From a virus: a stretch of DNA of 47,787 nt. The notes under the pieces were generated by a model. That model saw only the letters and a list, made by a program, of their open reading frames with translations. It was not told the DNA's origin and searched no databases. The stretch is from positions 1 to 47,787 of the IMG/VR virus record IMGVR_UViG_3300019999_000001; one strand, written 5' to 3'. The position numbers and the translations under genes were made by a program. Each line of letters starts with the position of its first letter. The first letter of the stretch is position 1. This document shows positions 1 through 47,787 of the stretch, piece after piece.

Positions 1-127
1 TTTGCTTTACTAATTGCAGTAGTGCAACTAATAAGTAAGATATGCACTGATTACAGTGCATAATGGTACAAAAGCTTTTGTCTTTGTGTTGTTCTCGCGC
101 AGCTGCGCGAGAACGGAGCCAATACAG
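1..127. repeat. Terminal direct repeat, left copy (identical to 47661-47787)
   Basis: All 127 bases match the last 127 bases of the window. This is the pattern left when a circular or circularly permuted genome is assembled with a 127-base overlap, so it may be an assembly join and not a biological terminal repeat. The copy ends in the middle of a hairpin whose arms are 116-127 and 129-140. Confidence 0.97.
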
Positions 128-428
128 TCTGTATTGGCTCACAGTTGGTCACGCCACGTTTGACCCGCCCATGTTAACGTGGCGTGGGTAAAGCTTGTAC
201 ATAGCCCCTCAAAAATGTCCACCAAGGGTACTGGGGCTATGTACTTTGTAAGGACAAAGCACTGGCCTCATGGCCAGTGGTCTAGACCAATACTTGGTGC
301 CACTATGGCACCAAGCCATTCTGAGTGGCAGGAAGCTGCCACGAAGGAAGTATGTTATACCGTCCCATAAGGGACGGATATTATAACGATTAGGTAACGA
401 TTTAGTTACGTTTCTCTGCGTGTCCGTT

Positions 429-456
429 TTGTCCGGTGAGTTTAGACCGCTATTAT
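429..456 (+). promoter_or_regulatory. Candidate promoter for the right-facing late block
   Basis: TTGTCC at 429-434 and TATTAT at 451-456 are 16 bases apart. They resemble -35 and -10 boxes and lie about 260 bases upstream of the terL start. Several hairpins of the array would be in the transcript leader. This is a by-eye match only. Confidence 0.35.
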
Positions 457-716
457 AAGTGAGAGAGTCTTTACGAACGTAGTGAGTAAAGACGAACGAA
501 CAAGAGCGAGGGACGAGCGACTGAGAGAGCTTAGGAGCAACGAAGTTGCTCCAGTAAATAAGCGAACGAAGAAGCGAGGTTCCCTCGCGATCATAAATAC
601 AGCCCTCCTAGGTAGGAGGGCAACAAGTCTTAAAGAGTATTGCCCTAATACTTTTGTAGAGTATTATTTCAAAGGTCTTTGGCCTCGTGGCTAGGCCACG
701 AGGAAGGAGACAGCAC

Positions 717-2675
717 ATGCCTAGAGGACGGCCTGCAAATAAAGCTGAGGACAGGAACATACTCGGACAGATCTACAAGAAGCCTAACGTTCCTGGCCGA
801 AGAGGTTTCAATGTAGCTCGGCCGTCCTCGCTGAAGACAGTTACCCGTGCTGACGCCGTAGAACTGGTTCTCGGCTACCTGGCCGATGGTATGAAGGTGT
901 CAGACGCGATGAAACTGGTCAACCGCGTCGAAGGTACCTATAATCACTGGATGGCCCACGACGAAGACTTCAAGAACCGCGTAGGTGCCATTCGTACCGC
1001 CGCTCGGGAGCGGAAGGCCGATAACAAAGCCGATAAGGTTGTAGTTCCTGATTTCGAAGAGTTTTGCGAGAAGTGGCTTAAACAACCACTTCATCCGCAT
1101 CAATTGCGGATGCTTGACGTAGTTGAAGGTAGAGAACCGAGGGATTTGCATCCCTCGATGGACTATCTGCAGGGTTATCCGCAGCGAGTGATTATCAATG
1201 TTCCCCCGGAACATGCAAAGACCACCACCTTCAGCGTCAATTACAGCGTCTGGATGATCCATAAGAACCCTGACATCCGCATTGTGATCATGTCCCAGGG
1301 TAAAACCCTGGCCCAACGTATGCTCGGTGAGATCAAATTCAAGCTGATGTCCCCGGTTTACCGGGAAATGCACATGCGTTTCGCCCCTGAGGGCGGATGG
1401 AAAGACCCTGACAACTCTTGGACCGCTGATGCGATCTATGTTGAGGGTAAAGGCGGGGACAAAGACCCCACCGTGCAGGCTTTGGGTCTCGGTGGGCAGA
1501 TTTACGGCTCCAGAGCCGACGTCATCTGGATGGATGACACGATTACCACCAAGAATTGTCGTGAGCTAGACCGCCAGATGATCCTCCTTGAGCGGGAAAT
1601 CGAGTCCAGGCTTCCGTCAGATCAGGAAGGTGGCGGGTTACTGTGCCTTATCGGTACCCGAGTGTCTCCTCATGACCTCTATAGAACACTCATGGATGTT
1701 GAGGATGCTGACGGAGATAGGGTATGGACATATTTCCGCCAACCCGCTGTACTGGACTATGGAAACGGCGACTCTTCAGACTGGCATACTCTGTGGCCAG
1801 AGAAGTGGAATGGGAAGTCACTTTCCCGTCGCCGTAGAGGCGTCGCGTGGAACCTCATCTACCAGCAATTGAACGTTGACGATGAGATGACCTTTAAGGT
1901 GGAGGCAGTAGACGCCTCCATCAACGGCCTTAGGTTCCCCGGACCGATGTCCGGTGACGGTCGTGGGGACCGTAAGGGTGGCATGGATGGCCTTTACGTC
2001 ATCGGCGGCCTTGATCCGGCCACGGTTGGTGCCACTGCTATGATAGTTGTGGGGCTTGACAAGGAGACCGGCAAGCGTTGGGTGTTGGATGGCTTCAACA
2101 AACAGAACACCCTGCCTGAAACCATGCGTAACAAGGTGAAGTACCTGACCGAAACTTACCACATCAACGAGTGGGTCATCGAATCTAACGCCTTCCAGAA
2201 ATTCCTGACCCAGGACAGAGACCTGACCCAGTTCCTGCGGAGCCAAGGTTGCCGTCTAACCCCGCATACCACGTCTGAGAACAAGTATGATGCCGAGTTC
2301 GGCATCCAAACCATGGGTCCGATTTTCAATTCCTGTGGACGTCCGGATGAGAAGCTACCCTCCGGGCAGTGGAAGCGGAACATTCACACCGCGTTGATTG
2401 ACCTTCCGAGCATGAGGCAGAACCCTTGGGTGAGCGAACTGGTCCAGGAACTTACTTCCTGGCAGCCTGAGGGTATGTCCAGACGGCAAAAGACAGACCT
2501 TGTCATGGCCCTGTGGTTCACCCACATCGCTTGCCAGCGAATCATGCAGCGCAAGAGTAACAACAAGAGCCACCATGCATATTCACCGTTCCTAACACCG
2601 TCTGCTAAGGGGCGTCAGTTGGTTGTGGACCTAGCCGCCTTGCGGCGTGAGAAGATTTTGGAGAGTGTTGGATGA
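717..2675 (+). CDS. terL: Terminase large subunit (with N-terminal HTH-like segment)
   Basis: Packaging ATPase and nuclease that cuts and pumps genome DNA into the prohead. The 652-aa protein starts at the ATG after AAGGAG; the in-frame start at 687 lacks a site and overlaps a hairpin. Residues about 40-90 look like a helix-turn-helix segment, which may do the job of a small terminase; no separate terS is evident. A variant Walker A (PPEHAKTTT) lies near residue 165. Walker B (VIWMDD) lies near 270. An RNase H-like nuclease motif (GLDPATVG) has its Asp near 433, and VIESNAF follows. The stop overlaps the portal start by ATGA. Confident as TerL; the terS role of the N-terminus is inference. 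Confidence 0.95.
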   Translation: MPRGRPANKAEDRNILGQIYKKPNVPGRRGFNVARPSSLKTVTRADAVELVLGYLADGMKVSDAMKLVNRVEGTYNHWMAHDEDFKNRVGAIRTAARERKADNKADKVVVPDFEEFCEKWLKQPLHPHQLRMLDVVEGREPRDLHPSMDYLQGYPQRVIINVPPEHAKTTTFSVNYSVWMIHKNPDIRIVIMSQGKTLAQRMLGEIKFKLMSPVYREMHMRFAPEGGWKDPDNSWTADAIYVEGKGGDKDPTVQALGLGGQIYGSRADVIWMDDTITTKNCRELDRQMILLEREIESRLPSDQEGGGLLCLIGTRVSPHDLYRTLMDVEDADGDRVWTYFRQPAVLDYGNGDSSDWHTLWPEKWNGKSLSRRRRGVAWNLIYQQLNVDDEMTFKVEAVDASINGLRFPGPMSGDGRGDRKGGMDGLYVIGGLDPATVGATAMIVVGLDKETGKRWVLDGFNKQNTLPETMRNKVKYLTETYHINEWVIESNAFQKFLTQDRDLTQFLRSQGCRLTPHTTSENKYDAEFGIQTMGPIFNSCGRPDEKLPSGQWKRNIHTALIDLPSMRQNPWVSELVQELTSWQPEGMSRRQKTDLVMALWFTHIACQRIMQRKSNNKSHHAYSPFLTPSAKGRQLVVDLAALRREKILESVG

Positions 2676-4576
2676 CAACTCCATCCTCACGCAACTATGC
2701 TCTGACGCAGTTGGATCATTACAACCGCCTTAAGCAGCGTTTCGCTGCCCGTGATCGTATCAACGAGACAATCCATCAGGTTCGCCAGGGGAATATCCGC
2801 CAGCTGTTCCCGTCAGAGTTGAACTTTAGCATTACCTTTGACGGAAGTCCTATCGCCAACTTCATTGACATTGTCGCCCACGACATGGCCGAGGGTATTT
2901 CCCCTCTGCCGAGCCTGGCCTGCGCTGCCGGTAAGATGAAGTCTGACGCCGACCTAAAACGTGCCGACACGAAGAATCGTATCGGCGACGAATACTGGCG
3001 TTGGTCTAGACTGCAGCTGCAGATGATCAAAGGATCGGACCGCTATGTTTCTTATGGGTTTCTCCCGTTCTTTGTCGCTCCCGATATTGAAGGCAAGTGC
3101 CCGTATATCTTCGTTGAAGACCCGCGTAAAGCCTACTACGAACTTGATCGCTACGGTCGGACCAAGGTCTATAGTTACCAGTGGAAGAAATCCATTGACG
3201 ACCTTTGCGCAATGTTTCCAGAGTACGCTTCCGATATCCGCACCGACCCTAAGCGAGCTACGCGCCGTGGCAGTGCGAACTCAGACGATTCCGAACTAGA
3301 GTTGATCAGATGGGTTGACGAGAAGTCCGTAATCCTCATGCTCCCGGACCGGGACGGATTAGTTCTCGACTCATATGATCACATGATGCCGAGGGCACCC
3401 GTCTGGATTGCCGAACGTCCCGGTGAAGATGACTCGCCGCGCGGGCAGTTCGATGACGTTATCTGGGTGCAGGTTGCACGGTCTATCATGGCCACCCTGG
3501 CGCTGGAAGCGGCTAGCATTGCGGTGCAGGCCCCCATCGCGGTGCCCTCGGACATGGATCAGCTGGCCATCGGACCACACGCCATCATGCAGGCTGACGA
3601 CGCCCAAGCTATTCACAAGGTAAATCTGGATCTGCCGACGCAAATTTTCGCTGAGAACGCTTCCCTGGATAATGAGCTACGCGTCGGGTCCCGTTATCCG
3701 GAGGCTCGCTCCGGTGGCGTTAATGCCAGCGTTATCACCGGCAAGGGCGTGGAGGCGCTTCTCGGAACCTTTGACTCCCAGATCAAGGGAGCGCAGGAAG
3801 TCTTCCGCGAGGCTTTGCAGAACGTTACCTCCTACTGCTTCCAGATGGATGAGGTTTGGTGGCCGGACGAGTCCAAGACTCTGAGCGGCACCATTTCTGG
3901 CACCTCCTACGAGACCACCTATATTCCGGCCGAGGACATCGCTGGCAAATATAACTGCCGCGTCAACTACGGCTTCCTGACTGGGATGCAACCGTCCCAG
4001 GCGTATGTCACCATCCTTCAGCTTGAGGGTGCGGGTCTTATCGCCCGTGGTACAGCGCAAGACAATCTGCCATTCCAATTGGATCAGATACAGGAGGACA
4101 AGAAGATCAACGTTCAAGGCTTCCGCGAAGCCTTGAAACAGGGTCTGTTCGCCATGGTTCAGGGAACCGGTGCGATGGTGGCCCAGGGTCAAGACCCGCT
4201 CCCGCTTATCAAGATGGTTACATCAACTATTCATCAGCTTCAGGAAGGCACCTCCGTTGAAGACGCAGTCGAAGCTGGTCTCGCGCAGATGGCGGCAGAA
4301 CAGCAAGCGGCTCAGCAAGCTGCTCAAGAGCAGCAAGCTCAGGCGCAGGAAGCTCAGGGCGCAGGCCCCGGGCAGGCTAGCCCCGGCGCAGGCGCACCTC
4401 CTGGTGGTCCTCCAGGTGCTGGAGGCGGCCCGCAGGGAGTCGCTCCTGGCCAAGCAGGGCTACCGCCAGGCGGTAGACCGGCTCTGGAACAGCTGATTGC
4501 TGGCTTCCGTGGCAACGCTAATCTTCCGGTGAACCAATCTCAGATCCGCCGACAGATTCCGATTGGTTCAGCGTAA
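2672..4576 (+). CDS. Portal protein
   Basis: Dodecameric ring at the capsid vertex through which DNA passes. The 634-aa protein follows terL with a 4-base ATGA overlap, the usual place for a portal. Its early part (NYALTQLDHYNRLKQRFAAR) and the mixed alpha/beta body are portal-like. The last 120 residues are low complexity: a Gln/Ala-rich coiled stretch (about 535-565), then Gly/Pro/Ala repeats (570-605). Identity rests on size, position and general character; there is no short diagnostic motif. The stop overlaps the next ATG by one base (TAATG). Confidence 0.85.
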   Translation: MTTPSSRNYALTQLDHYNRLKQRFAARDRINETIHQVRQGNIRQLFPSELNFSITFDGSPIANFIDIVAHDMAEGISPLPSLACAAGKMKSDADLKRADTKNRIGDEYWRWSRLQLQMIKGSDRYVSYGFLPFFVAPDIEGKCPYIFVEDPRKAYYELDRYGRTKVYSYQWKKSIDDLCAMFPEYASDIRTDPKRATRRGSANSDDSELELIRWVDEKSVILMLPDRDGLVLDSYDHMMPRAPVWIAERPGEDDSPRGQFDDVIWVQVARSIMATLALEAASIAVQAPIAVPSDMDQLAIGPHAIMQADDAQAIHKVNLDLPTQIFAENASLDNELRVGSRYPEARSGGVNASVITGKGVEALLGTFDSQIKGAQEVFREALQNVTSYCFQMDEVWWPDESKTLSGTISGTSYETTYIPAEDIAGKYNCRVNYGFLTGMQPSQAYVTILQLEGAGLIARGTAQDNLPFQLDQIQEDKKINVQGFREALKQGLFAMVQGTGAMVAQGQDPLPLIKMVTSTIHQLQEGTSVEDAVEAGLAQMAAEQQAAQQAAQEQQAQAQEAQGAGPGQASPGAGAPPGGPPGAGGGPQGVAPGQAGLPPGGRPALEQLIAGFRGNANLPVNQSQIRRQIPIGSA

Positions 4577-4743
4577 TGGTAACGCGGAGAGAGCAAAAGG
4601 GCCGCGTGGTTCGTGGCAAGCCGGCCAAGGGAATATTGAAAGGTTCAGATGCCCACAGCACTGGCGGCTATCTAGTGCCCGCTCGGCATGCAAAGAAAGT
4701 TACCAAGAAGTTAAACAGTCGGAGGAGTTTATTCGGATCATGA
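4576..4743 (+). CDS. Small basic protein of unknown function
   Basis: A 55-residue, strongly basic protein (MVTRREQKGRVVRGKP at the start, KKVTKKLNSRRS near the end) starting in the TAATG junction with the portal stop. It ends in an ATGA overlap with the lysin candidate. Tight coupling on both sides supports it over the long in-frame extension of the downstream gene that would read this DNA in another frame. No family recognised; a DNA- or head-binding accessory role is only a guess. Confidence 0.7.
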   Translation: MVTRREQKGRVVRGKPAKGILKGSDAHSTGGYLVPARHAKKVTKKLNSRRSLFGS

Positions 4744-5834
4744 CTGACGTAGCAAGACAGGATCGGTGGCGACCCCCACCGTCATGGCTGGTGCCTGGGT
4801 CAGATGAGCCGATTCCGCAGACGGTTATCGAGTTTCACGCTCAGGCGCTAGACGAGCGAGCTATGCTCGCAGAGACGGCCCCACGTCTGGCAGCGCTGTT
4901 GGCGTTGCCGCAGATCCTGGACACCCCTTGGGTATTAGACCCGACAAAAGTAAAAACTCTCGGCTTCGGTGGCATTAACCGATACATGTGCGCCGACTGG
5001 AACACTGGTCCTGGAACTTCACTGCCACAAAAACGCCCCACGTATGGTGAAGTTCAGCGGCAACTCGATGTCGGGTTGGACTTTTGGTGGGGTTATGAGG
5101 ATGGCGCTGACGACTTCAACGATGGCTACGCTGCTTGGTTTACAAAAGGTCAGCGTGCTACTGACTTCGGCGCGAATGTCCTAAAGCTGCCACAAGGTAT
5201 GGGATGTTATGCGTCCTGCGACATGGACGTGGGGCTTCAACCGACACATACCCAGCTGGAGTCGCAGCGCGGTTTCCGCGATGGCTACAAGCTTGGCCCG
5301 GCTGGAGTATATGGCTCAACGGTGATGATTAATTCCGTTGCTGATGCAACTACTTCTAAGTTTGGATGGATTACGCTTGCTAAGTCCTGGAACCACGGCG
5401 TTCTAACGACACCCGGAAACGGGCATCTTGACCAAGTGGGCTCCGCTTTTAGCGGTTCAGCCGATACGAATAATCAACTGCAGCCGGTTTCCGGCTCCTA
5501 TCTACACGCCTTAGGAGGCGTTGACATGCTGGCCGATGAGCGCGCTGCCCTGTTCAACATTCAAGACAAACTGAATAACGTTGTTCTCGATTCAGCCCAC
5601 ACCCAGTCACTCGTACAGATCCGCGCCCAGGTGGACGCGGTCGGCCGGTCCGTGGATACGGTTGAGCCGTCGCTTGTGGCACTGAAGAATCAGGTCTCCG
5701 CGCTACCTTCTGCAGGGGACGTAGCAGACGCGGTTCTTGCCGCGCAAGGTTCCGCTGGCCCGGCAGGGCTCACCCGTCAGGACCTAATCGACGTGCTTAA
5801 CAGCACCGGACTTTCTGTTAAGGTGGCTCCGTAA
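4740..5834 (+). CDS. DUF1906/Rv2525c-like glycoside-hydrolase-fold protein, candidate endolysin
   Basis: A 364-aa protein. Residues about 70-260 match the Rv2525c-like TIM-barrel family. The visible landmarks are KTLGFGGINRYM, an E-rich strand (WWGYEDG) after a conserved GL, LPQGMGCYASCDMDV (the usual 'facaiDyD' position), YGS, and a final W-containing segment. Members occur as secreted actinobacterial proteins and as phage lysins, presumably acting on wall glycan. The C-terminal 100 residues are coiled-coil plus a short collagen-like GSAGPAG piece, probably an oligomerisation or wall-binding tail. There is no signal peptide. A small membrane protein follows in TAATG overlap, which suggests a lysin/holin pair. 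It could instead be a virion-associated enzyme. Confidence 0.7.
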   Translation: MTDVARQDRWRPPPSWLVPGSDEPIPQTVIEFHAQALDERAMLAETAPRLAALLALPQILDTPWVLDPTKVKTLGFGGINRYMCADWNTGPGTSLPQKRPTYGEVQRQLDVGLDFWWGYEDGADDFNDGYAAWFTKGQRATDFGANVLKLPQGMGCYASCDMDVGLQPTHTQLESQRGFRDGYKLGPAGVYGSTVMINSVADATTSKFGWITLAKSWNHGVLTTPGNGHLDQVGSAFSGSADTNNQLQPVSGSYLHALGGVDMLADERAALFNIQDKLNNVVLDSAHTQSLVQIRAQVDAVGRSVDTVEPSLVALKNQVSALPSAGDVADAVLAAQGSAGPAGLTRQDLIDVLNSTGLSVKVAP

Positions 5835-5950
5835 TGGATTGGACTGCACTCATTGCCGCGATCACCGCTCTGGTGGTCGCTATCGGTGGCGTGATCGGCG
5901 TAGTCAAGCACGTCAACGCTCCAGACCCGCACCCAAAAGCGGAAGTCTAA
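5834..5950 (+). CDS. Small single-pass membrane protein, holin candidate
   Basis: A 38-aa protein with a short N-terminus (MDWTAL), one hydrophobic segment (about residues 5-24) and a charged tail (KHVNAPDPHPKAEV). It begins inside the stop of the lysin candidate (TAATG), so translation is probably coupled. Small size, one membrane helix and position suggest holin or pinholin function. This is inference; many phage membrane peptides look alike. Confidence 0.6.
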   Translation: MDWTALIAAITALVVAIGGVIGVVKHVNAPDPHPKAEV

Positions 5951-5976
5951 GCAAGTAACAAAAGAGAGGTAAGTAA

Positions 5977-6198
5977 ATGGGAAACGCTCAAGGCCACGCG
6001 GCCGGTAATCAGGATGTGCAAAAAATGCACGAGGGCACCTCCGCCGTGAGTCCAGTGTCTCGCTCTCCGAAGGAAGCTGCAGTTAGTAACCAGTGGAGTG
6101 CTGACTATCTGTCGCACGCTCCGGAGGATGCCATGGCAGCGGCCGAGTCCAACCAGTTCGGTCCGGGCTCTAAAGTGAATCAGGATAACTTCGACTAA
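5977..6198 (+). CDS. Hypothetical small virion-region protein
   Basis: 73 aa, polar, rich in Ser, Asn and Gln, with no hydrophobic core and probably disordered. A GAGAGG ribosome site precedes the ATG. The stop overlaps the next start by one base. It sits among structural genes. Family not recognised. Confidence 0.7.
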   Translation: MGNAQGHAAGNQDVQKMHEGTSAVSPVSRSPKEAAVSNQWSADYLSHAPEDAMAAAESNQFGPGSKVNQDNFD

Positions 6199-6437
6199 TG
6201 GCTGACAAAAATTTCCTCACTTTGCGTCCTGTAGATAGTACCCCGGAGGCTACGGATGAGATTTCCGAGCCTTGGGATATCGCTACCGGCCACGCAAACA
6301 CTCAAGAGGACATGGGCTCTCCTTCCGGACTAGGCACGATGCCGACCCGACATGACACTCACGTAGCCAATCACTCGATAGCTACGTATGCGTCCTACGT
6401 TGACGAGGATGTTCGGAATCCCGAAGGCGCTAGTTAA
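6198..6437 (+). CDS. Hypothetical small virion-region protein
   Basis: 79 aa, acidic and polar, with His-rich patches (PTRHDTHVANHS). Starts in a TAATG overlap with its upstream neighbour and precedes the 155-aa proline-rich gene by 9 bases. No family recognised. Likely a head or internal-virion accessory protein by position only. Confidence 0.7.
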   Translation: MADKNFLTLRPVDSTPEATDEISEPWDIATGHANTQEDMGSPSGLGTMPTRHDTHVANHSIATYASYVDEDVRNPEGAS

Positions 6438-6446
6438 GGATTAACA

Positions 6447-6914
6447 ATGGCAAGTGGTGGCTACCGGGCTCCCGGCAAGCCCAACGTTGTCAGCGGTCCC
6501 GGCAAGTTTTCTAAGCGCACCGATGGGGGCGCAGCACAGGTTTTGAGCGCTGCTCCTGATCAGCCTTACGGGGCCGTCAAGCAACAGTTGGACTCACAGC
6601 GTATTGCACCTATGGGTGCGGCTACCCCTTTGCCTCCAGTGCCTCAGGCTGGCGCTCAGGGGGCGCAGCAGGCCCCTCAGATGCCACAGTATTCCGGTCC
6701 TGAGATCGGCGCTCCCTCACAGCGTCCTGACGAGCCGGTGACCGCTGGAGCGGATGAAGGTCCAGGCCCCGGTTCTGAGGTTCTACAAGGCCCTCAAATG
6801 CAGCCGTCTGTCGGTACTGGTGCCATGACCGACCTTCTTACCCGTATGTCTGCGAGTGACGGTAGCGGCGTGCTGGGGCAGCTTCTTCTAGCGGCTCAGG
6901 CCCACGGCGTATGA
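6447..6914 (+). CDS. Pro/Gln/Gly-rich hypothetical protein
   Basis: 155 aa. Low-complexity N-terminal two thirds (repeated PQ, GAQ, PG words), then a short helical end (MTDLLTRMSASDGSGVLGQLLLAAQA) that may be the folded or binding part. Start follows TTAAGGATTAAC. Stop overlaps the 1845-aa gene by ATGA. Probably a virion assembly accessory protein or linker; function unknown. Confidence 0.7.
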   Translation: MASGGYRAPGKPNVVSGPGKFSKRTDGGAAQVLSAAPDQPYGAVKQQLDSQRIAPMGAATPLPPVPQAGAQGAQQAPQMPQYSGPEIGAPSQRPDEPVTAGADEGPGPGSEVLQGPQMQPSVGTGAMTDLLTRMSASDGSGVLGQLLLAAQAHGV

Positions 6915-9900
6915 CGTATCCGACCACGCCGCAAGGCGGCCCCGACCTTAACAAGATCAGTCCCAAGGCTGAGAATACTGCACTGTCCGAGATGCACGCC
7001 ATGCTGTTCGGCACCAAGCAACTGCAGGCCAATCCTGGCGTCGTGTGGGCGCTACAGCAGCAGAAAGCCCACCCGGCTGACGCCCAGTCCATCGACCAGT
7101 TCATGCAGGCATTGGATCTGGAGAAGCAGGTTCACCTGGCGACAGCCGGTGGCCAGCATCTAGCCTTTAACTCTGATCAGACCGCAATGCTGGATCAGAT
7201 GGGCGTCAACTATAAGGACGTTCAGTACACTCAGCAGAACGCGGCAGCAGATACTGCTAAGCAGATCGAGCAACAGACCCAAGGCAAGCAGACAGCCAAG
7301 CTTAATCCTGACGGTACCCTTGCCAAGGACCAGAACGGCAACATTATTCAGGAACCGAAAGAGTCGGGTATTGTCCCGTCAGGGTCCGGTAGCCTGTTCG
7401 GTCACATTATCCACGACTTAAACAATTGGGTTGTGAAGCCTATTCACCGTGATGTCATTAGTCCGGTGGTCCGCGATGTGGTTAAGCCGATAGGCGACAT
7501 CCTAAGCAAGGGCTACAACTACGTTTCCCAGGGGATCGAGCAGACGGCTCATGATCCTACCGCTCAGATCGGCCAAACTAACCCACTAGGCAATCTTGAT
7601 GCCCCGGCGCAGACTGACCCTGATGTTACCCAGAACATGATGGACCACGGATACGATCCTAATTCGTTCTGGAGCACCCAGGCTTACAAGGCTTCCGGCA
7701 AGGGTCAGGTTGGTAACTCTGGTCTCTCTGATAAATGGGATCAGCAGAACCCGAGCGGGCTGTTCGGCTGGAACGGCACGCAGGCCGTAAGTGAAGCGGT
7801 TCGCTTCATGGATGATCCGGCCGGATATCAGAAATCAATCGAGAATAACGCGGCCTTGACCCCTGAACAGGTTGCCGCGCAGCTTAAGCAGCTTAACTCG
7901 CCACAGTTCAAGGATCTAACCCGAGCAGTGGCCGGGAATAGCGCCCAGGTAGGCACAGACATCACCAAGAATGTCTTCAAGATCGACCCAGTTAAGCACC
8001 CGACAGCCTTTAGTCTTGTGTCCGCTGGTACTAACCTTGCCGCCAGTTTCCTGATTGACCCCATTCTGATCGGCGCTGCCGGTTTTAAGGCGGCCCGATT
8101 CTCTAGAGTTGGTCTGGACACTGCACTGGACTCGGAGCAGGCTGCTGCTCACCTTGATCCCGGTACTCAGGCCGTCCGCGCAGCCACTCTTCCCGAGACT
8201 ACTGCCGCTGAGACGGCCACCAAGGAGCACGCTACCGCCGTTGCCGCCGCACAGGCCCAGCAGGGAGGCATCCTCAACAAGCTTTTCCTTTCGCCTCTTC
8301 AGCGACGCACCCAGAACTTCATCGACATGTCTCATGAGATGGCCGCAGCGGACGCCAAGGGCGATAAGGCTGCTGCTGCTGGTCTCCAGTCTAGGATTGC
8401 CGTTCAGTTCCCTGATTGGGCACCGATGGTGCCCGACGTCCTGGGCAAGAATGCGATTGTAGGTTTCAGCGAAGCCGGACCGGTCCTCGGCGAGAGCGAA
8501 GGTATTCATACCCTCGCCGATATGGCTAACTATGTCGCTTCTAAAGGTGCGCTCATTCGCCTCCAGGGTGGAAGGGCTGCCGTTCAATCAAAGCTCACCC
8601 CCGGTGCTACATCTGGCCTTGGTCTACGTTGGTTCAAGGGTAACGTCTCCCAGTGGATGACTGAGCGTTCTGTCGCCAGACAGGAAAACTCTTACGCCAA
8701 GGTGGTCTCTGCGGCCGAGGCTGATCCCGAGCGGGCTACCCCGCTGATCAATGCTGGATTCCTCACGCGTATTCAGCCTGAAGCCAACGACGCCATCGGC
8801 CTGAATGATGAGGTTATAGCCACACCGGCTCACGATCTGTCCACCGAGGGTGATCAAATCACCCAGTACCGCCCGGCGCTTGACTATAAGGACCGCGACT
8901 CCAATCTCACCGATGGTGGCCAGCTTACACTTACGCCCGCCGGTCAAGGTGCAGTCAACTTTGCTCAGCGCCTCGGCGGAAAACCTTTAGGCGACCTTCA
9001 AGTGGGTTTCTCTAAGCCTGCTGCAGTAGCTGCCCGAGCCCGTCTAGCCGCCCAGCGGTTCTCTACCCTGTTGCCTCGTAACACTCTGATCGACTTGAAC
9101 GATCTTGGTAACACATCGGCGGACAAGATCTACCGCATGGGCATGTACTACATGAACCGTGGTGATGCTAATGCGCTACGCGTGGCATGGAACCTCGGTG
9201 ATGGTGGCCAGCGTAAGGCTATTGTCAGTGGTCTGTTGGATCAGATGGGCCACGCTGCCGGTCTAGGAAAGACCGTCTCTGGTCAAAAAATCCTGAATAC
9301 TATGAAGACTGCTGTCGAAGCTTACAACTCGGCTGGCGACGAAATGCTTATCAACGGTGAGATGGTTGCCCAACATGCCGGACAAGTTCGGGATAAGTGG
9401 ATTCTTCCTACCTTCCGCGACGTGCAGGCAGCCGCCACTAAGATCGGCATATATGAGAAGACGGCCGGTCGTGCCCTCACCTCCAATCAGGTAGACACTT
9501 TGATGGCTCAGTGGAAGCTGGGCGCTCTGTTCAAGCCGAGCACAGTTACTCGTAACCAGCTGGAAGGCTGGCTCCGCACCGCGTTCGAGGGTAAGCTGGG
9601 GACGGCTATCCAATCTAAGGCTTTCGCCACACAGACCAACCGTGAGATGTGGGCAAGAGGTCTAGCGCAGGACACTAGGGCCGAATACGAACGCCTGGTA
9701 TCTGTCGGGGAGACCGAACGCGCCGAGAAGCTTGCCAGGGGTAGCAACCTTTCCGGAGAGATTCTTGGTCGCTCTACTCCTCTGCAGCGTGCCGCTGAGT
9801 TTGCTCCGTTTGCCTTGACCGGCCGCGCGTATCGCGCGATGCATGGTCGGACGATGAGCACTCCTCTGGTTGATGCTCTAGGGACTCTTGGCAAGGATGA

Positions 9901-12448
9901 CATAGAGCAGGCTATGCGTGGCTACAGCCAGCAGATGACTCAAGATGCTATGGGTTATCGTGCCTCGGCTGGCGAAGGCCAAGAGATTGCCGCTGACGGC
10001 CTTTCCCCTATGCAGGTGAAGTACAACCCTGCTACGCTGCGGGGGTCTGTCGCTACTGCCCTGGAGAAGGGTAAGGCCGTCCAAGCTAAAAAGGCTCCAC
10101 GTCCCACCACTTGGACGCAGCAGGACGCGGACAGCACTATTGGTGCTGACCGCTTCTCAAATGCGTTACATCGTCGCGTTGATGCTACTCCGCAGATCGC
10201 GGAAGCAGCTTTTAAGGTTCTAGAAGATCCGGAGAACTTCAACATCGGCCATGTTGTTGAGGCTATGGACGATCCTGCCATCCGCAACAAAATGAAGCTG
10301 ACCAGCTGGGGTCACGTCTGGTCGCCGACCAATGACAGGAACTTCGTCCGGACCGAAGATCCGGCAGAGATTGCCGTGGGTAAGACACAGTTTGCGACTA
10401 AGGTTCTGAACGACTACCGCTATCTGTATAGCGGTCAGGACGGCAAACTGTCCACAAAACTTATCCAGGCTACACGTGACCTTGGCCACGCTCCTGATGG
10501 TGACTGGATTAGCACGCATCTAAGCAATGCAGAGCGCCCGCACGGCGTGCTTGCTCCCGACGTCATGGCTGCCTCACCGGACGGTCACGAAGCCCGCTCC
10601 GTTATGAACACTCTCCAGGATCTAGAGGGTGGCGCATACCAGTGGCTAGTTGAACGTCCCTTGCAGCGGACTACCTCCTCTCCGGTGTTCATGGCTAACT
10701 ACGCCGAGGCCCGCATGGGCCTGAATTCAACGGTTGAGAACATGGTTAGCCAGGGTGTTAGCCGCGATGCGGCTAACGAGTTGGCCAAGGAAGCGGCTAT
10801 TAAGAACTCTTGGGTAAAGACCGAGACGATGATTGACGACCCTGGCCAAAAGAGCCAGTTTGACATCGTCGCCCGTAACTTCTTCCCCTTCAGCCGTGCC
10901 ACCACAGCCATGATTCGCCGCTGGGGCGGCGGTATCTACCGCGATCCGGCTCAGGCCCGCAAGATGATGCTGGCTTACGAAGGTGCAACCCAGTCTGGAT
11001 TAGTCTATACCAATCAGTATGGTGAACCCACTTACTCCTACCCTGGCTCTGGTGTCATGAACCTCATGATGCGTGGTATCGCTGAGATACCTGGGTTCGA
11101 GAACCTGGCCCGGTTCCCGCTGAGCGCCAGCATGACCGGTGGCGTACTTATGTCCGTCCCTGGTGCTGATAATCCTCTACGGATTTCCGCCGGTCCTATG
11201 ATTATGGTGCCGTTGAGGGAGTTATCTAACCTTCTTCCCGGTGACGACAAGGTTCTCTTCAACGAGATTGACGCAGCAATCAATGGGCCGATCGGTGTAG
11301 GCGCTACCGGTGCCGCGCTGGAGCCAGCACTGGCCAAGAAGTTCTTTACCAACATGGACGCCGACCAGAAAAACTCGGTGATGGCTAGCTCCACTATTGG
11401 GGCCATGGCTAATCTTGCTGCAGCCGGTATGGTTCCTCCCAAGGATGCGGACAACGCCACGCTGGAACAGTTCCGGCGTAACATCCAAGCCCAGGTTAGA
11501 ACTCAGCTGTTTGTTCGTGCTGTCTTTGGCCTGTTTGCCCCCGCCGCCCCTTCGCAACCAAGCGAAGGCACGTCTGGATCAGGTTCTGACTACACCTTCC
11601 AGCTTCGTGGCATCAAGCAGCTGTCCGAAGAGTACAAGACGATTCTAAATGATGTCAATGGCAAGGTAGCCAGGGCAAGTTCCATCTGGGCTGCACTTCA
11701 CCCGGAGAAGACTGTATACGAAATTAGCGGTAGCCGTGCTACCGCTTCTCACGCCAGCTTGCCCAGCACCGATTCAGCGTTAGCGTGGATGATTGACAAC
11801 AAGAACTTCATCCAGCATTATGGCAACGTTGCCTCCTATTTTCTACCCCTACCTGCTGGGAATGAGCCGTTCAGCGATCAGGCTTACCGAGCTCAGATCG
11901 AGCTAGGTTTACGCGAAAAGAAGACTCCTGACTCGTTCATGCAGGATATCTATATTCGTAACGCTGAAGCTACGTTCTATCCAATGGTTGCCGCGTTCAA
12001 CCAAAAGGCTGATGCCGCTAAGACTGCTGGCGATACTGAGACCGAGAACGCCTGGAACGATGCGAAGTCTAAGTGGGAAGACCAGTTCAAACAGCAGAAC
12101 CCACTGTTCGGCAACAAGCTTGACAGTTATGGTGATGCTCGCGCCCTGGCTCGGGCTCAGCTGCAGAACCTGACCGCTATGGTCGCTGCTCATCAAGTTC
12201 CTGACGGCCACCAGGCGCTGGTGGATAACCTCATCAAGACCTACAACGGCTATGAGAGCTACATCGGCTCTATCACCGGTTCGACCCAGGAAGACAAGAA
12301 TGCGAAGTCTGGAGCCTTGCAGACTTTTAATAAGTGGGCCGAACAAAATATCGCCGGAACGGATCTGGTTGATTTGTACAACGGAGTGTTCCGAGTGTTG
12401 AATACTAATATCGTAGATCTGACGAAGTTGCCGGGAGGTACGCCATGA
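6911..12448 (+). CDS. Very large virion protein (1845 aa), candidate internal/ejection protein
   Basis: The largest gene, 5.5 kb, coupled by ATGA overlaps on both sides. The protein is mostly helical and Ala/Gln-rich, with no signal peptide. I see no long heptad pattern or repeated Trp/Phe spacing of a tape measure, and no metal-binding catalytic motif. It has a Gly/Asp turn-rich patch (LNPDGTLAKDQNGN, near residue 135), amphipathic long helices, and a region rich in Gly/Met/Pro near 1380-1450 that could insert in membranes. Genes of this size beside virion muramidases commonly encode internal ejection proteins in short-tailed phages. A tape-measure role is the alternative. Identity is inferred from size and context. 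Confidence 0.6.
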   Translation: MTYPTTPQGGPDLNKISPKAENTALSEMHAMLFGTKQLQANPGVVWALQQQKAHPADAQSIDQFMQALDLEKQVHLATAGGQHLAFNSDQTAMLDQMGVNYKDVQYTQQNAAADTAKQIEQQTQGKQTAKLNPDGTLAKDQNGNIIQEPKESGIVPSGSGSLFGHIIHDLNNWVVKPIHRDVISPVVRDVVKPIGDILSKGYNYVSQGIEQTAHDPTAQIGQTNPLGNLDAPAQTDPDVTQNMMDHGYDPNSFWSTQAYKASGKGQVGNSGLSDKWDQQNPSGLFGWNGTQAVSEAVRFMDDPAGYQKSIENNAALTPEQVAAQLKQLNSPQFKDLTRAVAGNSAQVGTDITKNVFKIDPVKHPTAFSLVSAGTNLAASFLIDPILIGAAGFKAARFSRVGLDTALDSEQAAAHLDPGTQAVRAATLPETTAAETATKEHATAVAAAQAQQGGILNKLFLSPLQRRTQNFIDMSHEMAAADAKGDKAAAAGLQSRIAVQFPDWAPMVPDVLGKNAIVGFSEAGPVLGESEGIHTLADMANYVASKGALIRLQGGRAAVQSKLTPGATSGLGLRWFKGNVSQWMTERSVARQENSYAKVVSAAEADPERATPLINAGFLTRIQPEANDAIGLNDEVIATPAHDLSTEGDQITQYRPALDYKDRDSNLTDGGQLTLTPAGQGAVNFAQRLGGKPLGDLQVGFSKPAAVAARARLAAQRFSTLLPRNTLIDLNDLGNTSADKIYRMGMYYMNRGDANALRVAWNLGDGGQRKAIVSGLLDQMGHAAGLGKTVSGQKILNTMKTAVEAYNSAGDEMLINGEMVAQHAGQVRDKWILPTFRDVQAAATKIGIYEKTAGRALTSNQVDTLMAQWKLGALFKPSTVTRNQLEGWLRTAFEGKLGTAIQSKAFATQTNREMWARGLAQDTRAEYERLVSVGETERAEKLARGSNLSGEILGRSTPLQRAAEFAPFALTGRAYRAMHGRTMSTPLVDALGTLGKDDIEQAMRGYSQQMTQDAMGYRASAGEGQEIAADGLSPMQVKYNPATLRGSVATALEKGKAVQAKKAPRPTTWTQQDADSTIGADRFSNALHRRVDATPQIAEAAFKVLEDPENFNIGHVVEAMDDPAIRNKMKLTSWGHVWSPTNDRNFVRTEDPAEIAVGKTQFATKVLNDYRYLYSGQDGKLSTKLIQATRDLGHAPDGDWISTHLSNAERPHGVLAPDVMAASPDGHEARSVMNTLQDLEGGAYQWLVERPLQRTTSSPVFMANYAEARMGLNSTVENMVSQGVSRDAANELAKEAAIKNSWVKTETMIDDPGQKSQFDIVARNFFPFSRATTAMIRRWGGGIYRDPAQARKMMLAYEGATQSGLVYTNQYGEPTYSYPGSGVMNLMMRGIAEIPGFENLARFPLSASMTGGVLMSVPGADNPLRISAGPMIMVPLRELSNLLPGDDKVLFNEIDAAINGPIGVGATGAALEPALAKKFFTNMDADQKNSVMASSTIGAMANLAAAGMVPPKDADNATLEQFRRNIQAQVRTQLFVRAVFGLFAPAAPSQPSEGTSGSGSDYTFQLRGIKQLSEEYKTILNDVNGKVARASSIWAALHPEKTVYEISGSRATASHASLPSTDSALAWMIDNKNFIQHYGNVASYFLPLPAGNEPFSDQAYRAQIELGLREKKTPDSFMQDIYIRNAEATFYPMVAAFNQKADAAKTAGDTETENAWNDAKSKWEDQFKQQNPLFGNKLDSYGDARALARAQLQNLTAMVAAHQVPDGHQALVDNLIKTYNGYESYIGSITGSTQEDKNAKSGALQTFNKWAEQNIAGTDLVDLYNGVFRVLNTNIVDLTKLPGGTP

Positions 12449-13398
12449 CCGCACCGGCCCCTGGACTACCGCCGAACTTCCCAACCTCTGTACCAACGGG
12501 TGGTGCCGTAGACATCTGGAATCTTCCGAAGTATATCACGGATTACGAGAAGTCTAGTCAAGGCGCTGCAAAGCCATTCAACATGGGCGCGACCAGTGTA
12601 ACACGTCAGGTTCAGGCTGGTGGCGCAGCCCCCGGCCTAGACTACTACGGGCACAAAAATCCAGGCAGCCCCGGTATCACCTCGCCGGTTACCACGACCA
12701 CGCAGCAATACAGTTCGGCCGAAGACATCATGAAGCAGTTCTCTGCGATGTCGTACAACGACCCGAGTGCCTTCCTGTCCCTCCAGGCAATGCTCCATCA
12801 GGCTGGCTATCTGCCAGGTAACCCGCAAGCTGGGTTTACGGCTGAGACACAGAAGGCTATCGCTGCTGCGATGGTTGAGTATATTCAACTATCCCATGGT
12901 GCTGGAGTTCCGGTCCCCTTCTTCACTGGTGATCCGCACAACCCTGGGTTCCTGGAGCGTAAGGCTGCTACCAATCTGCAGCAAAACCCCCCGAAACCGG
13001 GGGCAGGTGTAGCACCTCCGATCAAACCAGTTATCCAGGAGACTGATCCTCAGACGCTGGCCCTGTATGCTCAAAAGGCAGCACAGGCCGCTCTTGGTCG
13101 GGATCTATCGAAAGAGGATCTGCAGAGGTTTATTGATTCGTACCATCAGGAAGAGGCAACCGCCCAACAGTCGGCTTACTCGGCAACCCAAGCTGCACAG
13201 CATGGTGGAAACCCAGCAGCCGTAATTGACAAGAACGATCCTCGCGCTTCAGCGATTAGTTATGCTACCGCTGGACACGAGCAGGAGTTCGGCCAGCATC
13301 AGATCACAGGATATACGGACGCCTTCTTGAACATGTTCCTTAGTGGGGCCTCGGCTGCTCCTAACATGAACGTGGACCCGACTGCTGTTGGGATTTAA
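12445..13398 (+). CDS. Virion protein with peptidoglycan-binding-like domain
   Basis: 317 aa, coupled to the large gene by ATGA. Residues about 95-145 (DPSAFLSLQAMLHQAGYL and GFTAETQKAIAAAM) have the layout of a PG_binding_1 three-helix domain. There, a 'LQ..L...GYL' strand is followed by 'G.F...T..A...'. Flanks are Pro/Gly/Ala-rich linkers. The next two genes carry lysozyme and M23-like domains, so this protein probably belongs to a wall-penetration assembly in the virion. No catalytic residues seen. Confidence 0.65.
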   Translation: MTAPAPGLPPNFPTSVPTGGAVDIWNLPKYITDYEKSSQGAAKPFNMGATSVTRQVQAGGAAPGLDYYGHKNPGSPGITSPVTTTTQQYSSAEDIMKQFSAMSYNDPSAFLSLQAMLHQAGYLPGNPQAGFTAETQKAIAAAMVEYIQLSHGAGVPVPFFTGDPHNPGFLERKAATNLQQNPPKPGAGVAPPIKPVIQETDPQTLALYAQKAAQAALGRDLSKEDLQRFIDSYHQEEATAQQSAYSATQAAQHGGNPAAVIDKNDPRASAISYATAGHEQEFGQHQITGYTDAFLNMFLSGASAAPNMNVDPTAVGI

Positions 13399-13400
13399 TC

Positions 13401-14774
13401 ATGGGTGCCAACTACGCTGGGGTTATTGCTAGCAGGCTGTCGGCATATGGATTTAGCAAGTTTGCCATTGCTGGCATCCTAGGAAATCTGCAAGCAGAGT
13501 CAGGATTGAATCCAAGTTCTGGCGGTATGGATAGTAATGGACTCTGGTCTGGTGGTCTAGCCCAGTGGAATGGTAGCCGATACAAGTCTATGCAAGCATT
13601 CGCCAGGGCCAGGGGTAAGCCTTGGACTGACGTGGTAACACAGATTGACTTTCTCGTTTCGGAAGTTTCTCCTCAACTGAAAGCTGATCTGAATAGTGCT
13701 CAATCTGCAGGCTATGCCGCTCTAGTATTCGTCAATAGATTCGAGATTAGCAGCGCTCTAATTCCGCAGAGAATTGCCTACGCTAACGCTTGGTACCACA
13801 GCGGTACCATAGGTAGCGGTTCTGCAGCCTTGGGCAGCATGGCAACGGGGGGAAGCAGGAGTGGTGGCGGTTCGGCTATTCCCGCCGCCTCGCGTCTCGG
13901 TGATCCAAACCCCTCAGCGTCTGACTATAGGTCAGCATTGGGTTCCCTAGCCGGTCTACTTACGGCTATCCCTGAACTGCATAGTATCTTGCAGCAGGCT
14001 GTTCAGGGTGGCTGGGCGGTTACCAAGTTCCAGCAGGCAATTACCCAAAGTCACTGGTATCGCTCGAATAACGCCGCAACGAGAGCATTGATTGCTCTTG
14101 CTTATTCCGATCCGGCCGAGTATAGAACGCAGCTGGCTCAAGCTTCGGCCCAGGTTTCCCAGCTAGCACAACAGATGGGTGTACCTCTCAACGCGGGCCA
14201 GCTTTCGGTTATCAGCCATGAGTTTCTTACCAATGGTTGGACGCAGGCTACCTTGCAAGCTGATATAGCACGCCAGTATAATCTGCGCACGCAGCCGCAG
14301 GGTAAGGCAGCTGGAATTTATCAGGGACTGAATCAAATTTATGGAGACTACGGACTACCTAATAATTTTGCATCCAGTCAGTTCCGAACTCGGGAGATTC
14401 TGTCCGGTCGCCAAACGCTTGACACGTATAAGCAAGCTGCCATAAAATCAGCTAAGAGTTTATACCCTGGCATTGCTCCTGAGATTGACCAAGGAATGTC
14501 GGTTCGTGATATCGCCAGTCCATACATTCAGACGCAGGCGAATCTATTGGAGATTGATCCGGCTAGCATTAACTTCGGTAACGATGCCGGAATAAAGAAG
14601 GCTCTCCAGGGAGTTCCTAATGCAGTGGGTGCTCGGGTTGCAGTGCCTCTCTGGCAGTACGAACAGCAGGTGCGCAGCGATCCTCGCTGGCAGTTCACTA
14701 ACAATTCAAGAGACACCGTCTCGTCGGCGCTAGTAAGATTAGGTGCCGACTTCGGCTTTGGACCATCGGGGTAA
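13401..14774 (+). CDS. Virion lysozyme (Phage_lysozyme2-like) with repeated C-terminal module
   Basis: 457 aa. Residues 1-130 resemble the phage tail lysozyme family: GILGNLQAESGLNPSSGG carries the likely catalytic Glu, followed by GLAQWNGSR and a helical core ending at FVNRFEISSA. A Gly/Ser linker (135-160) leads to a 290-residue module beginning ASRLGDPNPSASDY near residue 162. That module recurs in the next gene with high protein similarity but diverged third codon positions. Expected role: local peptidoglycan cleavage during DNA entry. Three bases separate it from its upstream neighbour. Confidence 0.8.
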   Translation: MGANYAGVIASRLSAYGFSKFAIAGILGNLQAESGLNPSSGGMDSNGLWSGGLAQWNGSRYKSMQAFARARGKPWTDVVTQIDFLVSEVSPQLKADLNSAQSAGYAALVFVNRFEISSALIPQRIAYANAWYHSGTIGSGSAALGSMATGGSRSGGGSAIPAASRLGDPNPSASDYRSALGSLAGLLTAIPELHSILQQAVQGGWAVTKFQQAITQSHWYRSNNAATRALIALAYSDPAEYRTQLAQASAQVSQLAQQMGVPLNAGQLSVISHEFLTNGWTQATLQADIARQYNLRTQPQGKAAGIYQGLNQIYGDYGLPNNFASSQFRTREILSGRQTLDTYKQAAIKSAKSLYPGIAPEIDQGMSVRDIASPYIQTQANLLEIDPASINFGNDAGIKKALQGVPNAVGARVAVPLWQYEQQVRSDPRWQFTNNSRDTVSSALVRLGADFGFGPSG

Positions 14775-14776
14775 TT

Positions 14777-16198
14777 ATGGCATACGTCTATAAGAACCCT
14801 ATCGGTGCTGGCCTGTACGGACAGCGCATTGATCAGGGTGTTGACTACGGTGGCAGTGGTCCACTGTACGCCCTAAGTTCCGGAGTCATCACAAACGTTT
14901 ATGGTTCCGGATGGCCGGGCGGCGCTTTCATCGAAATACATCTGGATGATGGCAGATACGTCTTCTACGCCGAAGATATTGCACCATCGGTCCACGTCGG
15001 ACAGAGAGTTTCTGCTGGCCAGTTGATTGGGCGAGCCACTGGCGGGGGCGACGGTATTGAGGTTGGCTGGGGTTCTGGCAAGCCCGGCGTGGCGATGGCC
15101 AGAGCGGCAGGACAGACGGCCGCAGGTGACAGGTCGGGCGATCCTGGCAGATACACGACAGCCTATGGACAGCACTTCTCCAACTTTATTCATTCTCTTG
15201 GCGCTCCAGCGGGCCATACCTATGGCCCGATACAAGGCTCCGTGCCTGGTACTTTTGGACGCGGCGCACCACAGGTTTCGTCAGCCGGTTCAAGCCTGGG
15301 CATTCCTGCAGCTAATCGCCTCGGTGACCCGAACCCTTCAGCTTCCGATTATCAGGTGGCACTTGGCTCGCTGGCGGGGTTACTAACCGCTATACCAGAG
15401 TTGCACAGTATTCTGCAGAAAGCTGTTCAGGGCGGTTGGGCTGTTACTAAATTCCAGCAAGCTATCCAACAGAGCCACTGGTACCGGAGTAGCAACGCAG
15501 CGACACGCGAACTAGTTGCTCTCTCTTATTCGGACCCAGCGGAATATCGTACTCGGGTAGCCCAGGCGTCGGCTCAGGTTGCACAGATTGCCCGTCAAAT
15601 GGGGGTTCCTCTTAACGCTGGACAGCTTGCCGTTATAAGTCACGAATTTCTTACTCTTGGCTGGACAACGGCTACTCTTCAGGCTGACATTGCGCGTCAG
15701 TACAATTTGAAGGCTCAACCTCAAGGACAAGCGGCCGGGATTTATCAGCAGCTTACCCAGCTATATGGGGATTACGGAGTTCCTTACAATTTTGCAACAG
15801 TCCAGTATAGAACTCAGCAAATCTTGGCTGGCCGTCAGACAATTGATACGTATAAGCAAAATGCTATCAACGCGGCTAAAAGTCTTTACCCTGGGGTGGC
15901 GGGTCAAATAGATCAGGGTATCACCGTCAGGCAAATAGCTGATCCTTATATCAACGCTCAAGCAAACCTTCTGGAAATAGATCCCCAGAGTATCAACATC
16001 GGGGCTGACGCCGGGATTAAGAGAGCCTTGCAGGGTACGCCCAACGCGACAGGAGTTAAGGTGGCAACACCGTTGTGGCAATACGAGCAGCAGGTTCGGA
16101 GTGACCCGCGTTGGCAGTTCACCAATAACTCCCGCGACGTTGCTTCGTCGGCCTTGGTTCAGCTAGGCGCTGACTTCGGTTTCGGGCCGAAGGGTTAA
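14777..16198 (+). CDS. M23-like endopeptidase-fold protein with substituted zinc ligands, repeated C-terminal module
   Basis: 473 aa. Residues 10-110 follow the M23/LytM beta-sandwich: RIDQGVDYGG, AFIEIHLDDGRYVFYAEDI, GQRVSAGQLIGRATG, DGIEVGWG. In classical M23 enzymes the zinc ligands are His in the H...D, H.H and LHFE positions. Here those places read D or E (RIDQGVD, YAED, IEVGW). The same variant is known in actinobacterial proteins, so it may bind metal differently or only bind wall. From about residue 178 the protein carries the same 290-residue module as the lysozyme gene upstream. Confidence 0.75.
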   Translation: MAYVYKNPIGAGLYGQRIDQGVDYGGSGPLYALSSGVITNVYGSGWPGGAFIEIHLDDGRYVFYAEDIAPSVHVGQRVSAGQLIGRATGGGDGIEVGWGSGKPGVAMARAAGQTAAGDRSGDPGRYTTAYGQHFSNFIHSLGAPAGHTYGPIQGSVPGTFGRGAPQVSSAGSSLGIPAANRLGDPNPSASDYQVALGSLAGLLTAIPELHSILQKAVQGGWAVTKFQQAIQQSHWYRSSNAATRELVALSYSDPAEYRTRVAQASAQVAQIARQMGVPLNAGQLAVISHEFLTLGWTTATLQADIARQYNLKAQPQGQAAGIYQQLTQLYGDYGVPYNFATVQYRTQQILAGRQTIDTYKQNAINAAKSLYPGVAGQIDQGITVRQIADPYINAQANLLEIDPQSINIGADAGIKRALQGTPNATGVKVATPLWQYEQQVRSDPRWQFTNNSRDVASSALVQLGADFGFGPKG

Positions 16199-16201
16199 AC
16201 C

Positions 16202-17317
16202 GTGGCGATTAACTGGTACCGTGATAAGGCTGGCTATTTCTATAGCATCAACGAGAACACTGGCGCGTCCACTCGACCGACTGCGTATGAAAAGGCAACT
16301 CTGCTACATATGGGGCCTTCGCATTATAAGCAGTTAAACTATGTTTACAAGGCCGGTAAGCCCGGACCGGCATATGTTAGCTACGCTCGTGATACTCTTA
16401 ACAGCCAGCTGTATGGTGTAGACGCTAGCGGTGCATTTACCCCGATTACTCAAGCCTCGATGTTCCAACGAGGTTTTCCCAGGTATTCACCTTACACCTT
16501 CAATCCGCAGCAACAGTCTTCGCTGCAGCTGATAACGGATACCCTTCGGCAGTGGGGATTGTCCAGCCTAGAACCTACACTGCGTGGCTTGATTACAAAG
16601 GGTGATACAAACCCGGATACTCTTGCTCTGGCCTTGTCGCAGACTCCCGCTTACAAGGCTCGCTTCGCCGGTAACGCAGAGAGGGTGAAGAATGGATTCT
16701 CTGAACTTTCGCCAGCCCAGTATCTCGCCACCGAAGAATCATATAACCAGATACTACGAGGTTATGGGTTGCCTGCTGGATTCTACGACAGTCACGCCGA
16801 CTTCACTAACTTCATTGCCAATGACATCTCTCCAGCTGAACTGGATGCTCGGGCAAAGATTGCCCACGACCAGTACATGAATGCTCCTGGCTATGTCAAG
16901 AACCTATGGAGTCAATACTTCGGCACCAAGGGTGATGCTATCGCTGCTATCCTTGATCCTAAGGTTGCCACTACGCTAATTCAGGATCGTGGTACTCAGG
17001 TTGCCATCGGCGGTTCAGCTGCAGCGCGTGGTATGAGTGTAAGTGCACAGCGTGCGCAGCAATTCCAGCAGGCTGGCGTTACCGCTCAGCAGGCCGAGCA
17101 GGGCTACTCTAAGATTGCTCAGTCTCTACCAACCGATGAAGCTATTGCCCAGCGGTTCGGTAGTACATTCGGGCAGACCCAGGAAGAGAATGACTTACTG
17201 CTGGGTCTGGGTCCGGAAGCGAATCTACGGCAAACGTTATACAGTGAAGAGGAAGGACTCTTCAAGGGTCGGTCTGGTGCAGATGCTCAGTCTGCCGGCG
17301 TTCCGTCCAACTACTAA
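16202..17317 (+). CDS. Virion protein, distant relative of the shared lysozyme/M23 C-terminal module
   Basis: 371 aa, GTG start after GAAGGG. It begins with a small beta-rich region (INWYRDKAGYFYSINENTG). A helical central region follows (LQLITDTLRQWGLSSL, ALSQTPAYKARF, ILRGYGLPAGFYD). Its order of short motifs recalls the C-terminal modules of the two upstream genes: terminal helix, 'TPAYKARF' as 'SHWYRS', then 'YGLP..F'. Probably part of the same internal or tail assembly. No enzyme motif. Confidence 0.6.
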   Translation: MAINWYRDKAGYFYSINENTGASTRPTAYEKATLLHMGPSHYKQLNYVYKAGKPGPAYVSYARDTLNSQLYGVDASGAFTPITQASMFQRGFPRYSPYTFNPQQQSSLQLITDTLRQWGLSSLEPTLRGLITKGDTNPDTLALALSQTPAYKARFAGNAERVKNGFSELSPAQYLATEESYNQILRGYGLPAGFYDSHADFTNFIANDISPAELDARAKIAHDQYMNAPGYVKNLWSQYFGTKGDAIAAILDPKVATTLIQDRGTQVAIGGSAAARGMSVSAQRAQQFQQAGVTAQQAEQGYSKIAQSLPTDEAIAQRFGSTFGQTQEENDLLLGLGPEANLRQTLYSEEEGLFKGRSGADAQSAGVPSNY

Positions 17318-17326
17318 GGAGAAAGT

Positions 17327-17407
17327 ATGAATGGCGAGACTGTTCTAATCGTAGTTGCCGCAGTGGTGGTAGTTATTGCAGCGCTGGTTTATATCGTCCG
17401 ACATTAA
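17327..17407 (+). CDS. 26-residue membrane peptide
   Basis: Starts after AAGGAGAAAGT, an excellent ribosome site. Nearly the whole product is one hydrophobic helix (VLIVVAAVVVVIAALVYIV) with a basic end (RH). It sits 9 bases after its neighbour and 6 bases before the tRNA. Could be a second holin-like peptide or a phage membrane accessory. Function not assignable. Confidence 0.6.
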   Translation: MNGETVLIVVAAVVVVIAALVYIVRH

Positions 17408-17413
17408 CAACCA

Positions 17414-17487
17414 AGCGGGGTGGAGCAGCTAGGTAGCTCGCCAGCCTCATAAGCTGGACGTTGTGGGTTCGAATCCCACCCCCGCCA
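17414..17487 (+). tRNA. tRNA-Met (CAT), initiator-like
   Basis: Full cloverleaf: acceptor pairs 2-7 (GCGGGG with CCCCGC), D arm GAGC/GCTC, anticodon stem CCAGC/GCTGG with loop CTCATAA, T arm GTGGG/CCCAC with loop TTCGAAT, discriminator A. The sequence after it is CCG, so CCA is not fully encoded. Initiator features are an unpaired first base (A1 opposite C72) and A11:T24 in the D stem. The three consecutive G:C pairs typical of initiator anticodon stems are absent. It lies inside the structural operon. Confidence 0.93.
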
Positions 17488-17491
17488 CCGA

Positions 17492-17515
17492 CAGCAGGAA
17501 CGACCGGTCCTGCTG
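17492..17515 (+). terminator. Hairpin just after the tRNA
   Basis: CAGCAGGA and TCCTGCTG form an 8-bp stem with an 8-base loop, with no T run. It may be a processing or transcription-attenuation hairpin. The rest of 17516-17614 is non-coding up to the scaffold ribosome site (AAAGGAGAG). Confidence 0.45.
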
Positions 17516-17614
17516 AGCGTAACCAAAACCGGGAATCTTGGGATCGTGTAAACCTACCTCCGGGGATGCATCGGCCCGAGTAACTGTCTATCGGCAGCCA
17601 ATAAAGGAGAGAAA

Positions 17615-18142
17615 ATGTCCGACGAATACGACGAGACTACCGACGACGGTAGTGGCGACAACGACAGCGACGGTATCAAAAACCTTCGCCGTCAGCACAA
17701 GCAGACAGCCGCAGAACTCAAGACAGCACAAGATGAGCTTGCGAAGTATCGTGCAGCCGAGCGAGTGCAAACTGTAGCGGAAGTCCTAAAGGCCAAGGGG
17801 CTACCCGACAAAGTTGCCACACTGTACCAAGGTAGCGACGTATCCGAGGATGCGATAGTCAAATGGGCCGAACAGTATGCAGACGTTTTTGGTGCGTCTC
17901 CCGCTGGAGGCCAGTCTTCGCAACCTGGAGTCAATGAGAGCAACTCACAATCTGCAGGCCGGGTGAACGACGCCTCTGAAGGCAATGTTCATCCAACCCA
18001 GAATCCGAAGGGTCCATCCGGACGGATTCTAGGCAGTCCTGATGAGATTCAACACGCTCTAGAAACCTGGAAGTACGAAGATTTGGTCAAGGCAGGATAC
18101 ATGCCTCAAGACGACGGCACCCTGTGGGCCAGGAGTCGATAA
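17615..18142 (+). CDS. Capsid scaffolding-like protein
   Basis: 175 aa directly upstream of the capsid gene, the usual scaffold position. Acidic N-terminus (DEYDETTDDGSGDNDSDG), a coiled-coil (residues 22-50, RQHKQTAAELKTAQDELAKYRA), then a flexible Gln/Ser/Asn-rich region and a short C-terminal helix (EIQHALETWKYEDLVKAGYM). These are hallmarks of scaffold proteins that guide coat assembly and leave the shell. Good ribosome site (AAAGGAGAGAAA). No protease gene seen nearby. Confidence 0.75.
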   Translation: MSDEYDETTDDGSGDNDSDGIKNLRRQHKQTAAELKTAQDELAKYRAAERVQTVAEVLKAKGLPDKVATLYQGSDVSEDAIVKWAEQYADVFGASPAGGQSSQPGVNESNSQSAGRVNDASEGNVHPTQNPKGPSGRILGSPDEIQHALETWKYEDLVKAGYMPQDDGTLWARSR

Positions 18143-18162
18143 CCTTCCGAGCCTGTACCGAA

Positions 18163-18251
18163 GTAGGAGCGAAACCTACAGCATGAACAGGAGAGACACC
18201 TTCAGATAAGGTGATCGACGCTGACTGTCATCCATCGTGAGTGAGGATGAC
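18163..18251 (+). promoter_or_regulatory. Three-hairpin leader of the capsid gene
   Basis: Stems: 18163-18167/18175-18179; 18197-18202/18208-18213; 18227-18233/18245-18251. The third stem (GTCATCC with GGATGAC) pairs the GAGG that is the best ribosome site for the capsid ATG at 18256. It could therefore limit or time capsid translation, or protect the message. No gene lies between 18143 and 18255. Confidence 0.45.
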
Positions 18252-18255
18252 GGCT

Positions 18256-19206
18256 ATGGCCGATGTCTTTACCGATGGTACTACCGTATATGCTAATCTA
18301 TTGGCTGCTGGTTACGACCGGTACTTGGAATATCAGCTTCGCTCGACGCCGATTTTCCGTCAGCTTGTCGACAAGCACCCCGTAGATGAAACAAATGTCG
18401 GTCCTACCGTCACGCTGACTCTGATTCAGGAGTTCGCCGCGCTTGCGACGACCCCACTGGCAGAGACAACTGACGTGTTCGCTGTTGCACCGCCCGCCCC
18501 GGTGCGTGTGACCGTGACCGTCAACGAGTACGGCAACGTCGACCTTGCCACCCTTCGCTTGAAGGAACTGGCATTCACTGCTCCGGACCCGGCAATCGCC
18601 TACGTCCTGGGCAAGAACATGGTTGACACCCTGGACGCCCTTGTTAAGGCCGTCCTTGATGGTAGCACCAACTTCCTGCTGAATGCTGCAGGAACCTGGC
18701 AGACTACCGGTGGCGCTGTCAACGTTACCGGTGCTGCGGCCTCGATTTTCTCGAGTGTTGGTGCCATTGACGCTGTTGCTTTGCTTCGGCGTCGCAACGC
18801 CTCTGGGCGAGATGCTGGCGATAACTACATCGCCGTCATCCACCCGGATGTGTCCGTAGATGTGATGTCCAATGCTGGCTGGCTTGCGCCTCACCAGTAT
18901 CAGGACACCGAGAACATCTACAACGCCGAGGTTGGGCGCTATCTTGGTGCCCGGTACGTCGTCTCTCCACGCTGCACGCGTGCGACTGACGGTGCGGCTT
19001 CGGCCGCAGTGTACCGGTCGTACTTCGTTGGTGCTCAGGCTTTGGTGGAAGCGACTATCGACAATAACCACATTGTCGTTGGACCGCAGATTGACCGTCT
19101 GCGGCGCTTCTTCCCGATCGGCTGGTATTACCACGGTGGCTTCTCGATGTTCCGTCAGGAAGCTGTCGAGCGGGTAATGACCTGGAGTTCGATCGCTGCC
19201 CTGTAA
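18256..19206 (+). CDS. Major capsid protein (N4-gp56-like)
   Basis: 316 aa; start chosen at the ATG 9 bases after GAGG, not the GTG or ATG a few codons upstream. It has features of N4-gp56/P22-like coat proteins: a long early helix region (YANLLAAGYDRYLEYQLRSTPIFRQLVD), a beta region with NEYGNVDLATLRLKELAF, then a helix AYVLGKNMVDTLDALVKAVL. Next come a domain with Ala-rich turns and DNYIAVIHPDVSVDVMSNAGW, and a late beta strand pair. Scaffold upstream and a hairpin terminator downstream support it. Confidence 0.88.
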   Translation: MADVFTDGTTVYANLLAAGYDRYLEYQLRSTPIFRQLVDKHPVDETNVGPTVTLTLIQEFAALATTPLAETTDVFAVAPPAPVRVTVTVNEYGNVDLATLRLKELAFTAPDPAIAYVLGKNMVDTLDALVKAVLDGSTNFLLNAAGTWQTTGGAVNVTGAAASIFSSVGAIDAVALLRRRNASGRDAGDNYIAVIHPDVSVDVMSNAGWLAPHQYQDTENIYNAEVGRYLGARYVVSPRCTRATDGAASAAVYRSYFVGAQALVEATIDNNHIVVGPQIDRLRRFFPIGWYYHGGFSMFRQEAVERVMTWSSIAAL

Positions 19207-19250
19207 TGGGGTTATTGCTCCTCGCTGTCCTCCGGGACTAGTGGGGCATT

Positions 19251-19284
19251 GGGGGCCAGCTTCCCAAGTGAACAGTTGGCCCCC
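19251..19284 (+). terminator. GC-rich hairpin after the capsid gene
   Basis: GGGGGCCA (19251-19258) pairs with TGGCCCCC (19277-19284) around an 18-base loop. There is no T tract, as is common for actinobacterial terminators. It may reduce read-through so that capsid is made in excess over tail genes. Confidence 0.5.
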
Positions 19285-19303
19285 TCACTAACTAGGAGAA
19301 CTT

Positions 19304-19594
19304 ATGCCCTGCCGTTCAGGTTGCCCCACCCAGGACCATCAGTCCTGGGGTGAGTGTGCTCGTGCCTCGCGCCTTCAGGTCGCTGGCGTGGAAGCACATC
19401 AGTACAACACTAACCTGAACCGGCAGCTTGATGATTACGCGGTTGCGCGTAGGGCCGGACTTCAACCGGAAACGTGGAGAGCCGCAGATGTGAACGCAGC
19501 CTATAGGGCTACCGATAGCCTAGGCATTCCTTACCGCGCTGACCAGACAGAGAATATGACACAAGCAGCTTTGGCTAAGTTGGGAGTTGACTGA
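19304..19594 (+). CDS. Hypothetical head-tail region protein (MPCRSGCPTQDH family)
   Basis: 96 aa. The N-terminal MPCRSGCPTQDH followed by 'SWGECARASRLQVAG' recurs in many actinophage genomes just after the capsid gene, to my knowledge without a known function. Cys residues at 3, 7 and 18 with His12 could bind zinc. A C-terminal helical part (YAVARRAGLQPETWRAADVNAAY) follows. Start after CTAGGAGAACTT. Stop overlaps the next ATG by one base. Confidence 0.75.
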   Translation: MPCRSGCPTQDHQSWGECARASRLQVAGVEAHQYNTNLNRQLDDYAVARRAGLQPETWRAADVNAAYRATDSLGIPYRADQTENMTQAALAKLGVD

Positions 19595-20469
19595 TGCCCA
19601 CGGCAGGCCAACTGATTGATCAGATAGTTGCTCAGCTTCACGGCTGGGGTTCAACGCAAGATCGCATTACTCCGCTGTCGGCCGACATCGGCCCGTCAGA
19701 TACTTCCTTTAACGTCGACGCCACCGCTGGTGTCTCTGTTGGCATTACTCCTGGCCCTGTGGAGATTGACAGTGAACAACTTTACGTTGCATCCGTTGAT
19801 CAGGGCTCTGGAAACTGCACTCTTGCCGATGGTTTTGGCCGAGGTTTTTCAGGTACAACCGCAGCTACGCATATTAATGGGACGAAGGTTGTTAGCCGCC
19901 CGAAATTTCCTCGGGTGTGGTGCCTTCAACAGCTGAACGATGTCATCGGTGCCGTATATCCCTCCCTCTTCCGAGTGGATACATTTGTTACAACTGTGAC
20001 CTATCCTAAGAACACTTACACACTCCCCGTTCAGCCGCCGCTGCGGGTGCTGGATGTTCAATGGCAGAATCCTCTAGGCAACTGGGAGCGGTGTTTCTCT
20101 TATGAACTTGACCCCTATGATGGAACACTCCGCGTCGGTGGTGGACCGATGCTCGGACGCCCTCTGCGTATCGCTTACTCCACCGAGCCTTCGCCGTTCG
20201 CTGGAGAGGCAGATGACTTTATCACAACTACCGGGCTTCCTGCCACTTGTGCTGACGTTCTCACACTTGGAGTCGTCGCCAAGCAGGCACCAGGACTGGA
20301 TCTTGCAAGAGCTCAAATCACACCAGTTGATCCAGCGCGCCCTGTCCCGCCCGGCTCCGCTGTTGCTGTCGCCAAATATATAATGGCTATGTATCAGGAC
20401 CGTCTTAAGAACGAGGGGACAACTCTTCGTAAACAATATAGAAGCTTTGTAGTGAGGACCGCACAGTGA
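19594..20469 (+). CDS. Head-to-tail adaptor/connector-like protein
   Basis: 291 aa. An N-terminal helix (AGQLIDQIVAQLHG) is followed by beta-rich segments (TSFNVDATAGV, VEIDSEQLYVASVD) and a helix pair (PRVWCLQQLNDVIGAVYP). A further beta domain and a C-terminal helical bundle (ADVLTLGVVAKQAPGLDLAR, AKYIMAMYQDRLKNEG) complete it. This layout and the position after the capsid suit a podovirus adaptor (tail tubular A-like) or neck protein. Coupled to the next gene by GTGA. Assignment by layout only. Confidence 0.6.
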   Translation: MPTAGQLIDQIVAQLHGWGSTQDRITPLSADIGPSDTSFNVDATAGVSVGITPGPVEIDSEQLYVASVDQGSGNCTLADGFGRGFSGTTAATHINGTKVVSRPKFPRVWCLQQLNDVIGAVYPSLFRVDTFVTTVTYPKNTYTLPVQPPLRVLDVQWQNPLGNWERCFSYELDPYDGTLRVGGGPMLGRPLRIAYSTEPSPFAGEADDFITTTGLPATCADVLTLGVVAKQAPGLDLARAQITPVDPARPVPPGSAVAVAKYIMAMYQDRLKNEGTTLRKQYRSFVVRTAQ

Positions 20470-21572
20470 CTACTCGCCGGTTTTATGCTAACGCTGCACC
20501 GCAGCAAACACTGACTGGTCCCATCACGAATAGCGCCACGTCTCTGACCGTGGCAGGATCTTTCGCTGGCTGGCCTAGCTCGTTCCCATATTTCGCGTGT
20601 CTTGAATATGGCACCGCTTCCATGGAGATTGTCTCGGTTACTGCCGTCGTGGGGACCACTGCCACAATCGTCCGTGCCCAGGATGGCACGTCAGGTATTT
20701 CTCACCTTGGGGGTGCGACTCTTGATCAAGTTGCGATCCGTCAAGACTTCGATGAAGCCTCGGCGCACACATCAGCTAACTCTGGAGTTCACGGTCGGTC
20801 GGGTAACGTTGTCGGGGACACTGACGCTCAAACTCTAACCAACAAAACTCTGACCACTCCCACCGTGAACGGTGCTGCACTTGCCGGAACTCTTTCCGGT
20901 AGCCCAGCGTTCTCCGGTGCACCTAGCTTCTCAGGCAACCCGACTTTCTCCGGTCTGCCGGTTATGAGCAACGGCCTTAACGTCACCGGTAAATACATTA
21001 GGTTCCCCACTTTCACTACAGAGGCTGCGGCTACTGCCGCGATCGGGGCACCGGTAGCGGGGGAGCAGGTGTGGCTTTCCGCACCCGCAGGTAACGGTGG
21101 AACTCCCGGCCTATTCTATTACGATGGCACGGCTTGGACCAGCCTCGTAACTCCACACGTCCACGGCTCTCTGATTCAAGCCACCACCTTTGGTGATCTA
21201 ACCTCAGGTTCTTATACAGACATTTTAACCATGTCACCGGCAATCAACATACCGTTGTGGGCACAGGACGGTACGCATAAGATCGTGACTCATTGTGTTC
21301 TCAACCCGTCGATCATTACAGCTTCTGGTGGATTCTTGCTGCGTCCGGCGATCGGGGCCAACGTTTCCGACGAGTCAGCGGTATATCGAGTTGAGGCTGC
21401 CGGGAACACTGATCAGTACGCGATTGACGTGGCAGGCACATTCACTATCGGCGCGGCCGTCGCTACAGTAACACCCAAGGTTCAGGGTTTACGCGTCGTC
21501 GGTACCGCCGCGCTGCGTCTCAACAATGCCTCCAACAGCTGTTTAGCCGTGTGGTCGTGGATAATCCAGTAA
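20466..21572 (+). CDS. Tail fibre/appendage protein
   Basis: 368 aa, GTG start after GAGG. The N-terminal 110 residues look like a virion-anchoring beta domain. The segment DAQTLTNKTLTTPTVNGA is a motif seen in many phage fibre proteins. A repeat stretch (SGSPAFSGAPSFSGNPTFSGLP) resembles a thin fibre shaft. The C-terminal 140 residues are beta-rich and could be the receptor or trimerisation domain. Function in host binding is inferred. Confidence 0.75.
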   Translation: MTTRRFYANAAPQQTLTGPITNSATSLTVAGSFAGWPSSFPYFACLEYGTASMEIVSVTAVVGTTATIVRAQDGTSGISHLGGATLDQVAIRQDFDEASAHTSANSGVHGRSGNVVGDTDAQTLTNKTLTTPTVNGAALAGTLSGSPAFSGAPSFSGNPTFSGLPVMSNGLNVTGKYIRFPTFTTEAAATAAIGAPVAGEQVWLSAPAGNGGTPGLFYYDGTAWTSLVTPHVHGSLIQATTFGDLTSGSYTDILTMSPAINIPLWAQDGTHKIVTHCVLNPSIITASGGFLLRPAIGANVSDESAVYRVEAAGNTDQYAIDVAGTFTIGAAVATVTPKVQGLRVVGTAALRLNNASNSCLAVWSWIIQ

Positions 21573-21583
21573 GGAGAATATAA

Positions 21584-23611
21584 ATGCCTTACGGGACCAG
21601 GCTGCCAATCAAACTCCCGGCTAGATACACCCTGCTTCCTGGGGTTACCCTTGATCCGGACATTGATACTGGTGGTTACGATTTCAGTATCGGTGGTATG
21701 GGCTTTCGCTACGCGTCAGACGCTCAGAACCCTTATCAACGCACCACTGAAGCGACAACTATTCACCGCTTCGACTCTTCGCTAGAGCCGGGCGAGCAGA
21801 GCCTCGCCGAGATTCCGTGGATCAAGTCACAGGCTAGCTTCCACGGCGGCGCGGGACAGCTTAACCTAGAGCGCGGTTTTACCGCGTTCCAGTATCTGCA
21901 GGAGCAGGTGCAACACGTAAGGTTCGACAACAGCTACGGTGTTGACGTCTGGACTCCCGGCAAGGTGAAGCGTCTACCCGACTGCCACGCCTATACAGTT
22001 GGTGGGCAAACTCTAAAGACCGTGGTTACCTCTGCTATTGGAGGGTTTGACTATGCAATTGTAGGTGGACAGGGGACGTTTTATCAGCTTAAATGGAGCA
22101 GTGGTCCGGACAGTGCTCCAACTCCCACGCAAATTGACTTATCCGGAGCTATGTTCGGTGGCGTATCAAACTGCAATATAGTTTCGTTAGCTTCGGACGG
22201 CACCAACTATTTTGCTCTTATTACCCTAACCGCCGCAGGTTCCACCGCCAATGTTAAGACATTGATTGTAACAGGTTTAGTTACATCTGCGGCTGCGCCT
22301 ACCTCCCTTTATGATGGTCCTGCGACCAACGTCCAGCTACTTGGAGAAGTTCACTGGGAGAAGGCTCGCCTTATAGGAGCTATCGGCCAGAGCATCTATG
22401 AGCTAAGCTCTGTGGCCTCGGCGCACAGCGCTTTCCCGACTCCTAACTATACGCACCCTGAGCCCAACTGGACGTGGAGTGATATCACCGCCAGCCCGTC
22501 GAGTATTCTTGTCAGTGGGTATAACTCCGGTCCTTCTAGCTCTTATATGATCGAACTAGTTTTGACGGCAACTGGTGGCACTCCTACGCTTGTCGGTGGG
22601 GCTGCAGTAGGAGAGATGCCGGAAGGTGAGTATATCACCAGCCTTGCGTCGAGCATGGGTTCGTTTATCGTCATCGGCACAAATCGTGGTATCCGTATCG
22701 GAACGTTCGATACCTATACCGGTGCTTTGAAATATGGTCCCAGATCCATTGAGATAACCCAGGCTAGCCAGACTATTCCTTTCCTTGCGGTGAAGGATAG
22801 GTTTGTTTATGGCGCTCTGACTAATCAGCAGGATGACGGTTCTACTGGTTTGGTTTGTATCGACTTGTCTTATCAGGTGGATGATGCCGGCCGCATGGCC
22901 TGGACTAACGGTCTCCACCCTCCAACGTCTGCCACCCAGACTGGCGTTACTCAGACCGTGGCTGTTCTGCCATTATCTCAACGCGTGATCTACACCGTTG
23001 GCACGGGCCTCTTCGTGGAAGGCAACGGTCCGGGGACGGATGGTAATGCTTATTTACGTACTAGCCGTATCCGATACGATACGTCCGAGCCTAAGCTCTT
23101 CAAGTACGGCAAGATCCAGGGCGAGTTTATCTCTGCCAGCACACAGATTACGGCCATCTATCCTAACGGGATAACCACCAACCTGGGAACCTTCGGATTC
23201 TTTAATAGTTCTAACCCTGGTTCTTTCGGATTCCCTGCGGATCTTGCTGAGTGGATACAGCTGCAGTTCTCGCTGACTGGCGCGACATGCGTCCTGAACA
23301 GCTATCAAGCTAGAGCTATCCCTGCTCCTACTCGTCAGCACATCATCACCGTGGCTGGTATTTGCCGCCATGAGGAAAGAGACCGCGCCGGGATGAGCAT
23401 GTACGACGCCTTGACTCCTCGCCAGAGATACAACGCGATGCTTGCCATAGAGTCAGCAGGCTCTGAGGTTAGATTTGTCGAATACACGCCGGAAGGTAAC
23501 TTCGCCCAGCTTGTGGTTATCGAACAGATGGACTTCCATACGACAGAGACTCCCTCTTACTTACGAGATATAGATGGCTATATCACCTTCAAGTTAAGAG
23601 CTACGTCATGA
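21584..23611 (+). CDS. Large beta-propeller-like tail protein (nozzle or hub candidate)
   Basis: 675 aa. Many regularly spaced beta segments of the kind '..YAIVGGQGTFYQL', 'LVSGYNSGPSSSYMIEL', 'FIVIGTNRGIRIG' and 'DRFVYGALTNQQDDGSTGLVCIDLS' suggest a propeller. The final 120 residues form a different domain with HIITVAGICRHEERDRAGMSMYDALTPRQRYNAMLAIE. Position after adaptor and fibre genes suits a tail nozzle (tail tubular B-like) or central hub. Strong ribosome site (AAGGAGAATATAA). No enzyme motif noticed. Confidence 0.6.
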   Translation: MPYGTRLPIKLPARYTLLPGVTLDPDIDTGGYDFSIGGMGFRYASDAQNPYQRTTEATTIHRFDSSLEPGEQSLAEIPWIKSQASFHGGAGQLNLERGFTAFQYLQEQVQHVRFDNSYGVDVWTPGKVKRLPDCHAYTVGGQTLKTVVTSAIGGFDYAIVGGQGTFYQLKWSSGPDSAPTPTQIDLSGAMFGGVSNCNIVSLASDGTNYFALITLTAAGSTANVKTLIVTGLVTSAAAPTSLYDGPATNVQLLGEVHWEKARLIGAIGQSIYELSSVASAHSAFPTPNYTHPEPNWTWSDITASPSSILVSGYNSGPSSSYMIELVLTATGGTPTLVGGAAVGEMPEGEYITSLASSMGSFIVIGTNRGIRIGTFDTYTGALKYGPRSIEITQASQTIPFLAVKDRFVYGALTNQQDDGSTGLVCIDLSYQVDDAGRMAWTNGLHPPTSATQTGVTQTVAVLPLSQRVIYTVGTGLFVEGNGPGTDGNAYLRTSRIRYDTSEPKLFKYGKIQGEFISASTQITAIYPNGITTNLGTFGFFNSSNPGSFGFPADLAEWIQLQFSLTGATCVLNSYQARAIPAPTRQHIITVAGICRHEERDRAGMSMYDALTPRQRYNAMLAIESAGSEVRFVEYTPEGNFAQLVVIEQMDFHTTETPSYLRDIDGYITFKLRATS

Positions 23612-23904
23612 CTTACTTGTTTACCCCACCGACGTTTCGCATGGTAACAATCATGCGTAGGTCTCTTCGCTATGGTGTTCCTACTTGTACGGGGGTATGG
23701 CGTATCGGTGGAACGTGGTTCAACTCCAGCACCTCAGGGGTTGGAAATCCCGATGAGACGACAATAGATGTTGATGCACCTACAGGTATTAAGTTGTATT
23801 TCGGTCGGCCTACTCTCGTACCCGACTCGCTGGTTTCCGTATTGACTCCAGCACTTACCCCAGGCGATCCGACGTGGACACCGGGAACGCTAGTACATCA
23901 GTGA
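23608..23904 (+). CDS. Hypothetical tail-region protein
   Basis: 98 aa, coupled to the propeller-like gene by a 4-base overlap. It starts MTYLFTPPTFRMV and reads as a small beta domain (VWRIGGTWFNSSTSG, TTIDVDAPTGIKLYFGRPTLVPDSL). Similar small proteins occur beside tail genes of actinophages. Likely tail-associated; no specific function. Confidence 0.7.
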   Translation: MTYLFTPPTFRMVTIMRRSLRYGVPTCTGVWRIGGTWFNSSTSGVGNPDETTIDVDAPTGIKLYFGRPTLVPDSLVSVLTPALTPGDPTWTPGTLVHQ

Positions 23905-23911
23905 GGAAGCT

Positions 23912-24475
23912 ATGCAAGCACAGGATTCAGTAGGCATCACCACCGAGTGGACGGTGCGCCGGTACTCAGAGCAGGATTCCTCCTGGGCGTTCAGCGTTCT
24001 AGGTCGGGAACCTGAAGAGAAAGACTTCCAGCGTCTTGGAATTCAACCCTATCTAACCACCGTGGTTGATGGCAACCTGGCCACCACCGCTGGACTTACG
24101 CGTTTGACTGCACTGCTGAACGCTGGTGGCGGTAACGCCATGACTAGCACCACGGTGCGAGTGGGCGCAGGCAACGGTGTCGGTACTGCTGCGATTGGTG
24201 ATACCGACCTGTCGGCTGCGGCTGGTTCTACTAACCGCTGGTTCCAGACCAGCACGGTTTCAGTTTCAGTTGCTGTACTTACAGCAGTTGCGACTTTCGC
24301 AAGCGGTGACGGTAACTTCGCCTGGAACGAGTTCGGTCTAGATATCGGTGCAGCTACTGTTACCTCCGGTAACACGGTTAACCCGGTGCTGTTCAACCAC
24401 AAGACCAGCATTGCCCAGGGCACTAAGGCATCCGGCCAGGTGTGGACCGCTACCGCTACCATCACGTTCTCGTAA
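23912..24475 (+). CDS. Tail/virion surface beta protein
   Basis: 187 aa, start after GAGGAAGCT. It has a short N-terminal linker (ITTEWTVRRYSEQDSSWAF), then a Gly/Ala/Thr-rich jelly-roll-like region (STTVRVGAGNGVGTAAIGDTDLSAAAGS, FASGDGNFAWNEFGLDIGA). Its general layout is typical of phage structural proteins that decorate tails or heads. Function not identified. Confidence 0.6.
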   Translation: MQAQDSVGITTEWTVRRYSEQDSSWAFSVLGREPEEKDFQRLGIQPYLTTVVDGNLATTAGLTRLTALLNAGGGNAMTSTTVRVGAGNGVGTAAIGDTDLSAAAGSTNRWFQTSTVSVSVAVLTAVATFASGDGNFAWNEFGLDIGAATVTSGNTVNPVLFNHKTSIAQGTKASGQVWTATATITFS

Positions 24476-24488
24476 GAGGAGCAAGTAG

Positions 24489-25106
24489 ATGAGTTTTCTA
24501 ACCGGCACTCAGGCGGAATGCCTGTATTCGATGCCTGCGTCGGGGCAGGCGGTTACTGCTGCGGCAATAACCGTTATGTCTGGGAATACGGCAGCCAATC
24601 CGGCGTTCCTACTGCCCGGTGGATTCTTCAACCCGATGGAGGGCACGAAGCCGGGTAAAGCTCTCCTACTCAAAGGTGGCGGCTCCTGGGCTACGCCCAC
24701 TGCTGCACGTACCACGGTGTTTACCGCAGCCATGGATGCTACACAAGGTACGGCAGGGATTACACTGGGTAAGACCGGTACGCTAACCAGCGTTATCACG
24801 TCGGCTACAGCCGCGTTTGATTTCGAGCTTATGCTCACCCTTACTGCTCAGGGTGTTGGGGCCACTGCTGGCACCTTGAATGCACTCGGGTGGGTGGAGT
24901 ACGGTATCGCTAACAACGCTGCTGCTGGTACGTTCGGCACGTACGGTGCTAACAACGCATCCCGATTTATGATCGGCACCCCGCAGACAGCGGTAACGTT
25001 CAACACCCTTACGCCATACTACCTGGAACTGTTCAATACCTGGGACGCTGTGACCAACGCCCCGACGATCACCCTGACGAACTTCTACGTCTTCGGCTTG
25101 AACTGA
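24489..25106 (+). CDS. Virion structural beta protein
   Basis: 205 aa, rich in Thr, Ala and Gly with alternating strands (ARTTVFTAAMDATQGTAG, DFELMLTLTAQGVGATAG, TLTPYYLELFNTWDAVTNAP). It resembles small phage beta-sandwich proteins. Start after AAGAGGAGCAAGTAG. The stop overlaps the ATG of the next gene by one base. Likely tail or decoration protein. Confidence 0.6.
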   Translation: MSFLTGTQAECLYSMPASGQAVTAAAITVMSGNTAANPAFLLPGGFFNPMEGTKPGKALLLKGGGSWATPTAARTTVFTAAMDATQGTAGITLGKTGTLTSVITSATAAFDFELMLTLTAQGVGATAGTLNALGWVEYGIANNAAAGTFGTYGANNASRFMIGTPQTAVTFNTLTPYYLELFNTWDAVTNAPTITLTNFYVFGLN

Positions 25107-26305
25107 TGAGGAGCACAGTGAATATCAAGGCAATTGTCGCAGGCGCGGTAGCCGTAAGTGCTATCGGCTTAGGTTTCGCTGCGGTAAGTCCGGCGAGTTC
25201 TCCGAGCCAATTCGATGCGGGTGCGCTGTCCGTGACTACGGACGTTAACGGCCGAACTCCAGCGGTGACACTGCCGTTCAGTAATCCCTCCAGTGTTAAT
25301 GTGGAAACTCTCTTTCCCACAGGAGGACAGGCTAATCTTCCCTATCAGCATGCAGTGGAAAAGCTTTCCGCCAATTCTTTTGATGTTCGTTTTGTAACTA
25401 CGACCGGCAAAGTGTATGTCGGTAGCGTTACATACAACTATCTAGCCACCGCAGGGAGCGTAGCCCCGCCGACCACAACTCCCGCCACAACTCCCGCGAC
25501 GACGCCGGTAACCACGCCAGCGACGACCACCCCTACGCCAACGCCGACGACGACCGCGCCTCATACTTACTCGTGCAACGTTAATTTCCCCGATGGGTGC
25601 CCGCTTACAAACGGATATGTCTACCCCGCCAATCCGAACTCCAACGGCTACACCACTTTCGTGCAGGATCAAGATGTAGGAGCTAATGCCGGTACCGGAG
25701 GTACACTTCACGCCAACAACCCTGGTGATTGGCAGGTTGTGGCTAACGATGTGCCCTACGGTGAAACCAGCGTGCAGACATTCCCCGACGTACAACAGTT
25801 GATGAACAACTGGAGTGGACCGGGAGCAGTGTGGAACGGTGGGGGGGATACGCCGCTGGCCGCGCTGTCAAGCCTTAAGGTCAACTACGCGGAGACGTCA
25901 CCGACGAGCGTCAATAGTCTTTACGAGTTCGCCCCCGACATTTGGCAGGACAACTACGGTTCGGACGTCATGTTCTGGGTGGACACGAAAGGCCGCTGCA
26001 ATGAAGGCGCGTTCGGCTCCACCGTGCTCGGGCATGCGGTGCTGGACGGGCAGAACTGGACGGTGCACCGCTACGGCGGGTCTGGCGCTGAGATCATCTT
26101 CGTGTTGGACGGCGCGGGTGGCACGGGCACGTGTGCGCAGCAGCACAGTGGCACCGTCAACATCAAAGCGGGGCTGGAATGGCTCGTCGCGAACGGGTTC
26201 GAGACCGGGCCTGCAGTGATAGCCCAAGTGAACACCGGGTGGGAGATCACGTCGGCTGACAATCAGACTTTCACCGTCAGCCAATACAGCATCACAGCCA
26301 ACTAG
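25106..26305 (+). CDS. Secreted/anchored protein with GH12-like C-terminal domain
   Basis: 399 aa; the GTG at 25118 is an alternative start. An N-terminal hydrophobic segment (KAIVAGAVAVSAIGLGFAAV) looks like a signal or anchor. Residues 35-110 form a small beta domain, followed by a Pro/Thr linker (115-150). The last 245 residues resemble a GH12-type beta jelly roll: LYEFAPDIWQDNYGSDVMFWVD, later INTGWEI-like IAQVNTGWEITSADNQTF. In GH12 the first catalytic Glu lies where this protein has SDVMFW, so activity may be lost. The 3' half is visibly GC-richer than flanking genes (81 of 120 bases at 26041-26160), suggesting transfer from the host. Confidence 0.55.
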   Translation: MRSTVNIKAIVAGAVAVSAIGLGFAAVSPASSPSQFDAGALSVTTDVNGRTPAVTLPFSNPSSVNVETLFPTGGQANLPYQHAVEKLSANSFDVRFVTTTGKVYVGSVTYNYLATAGSVAPPTTTPATTPATTPVTTPATTTPTPTPTTTAPHTYSCNVNFPDGCPLTNGYVYPANPNSNGYTTFVQDQDVGANAGTGGTLHANNPGDWQVVANDVPYGETSVQTFPDVQQLMNNWSGPGAVWNGGGDTPLAALSSLKVNYAETSPTSVNSLYEFAPDIWQDNYGSDVMFWVDTKGRCNEGAFGSTVLGHAVLDGQNWTVHRYGGSGAEIIFVLDGAGGTGTCAQQHSGTVNIKAGLEWLVANGFETGPAVIAQVNTGWEITSADNQTFTVSQYSITAN

Positions 26306-26320
26306 CCGAGGGCGGGGACC

Positions 26321-26688
26321 ATGCCGACTCGCACATTTCCGATATCGCAGACCGTGTCGCCTGGGCTGACCACGGTCGGGCCGTTGAATGTCGGCAACAA
26401 CAGCAGTGCCAGCATCGTCACTGATCGCACAATCGCGGCGGCCTCAACTCGCTGACCTCGGCGTCGACCGTGGCTGTTCTGCTCCAAACGTCGCCGGACG
26501 GGACGACGTGGAAAGACCTGTGTGGCGCGACCTGGGTCGGCGGGATATACACCAGCCGGGTCGGGCAGTTGAATAGCGACAGCATCGGCACCGGGGATAT
26601 CGACTCGGCTGTTACGAAGGTGCGGATACTTGTGACGGTCGCAGGGCCGTCAAGCGTGGTCATCGCGGGCACCGTTACGGTGGTCTAG
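26321..26688 (+). pseudogene. Frameshifted small tail-region gene
   Basis: The first reading frame starts at the ATG at 26321 and stops at 26453-26455 after 44 residues (ends TIAAAST R). A second frame carries on from about 26435 to 26688, with a product (TVAVLLQTSPDGTTWKDL, then RILVTVAG and VVIAGTVTVV) that reads like the rest of the same domain. A one-base shift around GCGGCGGCC (26434-26442) would join them. It may be a real inactivation, a sequencing or assembly error, or frameshifting. The GC-rich composition matches the upstream gene. Confidence 0.5.
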
Positions 26689-26690
26689 CC

Positions 26691-28133
26691 GTGGCCTATA
26701 CCCTCGCGCAGAACCCGGCGGTCGCCAACGGCACTGGCGCGTCAATCTCTAAAGCGTTCGGCAGTAACGTCACTGCGCATTCCCTGTTGATTGCGTTAGT
26801 GACTACCGATGCCGCCACGCCGGGTACATTCACATTCACTGGTGGCGGCACCTGGGTGTCGATCGGGTCGGTACTCAACACCAACGATTCGCAATGGGTC
26901 ACAATCGGCTACTGCTTGGACGCGACCGGTGGGTCCGCGCCGACCATCCAAGCGTCGTGGACCGGCAACGGCGCCTTTAACGGCATCAACATCGCCGAAT
27001 TCACCAACGGCGGCGTCGCATCCCTATTCGACACGAGCACACCCGGCCGGCTGATTACCAACGTCGCCATCACGGACATCGCCGTCGTCGCTTCGGTGAA
27101 CGGTTTGGTCGTGTCCCACACCAACATAGGCGGCGGCAGCGTTACCTCGGCTGGCGGTGGGTTCACGCTCTGGACGAATAGTGATCCGAACCTCGACTGG
27201 GGCGAATACCAGGTCGTCGCGGGCGGCGGGTCGGTCACACCGACGTTCAACCAGGGATCGGCTAATACAGCGGCCATTATCTCGGCCGCATTCAAACCCG
27301 CTGGCTCCGCTACCGCGACAGCAATCTCCCCAGCCTATCCCGGCAAAACATGGTTGCGTAAGTTCAGACACCGGCAGAATCTATTACAGACTCAGCCAGG
27401 TCCACCTATCTCGATCGCCCTTAGCGACACGGTCGCAAGTGCTGACGCTATAACCGTCACCGCTACGGTTCCACTCACGGATGTTGTCGCTGCAACTGAT
27501 AACATAACGGTAACCGTAACCGTAAGTTTATCTGATACTGTTGCTACTAACGATGCACTGTCGGTAGCTGCAGCGGTACCACTTGCAGACACGTCGTCTG
27601 TAACCGACGCTCTCAGCACTGCTGCTGCGGTGCCACTTACGGACACCGTTCTCTCTACTGACGCACTTACCGTTGCAGCGGCTGTCGCTTTAAGTGATCT
27701 AGTTCACGCCGCCGATGCCATAAGTATTGCAGCGGCTGTGCCGCTGACTGATAACGTCAGCATCGTTGACGTTTTGAATGTGGCAACGGGAACAAACCCG
27801 TCACTGACTGACGTTGTATCAGTGTCGGATAATCTGTCCATCGTCGTCACTTTAGCTCTATCTGACACGGTCTCGATAGATGACTTCCTTGATAGCGGTC
27901 ATCCGCTTAACACGGTAATGACTATTTATGTGTTAGGTCCGGATGCTCCGTTCGTGACCACGCTTACGCACGAGCGTCCGTTGCAGCACTTCGTAACCAA
28001 GAGGGCTTGGGATTCTTTAAACATAAACTCTATTCCTAAGAGCGTCATAGTGGGAACCATCTATGACGTGTATGTGAATACCTTGCAGCCGCCGAACACT
28101 TACTTCCTCGGCACGTTGAAGGTTGTTGAGTGA
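26691..28133 (+). CDS. Chimeric fibre protein with tandem 18-residue repeats
   Basis: 480 aa, GTG start. The first 205 residues are a GC-rich beta-sandwich type domain (HSLLIALVTTDAATPGTFTF, IIS AAFKP at its end), similar to actinobacterial surface proteins. From residue about 244 (base 27420) there are eight repeats of about 18 residues with consensus LSDTV-x3-DALSV-x-AAVP; one copy has 20. A distinct C-terminal domain of about 80 residues follows (MTIYVLGPDAPFVTTL). The repeats probably form a rigid shaft and the end a tip or attachment domain. Base composition falls near 27300, so a domain fusion is likely. Confidence 0.65.
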   Translation: MAYTLAQNPAVANGTGASISKAFGSNVTAHSLLIALVTTDAATPGTFTFTGGGTWVSIGSVLNTNDSQWVTIGYCLDATGGSAPTIQASWTGNGAFNGINIAEFTNGGVASLFDTSTPGRLITNVAITDIAVVASVNGLVVSHTNIGGGSVTSAGGGFTLWTNSDPNLDWGEYQVVAGGGSVTPTFNQGSANTAAIISAAFKPAGSATATAISPAYPGKTWLRKFRHRQNLLQTQPGPPISIALSDTVASADAITVTATVPLTDVVAATDNITVTVTVSLSDTVATNDALSVAAAVPLADTSSVTDALSTAAAVPLTDTVLSTDALTVAAAVALSDLVHAADAISIAAAVPLTDNVSIVDVLNVATGTNPSLTDVVSVSDNLSIVVTLALSDTVSIDDFLDSGHPLNTVMTIYVLGPDAPFVTTLTHERPLQHFVTKRAWDSLNINSIPKSVIVGTIYDVYVNTLQPPNTYFLGTLKVVE

Positions 28134-28363
28134 TCGACTGCGCTAATTGTGAACAGTTATTTGAACCTACCGCTTCGCGGTGGCTATGTCCACATTGCCA
28201 TTTTAAGAACAATTGCTGCGAAGGGGAACCAATGCCTCTCCAAAAGGGTAAGTCAAAGAAGGTGATTAGCAAGAACATCCGGACTGAGAAGGCAGCCGGT
28301 AGGCCTCAGAAACAGGCTGTAGCAATAGCTCTCAGCGTAGCGGGAAAGGCTAAGAAGAAGTGA
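28130..28363 (+). CDS. Zinc-ribbon plus DUF6496-like basic tail protein
   Basis: 77 aa from a GTG in overlap with the fibre gene. Residues 1-30 form a four-Cys ribbon (CANC, CPHC). From Met35 the sequence MPLQKGKSKKVISKNIRTE and PQKQAVAIALSVAGKAKKK matches a very common small basic family (DUF6496-like) that usually starts at that Met. A ribosome site (GAAGGGGAACCA) also precedes the inner ATG at 28232. Both a 77-aa fusion and a 43-aa protein may be made. Confidence 0.65.
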   Translation: MIDCANCEQLFEPTASRWLCPHCHFKNNCCEGEPMPLQKGKSKKVISKNIRTEKAAGRPQKQAVAIALSVAGKAKKK

Positions 28364-29013
28364 ACGGCGAGGAGAATATTCCTTTTCGGGGTAGTCCGTA
28401 TCAACATCGCTCTAATATCCCGGTCCCTGATCCGACTCAGCGCACCGAGGAAGCGTCTGAGCGTCAGACGATACAGAACCGGCGCGACCTAGATGCAGCC
28501 ATGGGTCTGATTGACGTTCAAATTGCAGAAATTCATCGCAATATTGATGATAATAAGATCCACCATGATCAGTTAGTAGCTTCTAAGATAGACATTATTA
28601 ACGAGAAGTTTAGCGGTATCACTCAGCGTTTTACCGATCGGGATGCTCGGGCTAAGGATGCAGCAATAGCATCCAAGAATCAGTACCAGTCTGACATGCA
28701 GAATTCCCAGAACGCACTTAAGGAAGCTTTCTCTGCGGCTAAAGAACTACAGACTGTCACATCGGAGCAGTTCAAAACTGAGATTTCTGCCCTTAGAAGC
28801 CAAGCAGGAGAACGGGCCAAGTCAGTGGATCAGCAGCTTGCCGCGATCAATAAGAGTATTGATCAGGGTGTGCCAACTGGCTATGTAGCCGGTGAACGAG
28901 CACAGAGATTTGACCGCCGTCTTGACTCCAGTGCGTACGTTGGTTATATTATCGCCGCTGTCGCTATCATCGGACTAATAGTAAGTTTCTTCTTTCACGT
29001 CAAAGGTGGATAA
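28360..29013 (+). CDS. Coiled-coil protein with C-terminal membrane anchor
   Basis: 217 aa, GTG start. Residues 30-165 are helical with heptad-like spacing (DLDAAMGLIDVQIAEIHRN, then KELQTVTSEQFKTEISALRS and KSVDQQLAAINKSID). A single membrane helix lies at 195-212 (AYVGYIIAAVAIIGLIVSFFF), followed by HVKGG. This design appears in phage membrane proteins near lysis genes, so a lysis accessory or membrane tether is possible. It is the last gene before a strong terminator. Confidence 0.65.
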   Translation: MNGEENIPFRGSPYQHRSNIPVPDPTQRTEEASERQTIQNRRDLDAAMGLIDVQIAEIHRNIDDNKIHHDQLVASKIDIINEKFSGITQRFTDRDARAKDAAIASKNQYQSDMQNSQNALKEAFSAAKELQTVTSEQFKTEISALRSQAGERAKSVDQQLAAINKSIDQGVPTGYVAGERAQRFDRRLDSSAYVGYIIAAVAIIGLIVSFFFHVKGG

Positions 29014-29020
29014 GTAGAGT

Positions 29021-29052
29021 AGAGGCCCCGCGAAGGCGGGGCCTCTCTCTTT
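29021..29052. terminator. Strong terminator between convergent operons
   Basis: AGAGGCCCCGC (29021-29031) and GCGGGGCCTCT (29036-29046) form a perfect 11-bp stem with GAAG loop. CTCTTTCTTT follows for the rightward transcript. The stem also lies downstream of the left-facing operon that ends at 29077, so it probably ends both. Confidence 0.85.
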
Positions 29053-29076
29053 CTTTGCTAGTTGCGGATGAAGGGG

Positions 29077-29649
29077 TTATACGGAGTTCTCGCATACACC
29101 ACCAGGATCAGTGGCCATAAATGACCGATGCCATACTGAGCCGTTCCAGTCATACACATTCCAGCAACCCCAGTGCTCATTCGTACTGGTATTGGTCACC
29201 AACTGCAGCGCGGTGTAGTAATAGATGGTGCCCGCGTTGTAGGTGTTGGTGTGGAAGATCACCGCTCCACCATGTTGGGTTTCGATGATGTCCCCACCGT
29301 CGTCATACCTCATTAAGCACGGAGTGTTATTACTAGTTGGGGTCGACCAGGTTGTGCCTTTGTTGATGACGGTAATGGCCTGTCCGCAGTTAGGCCTGAA
29401 AGTCATAGCTGCGGCTGCATCGCCGACTACCCACGTTGGTGACCGGTTAGACCACACCAGTCGATCGCCGCCATATCCGGCACCGTAGTAGAGTTCCCAC
29501 TTCGTCGACCAGACCAAGGAGGCTGTCGCAGCCTGTCCTGTAGTTGCGGCGCTGGACGGCCCGGTGGCGTTGGCTGACCCCGTACCGGCTGCGAAGATTC
29601 CAAGACCGACGAGACAGGCAACAATCAATCCTAGGATTTTACGTTTCAC
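29077..29649 (-). CDS. Secreted protein of unknown function
   Basis: 190 aa from a GTG preceded by GGAAAGGAACC; the upstream in-frame ATG at 29700 has no site and overlaps another gene. Signal peptide: KRK, then ILGLIVACLVGLGIFAAG, cleavage probably after SANA. The mature part is Trp/Tyr/Asn-rich with paired Cys (FRPNCGQA, TPCLMRYDD; WGCWNVYDW, GGVCENSV), which suggests a small disulphide-stabilised beta fold, possibly lectin-like. It lies antisense to both flanking blocks and is the last gene of a six-gene operon. Lysogenic-conversion or host-interaction cargo is a guess. Confidence 0.75.
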   Translation of the reverse strand: MKRKILGLIVACLVGLGIFAAGTGSANATGPSSAATTGQAATASLVWSTKWELYYGAGYGGDRLVWSNRSPTWVVGDAAAAMTFRPNCGQAITVINKGTTWSTPTSNNTPCLMRYDDGGDIIETQHGGAVIFHTNTYNAGTIYYYTALQLVTNTSTNEHWGCWNVYDWNGSVWHRSFMATDPGGVCENSV

Positions 29650-29797
29650 GAGCGGTTCCTTTCCAGGTTGTGTACAGATGTCTGGCAAAATACCAGGCAA
29701 CTAGAATATATGCGTAGAAGAAGTTTGCAACCCAAAGGATGAGGAGGAATAGAATTCCCCCGAAGAGTACAGCTAGGGATTCATTTACAGTTGCCAT
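29639..29797 (-). CDS. Small membrane protein
   Basis: 52 aa with one long hydrophobic stretch (LAVLFGGILFLLILWVANFFYAYILVAWYF split by a short polar patch; one or two helices) and a basic end (RHLYTTWKGTARET). Its stop overlaps the start of the secreted-protein gene by 11 bases, and its start lies within the end of the upstream small gene. The ribosome site is weak, so translation is probably coupled. Confidence 0.6.
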   Translation of the reverse strand: MATVNESLAVLFGGILFLLILWVANFFYAYILVAWYFARHLYTTWKGTARET

Positions 29798-29913
29798 GTG
29801 AGGCCGATCCAGCGGTATTCATTCTCCCATCGGCCATAAACTCTGCGCCATACTCCGAGACGTATCTGGCTTCGCCCATGAGCGAAGTAAAGACGCCATC
29901 GGTATGGATTCAC
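29785..29913 (-). CDS. Trp/Arg-rich small protein
   Basis: 42 aa, GTG start in a 4-base GTGA overlap with its upstream neighbour. Composition is unusual: six Trp, four Tyr and eight Arg (MNPYRWRLYFAHGRS, then VWRRVYGRWENEYRW). Similar short basic aromatic phage proteins exist, but I cannot name this one. Overlap with neighbours on both sides supports translation. Confidence 0.55.
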   Translation of the reverse strand: MNPYRWRLYFAHGRSQIRLGVWRRVYGRWENEYRWIGLTWQL

Positions 29914-30053
29914 TTTTTCCGACCCCAACCGCCGCTCTTCTGGCTACCACTGGAATTATCCTGCTGAGCTATCTTCTTATTGGCTTCCTTGACAGCTTCT
30001 CTGCTGTACTTATCACGGGAGCGTTGCTGCGGTAAGGTAACTGTCTTGGTCAT
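29910..30053 (-). CDS. Small basic protein
   Basis: 47 aa, start after AGGAGG with 6-base spacing, the best ribosome site of this operon. Charged helical middle (RDKYSREAVKEANKKIAQQ) and a Gly/Lys-rich end (KSGGWGRKK). An extended -10-like TATACT box lies 35-40 bases upstream of the start, so the operon may have an internal promoter. Function unknown; nucleic-acid binding is possible. Confidence 0.65.
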   Translation of the reverse strand: MTKTVTLPQQRSRDKYSREAVKEANKKIAQQDNSSGSQKSGGWGRKK

Positions 30054-30204
30054 CGCTGGCCTCCTGTGTCTTCCACGTCTGAGGCCAGTATACCACAGCC
30101 CGATGGCTGCCCTGATGGTTCTTCACCTGGGAGCACCGGAGGACTAGATCCTCCTGGCCGTGCTCGACGTCCGTAAGTTCAAGCGTCTCGTAACAGAGAT
30201 TCAC
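30013..30204 (-). CDS. Small putative zinc-binding protein
   Basis: 63 aa, GTG start, GTGA overlap with its upstream gene and 41-base overlap with the next gene. RCSQVKNHQGSHRA plus the early Cys4 gives a C...C...H.G.H layout that recurs in small actinophage proteins ('C..p.GH.GpH'). Probably binds one metal ion. The long overlap with its neighbour lowers confidence. Confidence 0.55.
   Translation of the reverse strand: MNLCYETLELTDVEHGQEDLVLRCSQVKNHQGSHRAVVYWPQTWKTQEASDDQDSYLTAATLP
30087..30097 (-). promoter_or_regulatory. Extended -10 promoter element (TGTGGTATACT)
   Basis: On the minus strand the element reads TGTGG then TATACT, 35-40 bases before the ATG at 30053 and inside the upstream small gene. 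It matches elements at 30574-30584 (+), 31415-31425 (+) and 43072-43082 (-). No -35 consensus is seen. Confidence 0.5.
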
Positions 30205-30356
30205 TTACGTTTCCTATCGTCTCGCTTCTTCTCTCTTGCCATCTGCTTGATCACGGCAGCCTGTGCGTTGGCCAGTTTACTCCTCGTCCTAGCCGTAACC
30301 TTGTCCAGGTTACGGTCATTGTCCCAAGCGAACTGCTTGTAATCATCTCTAGCCAT
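30201..30356 (-). CDS. Small charged helical protein, first gene of the antisense operon
   Basis: 51 aa, start after AAGGAGAAAACTT. Composed of Arg/Lys/Asp-rich helices (WDNDRNLDKVTARTRSKLANAQAAVIKQM, ends KKRDDRKRK). Likely nucleic-acid or protein binding. It heads a leftward operon that continues with overlapping genes to 29077. Confidence 0.65.
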   Translation of the reverse strand: MARDDYKQFAWDNDRNLDKVTARTRSKLANAQAAVIKQMAREKKRDDRKRK

Positions 30357-30590
30357 AAGTTTTCTCCTTCACAGCTCGGACCTACGTCCGAGATATGTCT
30401 TCTTACGTACTTAGCATGCTAAGAGTAACATCTTACAGAGGCTCCCCAAGAGCCTCTGTACTTACAAGAGATATATATACTAAGAGTACGTCTTACGTCT
30501 TAAGAACTTAAGTATAACACAACAACTCGTCGGCGATGCCGAACGTTCCGCGTAAGTACACTTCCCTACCGTCCGTGGTACACTAGAGGC
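30357..30590. promoter_or_regulatory. Divergent regulatory region with hairpins and TAAGA...TCTTA repeats
   Basis: No gene here. Stems: 30375-30381/30386-30392; palindrome 30410-30423; 30434-30444/30450-30460 (11 bp). Two operator-like repeats with arms TAAGA and TCTTA lie at about 30420-30434 and 30481-30495, within longer direct repeats starting CTAAGAGTA (30419 and 30480). ACGTCTT is tandemly repeated near 30488. The region separates the leftward small-gene operon from the rightward replication block. Confidence 0.6.
30574..30584 (+). promoter_or_regulatory. Extended -10 promoter element before the nuclease gene
   Basis: CGTGG then TACACT ends 6 bases before the ATG at 30591. A start point this close would give a nearly leaderless message, unless the true start codon is further downstream. 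Part of the recurring early element family. Confidence 0.4.
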
Positions 30591-31424
30591 ATGACGGAAC
30601 CTACCGAAGTTGATCACCACCGCAGCTACAGCCAACTGAACTGCTACCGCCGATGCGGTGAACAGTTTCGGTTGGAACGTATAGAGCATGCCCCTCAGCG
30701 ACCAGGCGCAGCAGCAGTTGCTGGCACCGTGGTTCACACAGCCACTGAGCATATAGACCTAACCCTTGAAGAAGATCCTGAGGCGAACGTAGGGCACCTC
30801 GCCGCCGCGCAGCGCATCGCCCAGGATGAGTTAGCAGCCCAGCTGGCTTACTGGGCTGCGCATGGTTACAGTCCTGACCGGTATAAAGTCTATGGCCGAC
30901 AGAACGTGGACTGGTACAGGACGACAGGGATTCCCCAGTCAGTGGAGGCATATTTTAACTGGCGTCGTGACCATCCAGATTTTAGGCTGGTTACCCTTCC
31001 AGGCCACGGACTGGCCATCGAAGTCCCGTTCAATATAGAGCTTGCGAGTGGACTTACCATTCATGGCCATATTGACCGTGTCTTCGAGGTGGGCGAAGGT
31101 CAGTTCGACTTTATTCCAATGGATATCAAGTCCGGCCGTCTGCCCCAAACGGACGAACAGCTTGGTTTGTACGGCCTAGCGTTGAGCACAGAACCCTACA
31201 ACCTGACCTGCCGTTGGGGTTTCTACCTCTACAACCTCAAGGCGGGTGAAGCGAAGCTGTCCGCTCCGCTGAACCTCACCCACTGGACGTGGGCCAAGCT
31301 GTCCAAGGTCTACGAGGATCTTGACCGCGCTCTGCAGGCGGAGATTTACATACCTCACCCTGGAGAAGAGTGCTTCCACTGCGCCGTCAGCGATAGCTGC
31401 ATGTTCGCGCAGGCTGTGGTATGA
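30591..31424 (+). CDS. Cas4/RecB-like PD-(D/E)XK nuclease
   Basis: 277 aa, probably an exonuclease for recombination or end processing. Landmarks: YSQLNCYRRCGEQFRLER (Cys18, Cys22), GTVVH with His49, GHIDRV with Asp162, MDIKSGR with Asp178 and Lys180, then the QLGLYGLAL helix. Cys261, Cys264 and Cys270 near the end together with an N-terminal Cys match the Fe-S cluster of Cas4/AddB-type nucleases. First gene of the replication block. Not CRISPR-linked here: no array or cas genes seen. Confidence 0.85.
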   Translation: MTEPTEVDHHRSYSQLNCYRRCGEQFRLERIEHAPQRPGAAAVAGTVVHTATEHIDLTLEEDPEANVGHLAAAQRIAQDELAAQLAYWAAHGYSPDRYKVYGRQNVDWYRTTGIPQSVEAYFNWRRDHPDFRLVTLPGHGLAIEVPFNIELASGLTIHGHIDRVFEVGEGQFDFIPMDIKSGRLPQTDEQLGLYGLALSTEPYNLTCRWGFYLYNLKAGEAKLSAPLNLTHWTWAKLSKVYEDLDRALQAEIYIPHPGEECFHCAVSDSCMFAQAVV

Positions 31425-31425
31425 T
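31415..31425 (+). promoter_or_regulatory. Extended -10 promoter element (TGTGGTATGAT)
   Basis: TGTGG then TATGAT overlaps the end of the nuclease gene and lies about 33 bases before the next ATG (31458). Same family as the elements at 30087 (-), 30574 (+) and 43072 (-). Confidence 0.5.
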
Positions 31426-31457
31426 GGTTAGACACACCCAGGAAAGGGAGTAAAACC

Positions 31458-31916
31458 ATGCAAGATCCGGTCTACACCGTCAGCGGTCGCTTCGGAGAGA
31501 CGTCGTTCACTGTTCGCGGTGACACTTGGGATGACCTGTCCAGTGCTGTAGCCGTGGCCTTCAACGATGAAGCCGTGGCCGAAGTCTTCCTCAGGGAAGC
31601 TATCCAGGGTGCGTTTGTTGACGCACTAGATTCCGCTCGCGCCGTGCGCGCAATCAACGACGGCGTAGGAGCAACGGTTGTCAACGAACCACGGAATGTA
31701 CCTACCCAGTCCTCCCCGCAACCTGGCCCACACAATGAGCAGGCTCAATCGCAGGCAGCTGTCAACCCTCCTGGCGTCACCTACCCCGGTAACTGCCCGC
31801 ATGGCCAACGCGTCTACCGGGACAGCATGGCCCGTGGACGCCCATGGCGTCGTTGGGAATGTGCGATCCCGTGGTCTCCAGATGTCCAGGGTCGCTGCCG
31901 CGCGGTGAATGCCTGA
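31458..31916 (+). CDS. Early protein with C-terminal zinc-ribbon
   Basis: 152 aa. N-terminal beta/alpha domain (VYTVSGRFGETSFTVRGDTWDDL, AIQGAFVDALDSARAV), then a Pro/Gln-rich linker (75-105). The C-terminal module has three Cys and a His (NCPHGQRVYRDSMARG, RRWECAIP, GRCRAVNA). Proteins of this type commonly sit beside recombination nucleases in actinophages. DNA binding is likely but not shown. Ribosome site GGAAAGGGAG. Stop overlaps the next start. Confidence 0.7.
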   Translation: MQDPVYTVSGRFGETSFTVRGDTWDDLSSAVAVAFNDEAVAEVFLREAIQGAFVDALDSARAVRAINDGVGATVVNEPRNVPTQSSPQPGPHNEQAQSQAAVNPPGVTYPGNCPHGQRVYRDSMARGRPWRRWECAIPWSPDVQGRCRAVNA

Positions 31917-32089
31917 TGGCCGCCGTCGATGATGCCTTCGTGGTGTTGAAGCAGGCGATGCAGAACCTGCACCAGGCGAAGGCGCAGAAAGATAATGCGG
32001 TGGCCAGCCTGGCCACCGCTCAGGACCAACTAGCCTCCCGCCAGGCTGCGGTTGATGCAGCCTGGAAGGCAGTTAATGACCTGATGTAG
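31916..32089 (+). CDS. Small coiled-coil protein
   Basis: 57 aa, ATG in a one-base overlap with the preceding stop. One continuous amphipathic helix (DAFVVLKQAMQNLHQAKAQKDNAVASLATAQDQLASR...). Probably forms a dimer or trimer. It lies immediately before the helicase-like gene, with the start codon of that gene adjoining its stop. Confidence 0.65.
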   Translation: MAAVDDAFVVLKQAMQNLHQAKAQKDNAVASLATAQDQLASRQAAVDAAWKAVNDLM

Positions 32090-32869
32090 ATGCCGTTACT
32101 GTCGATCAACCGGAGAAGGGCTGCGCACATCGCGCAGCCCCTCCCCTTACGGAACGAAGTGTTCGACAGAACAGATGTTCGTCTCCGTCAGGGACAGTTC
32201 AGTCTTGTTGCCTCTGCTCCCGGAGTGGGTAAGAGTCTACTTGCCACTAACATAGCTATTCGTACAAAAGTTCCGACTCTATACTTTTCGGCCGATACGG
32301 ACGAAGCTACGGTCCGTTACCGTGCTTGCTCCATCTTGAGTGGCTATCCATTGGATCAAGTGGAAGCCACCTACAGTGAAGAGAATTGGAAAGCTTTTTT
32401 CACCGAGCGTCTGCTTCGAGCAGACCATGTCGACTGGTGCTATCAGTCGGACATCAACATGGATTTTGTTTGGAAGCGGCTGCAAGCTAACGCTGCCCTA
32501 TACGGTAGCTACCCTGGATTGGTCGTGGTCGACAACCTGGCCAACACCACGACCGAACCAGAGAATGAGTACGCTGAACTACGTGGCATCTGTCGTGATC
32601 TGCAAACCATGGCACGTCTCACCAATACTCACGTTCTGGCTTGCCACCACGTGAAGGGTGCGAAAGAGTCTGGCTTGTATCAGATCGGCATGGCTGATCT
32701 GCTCGGTAACATTGGCAAGATTCCAGAGCTTGTGCTAGGGTTGAACTTCGCCAACGACAACCGTTACATCAACATGCACGTGGCGAAGAATAGGTCCGGC
32801 CGTGCCGGACATGTGGTTAACCTTGGGATAGACTATCCGAAGGCCACTATCGGAGGTTTCCAAATCTAA
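32090..32869 (+). CDS. RecA/DnaB-like ATPase (helicase or recombinase)
   Basis: 259 aa. Walker A ASAPGVGKSLLATNIA (Lys48), Walker B GLVVVDNLA (Asp148), a downstream strand LACHHVKGAKESG, and a C-terminal AKNRSGRAGHVV loop. Similar to the AAA_25/DnaB C-terminal ATPase core without a primase-binding N-terminal domain. In this block beside primase genes, the likely job is replicative helicase or helicase loader; a recombinase is the alternative. Confidence 0.8.
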   Translation: MPLLSINRRRAAHIAQPLPLRNEVFDRTDVRLRQGQFSLVASAPGVGKSLLATNIAIRTKVPTLYFSADTDEATVRYRACSILSGYPLDQVEATYSEENWKAFFTERLLRADHVDWCYQSDINMDFVWKRLQANAALYGSYPGLVVVDNLANTTTEPENEYAELRGICRDLQTMARLTNTHVLACHHVKGAKESGLYQIGMADLLGNIGKIPELVLGLNFANDNRYINMHVAKNRSGRAGHVVNLGIDYPKATIGGFQI

Positions 32870-33162
32870 TGCCTGATCGAACCGCAGGTGAGCAAAACTA
32901 CGTAGAGTGGCAAGAAAGACTTTTGTCTATTACTCCCATTAGGAGGGGAGAGCCCGAGTGTCCCTTGGCTTGGCGTAGACTCCAGGCAGAACATGAGCAG
33001 TACCTTCTAGATATCCTAAGGAATAATCTACGTGAGCACGCAGACAACGAACGAGAGACTACTGCAGGAAATCCAGAGGGCGAATTCAGCGGAGAAGGAG
33101 CTAGCCTTAGCCTTGCAGAACTTGGCAGACTGCCGGGAGGCCCTGGAGCGCGTCTACCGTGA
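32869..33162 (+). CDS. Hypothetical early protein, overlapped by the next gene
   Basis: 97 aa, TAATG overlap with the ATPase stop and a GGAGG site. The first 55 residues look like a real helical protein (NYVEWQERLLSITPI, AWRRLQAEHEQYLLDILRNNL). The last 40 lie over the start of the gene at 33032 in another frame and are low complexity (Gly/Glu/Pro). Either the two genes overlap by 131 bases, or one of the ends is not translated. Confidence 0.5.
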   Translation: MPDRTAGEQNYVEWQERLLSITPIRRGEPECPLAWRRLQAEHEQYLLDILRNNLREHADNERETTAGNPEGEFSGEGASLSLAELGRLPGGPGARLP

Positions 33163-33208
33163 TGGCTACCGTGACGGTGCCCGTAACTCTACGTTCGTAG
33201 CAGCATGA
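33032..33208 (+). CDS. Small early protein with YRDG repeats
   Basis: 58 aa, GTG start after AAGGA. Helical (NERLLQEIQRANSAEKELALALQNLADCREALERV), then YRDGYRDGARN, a motif I associate with small actinophage proteins. Its stop overlaps the next ATG (ATGA), fitting the tight packing of this block. Conflicts in frame with the end of the preceding gene. Confidence 0.6.
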   Translation: MSTQTTNERLLQEIQRANSAEKELALALQNLADCREALERVYRDGYRDGARNSTFVAA

Positions 33209-33492
33209 ATACCCTTGCGTGGTGCCCCCGCTGTAACAGGGAGTGGAATGGTCATCTTGAATGTCACTGCCCCACCTGCCACCTGCTTTTCAATAACATT
33301 GATGCTTTTGATCGTCACCGACGCCGTAACGTCTGTTTAGATCCAGCTACCGAACTACGGCGCGACGGAGAGCCCGCTTTTCAACCTGTACGTCGTAAAT
33401 CTGGGGAGACTTGGGGCCTCTCTGGTACTAGAGATACCCTCCCGGAGTTTTTGGCCCGCAGAAATATGGAGGTGTCAGTAAATGACCGATGA
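33205..33492 (+). CDS. FDXHR-type zinc-binding protein
   Basis: 95 aa. CPRC, then CHCPTCHLLFNNIDAFDRHR and VCLDP, match the FDXHR putative zinc-binding family found in actinobacteria and their phages. In that family two Cys pairs and the 'AFD.HR' helix form a small finger. C-terminal 40 residues are basic and flexible. Probably nucleic-acid binding. Confidence 0.8.
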   Translation: MNTLAWCPRCNREWNGHLECHCPTCHLLFNNIDAFDRHRRRNVCLDPATELRRDGEPAFQPVRRKSGETWGLSGTRDTLPEFLARRNMEVSVNDR

Positions 33493-33637
33493 TTGGACTC
33501 ATGACGAGTGGAAAGACGACTGTCATATCAACCTCGGTTGGCCTGATGATCGGGTAGAATCCCGTGAATGTGATGGCTTTGGCCACGTCACACTTACCGT
33601 GCTACGTGAGGGTAGATTAGTTCGGGTGCCTGGCTAA
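33482..33637 (+). CDS. Small acidic hypothetical protein
   Basis: 51 aa, start overlaps the preceding stop by 11 bases and its stop overlaps the next ATG. Acidic N-terminus (TDDWTHDEWKDDCHI) and a beta hairpin end (HVTLTVLREGRLVRVPG). No family recognised. Confidence 0.65.
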   Translation: MTDDWTHDEWKDDCHINLGWPDDRVESRECDGFGHVTLTVLREGRLVRVPG

Positions 33638-34011
33638 TGACCCGTAGCCGTGTCTTCCGGGGGAGAGCCACCCAAATTATGGTGGCTGATCTTCTACGTA
33701 AGCACGGCGTCACCAATGCGGAGTCCCGCGCAGCTAGCCTGCCCGGCGAGGACATCCTATACGTCAAGGATTTATCTATAGAGGTGAAGACTGGTGGCAG
33801 CGATAAGCTGCTACCCGCCCTCAGGCAGGCAAAAAAGAACGCAGGTCCCAAAAAATTTCCGCTAGTTTTTTGGCGGCCGAACGGCTACGGCGAGAAGCGA
33901 ATAGATGACTGGGTCGTGGCAATGACCCTCTCGGATGCTATAATTATTCTCAGGAAAGCTAGACTGCTTTCGCCCGAGAGGAAAAGATATGATCAAGCCA
34001 CCGACGATTAA
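33637..34011 (+). CDS. Holliday junction resolvase-like nuclease (PD-(D/E)XK)
   Basis: 124 aa. Basic N-terminus (MTRSRVFRGRATQ), helix VADLLRKHGVTNAES, then the metal site: Asp39 in PGEDILYV and Glu49-Val-Lys51 in LSIEVKTGG. It continues with an FPLVFWRPNGYG strand and loop. Size and motif order match Hjc/RecU-type or VRR-type resolvases used to process branched replication DNA. Branch specificity is inferred. Confidence 0.75.
   Translation: MTRSRVFRGRATQIMVADLLRKHGVTNAESRAASLPGEDILYVKDLSIEVKTGGSDKLLPALRQAKKNAGPKKFPLVFWRPNGYGEKRIDDWVVAMTLSDAIIILRKARLLSPERKRYDQATDD
33939..33944 (+). promoter_or_regulatory. Possible -10 box (TGCTATAAT)
   Basis: A perfect TATAAT with a TG two bases upstream lies inside the resolvase gene, 45 bases before the ATG at 33989. 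It may be an internal early promoter or chance; no -35 seen. Confidence 0.3.
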
Positions 34012-34375
34012 CATGGACGAGTTTGAGGACGATTTCGAGCCTAAGAAGAGCAAGGGCAAAAAGAACAAGAAGAAGAGTCCGGAACTTGACCCCGAACTAT
34101 GCCCCGTCTGCCAGAACAAGACTCTACTTGAGTCCCTGGAAGCCGAGGGTCTTGTCTTAACAGGAGTCAAGGCCATTCTCGATCAGGACGCTCCTACTAT
34201 TGTTGACGTAATGAATGTGTCGGACCAGTACATAGCACACACTGCGATCAGCCTGTACGCCAAGTCTCTGTATGATATCTCCGAGATTATCGGAGCGGAC
34301 TGGAGGGTGATCCTTGAAACATTCCGTGAGCAAGTCGAAACGTCCCTTTACCATGCCAGTAGAGACGAAGAGTGA
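33989..34375 (+). CDS. Hypothetical early protein with CxxC
   Basis: 128 aa. Start follows GAGAGGAAAAGAT. Acidic/basic N-terminus (DEFEDDFEPKKSKGKKNKKKS), then CPVCQNKTLL and a helical domain (VMNVSDQYIAHTAISLYAKSLYDISEIIGADWRVILETF). It sits between resolvase and primase genes. Function unknown. Confidence 0.65.
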   Translation: MIKPPTINMDEFEDDFEPKKSKGKKNKKKSPELDPELCPVCQNKTLLESLEAEGLVLTGVKAILDQDAPTIVDVMNVSDQYIAHTAISLYAKSLYDISEIIGADWRVILETFREQVETSLYHASRDEE

Positions 34376-34685
34376 ATGCTCAATAGACGAAGTTCTTTCA
34401 ATGTTTACGGACATGGCTATCCCTTCGGGCCATGGCTGGGTCCGGATGCACTGCCCTTTCCACGAGGACCACATCAAGAGCGCGAGCGTAAATCACCAAG
34501 CGAACGCCTTCAGTTGCATGGCTTGTGGCGTCCGTGGGAACTCCTACAGCCTGCTGAAGCAGCAGCTTCGGTTGGATCACTCTGAGACCGTGACCCGTTT
34601 GCACGACCTTGGGGGTGGTAGGGTAAGTGAGATCAAAAGACCCCGCCGTTCCGAGCTGTTTGCAAGGGAGCTAATGTGGTCTTGA
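34314..34685 (+). CDS. DNA primase zinc-finger subunit (CHC2-type)
   Basis: 123 aa. CPFHEDHIKSASVN and FSCMACGVRGNSYSLL form the CHC2 zinc finger of DnaG primases that reads the template. No polymerase or TOPRIM domain follows in frame; that part is encoded by the next gene. Start chosen at TTG because GGAGGG lies 6 bases upstream; the ATG at 34353 is the alternative. Confidence 0.8.
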   Translation: MKHSVSKSKRPFTMPVETKSECSIDEVLSMFTDMAIPSGHGWVRMHCPFHEDHIKSASVNHQANAFSCMACGVRGNSYSLLKQQLRLDHSETVTRLHDLGGGRVSEIKRPRRSELFARELMWS

Positions 34686-35323
34686 CCGACGAACGCAAAG
34701 CGGTCCTCACGGACCGCTCTTGGCTGTACTATCAGAACGTGATCGAAGTGGTTCCCTACTTGGAGATGCGTGGCATCTCGAAAGAGATAGCAGACGTCTT
34801 CCGCTTGGGTTGTGTCACCGAGGGTGAGTTCATTCATAGACTGTCGATCCCGTACCTCACTCCTGGAGGGGTTGTCGGGTTCAAGTATGGTTGTGTCAAC
34901 CTGTCCCACGGTGATCACAAAGAGGAGGGGTTGAACTGCAAGAAGTACCTGTATGAGCCAGGTGTCAAGCACCAGCTGTACAACGCCCAGACCCTCATCC
35001 GTGCCACGGACGTAGTGGTCATCACCGAAGGTGAACTTGACGCGATCAGCGTCGAAGCCCTGTGTGACATCCCAGCTGTCGGTTATCCAGGTGCATCCAC
35101 CTGGACCAGCAACGGCAACGAGTATTGGCCGTTGTGTTTCGAGGGTATCCCAGAGGTCATCGTCATCGCGGACGGTGACCAGCCTGGCAAGGATGCCGCT
35201 AAGGCTGTGGCCCAGTCGATTGGGAACACGGCCAGGGTGGTACAATTAGGGGATGGTTTGGATGCCAACTCCTACATCGTAGACCGAGGGGTTTACGAAT
35301 TTCTCGAGAGGATCACAGAATGA
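34676..35323 (+). CDS. DNA primase TOPRIM subunit
   Basis: 215 aa, GTG start after AAGGGAG. TOPRIM site: VVITEGELDA (Glu118) and VIVIADGDQPG (Asp166, Asp168), followed by the usual 'GKDAA' helix. An N-terminal region (YLEMRGISKEIADVFRLG) resembles the DnaG lead-in to the catalytic core. With the CHC2 gene upstream it forms a split primase; the two genes overlap by 10 bases, in different frames. Makes RNA primers for replication. Confidence 0.85.
   Translation: MVLTDERKAVLTDRSWLYYQNVIEVVPYLEMRGISKEIADVFRLGCVTEGEFIHRLSIPYLTPGGVVGFKYGCVNLSHGDHKEEGLNCKKYLYEPGVKHQLYNAQTLIRATDVVVITEGELDAISVEALCDIPAVGYPGASTWTSNGNEYWPLCFEGIPEVIVIADGDQPGKDAAKAVAQSIGNTARVVQLGDGLDANSYIVDRGVYEFLERITE
35241..35246 (+). 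promoter_or_regulatory. Possible extended -10 box (GGTGGTACAAT)
   Basis: TACAAT preceded by GGTGG, 74 bases before the start at 35320 and inside the primase gene. Similar to the recurring early element. Confidence 0.3.
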
Positions 35324-35661
35324 CCGAGGAAAAGAAGGCAGTCAAGAGCGAGGACGAGCAGGTCCGCGTCACCGACGCACCGGTACAGGAAGGCAAACCA
35401 CAGTTTGTCGTTGGTGATGAGGTTGTGGTCAATCGTGGACTGGTCGCCGAGATTGTGCAGTGGGATGAGCCCAACAACCTTGTTGTGTACAGGGCTAACG
35501 TCGGCGGTGGCACTGACACCACGACCGCACCAATCTCTCACACCGATGTCCGCCCGCTCAAGGGTTTCAAGGTGAGTGACGTCGAGCAGCGTCCCGTGCA
35601 GGGTGCCCCGGTGGAGCGTAAGGACGAAGTCACGACTTACGACAAGTTCTCTGGCGCATAG
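35320..35661 (+). CDS. Hypothetical protein with small beta-barrel-like domain
   Basis: 113 aa, ATGA overlap with the primase stop. The central part (FVVGDEVVVNRGLVAEIVQWDEPNNLVVYRA) reads like an SH3- or KOW-type barrel. Both ends are charged and flexible. Immediately upstream of the RpfB-like gene (stop TAG followed directly by ATG). No family name can be given. Confidence 0.65.
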   Translation: MTEEKKAVKSEDEQVRVTDAPVQEGKPQFVVGDEVVVNRGLVAEIVQWDEPNNLVVYRANVGGGTDTTTAPISHTDVRPLKGFKVSDVEQRPVQGAPVERKDEVTTYDKFSGA

Positions 35662-36456
35662 ATGAGGACCAGCCTCAGCAGGCTGGCGGTTGCTTGGTTG
35701 ATCGGCATCCTGCTGATGGTTGGTGTGCTGACTGCGACTGCTGGCAACTCTCTTAATATTCCCTACAAACCAGTCGCGTGGACGGGGAACGTTTATCTCC
35801 CGCCCACGGTTCACTACTCAGCCACCGAAACCCACAAGAAAACCATCCCTCCTATAACTGTCCATAAAGATGACTACAACGTGGTTCTGAACCACGTTAA
35901 ACTAGTCAAGCCAGGTAAGCCCGGCTACGTAAAGGATAGTTTCCTTGTCTACTACACCAACTCACACGTTGATGTTCGTAAGCACGTTGTGCATGTGGTT
36001 GTCAAGCCGACACCTGCGATTGTTGCGATAGGTAAGTATGTTCACCCAAGTTTACCGCCACCACCACCGGCCGCGCCTACGACACCACCTGTACAAGCAG
36101 CTGCACCATCTAACACTAATCAGCCCGCTCCGCCAGCCGTGCTACAGCCTGTTCCTGTACCTGTCTATAGCGGGGGGGACCCTCGTAGTATCGCAGAATC
36201 CATGGTCTCCGCAGGGCAGTGGTCCTGTCTCGATCAGCTTTGGGAGCATGAGTCAGGGTGGAACGTTTCAGCCTACAACCCAAGTGGTGCTTACGGAATT
36301 CCCCAAGCACTGCCCGGAAGCAAGATGGCGTCAGCTGGAGCAGATTGGCAGACTAATCCCCGTACCCAGATCGTCTGGGGATTGGGATACATTGCGGGTG
36401 TTTATGGAAGTCCTTGCGGAGCTTGGGATCACGAACTCGCCTTCAACTGGTACTGA
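35662..36456 (+). CDS. RpfB-like secreted transglycosylase (G5 + SLT domains)
   Basis: 264 aa. N-terminal hydrophobic signal or anchor (RLAVAWLIGILLMVGVLTATAG). Residues about 40-125 look like a G5 domain (TETHKKTIPPITVHKDDYNVVLNHV, KPGYVKDSFLVYYTNS, HVVHVVVKPTPAIVAIGKYV). A Pro-rich linker follows, then an Rpf/SLT-type lytic transglycosylase (about 175-264): CLDQLWEHESGWN with the catalytic Glu, NPSGAYGIPQALPGSKM, WGLGYIAGVYGSPCGAWDH. Domain order recalls RpfB of actinobacteria. Acts outside the membrane on peptidoglycan. Unusual in an early replication block; could loosen the wall, wake dormant cells or aid lysis. Confidence 0.8.
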   Translation: MRTSLSRLAVAWLIGILLMVGVLTATAGNSLNIPYKPVAWTGNVYLPPTVHYSATETHKKTIPPITVHKDDYNVVLNHVKLVKPGKPGYVKDSFLVYYTNSHVDVRKHVVHVVVKPTPAIVAIGKYVHPSLPPPPPAAPTTPPVQAAAPSNTNQPAPPAVLQPVPVPVYSGGDPRSIAESMVSAGQWSCLDQLWEHESGWNVSAYNPSGAYGIPQALPGSKMASAGADWQTNPRTQIVWGLGYIAGVYGSPCGAWDHELAFNWY

Positions 36457-36464
36457 GGAGTAAG

Positions 36465-36767
36465 ATGACGGGTATAGCACCAGTCTTTTACGGGTGGGGA
36501 GTACGAGACCCATCGTCACTCGACCCGACCACTCGTAACTACTACGCTGGTGCTTACCTGAACCATCATTACACCACGATGAGTTACAATGCTAAATGTC
36601 CGGAAGGACACGAAGCTGTTTGGATTGGTACGAATAGGTTCGAAGAAGGTTACGATCGACTGCATCTAGAAGTTAACTGCGAGGTATGTGATGCCGGACG
36701 TGTTGGACTTGTCGAAGCTCTCTCAGACACCCGAGGACAAGGCTTTCGAACAGTTCGTGGAGCATAA
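36465..36767 (+). CDS. Hypothetical zinc-binding early protein
   Basis: 100 aa; start chosen after GAGGAGTAAG. CPEGHEAVWIGTN and VNCEVCDAG form a probable Cys/His zinc site. The front half is aromatic (VFYGWGVRDP, YYAGAYLNHHYTTMSY). Overlaps the next gene by 77 bases. Confidence 0.6.
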   Translation: MTGIAPVFYGWGVRDPSSLDPTTRNYYAGAYLNHHYTTMSYNAKCPEGHEAVWIGTNRFEEGYDRLHLEVNCEVCDAGRVGLVEALSDTRGQGFRTVRGA

Positions 36768-36882
36768 GTTAACCGAGCCCTACAAATCTGACCAGAGGTT
36801 CGTTGAGTTGCTACGCATCTTCTTTGTAGCCGGTTGGGAAGCCTGCTATGATTACGAAGATAGGCTAGGGGACGATACATAA
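36691..36882 (+). CDS. Small acidic early protein
   Basis: 63 aa, ATG 6 bases after GAGG. Helical and acidic (TPEDKAFEQFVEHKLTEPYKSDQRFVELLRIFFVAGWEACYDY). TAATG overlap with the next gene; long overlap with the previous one. No family recognised. Confidence 0.6.
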   Translation: MPDVLDLSKLSQTPEDKAFEQFVEHKLTEPYKSDQRFVELLRIFFVAGWEACYDYEDRLGDDT

Positions 36883-37028
36883 TGCCGAAGGGTAGGCCGT
36901 CCAAGCGGACTAAGTGGTATACTATCACTGACTCCCGTAGGGAAGAGCCGCACAAAGAGCAAGGCATGAAGATCTGGCCCAAGCCAGAGGAAAAGAAAAA
37001 GGGGTTCTTCGGTAAGAAAAAGAAATGA
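36882..37028 (+). CDS. Small lysine-rich protein
   Basis: 48 aa, starts in TAATG and ends in ATGA overlap with the exonuclease gene. Strongly basic at both ends (PKGRPSKRTKW; PEEKKKGFFGKKKK). Likely binds nucleic acid. Contains a TATACT box at 36918-36923. Confidence 0.65.
   Translation: MPKGRPSKRTKWYTITDSRREEPHKEQGMKIWPKPEEKKKGFFGKKKK
36913..36923 (+). promoter_or_regulatory. Extended -10 promoter element (AGTGGTATACT)
   Basis: Same word as the other early elements (GTGG then TATACT), 102 bases before the exonuclease start and inside a small gene. Confidence 0.35.
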
Positions 37029-37789
37029 GTGGAATGAATGGCCCAAAGATACTCACGCTAGACATAGAGCTATTCCCTAATTTAGCCTATGTCTACGGGC
37101 TGTTCAAACAAAACATTAATCTGGCGGGCTTGAAAGAGTCCGCCAGAGTTTGTTGTTTCGCGGCTAAATGGTTAGGAGAACGCAATGTTATGTTCTTCTC
37201 TGAATACCATCAGAGCACAAGGGAAATGCTTGACGCCGCACACCAATTACTTAGCGAAGCGGATATCGTTGTACACTACAACGGGACATCGTTCGACATC
37301 CCGCACCTACGGCGGGAGTTATTCGTCGCCGGATATTCACCGCCTGCTCCGTTCCAGGAGATTGATTTACTGCGCGTCATGCGCAACCGTTTCAAGTTCA
37401 CGTCCAACAAGCTAGCTTACATACTGCCTGCGGTGGGGTTGTCAGGCAAAGGTCACATGCAGATGGAGGACTGGATCAAGTGCATGCTAGGCGATGAGAA
37501 AGCCTGGCGGAAGATGATGCTGTACTGCATGCGTGATGTGCGCATCGAAGAGAGACTATACTTACGGGTGCAACCATGGATCAAAAACCATCCACACGTG
37601 GGCCTATACTCGGACGAGGTTGGTATCCTACCGGATGCCTGCAGCCACTGCGGAAGCACGAAGCTTGTCCGTGAGGGGCACAGGTATACGCAGCGGGGTA
37701 AGTACCCGCGCTATCATTGCGGTAGTTGCGGTGCCTGGGGCACCGGTAGTAAGGCAGAGGCTTTGGTTAAGATTGGGAGCATCGGATGA
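37025..37789 (+). CDS. DEDD-type 3'-5' exonuclease (RNase H-like) with C-terminal zinc ribbon
   Basis: 254 aa. Exonuclease motifs: ILTLDIELFP (Asp13, Glu15), ADIVVHYNGTSFDIPHL, and MLYCMRDVRIEERLY. These match the YprB/RNase_H_2 and family-B polymerase exonuclease fold. The C-terminal 45 residues hold a four-Cys ribbon (CSHCGSTK, CGSCGAWG). There is no polymerase domain, so it is probably a stand-alone proofreader or processing nuclease acting beside a host polymerase. Confidence 0.8.
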   Translation: MSGMNGPKILTLDIELFPNLAYVYGLFKQNINLAGLKESARVCCFAAKWLGERNVMFFSEYHQSTREMLDAAHQLLSEADIVVHYNGTSFDIPHLRRELFVAGYSPPAPFQEIDLLRVMRNRFKFTSNKLAYILPAVGLSGKGHMQMEDWIKCMLGDEKAWRKMMLYCMRDVRIEERLYLRVQPWIKNHPHVGLYSDEVGILPDACSHCGSTKLVREGHRYTQRGKYPRYHCGSCGAWGTGSKAEALVKIGSIG

Positions 37790-38199
37790 TTCTGCTAGGT
37801 TGTGGTGGTCGTGACTACATGGATCAGGCGTATGTATTCCACCGCCTGGACCTGTATCACCGGGAGTTCAATATCACCACGCTGGTGGAAGGTGGTGCAC
37901 CGGGGGCGGACACCTGGATCAGACTGTGGGGTCTACGACACCCAGATATTATTCTAGCCACCGTCAATGCCAACTGGAATGGACCTTGCCGTGAAACCTG
38001 CGATCCTGGCCATCGGCGTGCGCATCAGGGACTCACGACTACTTATTGTCCTGCGGCCGGGGTCTATCGCAATCAGGATATGCTCTCCTCGTTCAACCCG
38101 GACGAAGTTATGGCTTTTCCCGGAGGTAAAGGGACGCAGAATATGGTAGACTTAGCCATAGCGGCACAAGTGCCAGTGATTCAGACCGCTAGGAGATGA
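37786..38199 (+). CDS. DUF2493/SLOG-like (YAcAr family) protein
   Basis: 137 aa. MILLGCGGRDYMD at the start and TLVEGGAPGADTWIRLWG after the second strand are the nucleotide-binding signature of DUF2493 proteins in the SLOG superfamily. A long loop holds three His and two Cys (CRETCDPGHRRAHQ), and FPGGKGTQNMVDLA closes the fold. Family members are thought to bind nucleotides or related ligands. The phage role is unknown. Confidence 0.75.
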   Translation: MILLGCGGRDYMDQAYVFHRLDLYHREFNITTLVEGGAPGADTWIRLWGLRHPDIILATVNANWNGPCRETCDPGHRRAHQGLTTTYCPAAGVYRNQDMLSSFNPDEVMAFPGGKGTQNMVDLAIAAQVPVIQTARR

Positions 38200-38221
38200 T
38201 ACCTACCATATTGGAGTAGAG

Positions 38222-38839
38222 ATGCCAGAGAAAGCCAGAAAACACTACACGTACTCCGATATGGAACTGTTCGTTGCCAGAGCGGCCAGCTGGACCGCTC
38301 GTAAGTATCGTGACTATGGGGTTGAGTATGAAGATGCGTGTCAAGAGATACGACTTTGGCTCGCTAGCGGCCGGGAAAAAAAGGTCCGCAGGTGGCTTAA
38401 GTCTAACCCTCAGCAAACCACGCGTATCTTTTTTTCTATGCTGGACATATCCCGAGGGTATGCTGAACGCGAGAAAGCTGATAAGTCAGGCTACGCCGTT
38501 GAAGATGTTCAATGGTACTCGACGGCGTTGCTCGAAGATCTAATACCTTTAGCCTTCGATGAAACCTTTACCGGTGACGAAAGCGACGCCGAACAGAACA
38601 GCTACACCAAGCGGACCCGCCCTCCCCAGGAGGGCAACAATCTGCTGGTAATGGTTGTTGACGTTCGCTCTGGGCTGGAGAAAATTCCGACATGGGCGAA
38701 AAATATTTTGCGAAAAAATCCGTCCGACGAGGAAGCTCTAAGCTTACTGCTGAATGAACTTGGCGGTTCTCGCCCGTACATCGGGCGACGTCACGTCATT
38801 ACCAACGCTCACGCTCAGTACCTAACAAAGGATCAGTAA
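38222..38839 (+). CDS. Sigma-factor-like transcription protein
   Basis: 205 aa. Residues 8-60 (AASWTARKYRDYGVEYEDACQEIRLWL) resemble sigma-70 region 2.1-2.2, which binds RNA polymerase. The C-terminal 40 residues (SDEEALSLLLNELGG, RPYIGRRHVITNAHAQYL) could be a region 4-like helix-turn-helix. A middle acidic linker (EDLIPLAFDETFTGDESDAEQN) separates them. May direct the polymerase to phage promoters. A replication or DNA-binding role is the alternative. Confidence 0.55.
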   Translation: MPEKARKHYTYSDMELFVARAASWTARKYRDYGVEYEDACQEIRLWLASGREKKVRRWLKSNPQQTTRIFFSMLDISRGYAEREKADKSGYAVEDVQWYSTALLEDLIPLAFDETFTGDESDAEQNSYTKRTRPPQEGNNLLVMVVDVRSGLEKIPTWAKNILRKNPSDEEALSLLLNELGGSRPYIGRRHVITNAHAQYLTKDQ

Positions 38840-39027
38840 TGTCTGAACCGACCGAAGGCGTACAGCAATCCATGTTTAGCGGTGACTATTACACTGGCTA
38901 CCAAGATGGCTACAAAGAGGGTTACCGAACCACCGAGGCGTCGCTGCTGGCTAAGTATCTGCAAGGTAAGCACGAGGGTTGGGTGGCTGGTCTCGAAGAG
39001 GTTAAAGCACGTTTGGCCGCGATGTGA
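38839..39027 (+). CDS. Small early protein with YQDGYKEG motif
   Basis: 62 aa, TAATG overlap with the sigma-like gene. GYQDGYKEGYRTTE then a helix (ASLLAKYLQGKHEGWVAGLEEVKARL). The 'YxDGYxxG' turn also occurs in the product at 33032. Function unknown. Confidence 0.7.
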   Translation: MSEPTEGVQQSMFSGDYYTGYQDGYKEGYRTTEASLLAKYLQGKHEGWVAGLEEVKARLAAM

Positions 39028-39203
39028 ACACCTGTGAAATCTGTTTCAACGATACAGATGTGCTCTATGAGCGCACCAATCAGATGCTCTGTAACAACTG
39101 TCGCGGGTGGATAGATTACTGGGTTTCACTTACGCCTGCAGAACAGCAGGAAGAACTTCGACAGATGGACTTGCATGCGGGGTATTTCCATGAATCCGTT
39201 TAA
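39024..39203 (+). CDS. Small zinc-finger protein
   Basis: 59 aa, GTG start in GTGA overlap. CEIC and CNNC pairs around a short loop form a treble-clef or ribbon; then a helix (LTPAEQQEELRQMDL). First of three consecutive tiny Cys-rich genes. Probably nucleic-acid or protein binding. Confidence 0.7.
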   Translation: MNTCEICFNDTDVLYERTNQMLCNNCRGWIDYWVSLTPAEQQEELRQMDLHAGYFHESV

Positions 39204-39333
39204 TGAAACGGTGCGACTCTGTGATGTCTGCTATGAAGAACTAGATCCCGACTGGCGCTATAATCGGTGTGAGGATTGCCGTGATGATGACATCCAGCGT
39301 GAATACGATATCGAGTGGGAAGGTTGGGCGTGA
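39190..39333 (+). CDS. Small zinc-finger protein
   Basis: 47 aa; start lies inside the end of the previous gene (14-base overlap). CDVC and CEDC pairs with acidic C-terminus (DDDIQREYDIEWE). Its stop overlaps the phosphatase start (GTGA). Confidence 0.65.
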   Translation: MNPFNETVRLCDVCYEELDPDWRYNRCEDCRDDDIQREYDIEWEGWA

Positions 39334-39656
39334 ACTTCTACCTACCGCCTAGGGCTGACCTAATCTGGCTCGGCGTAGACCTGGACGGGACAATTGCCGA
39401 GAGTATCTGGCCCGACCCAGGGATTGGCCCACCGATAGGCCATAATCTGGTAAAGCTCCGAGAGGCTGATCGCCGAGGTTATAAGATCGTCATTCATTCT
39501 AGTCGGCCGTGGTCTGATTATGAAATGGTAGAACTTTGGCTCTGGAACTACAAGGTTCCATTCAAGTATATTCAGTTAGGTAAGCCGCTTTATGCGGCTT
39601 ATATTGACGACCGTAACATCCTGCCGGGAGCGAGTCAGTGGACACCAGCTACATAA
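39330..39656 (+). CDS. HAD-like phosphatase
   Basis: 108 aa; GTG at 39330 chosen because it overlaps the preceding stop; a GTG five codons upstream is possible. VDLDGTIAES gives the DxDGT nucleophile motif, HSSRPW the second motif and YIDDRNILPGA the metal-binding Asp pair. Compact cap-less HAD, like phage enzymes thought to act on nucleotides or 5'/3' phosphates. Substrate unknown. Confidence 0.8.
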   Translation: MNFYLPPRADLIWLGVDLDGTIAESIWPDPGIGPPIGHNLVKLREADRRGYKIVIHSSRPWSDYEMVELWLWNYKVPFKYIQLGKPLYAAYIDDRNILPGASQWTPAT

Positions 39657-39802
39657 TACCGTTCTACAATTCAAGTACGTGTCTCAATTGCTACGCACCT
39701 ATCGAAGTGATGATCTTCCGTGGGCATGGCTGGTGTAGTGAAGATTGCCGTAAGGCGCTGGTCCAAAAAGAAGCTGCTGTTTTGGAGCGTCTCGATGCGT
39801 AA
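39638..39802 (+). CDS. Small treble-clef zinc protein
   Basis: 54 aa, GTG start inside the phosphatase gene. CLNC and the later GWCSEDCRKALVQ helix match a treble-clef finger such as those of small phage FCS-like proteins. Overlaps the lipoprotein gene start by 8 bases. Confidence 0.65.
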   Translation: MDTSYIIPFYNSSTCLNCYAPIEVMIFRGHGWCSEDCRKALVQKEAAVLERLDA

Positions 39803-40205
39803 GCTCGTGATTCTAAGCCTCGCTTTTTTCCTAGGGGTAGTAGGATGTACCTCCGGGGCTAAAAGTCCGTCTGTGGGGCAACGTAGTCCCAGCAAAGTGG
39901 CATCTGCGATGCTCAACCCAGCGGTCACGCAGGCTACCATCCATCAAACCATCTGCGTGAAGGGCTGGACGAAGACGATCCGGCCCAGGAACTTACCCAC
40001 TAGGCGAGGCTACGAGGATGACCATATCATTCCATTGGAACTCGGTGGCGCGCCATCCGCTAAAGTTAACTTACGCTTCGTGCCATTACCACGGGCACGT
40101 CGTGATGACGTTCTGGAGAATCAGCTGCGCGGTCAGGTATGTGCGCATGCGATCACCTTGGCCGAAGGACAGAAAGAAATGCTAGCTGCGAAGCAGGGAG
40201 AATAA
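39795..40205 (+). CDS. Lipoprotein with HNH-like nuclease domain
   Basis: 136 aa; ATG at 39795 chosen because it places a clear lipoprotein signal at the N-terminus: MRKLVILSLAFFLGVVGC with lipobox VVGC. The mature part has a conserved ICVKGWTKTIRP, YEDDHIIPLELGG (likely catalytic His), NLRFVPLPRAR and helical end. This pattern matches a family of secreted actinobacterial HNH-type proteins. It would sit on the outer face of the membrane, where a nuclease could attack incoming or released DNA. Function in superinfection exclusion is speculation. Confidence 0.75.
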   Translation: MRKLVILSLAFFLGVVGCTSGAKSPSVGQRSPSKVASAMLNPAVTQATIHQTICVKGWTKTIRPRNLPTRRGYEDDHIIPLELGGAPSAKVNLRFVPLPRARRDDVLENQLRGQVCAHAITLAEGQKEMLAAKQGE

Positions 40206-40206
40206 G

Positions 40207-40386
40207 ATGTGGCGTAAGGCAACGAAAAGCGGCAACGGCGCTTGCGTAGAAGTGAACATCAGACCTAGACGCGTACTGGTCCGTGATACCAAAGATCCGG
40301 ACGGAGCTATCCTAAAGTTCACTCATCCTGAGTGGCGCGCATTTCTTGCAGGTGTTCGAGCCAATGAGTTTGATCTGCCTGTATAG
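40207..40386 (+). CDS. DUF397 protein
   Basis: 59 aa covering one complete domain: MWRKATKSGNGACVEVN, VLVRDTKDPDGAILKFT, PEWRAFLAGVRANEFD. This is the DUF397 signature, abundant in Streptomyces and relatives, where the gene is usually paired with an XRE-type regulator and linked to development or metabolism. Here it is the last gene of the rightward block, with no regulator next to it. Ribosome site GGGAGAATAAG. Probably acquired from the host; could mimic or titrate a host partner. Confidence 0.88.
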   Translation: MWRKATKSGNGACVEVNIRPRRVLVRDTKDPDGAILKFTHPEWRAFLAGVRANEFDLPV

Positions 40387-40504
40387 CTCTGTCAGCTACC
40401 GCACGCCTTCTAGTTTCATAAGTACGCCAGTAGGCGTTCTCGTCCTCTAAAGCACACCGCACGCGCTCATCGGCGCGTGCGGCTTCTTGTGTTTTATCGG
40501 TCAT
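40319..40504 (-). CDS. Small charged hypothetical protein
   Basis: 61 aa, ATGA overlap with its upstream gene. Helical and charged (AARADERVRCALEDENAYWRTYETRRRAVADRA, then WLEHLQEMRATQDE). Its 3' end overlaps the convergent DUF397 gene by 68 bases, and the early-block terminator lies in its 5' part, an unusual arrangement. No family recognised. Confidence 0.6.
   Translation of the reverse strand: MTDKTQEAARADERVRCALEDENAYWRTYETRRRAVADRAIQADQTHWLEHLQEMRATQDE
40457..40495 (+). terminator. Rho-independent terminator of the early block
   Basis: CCGCACGCGC (40457-40466) and GCGCGTGCGG (40473-40482) make a perfect 10-bp stem with a 6-base loop, followed by a T-rich run to about 40495. It ends rightward transcription 70 bases after DUF397 and lies within the start of the opposing gene. 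Confidence 0.8.
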
Positions 40505-40665
40505 GGGATGGTAGCCACATTGGTTATACAGTTGTCGCGGCAGCGCAGATTCTTAGGTGCTCCGCAGTCTAGGCAGCGCGACAGTTCTACGCACGCGGAT
40601 GTACACCCGTGGCAGTAGCTACCTTGAATGCATGGCCGCCGTACAGGTGTTGGTGACTCGGTCAT
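40501..40665 (-). CDS. Cys-rich small zinc protein
   Basis: 54 aa with eight Cys (PCIQGSYCHGCTSACVELSRC, CGAPKNLRC, NC). Start after GGGAGG. Probably binds two zinc ions. Overlaps both neighbours by 4 bases. Function unknown. Confidence 0.7.
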   Translation of the reverse strand: MTESPTPVRRPCIQGSYCHGCTSACVELSRCLDCGAPKNLRCRDNCITNVATIP

Positions 40666-40850
40666 GGTCTGTGGCCTCCCTGTAGGCGTCCATAGTCGCT
40701 AGTTAGATGCCATGAGTGACACTGTGGACAACGATACGCACGCCTTTCCATCCGTCCCTGCCTACTGCGTGGAGCTTTACGCTGGATGGTGGCAAGTGCC
40801 AGCCTCGCCGAGATGTTATCTCGGTAGCGGGTCTTGTGACACGTGATCAC
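40662..40850 (-). CDS. Small zinc-ribbon protein of a common actinophage type
   Basis: 62 aa, GTG start. CHKTRYRDNISARLALATIQ then YRCPQCHSWHLTS. This layout ('C.Ktr..d...A..al..i' followed by 'CP.C..WHLTS') recurs in actinophage genomes. Likely binds one zinc ion. GTGA and ATGA overlaps on both sides. Confidence 0.75.
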   Translation of the reverse strand: MITCHKTRYRDNISARLALATIQRKAPRSRQGRMERRAYRCPQCHSWHLTSDYGRLQGGHRP

Positions 40851-41059
40851 CAGTCACTCTCCCTACCCCAAGCCACATCATTCTCTAGCTGGCGCTCACG
40901 ATCTCGTAGGTCGTCAATGCGTTGCTCCTGGGTTTGCAGGTAGCGAGCTATCTCCTCCAGCCTATACGCACCGTTCGCACGCTCCCGGTGATGAGCGATT
41001 ATCCACGCTGAGATATCGCGTAAGTCTTCAACGTAGCTATCTACTCGCCGGTTAGGCAT
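40847..41059 (-). CDS. Small helical hypothetical protein
   Basis: 70 aa; start chosen at the ATG overlapping the upstream stop, not a far upstream in-frame ATG inside that gene. Two long helices (DSYVEDLRDISAWIIAHHRER, YRLEEIARYLQTQEQRIDDLRDRERQLEND). Possibly a coiled-coil partner. Confidence 0.65.
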   Translation of the reverse strand: MPNRRVDSYVEDLRDISAWIIAHHRERANGAYRLEEIARYLQTQEQRIDDLRDRERQLENDVAWGRESDW

Positions 41060-41411
41060 CGTTGTCACCGGCCAGATCAGCGGCGATGCGACGCATCTCA
41101 TCAGCGGTTGCGGAGACGTTCGTCGCGAACTGGATGTTGTCAGCAACGCGCCGCAACCACCGGGCGTGGTCGGCGAATCGGGTCGGATGCACCCGACGAC
41201 CATCACGAGCAATCAGCTCAGCGTCGGCGCTGAAGCGAACGCCCCCGCCGGTAGTGACGTACGGGCGGCCATGGTCGAGGACGACGTCGCCGGGTTGCCA
41301 TGCCGGTTCGGGCTGCGACCTCGGATACTTCGCCAACAAGCGATGAACGAGGGGGAAGGCCGTGTCTAGCGACTCCAGGAAGTCGTAGATCTCGTCGGGG
41401 ATGTCAGCCAT
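41052..41411 (-). CDS. Hypothetical protein
   Basis: 119 aa, ATG after AGGAGAGATTG. N-terminal helix pair (EIYDFLESLDTAFPLVHRLLAKY), a short beta part with 'PGDVVLDHGRPYVTTGGGVRFSADAELIA', then a helical end. Overlaps the HTH gene stop by one base. No family recognised. Confidence 0.65.
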   Translation of the reverse strand: MADIPDEIYDFLESLDTAFPLVHRLLAKYPRSQPEPAWQPGDVVLDHGRPYVTTGGGVRFSADAELIARDGRRVHPTRFADHARWLRRVADNIQFATNVSATADEMRRIAADLAGDNDA

Positions 41412-41845
41412 CAATCTCTCCTAAACGGTCTCGATAGGCGGCTATCGGAAGCCTTGCCGGTACGTACGCCCTTAGGCTTCTCCCTAAGGTTGTCGATGTC
41501 GTCCCAAGCCATAGCCGGGACGTAATGCATTGCCTGAGCATGCGCTAGAGTTTTCCTGATCAAGCCCGCTTCGGTGTTATTGCGTGGTACTGCCCGCGTG
41601 TAAGCTAGCTGTCGATAGGCTTTGTCCACCTTGCGTAGTCGGTCAACGTTGATGACCTTGTACACGTTCATCAGGTGGTACAGTTCACTCTTGTCTATAC
41701 CGGTAGCCTGAGCTATTGCGCTTCTACTCCAACCCATGCACTGCATCGCCTGCAAGCGACGTCGAGAATACTCGGCGTCGACCATGCGGTTACCCTTATG
41801 CTTGTACCACCGTCGCCATTTACGCTGATACTCAGCGGTAGACAT
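41411..41845 (-). CDS. Helix-turn-helix DNA-binding protein
   Basis: 144 aa, start after GAGGAGGCTAT. Basic N-terminus (YQRKWRRWYKHKGNR) precedes LQAMQCMGWSRSAIAQATGIDKSELYHLMN, a typical HTH. The C-terminal half is basic with a helix of unknown role. Likely a regulator of phage or host transcription. Confidence 0.7.
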   Translation of the reverse strand: MSTAEYQRKWRRWYKHKGNRMVDAEYSRRRLQAMQCMGWSRSAIAQATGIDKSELYHLMNVYKVINVDRLRKVDKAYRQLAYTRAVPRNNTEAGLIRKTLAHAQAMHYVPAMAWDDIDNLREKPKGVRTGKASDSRLSRPFRRD

Positions 41846-41854
41846 ATAGCCTCC

Positions 41855-42091
41855 TCACGAGGTGGTAGAGCTACGCACATACTGCATTCCAGCCAATCTC
41901 ATTCGCTTCTTGCCGGTTACACCCATTTCCAGATACTTGAGCGTGGGCGGCCCGTAGCGTAGCTCGTGCGCCTGCTGTCCTATCTTACGCCGCTTGTTGC
42001 GATAGCGAGTGTCATCGTTATGCTTGGATGTATGTCGCCCGTGATGTGCGCTGCGGTACTTACGCCCTAGCGGTATCTCTATCGGCGTCAC
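41855..42091 (-). CDS. Small basic hypothetical protein
   Basis: 78 aa, GTG start, very basic and His/Arg-rich (RKYRSAHHGRHTSKHNDDTRYRNKRRKIGQ). Overlaps its upstream gene by 32 bases. May bind nucleic acid. Confidence 0.55.
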   Translation of the reverse strand: MTPIEIPLGRKYRSAHHGRHTSKHNDDTRYRNKRRKIGQQAHELRYGPPTLKYLEMGVTGKKRMRLAGMQYVRSSTTS

Positions 42092-42251
42092 TTGCCTTAT
42101 CCCTTCTTAGTAGCTCCGTCTCGGCGACGATGGCTCGGTGGCGATAGTTTTCTATCACCGTATTAAACCGTTGTAGCCATTTGTCGCGCAGCGCGACCGA
42201 TGCTTTGAGGGTAGCAATCTGTGCATGTAGCGCGTATTCTTCAGTGTTCAT
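42060..42251 (-). CDS. Small helical hypothetical protein
   Basis: 63 aa, mostly one long helix (YALHAQIATLKASVALRDKWLQRFNTVIENYRHRAIVAETELL). Starts inside the last codons of the clamp-like gene. Function unknown. Confidence 0.6.
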   Translation of the reverse strand: MNTEEYALHAQIATLKASVALRDKWLQRFNTVIENYRHRAIVAETELLRRDKASDADRDTARA

Positions 42252-42888
42252 CTATCCAGCTTTCCATTGGTTCTACATCGTCATACGTAAGTGCGGAGAT
42301 GGCACCTAAGAAGTCAGGCCCCACGGTCACAATCGCCGCACCGTGGCGACTGTCCAGCCTACGCGGATAGAATCTAACCCGGTCCATAGTGCTACGGGTG
42401 GCCTTGTCGAAGCGGGCCAGTAGTGGCCCCTGATAAACCATCTGTGACATTTCTACGCGCTGCTTCGATATCCTCGCTATATGCTCGCGTAAGTAGTCAA
42501 GTCTGGCAGGGGCGGGAGTTACGCCATCATCCGGGTCGTGCCAGTCGTACGCAAACACAGCAGAATCTACAAGCTCACCCGGTAGCTGGCTTACGTCATA
42601 CGCGCCTAGGTGGAACTCCTCACCGCGCACGATTAGCTGGATTTCCTGCACATGTTCTGCCTTACGCGTTGGCCGCAGCCAACGCATGACGTCCAAAGCT
42701 ATCTTATGGGTAAGTACCACCTCGCACGGTTCCTGGTCAGGATCATAGGCTCGGGATATGCCGATGGTATAACCATCGGTGCCCCATGTCCAGAGCCTGT
42801 CATCGCTGGTGGACAGTCCTAGGGTGTCCTTACAGTGCGGCAGCGTGGCTTGAAACGTCCACCACAGTGCCGACCTAGTTACTGTCAC
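42241..42888 (-). CDS. DNA polymerase III beta-clamp-like protein
   Basis: 215 aa; GTG chosen because GGGAGG precedes it by 6 bases. Strand-helix pattern of sliding clamps: LPHCKDTLGLSTSDDRLWTWGTDGYTIGISRA early, a second similar element (VQEIQLIVRGEEFHLGAYD), and a C-terminal YPRRLDSRHGAAIVTVGPDFLGAISAL. The length covers about two of the three repeats of bacterial clamps. Could tether a host polymerase to phage DNA. Assignment is by pattern and moderate. Confidence 0.5.
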   Translation of the reverse strand: MTVTRSALWWTFQATLPHCKDTLGLSTSDDRLWTWGTDGYTIGISRAYDPDQEPCEVVLTHKIALDVMRWLRPTRKAEHVQEIQLIVRGEEFHLGAYDVSQLPGELVDSAVFAYDWHDPDDGVTPAPARLDYLREHIARISKQRVEMSQMVYQGPLLARFDKATRSTMDRVRFYPRRLDSRHGAAIVTVGPDFLGAISALTYDDVEPMESWIDEH

Positions 42889-43024
42889 CCTTGACCTCCC
42901 TGCGGTGATGACACGAGCACTCACATGCGGCGTGCTGCACTCCAATCATCCAATTGACTACCAATCCCTTGCACTTGGCGTGATAGCCGTTCTGACAGGC
43001 TAGAGTCTCTAGTCTGGGTTCCAC
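42875..43024 (-). CDS. Small Cys/His-rich protein
   Basis: 49 aa, GTG start after AGGAGG. ACQNGYHAKCKG, then AACECSCHH, give several possible zinc ligands. Its end overlaps the clamp-like gene start by 14 bases. Function unknown. Confidence 0.65.
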   Translation of the reverse strand: MEPRLETLACQNGYHAKCKGLVVNWMIGVQHAACECSCHHRREVKGDSN

Positions 43025-43071
43025 TTATGCCTCCTATAGTTACCGGAGTGGCAGTGCTACGCACTACCTCC

Positions 43072-43082
43072 AGTATACCACG
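43072..43082 (-). promoter_or_regulatory. Extended -10 promoter element (CGTGGTATACT)
   Basis: On the minus strand CGTGG precedes TATACT about 48 bases before the GTG at 43024. Same element as at 30087 (-) and 30574 (+). The interval 43025-43104 otherwise holds no gene. Confidence 0.5.
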
Positions 43083-43104
43083 GATCGAGAATCCTCAGCG
43101 ATTC

Positions 43105-43272
43105 CTAAGGGTTCGCTCGTTGGGTACACACTGGCCACCATTGCGGGTCGCCAGTGTCATACGCTACCGCTCCCGGTAAGTGTCTGCACTCGTCATACGC
43201 GCGTGGCGCGTTGCCGCTAGCTGATCCCAGCAGCAGCGTTATCGTCGCTAGTGCTAGCACTACGGTTCGCAT
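43105..43272 (-). CDS. Small secreted protein
   Basis: 55 aa; start chosen at MRTVV so that a signal peptide is complete (RTVVLALATITLLLGSASG). Mature part is about 35 residues with two Cys (YDECRHLPGAVAYD, VCTQRANP), probably disulphide-linked. An upstream start is possible. Function unknown. Confidence 0.6.
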   Translation of the reverse strand: MRTVVLALATITLLLGSASGNAPRAYDECRHLPGAVAYDTGDPQWWPVCTQRANP

Positions 43273-43471
43273 AGCGAGCCATCTCCTCTCGTGTCCATGC
43301 ATCAACGGCTACGGTGACTCTCGCTAGGCTCTCCTCGTGCGACTCTCGCTCCCACCTCTCAAGAGTGCGTCCCCATGCCGCCATGCTGCCCGCTAGACAT
43401 ACGAGCAGCACCACGACTATCCCGAGCACCGCCTGCCAGGGTGTAACCGCCCACGGGGCGTACAGGTCCAT
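43217..43471 (-). CDS. Small membrane protein
   Basis: 84 aa, start after GGAGAGGTTA. One membrane helix (AVLGIVVVLLVCLAGSMAAW) followed by an amphipathic charged helix (RTLERWERESHEESLARVTVAVDAWTREEMARYA). Overlaps the WhiB gene stop and the secreted-protein gene. Function unknown. Confidence 0.65.
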   Translation of the reverse strand: MDLYAPWAVTPWQAVLGIVVVLLVCLAGSMAAWGRTLERWERESHEESLARVTVAVDAWTREEMARYANRSASTSDDNAAAGIS

Positions 43472-43818
43472 TAACCTCTCCGCTCGCTAGGGTGCACGCT
43501 CGCAGAGCGTGGTCCGTCTCGTGTCATGCCGTTGAACGCTCGTTGTATATCGTCCATAAACGTTGTAGGCATGCCCTTACCCCGGTACCAAAGGCGATAA
43601 CGGTCATCCTTGTCCATGCCTCCCCATACCCCATCTGTCACGCCTTCCTCTAGCGCGTAAGTCTGGCACGGGAAGTACAGAGGACAGTCCATGCATATAC
43701 GCTTAGCCTCGCTTGCCTCCAGTGATCCCGGTTCGGCGAACCATAGACGGTCCGCATCGGCGTATGAGTAGGTGGCGCATAACGCGCCACCATTCTCCTC
43801 CTCTAACCGTAGTGTCAT
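43471..43818 (-). CDS. whiB: WhiB-type iron-sulfur transcription regulator
   Basis: 115 aa. Cys14, Cys42, Cys45 and Cys51 match the Fe-S ligands (CATYSYAD, CMDCPLYFPC), followed by the conserved GVWGGM turn and a basic C-terminus. WhiB proteins are restricted to actinobacteria and their phages; they bind the host housekeeping sigma factor and shift its promoter choice. Some phage forms alter host septation and exclude other phages. Ribosome site AAGGTGGG. Fits a host-takeover role. Confidence 0.92.
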   Translation of the reverse strand: MTLRLEEENGGALCATYSYADADRLWFAEPGSLEASEAKRICMDCPLYFPCQTYALEEGVTDGVWGGMDKDDRYRLWYRGKGMPTTFMDDIQRAFNGMTRDGPRSASVHPSERRG

Positions 43819-43820
43819 AA

Positions 43821-44942
43821 CTAGCCCACCTTACGCCCGGATGTGATGGCTAGCCGCTCGCGCTGCACTTGCTCAATGACATTGTCATCATCGTCCGGAT
43901 TGTAGTCGTTGCTCGCGGTCGGCATACGGGTTAGCACTGCTGCGCGAGAGTCCTCGCTACCTCGGTCCGGTAGCAGCGCTACGCGCATTGAGTGAATGAC
44001 TCCCATATGGTCTACGTAGTCGTGTTGATAGTCAAACTCGACATTGCAGATATGGCACCAGTAGTGATCATCCCACGATACCTCGGTGTAGTCGTGACGA
44101 TGAGATCCTGGAGCTACCGGGATATAGGCACGTTCCCATTCTTCGCCGTAGGCATCATATGAATCGCGCTCGCGCCCCATGACGCCCGGCCAGTCGTAAT
44201 GATTGCCGGGGGTATACGACTTATAGGTGTATGCCTCGCGCTCATCGGGCACGGGTAGACCAGCATCGGCCGCCGCGTGGAGGACCAACTGACGGAATAG
44301 ACCAATCTCAGGTGCCCCGTCCCGTGCCATCTCGGGGTGAAACTGTACCCCGACAACCCAGCGGCCCGTGGTGCTCTCGATAGCTTCGATCGTTCCGTCA
44401 CGGTGGTGTGCGCTGGCCCTCAGACCACGCCCGACGCGCCTAACGGCTTGGTGGTGTAGGTGGATAGTGTCAGTTGCGCGGCGTCTGCCTCCTACGGCTT
44501 CCTGTAGGTAGCTACCCTGTCGGATGTTCACTGGCAGATTGCCGCACTTATGCCCCGAGCTTGTGCGGTGGTTGTCCGTGATGTTCTGCCACAATGACCC
44601 GCCAGATTCGACGTTGATCACTTGCGCGCCTCGGCAGATGCCGAGCACGGGCACATCATGCTTACGTGCCATACGTAGGGCGGCAAACTCCACGACATCC
44701 CGTAGCTGATTCACGCCGTAAGTCTGGACATGGCGTGCTTTGCCTTCGCCGTAGTGGGCAGGGTCGACGTCTCCACCTCCGGTGAGGACTAGTCCGTCCA
44801 CCTGTTGCGTGGTGAATTCCTTTTTGATCATGTCGAGGCTGTAGGGCGCGAATTCGACAGGTGTCCCGCCTGCCTCATACACGCAATCGACCGCACCACT
44901 AAGTCCCTCTAGGACCATGATGCGCGGACGTTGGTTAGTCAT
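43821..44942 (-). CDS. Class I glutamine amidotransferase (peptidase C26-like) with C2H2 zinc finger
   Basis: 373 aa, start after AGGAGAG. N-terminal 225 residues: VLTGGGDVDPAHY, VPVLGICRGAQ with catalytic Cys103, and VVGVQFHPE with His202 and Glu204, as in gamma-glutamyl hydrolase/PuuD enzymes. A C-terminal extension holds a C2H2-like finger: YWCHICNVEF (Cys296, Cys299) and DHMGVIH (His312, His317). The adjacent amidoligase gene suggests a pair that makes and breaks amide or gamma-glutamyl bonds in a small molecule or peptide. Substrate unknown. Confidence 0.88.
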   Translation of the reverse strand: MTNQRPRIMVLEGLSGAVDCVYEAGGTPVEFAPYSLDMIKKEFTTQQVDGLVLTGGGDVDPAHYGEGKARHVQTYGVNQLRDVVEFAALRMARKHDVPVLGICRGAQVINVESGGSLWQNITDNHRTSSGHKCGNLPVNIRQGSYLQEAVGGRRRATDTIHLHHQAVRRVGRGLRASAHHRDGTIEAIESTTGRWVVGVQFHPEMARDGAPEIGLFRQLVLHAAADAGLPVPDEREAYTYKSYTPGNHYDWPGVMGRERDSYDAYGEEWERAYIPVAPGSHRHDYTEVSWDDHYWCHICNVEFDYQHDYVDHMGVIHSMRVALLPDRGSEDSRAAVLTRMPTASNDYNPDDDDNVIEQVQRERLAITSGRKVG

Positions 44943-44955
44943 GTTGATCTCTCCT

Positions 44956-46473
44956 CTAGAATGTTAATAACGGTTCGGGATCGTAGTCGTCGCCGTCGTA
45001 TGATCCCTCATCGTCCCAACTATCCGCATAGGAGTCACGGCGACCCTCGCCGTCTTCTTCCTCCGGATCGTTGTGGCTGGTGCTCCGGAAGTACGCCGCG
45101 CGCTCGGTCAAGAACGTCCGGGTAGCTTCCTCTAGCGACAGGTTGCCTAACAGCTGGCACACGCTCTCGTATGCTGGCACGTCGTCTAGGTCGGGCATGG
45201 TGTCGTTGTCCCGAGCGTAGGCAATCATCGCCTGACCGAACGCAACCCATCCGCATATCTTGCCAGCGTTTGTGGTGCCTTGGTGCTGCCTGATCTCTAC
45301 CGTCCCGTACTGGCCGAACGCTTGAACGTTCAACGACTTGAAACGGTCAATATTGCGGAGGTGCTCACCGGCCACATATTGAGACATGGTGGCCAGACCG
45401 TTAATGGTCGATATATCTCGGTCGGTTAGTGGGCTGCAATACGAATTGTGCCGACGTGACGGAGACACGAGCAGGTCAATTGCTGCCTGCGAGTTACGCC
45501 ACAACATGCAAAAGCGTTTGAACTGTACGGCCGTCAGGTCACGCACCTCGTGGTGCACGTGGAATCCAGTGTCTATCGTGACACTGCATCCGGCTGCCTG
45601 TAGTGCTTGGCTAGCCTTGCGCAGTGCCTCGAAGCCACGTTCACCGGACAGGATCGGCGAGACTAGCTCTGCACCGTTGTCAACTGAACCATCGGGCACG
45701 ATCTTCCAAAGGGAACGACTGACGTTGTGGTTATAGCTCTGCACCTCACAGTCAAGACCTAGCGCGACCATCTCACGCTCTAGTTCGCGACTATCACCGT
45801 GGAACTCTAGTTCCACGCCGAAGTTACGAACGCTGGGAGGGATGGTTGCGTTAGTCTCTCCAGCGTTACGCCTGCGGCGCAATAACTCCCGTCCGCTAGC
45901 GCGGTATTGCTGCGCATACTCGCGTGCGCACTGGCGGCAATAGGTGTTGAAACGTTGCCTCGCTTCGGACCATGAGTAATTCTCACGGTTGAGGAGTAAG
46001 CCACGGCGGCAACGTGAGCATGTGCGCCTAGGTGGTCGTGGTTCAGTGCCCTGTCCGATAATCACGTCGTGTGTGGTGAGCCGCGCATGGGGTGCAATCT
46101 CTGATCCGTGTACGTAAGCGGTGCCCGTAGTTGTGACGTTGCGACGTAAGTAAGACCGGATGATTTCACTTGATCTAGTTACGCGGCAGAACTCCGACAG
46201 GTAGCTTCCTCGCACATATGCGTCATCCTGCACGTTGGCGTCATAGTCCACATACGAGTGACTGTCCACAAAGGCGGTCTCAGCAACCCATCCGCCTAGG
46301 TGGCCGTTAGGGTTCATGTGTCGTCTAGCTAGTACCTGTCGTCCACCTAGGCCCTCTTCGGGGCCCTCCAGACAGACGCGCGTTGCCTCTTGTGTCCGCT
46401 CTCGCTGGCACTCTCCGCATCCTGGCACAGAGGGTAGCTCGTACATTCTCGGCGGGAATGTCACAGTTGGCAT
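44956..46473 (-). CDS. Amidoligase (glutamine-synthetase-fold) with zinc and beta-helix-like N-terminal domains
   Basis: 505 aa; ATG at 46473 follows AAAGGAGCGAACC and is preferred over an upstream in-frame ATG. Order: Cys motif CGEC (19-22); about 59-140 a repeat-rich segment with hexapeptide-like strands (AETAFVDSHSYVDYDANV, TAYVHGSEIAPHARLT) suggesting a left-handed beta-helix; a zinc finger CSRCRRG ... YCRQCARE (152-182); then the amidoligase core (213-425) with FGVELEFHG, DGSVDNGAELVSPIL, TGFHVHHEV and VEIRQHQGT, the expected metal and ATP residues. An acidic tail ends the protein. Forms carboxyl-amine bonds using ATP; substrate unknown. Confidence 0.85.
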   Translation of the reverse strand: MPTVTFPPRMYELPSVPGCGECQRERTQEATRVCLEGPEEGLGGRQVLARRHMNPNGHLGGWVAETAFVDSHSYVDYDANVQDDAYVRGSYLSEFCRVTRSSEIIRSYLRRNVTTTGTAYVHGSEIAPHARLTTHDVIIGQGTEPRPPRRTCSRCRRGLLLNRENYSWSEARQRFNTYCRQCAREYAQQYRASGRELLRRRRNAGETNATIPPSVRNFGVELEFHGDSRELEREMVALGLDCEVQSYNHNVSRSLWKIVPDGSVDNGAELVSPILSGERGFEALRKASQALQAAGCSVTIDTGFHVHHEVRDLTAVQFKRFCMLWRNSQAAIDLLVSPSRRHNSYCSPLTDRDISTINGLATMSQYVAGEHLRNIDRFKSLNVQAFGQYGTVEIRQHQGTTNAGKICGWVAFGQAMIAYARDNDTMPDLDDVPAYESVCQLLGNLSLEEATRTFLTERAAYFRSTSHNDPEEEDGEGRRDSYADSWDDEGSYDGDDYDPEPLLTF

Positions 46474-46510
46474 GGTTCGCTCCTTTCGAGCATAGTTGTA
46501 CTCACCTGAC

Positions 46511-46540
46511 AGCATCGCACACTGTAGGTAGGTAAGTCAA
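46511..46540 (-). promoter_or_regulatory. Candidate promoter of the amidoligase operon
   Basis: Minus-strand TTGACT (46535-46540) and GATGCT (46511-46516), 18 bases apart, lie 38 bases upstream of the amidoligase start. The -10 match is poor, so this is tentative. Confidence 0.25.
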
Positions 46541-46545
46541 TAGTT

Positions 46546-46617
46546 TGTGACGCTGATCACAGGCTTTCCCTGTGATCAGATTGATCAACTAGGTGCCGTT
46601 GATCAACAGGCGTCACA
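46546..46617. promoter_or_regulatory. Three-way-junction-like structure between operons
   Basis: Outer arms TGTGACGC (46546-46553) and GCGTCACA (46610-46617) enclose two hairpins: 46554-46563/46569-46578 and 46581-46589/46598-46606. All stems are perfect. The outer arm overlaps the stop of the upstream coiled-coil gene. May be a terminator, attenuator or structured RNA. GATC occurs in each inner arm. Confidence 0.6.
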
Positions 46618-46813
46618 CTCCGGGGAGTAGTTGGGATAGCTTTAGCAGCTGCTCACTGTCTGCTATCGCGCGGTTATAGGCTCGCTCGGCTTCGGCGTAC
46701 TCCTCTTCACAGTCGCGCATCTCAGCCTGTGCTTGCATGAGGTGCGTAAGTGCCTCCTCGAACCGGCTGGCGGCGTTGTCGAAACGGATTACCGCTTGGT
46801 TGAGCTTGTCCAT
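46613..46813 (-). CDS. Small coiled-coil protein
   Basis: 66 aa; ATG after GAGGAGGTAACACC. Helical throughout (KLNQAVIRFDNAASRFEEALTHLMQAQAEMRDCEEEYAEAERAYNRAIADS), so likely oligomeric. Resembles the product at 31916 in character. Function unknown. Confidence 0.65.
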   Translation of the reverse strand: MDKLNQAVIRFDNAASRFEEALTHLMQAQAEMRDCEEEYAEAERAYNRAIADSEQLLKLSQLLPGV

Positions 46814-46848
46814 GGTGTTACCTCCTCTCCGTTCTAGCTTCCAAGGCA

Positions 46849-46871
46849 TGCCAGCGTGCGAGACGCTGGCA
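46849..46871. terminator. Hairpin between left-facing genes
   Basis: TGCCAGCGT (46849-46857) pairs with ACGCTGGCA (46863-46871), 9 bp with a 5-base loop. No T run on the minus strand. It lies in the short gap between two genes, and may attenuate transcription or mark an operon boundary. Confidence 0.5.
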
Positions 46872-46882
46872 CACCCAAGAGG

Positions 46883-47065
46883 CTAGGACTTACGAACGAG
46901 TCCAGCCGCGCGAGTGAACGTCGCACGGTCGAATCGTGGGTTATCGTCCTCTAGCGCGTCCACTAGGCGCGCTAGCGCTCCGTTCAACTCGTGACGGTCG
47001 TAACCGTCGTCTATGGCGGACTTAATCGCGTGAGCGATGAGTTCATAGTCCTTGCGGCTCATCAT
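46883..47065 (-). CDS. Small hypothetical protein
   Basis: 60 aa (or 59 from the second Met). Two helices (KDYELIAHAIKSAIDDGYDRHELNGALARLVDALED). The start overlaps the stop of the upstream gene. Similar 'small, helical, acidic' proteins are common in actinophage left arms. Function unknown. Confidence 0.6.
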   Translation of the reverse strand: MMSRKDYELIAHAIKSAIDDGYDRHELNGALARLVDALEDDNPRFDRATFTRAAGLVRKS

Positions 47066-47316
47066 GATGTGATCTCACTTTCGCGGTAGTTATTGAGCAT
47101 GACATCCCGAAGTAGGTTCGTTGCTGCCTCATCTGGCAGATAGCCGTTGTCTTGCAGTTCTGCCGAGTAGTCACGGGCAACCGTGACGGGTTGCGGTTGG
47201 TTCGGCGTGGCGTACTTCACTACGACGTGCCAGCCGTGCTCATCGTCGCCGCGTACGCGGTACACGGTCACGTCGGCCGTGATCAACGGGTGTTGATCTT
47301 GATGAGGATGAATCAT
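47062..47316 (-). CDS. Small hypothetical protein with beta-rich core
   Basis: 84 aa, ATG after GAAGGGACAAGATC. Strands (ADVTVYRVRGDDEHGWHVVVKYATP, PVTVARDYS) then a C-terminal helix (DEAATNLLRDVMLNNYRESE). No family recognised. Confidence 0.6.
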   Translation of the reverse strand: MIHPHQDQHPLITADVTVYRVRGDDEHGWHVVVKYATPNQPQPVTVARDYSAELQDNGYLPDEAATNLLRDVMLNNYRESEITS

Positions 47317-47328
47317 GATCTTGTCCCT

Positions 47329-47460
47329 TCAATGTGCTGGGCGGTTGGTGATCTTGGCCAAAGGTTGCCCCTTTGGATATCTATCCACTGTGTAGCCAGT
47401 GGATAGCTTGGCCAGGATGCGTGTCTGATTGGCCGCAATCCATAGCTGTGTGGTTGTCAT
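47329..47460 (-). CDS. Small hypothetical protein, first gene of the left-facing block
   Basis: 43 aa; ATG after GAAGGGAACGGATC is preferred over an in-frame ATG further upstream that lies in the hairpin-rich leader. Sequence MTTTQLWIAANQTRILAKLS then YTVDRYPKGQPLAK. Function unknown. Confidence 0.55.
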   Translation of the reverse strand: MTTTQLWIAANQTRILAKLSTGYTVDRYPKGQPLAKITNRPAH

Positions 47461-47660
47461 GATCCGTTCCCTTCGGTGTGTGTTGGCCGTGCTTCGCACG
47501 GTGCGCTGTTGATCTTGTGTTGTCAATAGGTAAGCGGTGAGTCGTGATCTAATCGTGATGTTGACAGTGTCAACTCAGCATGTGCTGACAGCTAGTGCTT
47601 GCAATAGCTAGCACTGAAGTGTGAGCGTCAGCATGTGCTGACACAAGGTAGTGCACTACT
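47461..47660. repeat. Left-facing operon leader and start of the hairpin array (non-coding)
   Basis: No gene seen. Inverted repeats: 47487-47492/47496-47501 (arm CCGTGC); 47560-47566/47568-47574 (arm GTTGACA); 47575-47580/47583-47588; 47594-47599/47610-47615; 47627-47633/47636-47642; 47648-47659 (GTAGTGCACTAC). The 16-base word TCAGCATGTGCTGACA occurs twice, at 47575-47590 and 47628-47643. On the circular map this continues directly into 1-716. Confidence 0.8.
47560..47574. promoter_or_regulatory. Palindromic operator-like site containing TTGACA on both strands
   Basis: GTTGACA and TGTCAAC arms surround a single G, so each strand carries a consensus -35 hexamer. The site is about 100 bases upstream of the first left-facing gene (start 47460). 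No good -10 box sits at standard spacing on either strand. Role as operator or promoter is inference. Confidence 0.4.
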
Positions 47661-47787
47661 TTTGCTTTACTAATTGCAGTAGTGCAACTAATAAGTAAGA
47701 TATGCACTGATTACAGTGCATAATGGTACAAAAGCTTTTGTCTTTGTGTTGTTCTCGCGCAGCTGCGCGAGAACGGAGCCAATACAG
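47661..47787. repeat. Terminal direct repeat, right copy (identical to 1-127)
   Basis: Exact copy of bases 1-127. The sequence before it (47461-47660) continues the same hairpin-rich non-coding tract found at the window start. Joining 47660 to 1 therefore gives one continuous intergenic region. Confidence 0.97.

Follow-up and report, generated by a model that had tools for sequence, protein, structure and literature searches.

A dense array of unlike perfect hairpins upstream of terL in a circularly closed phage genome, with folding that seems preserved while the sequence changes

Structured leaders and packaging-junction hairpins are already known kinds of element. The hairpin-bearing put RNA, which leads a long transcript of phage HK022, serves processive antitermination. 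Phage T7 has a direct terminal repeat at its packaging junction, where fold-back DNA has been reported (PMC4281155), the promoters of phage N4 have conserved stem and loop bases in common (PMC4496689), and Streptomyces telomeres are described as tightly packed palindromes (PMC4513846). Among the Beephvirinae, which are Streptomyces podoviruses, the termini of FlowerPower and four others are reported as 253-bp repeats (PMC9753666). We identified an exact direct terminal repeat of 253 to 276 bp in 7 of 8 Beephvirinae isolate records, its right end reading GAGTG|AGTCCC about 340 to 405 nt upstream of terL, and a repeat of 396 bp with shifted deposited ends in the eighth isolate, Abafar. In the Beephvirinae isolates L013, L014, L100, L101, L103, L104, and L105, the left end of the repeat (GTCCCCTCTCC...) and its right end (GGGGAGGAGTG) resemble short inverted copies of each other, a layout that would suit a terminase cutting at two inward-facing sites.

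The window, that is, the whole stretch of 47,787 nt analyzed here, is a contig from an IMG/VR virus record (IMGVR_UViG_3300019999_000001). Its ends are identical over exactly 127 nt (1-127 and 47661-47787), from which it follows that the genome is circularly closed with a true length of 47660 nt and that an array of hairpins runs unbroken across the join (47487-47660 and 1-707). The non-coding stretch that holds the array is flanked by a leftward operon, whose first ORF (47062-47316, minus strand) encodes 84 aa of unassigned function, and by the terminase large subunit gene terL (717-2675, plus strand; phrog_38, E = 4e-69), with its ATG at 717. Behind terL, the rest of a same-direction late block extends over 2672-29013 on the plus strand and includes portal, tail/lysozyme proteins, a tRNA, scaffold, major head protein, and others. 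A single strong plus-strand intrinsic terminator, with an 11-bp stem and a T-rich tail, follows the block at 29021-29046, and none that is strong lies inside the block. The terL product is 37% to 38% identical to that of Beephvirinae, no nucleotide match was found between the window and Beephvirinae, and the replication genes are encoded on the plus strand here versus the minus strand in Manuel; by gene similarity and order, the phage thus does not fall within Beephvirinae. A WhiB-like gene at 43471-43818 suggests an actinobacterial host. On a replication origin, one of the candidates named on first inspection, GC skew of the genome gave nothing clear.

Elsewhere in the window, an amidoligase-like ORF (Amidoligase_2) adjoins a Peptidase_C26/glutamine amidotransferase ORF (43821-46515, minus strand) beside the WhiB-like regulator, and the two look like a phage peptide ligation and cleavage pair. 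A single tRNA gene (Met) was found at 17414-17489, where Beephvirinae isolates carry about 15 to 20 tRNAs. The primase is encoded by two overlapping ORFs (zinc-binding and Toprim parts; 34314-35323), as in Beephvirinae isolates, and within the replication gene cluster, an ORF at 35662-36456 that contains a G5 domain and weakly matches an SLT transglycosylase resembles resuscitation-promoting factors. Further, two adjacent virion ORFs (13401-16198) carry a lysozyme and an M23 peptidase domain, respectively, with the C-terminal family phrog_6654 in common.

Across 47487-47660 and 1-707, perfect Watson-Crick inverted repeats with loops of at most 25 and arms of at least 6 bp number 22, against a mean of 4.1 and a maximum of 9 in 200 dinucleotide shuffles. 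With arms of at least 7 bp, 18 repeats were counted (shuffles: mean 1.2, maximum 5). The first-pass annotation had described more than twenty hairpins in tandem, all perfect and all differing in stem, one about every 35 bases; the description of the stems stands, the number holds if 6-bp arms are counted and falls short at arms of at least 7 bp, and the spacing is nearer 40 nt. Both features that it had singled out were recovered, the palindrome of 24 bp at 91-114 and, at 116-140, a pair of 12-bp arms around a 1-base centre; several array arms have loops of 0 to 2. Paired bases number 318 in 890 nt versus a shuffle mean of 15, and the repeat density of about 20/kb, compared with 4.7/kb in other intergenic and 2.6/kb in coding DNA of the same genome, makes the array the densest hairpin site of the genome. 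The DNA fold of 40-380 gave z = -13.0, and the RNA fold of 460-716 gave z = -8.5. Any two array hairpins have at most 6 aligned arm letters in common, which rules out a single expanded repeat family.

The nearest relative, L001, is an independent contig of 26408 nt with a terL of 93% amino acid identity to that of the window and 18 hairpins at the same position; the array is internal to this separate contig, which rules out an assembly error. A search for further close relatives yielded only L001 and L002, the latter identical to L001 in the overlap, and none in bacterial genome contigs. In the seven hairpins that were registered by hand between the window and L001 (automatic counting misaligned at replaced hairpins), 58 pairs are identical, 6 differ in both arms yet remain Watson-Crick, and 2 are broken, both adjoining a loop. 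The conserved palindrome ACAAAAGCTTTTGT (68-81) and the hairpins at 91-114 and 116-140 are identical or compensated in L001, except for two loop-side pairs of 116-140; 534-552 is identical, and 360-377 and 602-621 have two compensatory pairs each. At other places, for example, within 260-342 (260-279, 293-315, and 325-342) and 646-703, perfect hairpins of unrelated sequence stand in L001 instead. Together, the compensated pairs and the wholly replaced perfect hairpins indicate that pairing is kept. One leader hairpin could be aligned in 11 related phages and covaries at 5 of 8 pairs, and in leader hairpins that remain recognisable between more distant relatives, Watson-Crick pairing survives 93 double changes and is lost in 10, in a set picked for being retained, which favours pairing. 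The folding itself thus seems to be preserved across relatives, and the earlier proposal that pairing itself is selected is supported by the compensatory double changes and by the covarying pairs.

The left end of the array (47487-47660) comprises hairpins at 47487-47501, 47560-47574, 47575-47588, 47594-47615, 47627-47642, and 47652-26, the last over the join, and those within 1-140 lie at 41-62, 68-81, 91-114, and 116-140. To their right, 150-244 (plus strand) is a putative concatemer junction or terminal-repeat end in which the order of motifs is as in relatives: the loop of hairpin 150-186 carries TTGACCC-N6-TGTTAA, hairpin 197-244 carries CCCCTCAAAAATGTCCACC, and the right end of the terminal repeat is predicted near 201-203. 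The pattern TTGACCC-N6-TGTTAA ... CCC-AAAAATGTC occurs at near-equal spacing in the window and L003, and the motif order was also found, by pattern through bridging relatives, in L001, L005, L006, L022, and L024. A junction profile matches 39 relatives strongly and is not significant for the window or L001. By these motifs, the junction would lie at 161-222, in the loops of the hairpins at 150-186 and 197-244, and the suggestion of a packaging site made on first inspection fits the left part of the region, through this motif resembling a terminal repeat or cut site, and not the region as a whole. A dense array is not a universal feature, as Beephvirinae isolates have 2 to 4 perfect hairpins per 700 nt here.

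Following the hairpins within 260-377 (260-279, 293-315, 325-342, and 360-377), one stretch, 378-466, lacks perfect hairpins. It contains a conserved block (378-464, plus strand) that is near-identical in L001 and carries three GTAACGATT-like iterons at 384-411 and a candidate late promoter, TTGTCC-16-TATTAT (429-456, plus strand), which overlaps the motif TATAAGTGAG (about 453-463, plus strand). The iterons differ little in L001 and can still be made out in L003; standing directly upstream of the candidate promoter, they may be a binding site for a phage late activator. A leftward promoter was sought by eye, and nothing usable was found. At gathering score, Rfam gave no match in the region and only a tRNA elsewhere; GP20-a, which lies over the promoter block, matched at full length with 20.5 bits versus a threshold of 47.2 (E 0.4-0.6) and was rejected.

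The predicted 5' leader of the late operon (465-703, plus strand) holds hairpins at 467-493, 534-552, 574-588, 602-621, 646-666, and 683-703, the last of which abuts a hairpin-free ribosome-binding site (AAGGAG, 704-709, plus strand). The promoter motif TATA(T)AGTGAG was found 229 to 384 nt before terL in 14 leaders, the window included, and in these leaders the repeat density is 15/kb from the motif to terL, 8.4/kb upstream of the motif, and 3.3/kb in terL coding sequence, the last being the baseline to use since shuffled DNA, at about 1 to 1.6/kb, inflates the lineage-wide excess when taken alone. Aquatic relatives, at about 5 repeats/kb, are near that coding baseline. The enrichment between promoter motif and terL points to a hairpin-rich 5' leader as the lineage-wide feature. 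However, the window, L001, and L022 have additional hairpins upstream of the promoter, and in the window and L001 these are at least half of all hairpins, so leader RNA alone does not account for the array. Of a structured non-coding RNA, another of the initial candidates, what survives is the stretch after the candidate promoter, which has the look of a hairpin-rich mRNA leader; the region as a whole does not fit.

We tentatively favour, at a probability of about 0.4, a joint reading of the array as the control region and packaging junction of a podovirus-like actinobacterial phage, with a hairpin-rich leader RNA of a late operon of about 28 kb and hairpins around the genome-cutting junction. 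The right half, about 465-703, would form the 5' leader of a single late transcript that is about 28 kb long and reaches from terL to 29046; the leader hairpins would fold in the RNA and leave the promoter and ribosome-binding site free. The folded leader would most likely sustain the long late mRNA or its polymerase, and it could do so through RNA-based processive antitermination or by hindering RNA decay. The left half, about 47487-377, would span the concatemer cut point that gives the terminal repeats, with putative recognition motifs in hairpin loops and stems that vary. The hairpins, the conservation of their pairing, the conserved promoter-like block, the terminal repeats that relatives have at this position, and the hairpin enrichment between promoter motif and terL are observed; that the region is transcribed, where this phage is cut, and how the folded leader acts are what we infer from sequence.

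The hairpins might instead act in DNA, with single strands exposed by replication or terminase cutting folding at the junction, and the folded strands priming the copying of the terminal repeat, as proposed for a hairpin intermediate in T7, or shielding the ends from host nucleases. We regard this as rather unlikely, though it has several observations on its side: the array covers the site at which relatives carry their terminal repeats, the promoter is flanked by hairpins on both sides in the window, L001, and L022, and the short loops of several arms are natural for DNA palindromes. Pairing is also strictly Watson-Crick, without strand-specific wobble. Single changes in leader hairpins gave 126 G-T versus 143 A-C, whereas tRNAs of the same phages gave 374 versus 76, the signature of pairing in RNA (for this test, rRNA of E. 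coli served poorly as a control). Terminator-like hairpins of the same genomes, however, are equally without wobble (G-T 23 versus A-C 31), so the test supports neither RNA nor DNA, and the absence of wobble was withdrawn as proof of selection at the DNA level. Against a role in DNA, phages with deposited terminal repeats carry few hairpins, and the excess across relatives peaks between the promoter motif and terL and not in the repeat; in the wider relative set, densities are 7.6 repeats/kb from junction to terL and 4.8/kb in the 500 nt left of the junction.

A mostly mutational origin, in which template switching at quasi-palindromes makes and repairs hairpins that the spacer tolerates, could yield perfect pairing, compensatory changes, and whole-hairpin replacement alike, and mutations that extend arm identity in imperfect inverted repeats are documented in yeast (PMC3820800). 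We consider it improbable, since other intergenic DNA of the genome has less than the array by the densities given above, the promoter block and the ribosome-binding site are hairpin-free, and L001 matches the window in hairpin number (18) though many of its hairpins differ.

Two further candidates from the first pass fare worse. Hairpin promoters for a virion RNA polymerase in the manner of N4, DNA hairpins that likewise lie near a podovirus genome end, would suit an array near the probable genome end and the N4-type annotation given to the Beephvirinae relative of the major head protein, but they are very improbable here, as the large 1845-aa protein has no RNA polymerase motif, no polymerase was found among the PHROGs hits of the scanned proteins (a subset of ORFs), the array stems and loops have no conserved sequence in common of the kind seen in N4, and an ordinary promoter-like block is present. 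A telomere-like palindrome array of a linear replicon in the manner of Streptomyces, which shares with the array several different palindromes in tandem and accords with the actinobacterial host suggested by the WhiB-like gene, is scarcely credible, since such telomeres stand at the replicon end, whereas in the window and L001 alike the array is internal, the contig closes to a circle, terL and portal are present as in a terminase-packaged genome, and the relatives have direct terminal repeats.

In Rfam and in the literature searched, with partial coverage, no element with such a layout was found described, nor any set of about 20 unrelated perfect hairpins that change in sequence and keep their pairing. 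That these are a new class of phage regulatory leader, made of sequence-independent tandem hairpins under selection for pairing alone, which would allow one promoter to drive a late transcript of about 28 kb and would also structure the DNA junction of concatemer cutting, we think doubtful. If the leader reading is true, it would represent a simple, sequence-free way of controlling very long phage operons through RNA, and if the hairpins act in DNA, they would bear on the duplication of direct terminal repeats during packaging; both are open to experiment in cultivated Streptomyces podoviruses.

Among the known systems, the T7 concatemer junction resembles the proposed array site in its terminal repeat and hairpin-containing intermediate, but it has one hairpin, whereas the window array has many different ones. 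HK022 put, by analogy, resembles the predicted leader in placing its hairpins at the head of a long transcript, but their number is far smaller, and we know of no sequence in common between the two. The Beephvirinae differ in their few hairpins (2 to 4 per 700 nt versus 18 to 22), in their distant terL, and in having ends that are deposited, where those of the window are predicted. As predicted for the window, their junction stands directly upstream of terL between divergent operons, with the ordered motif ACCC-N-TGTTAA ... CCCC-N-AAAWWT-N-CC that the window matches by pattern, and Manuel, Immanuel3, and FlowerPower likewise carry a covarying hairpin in the leader.
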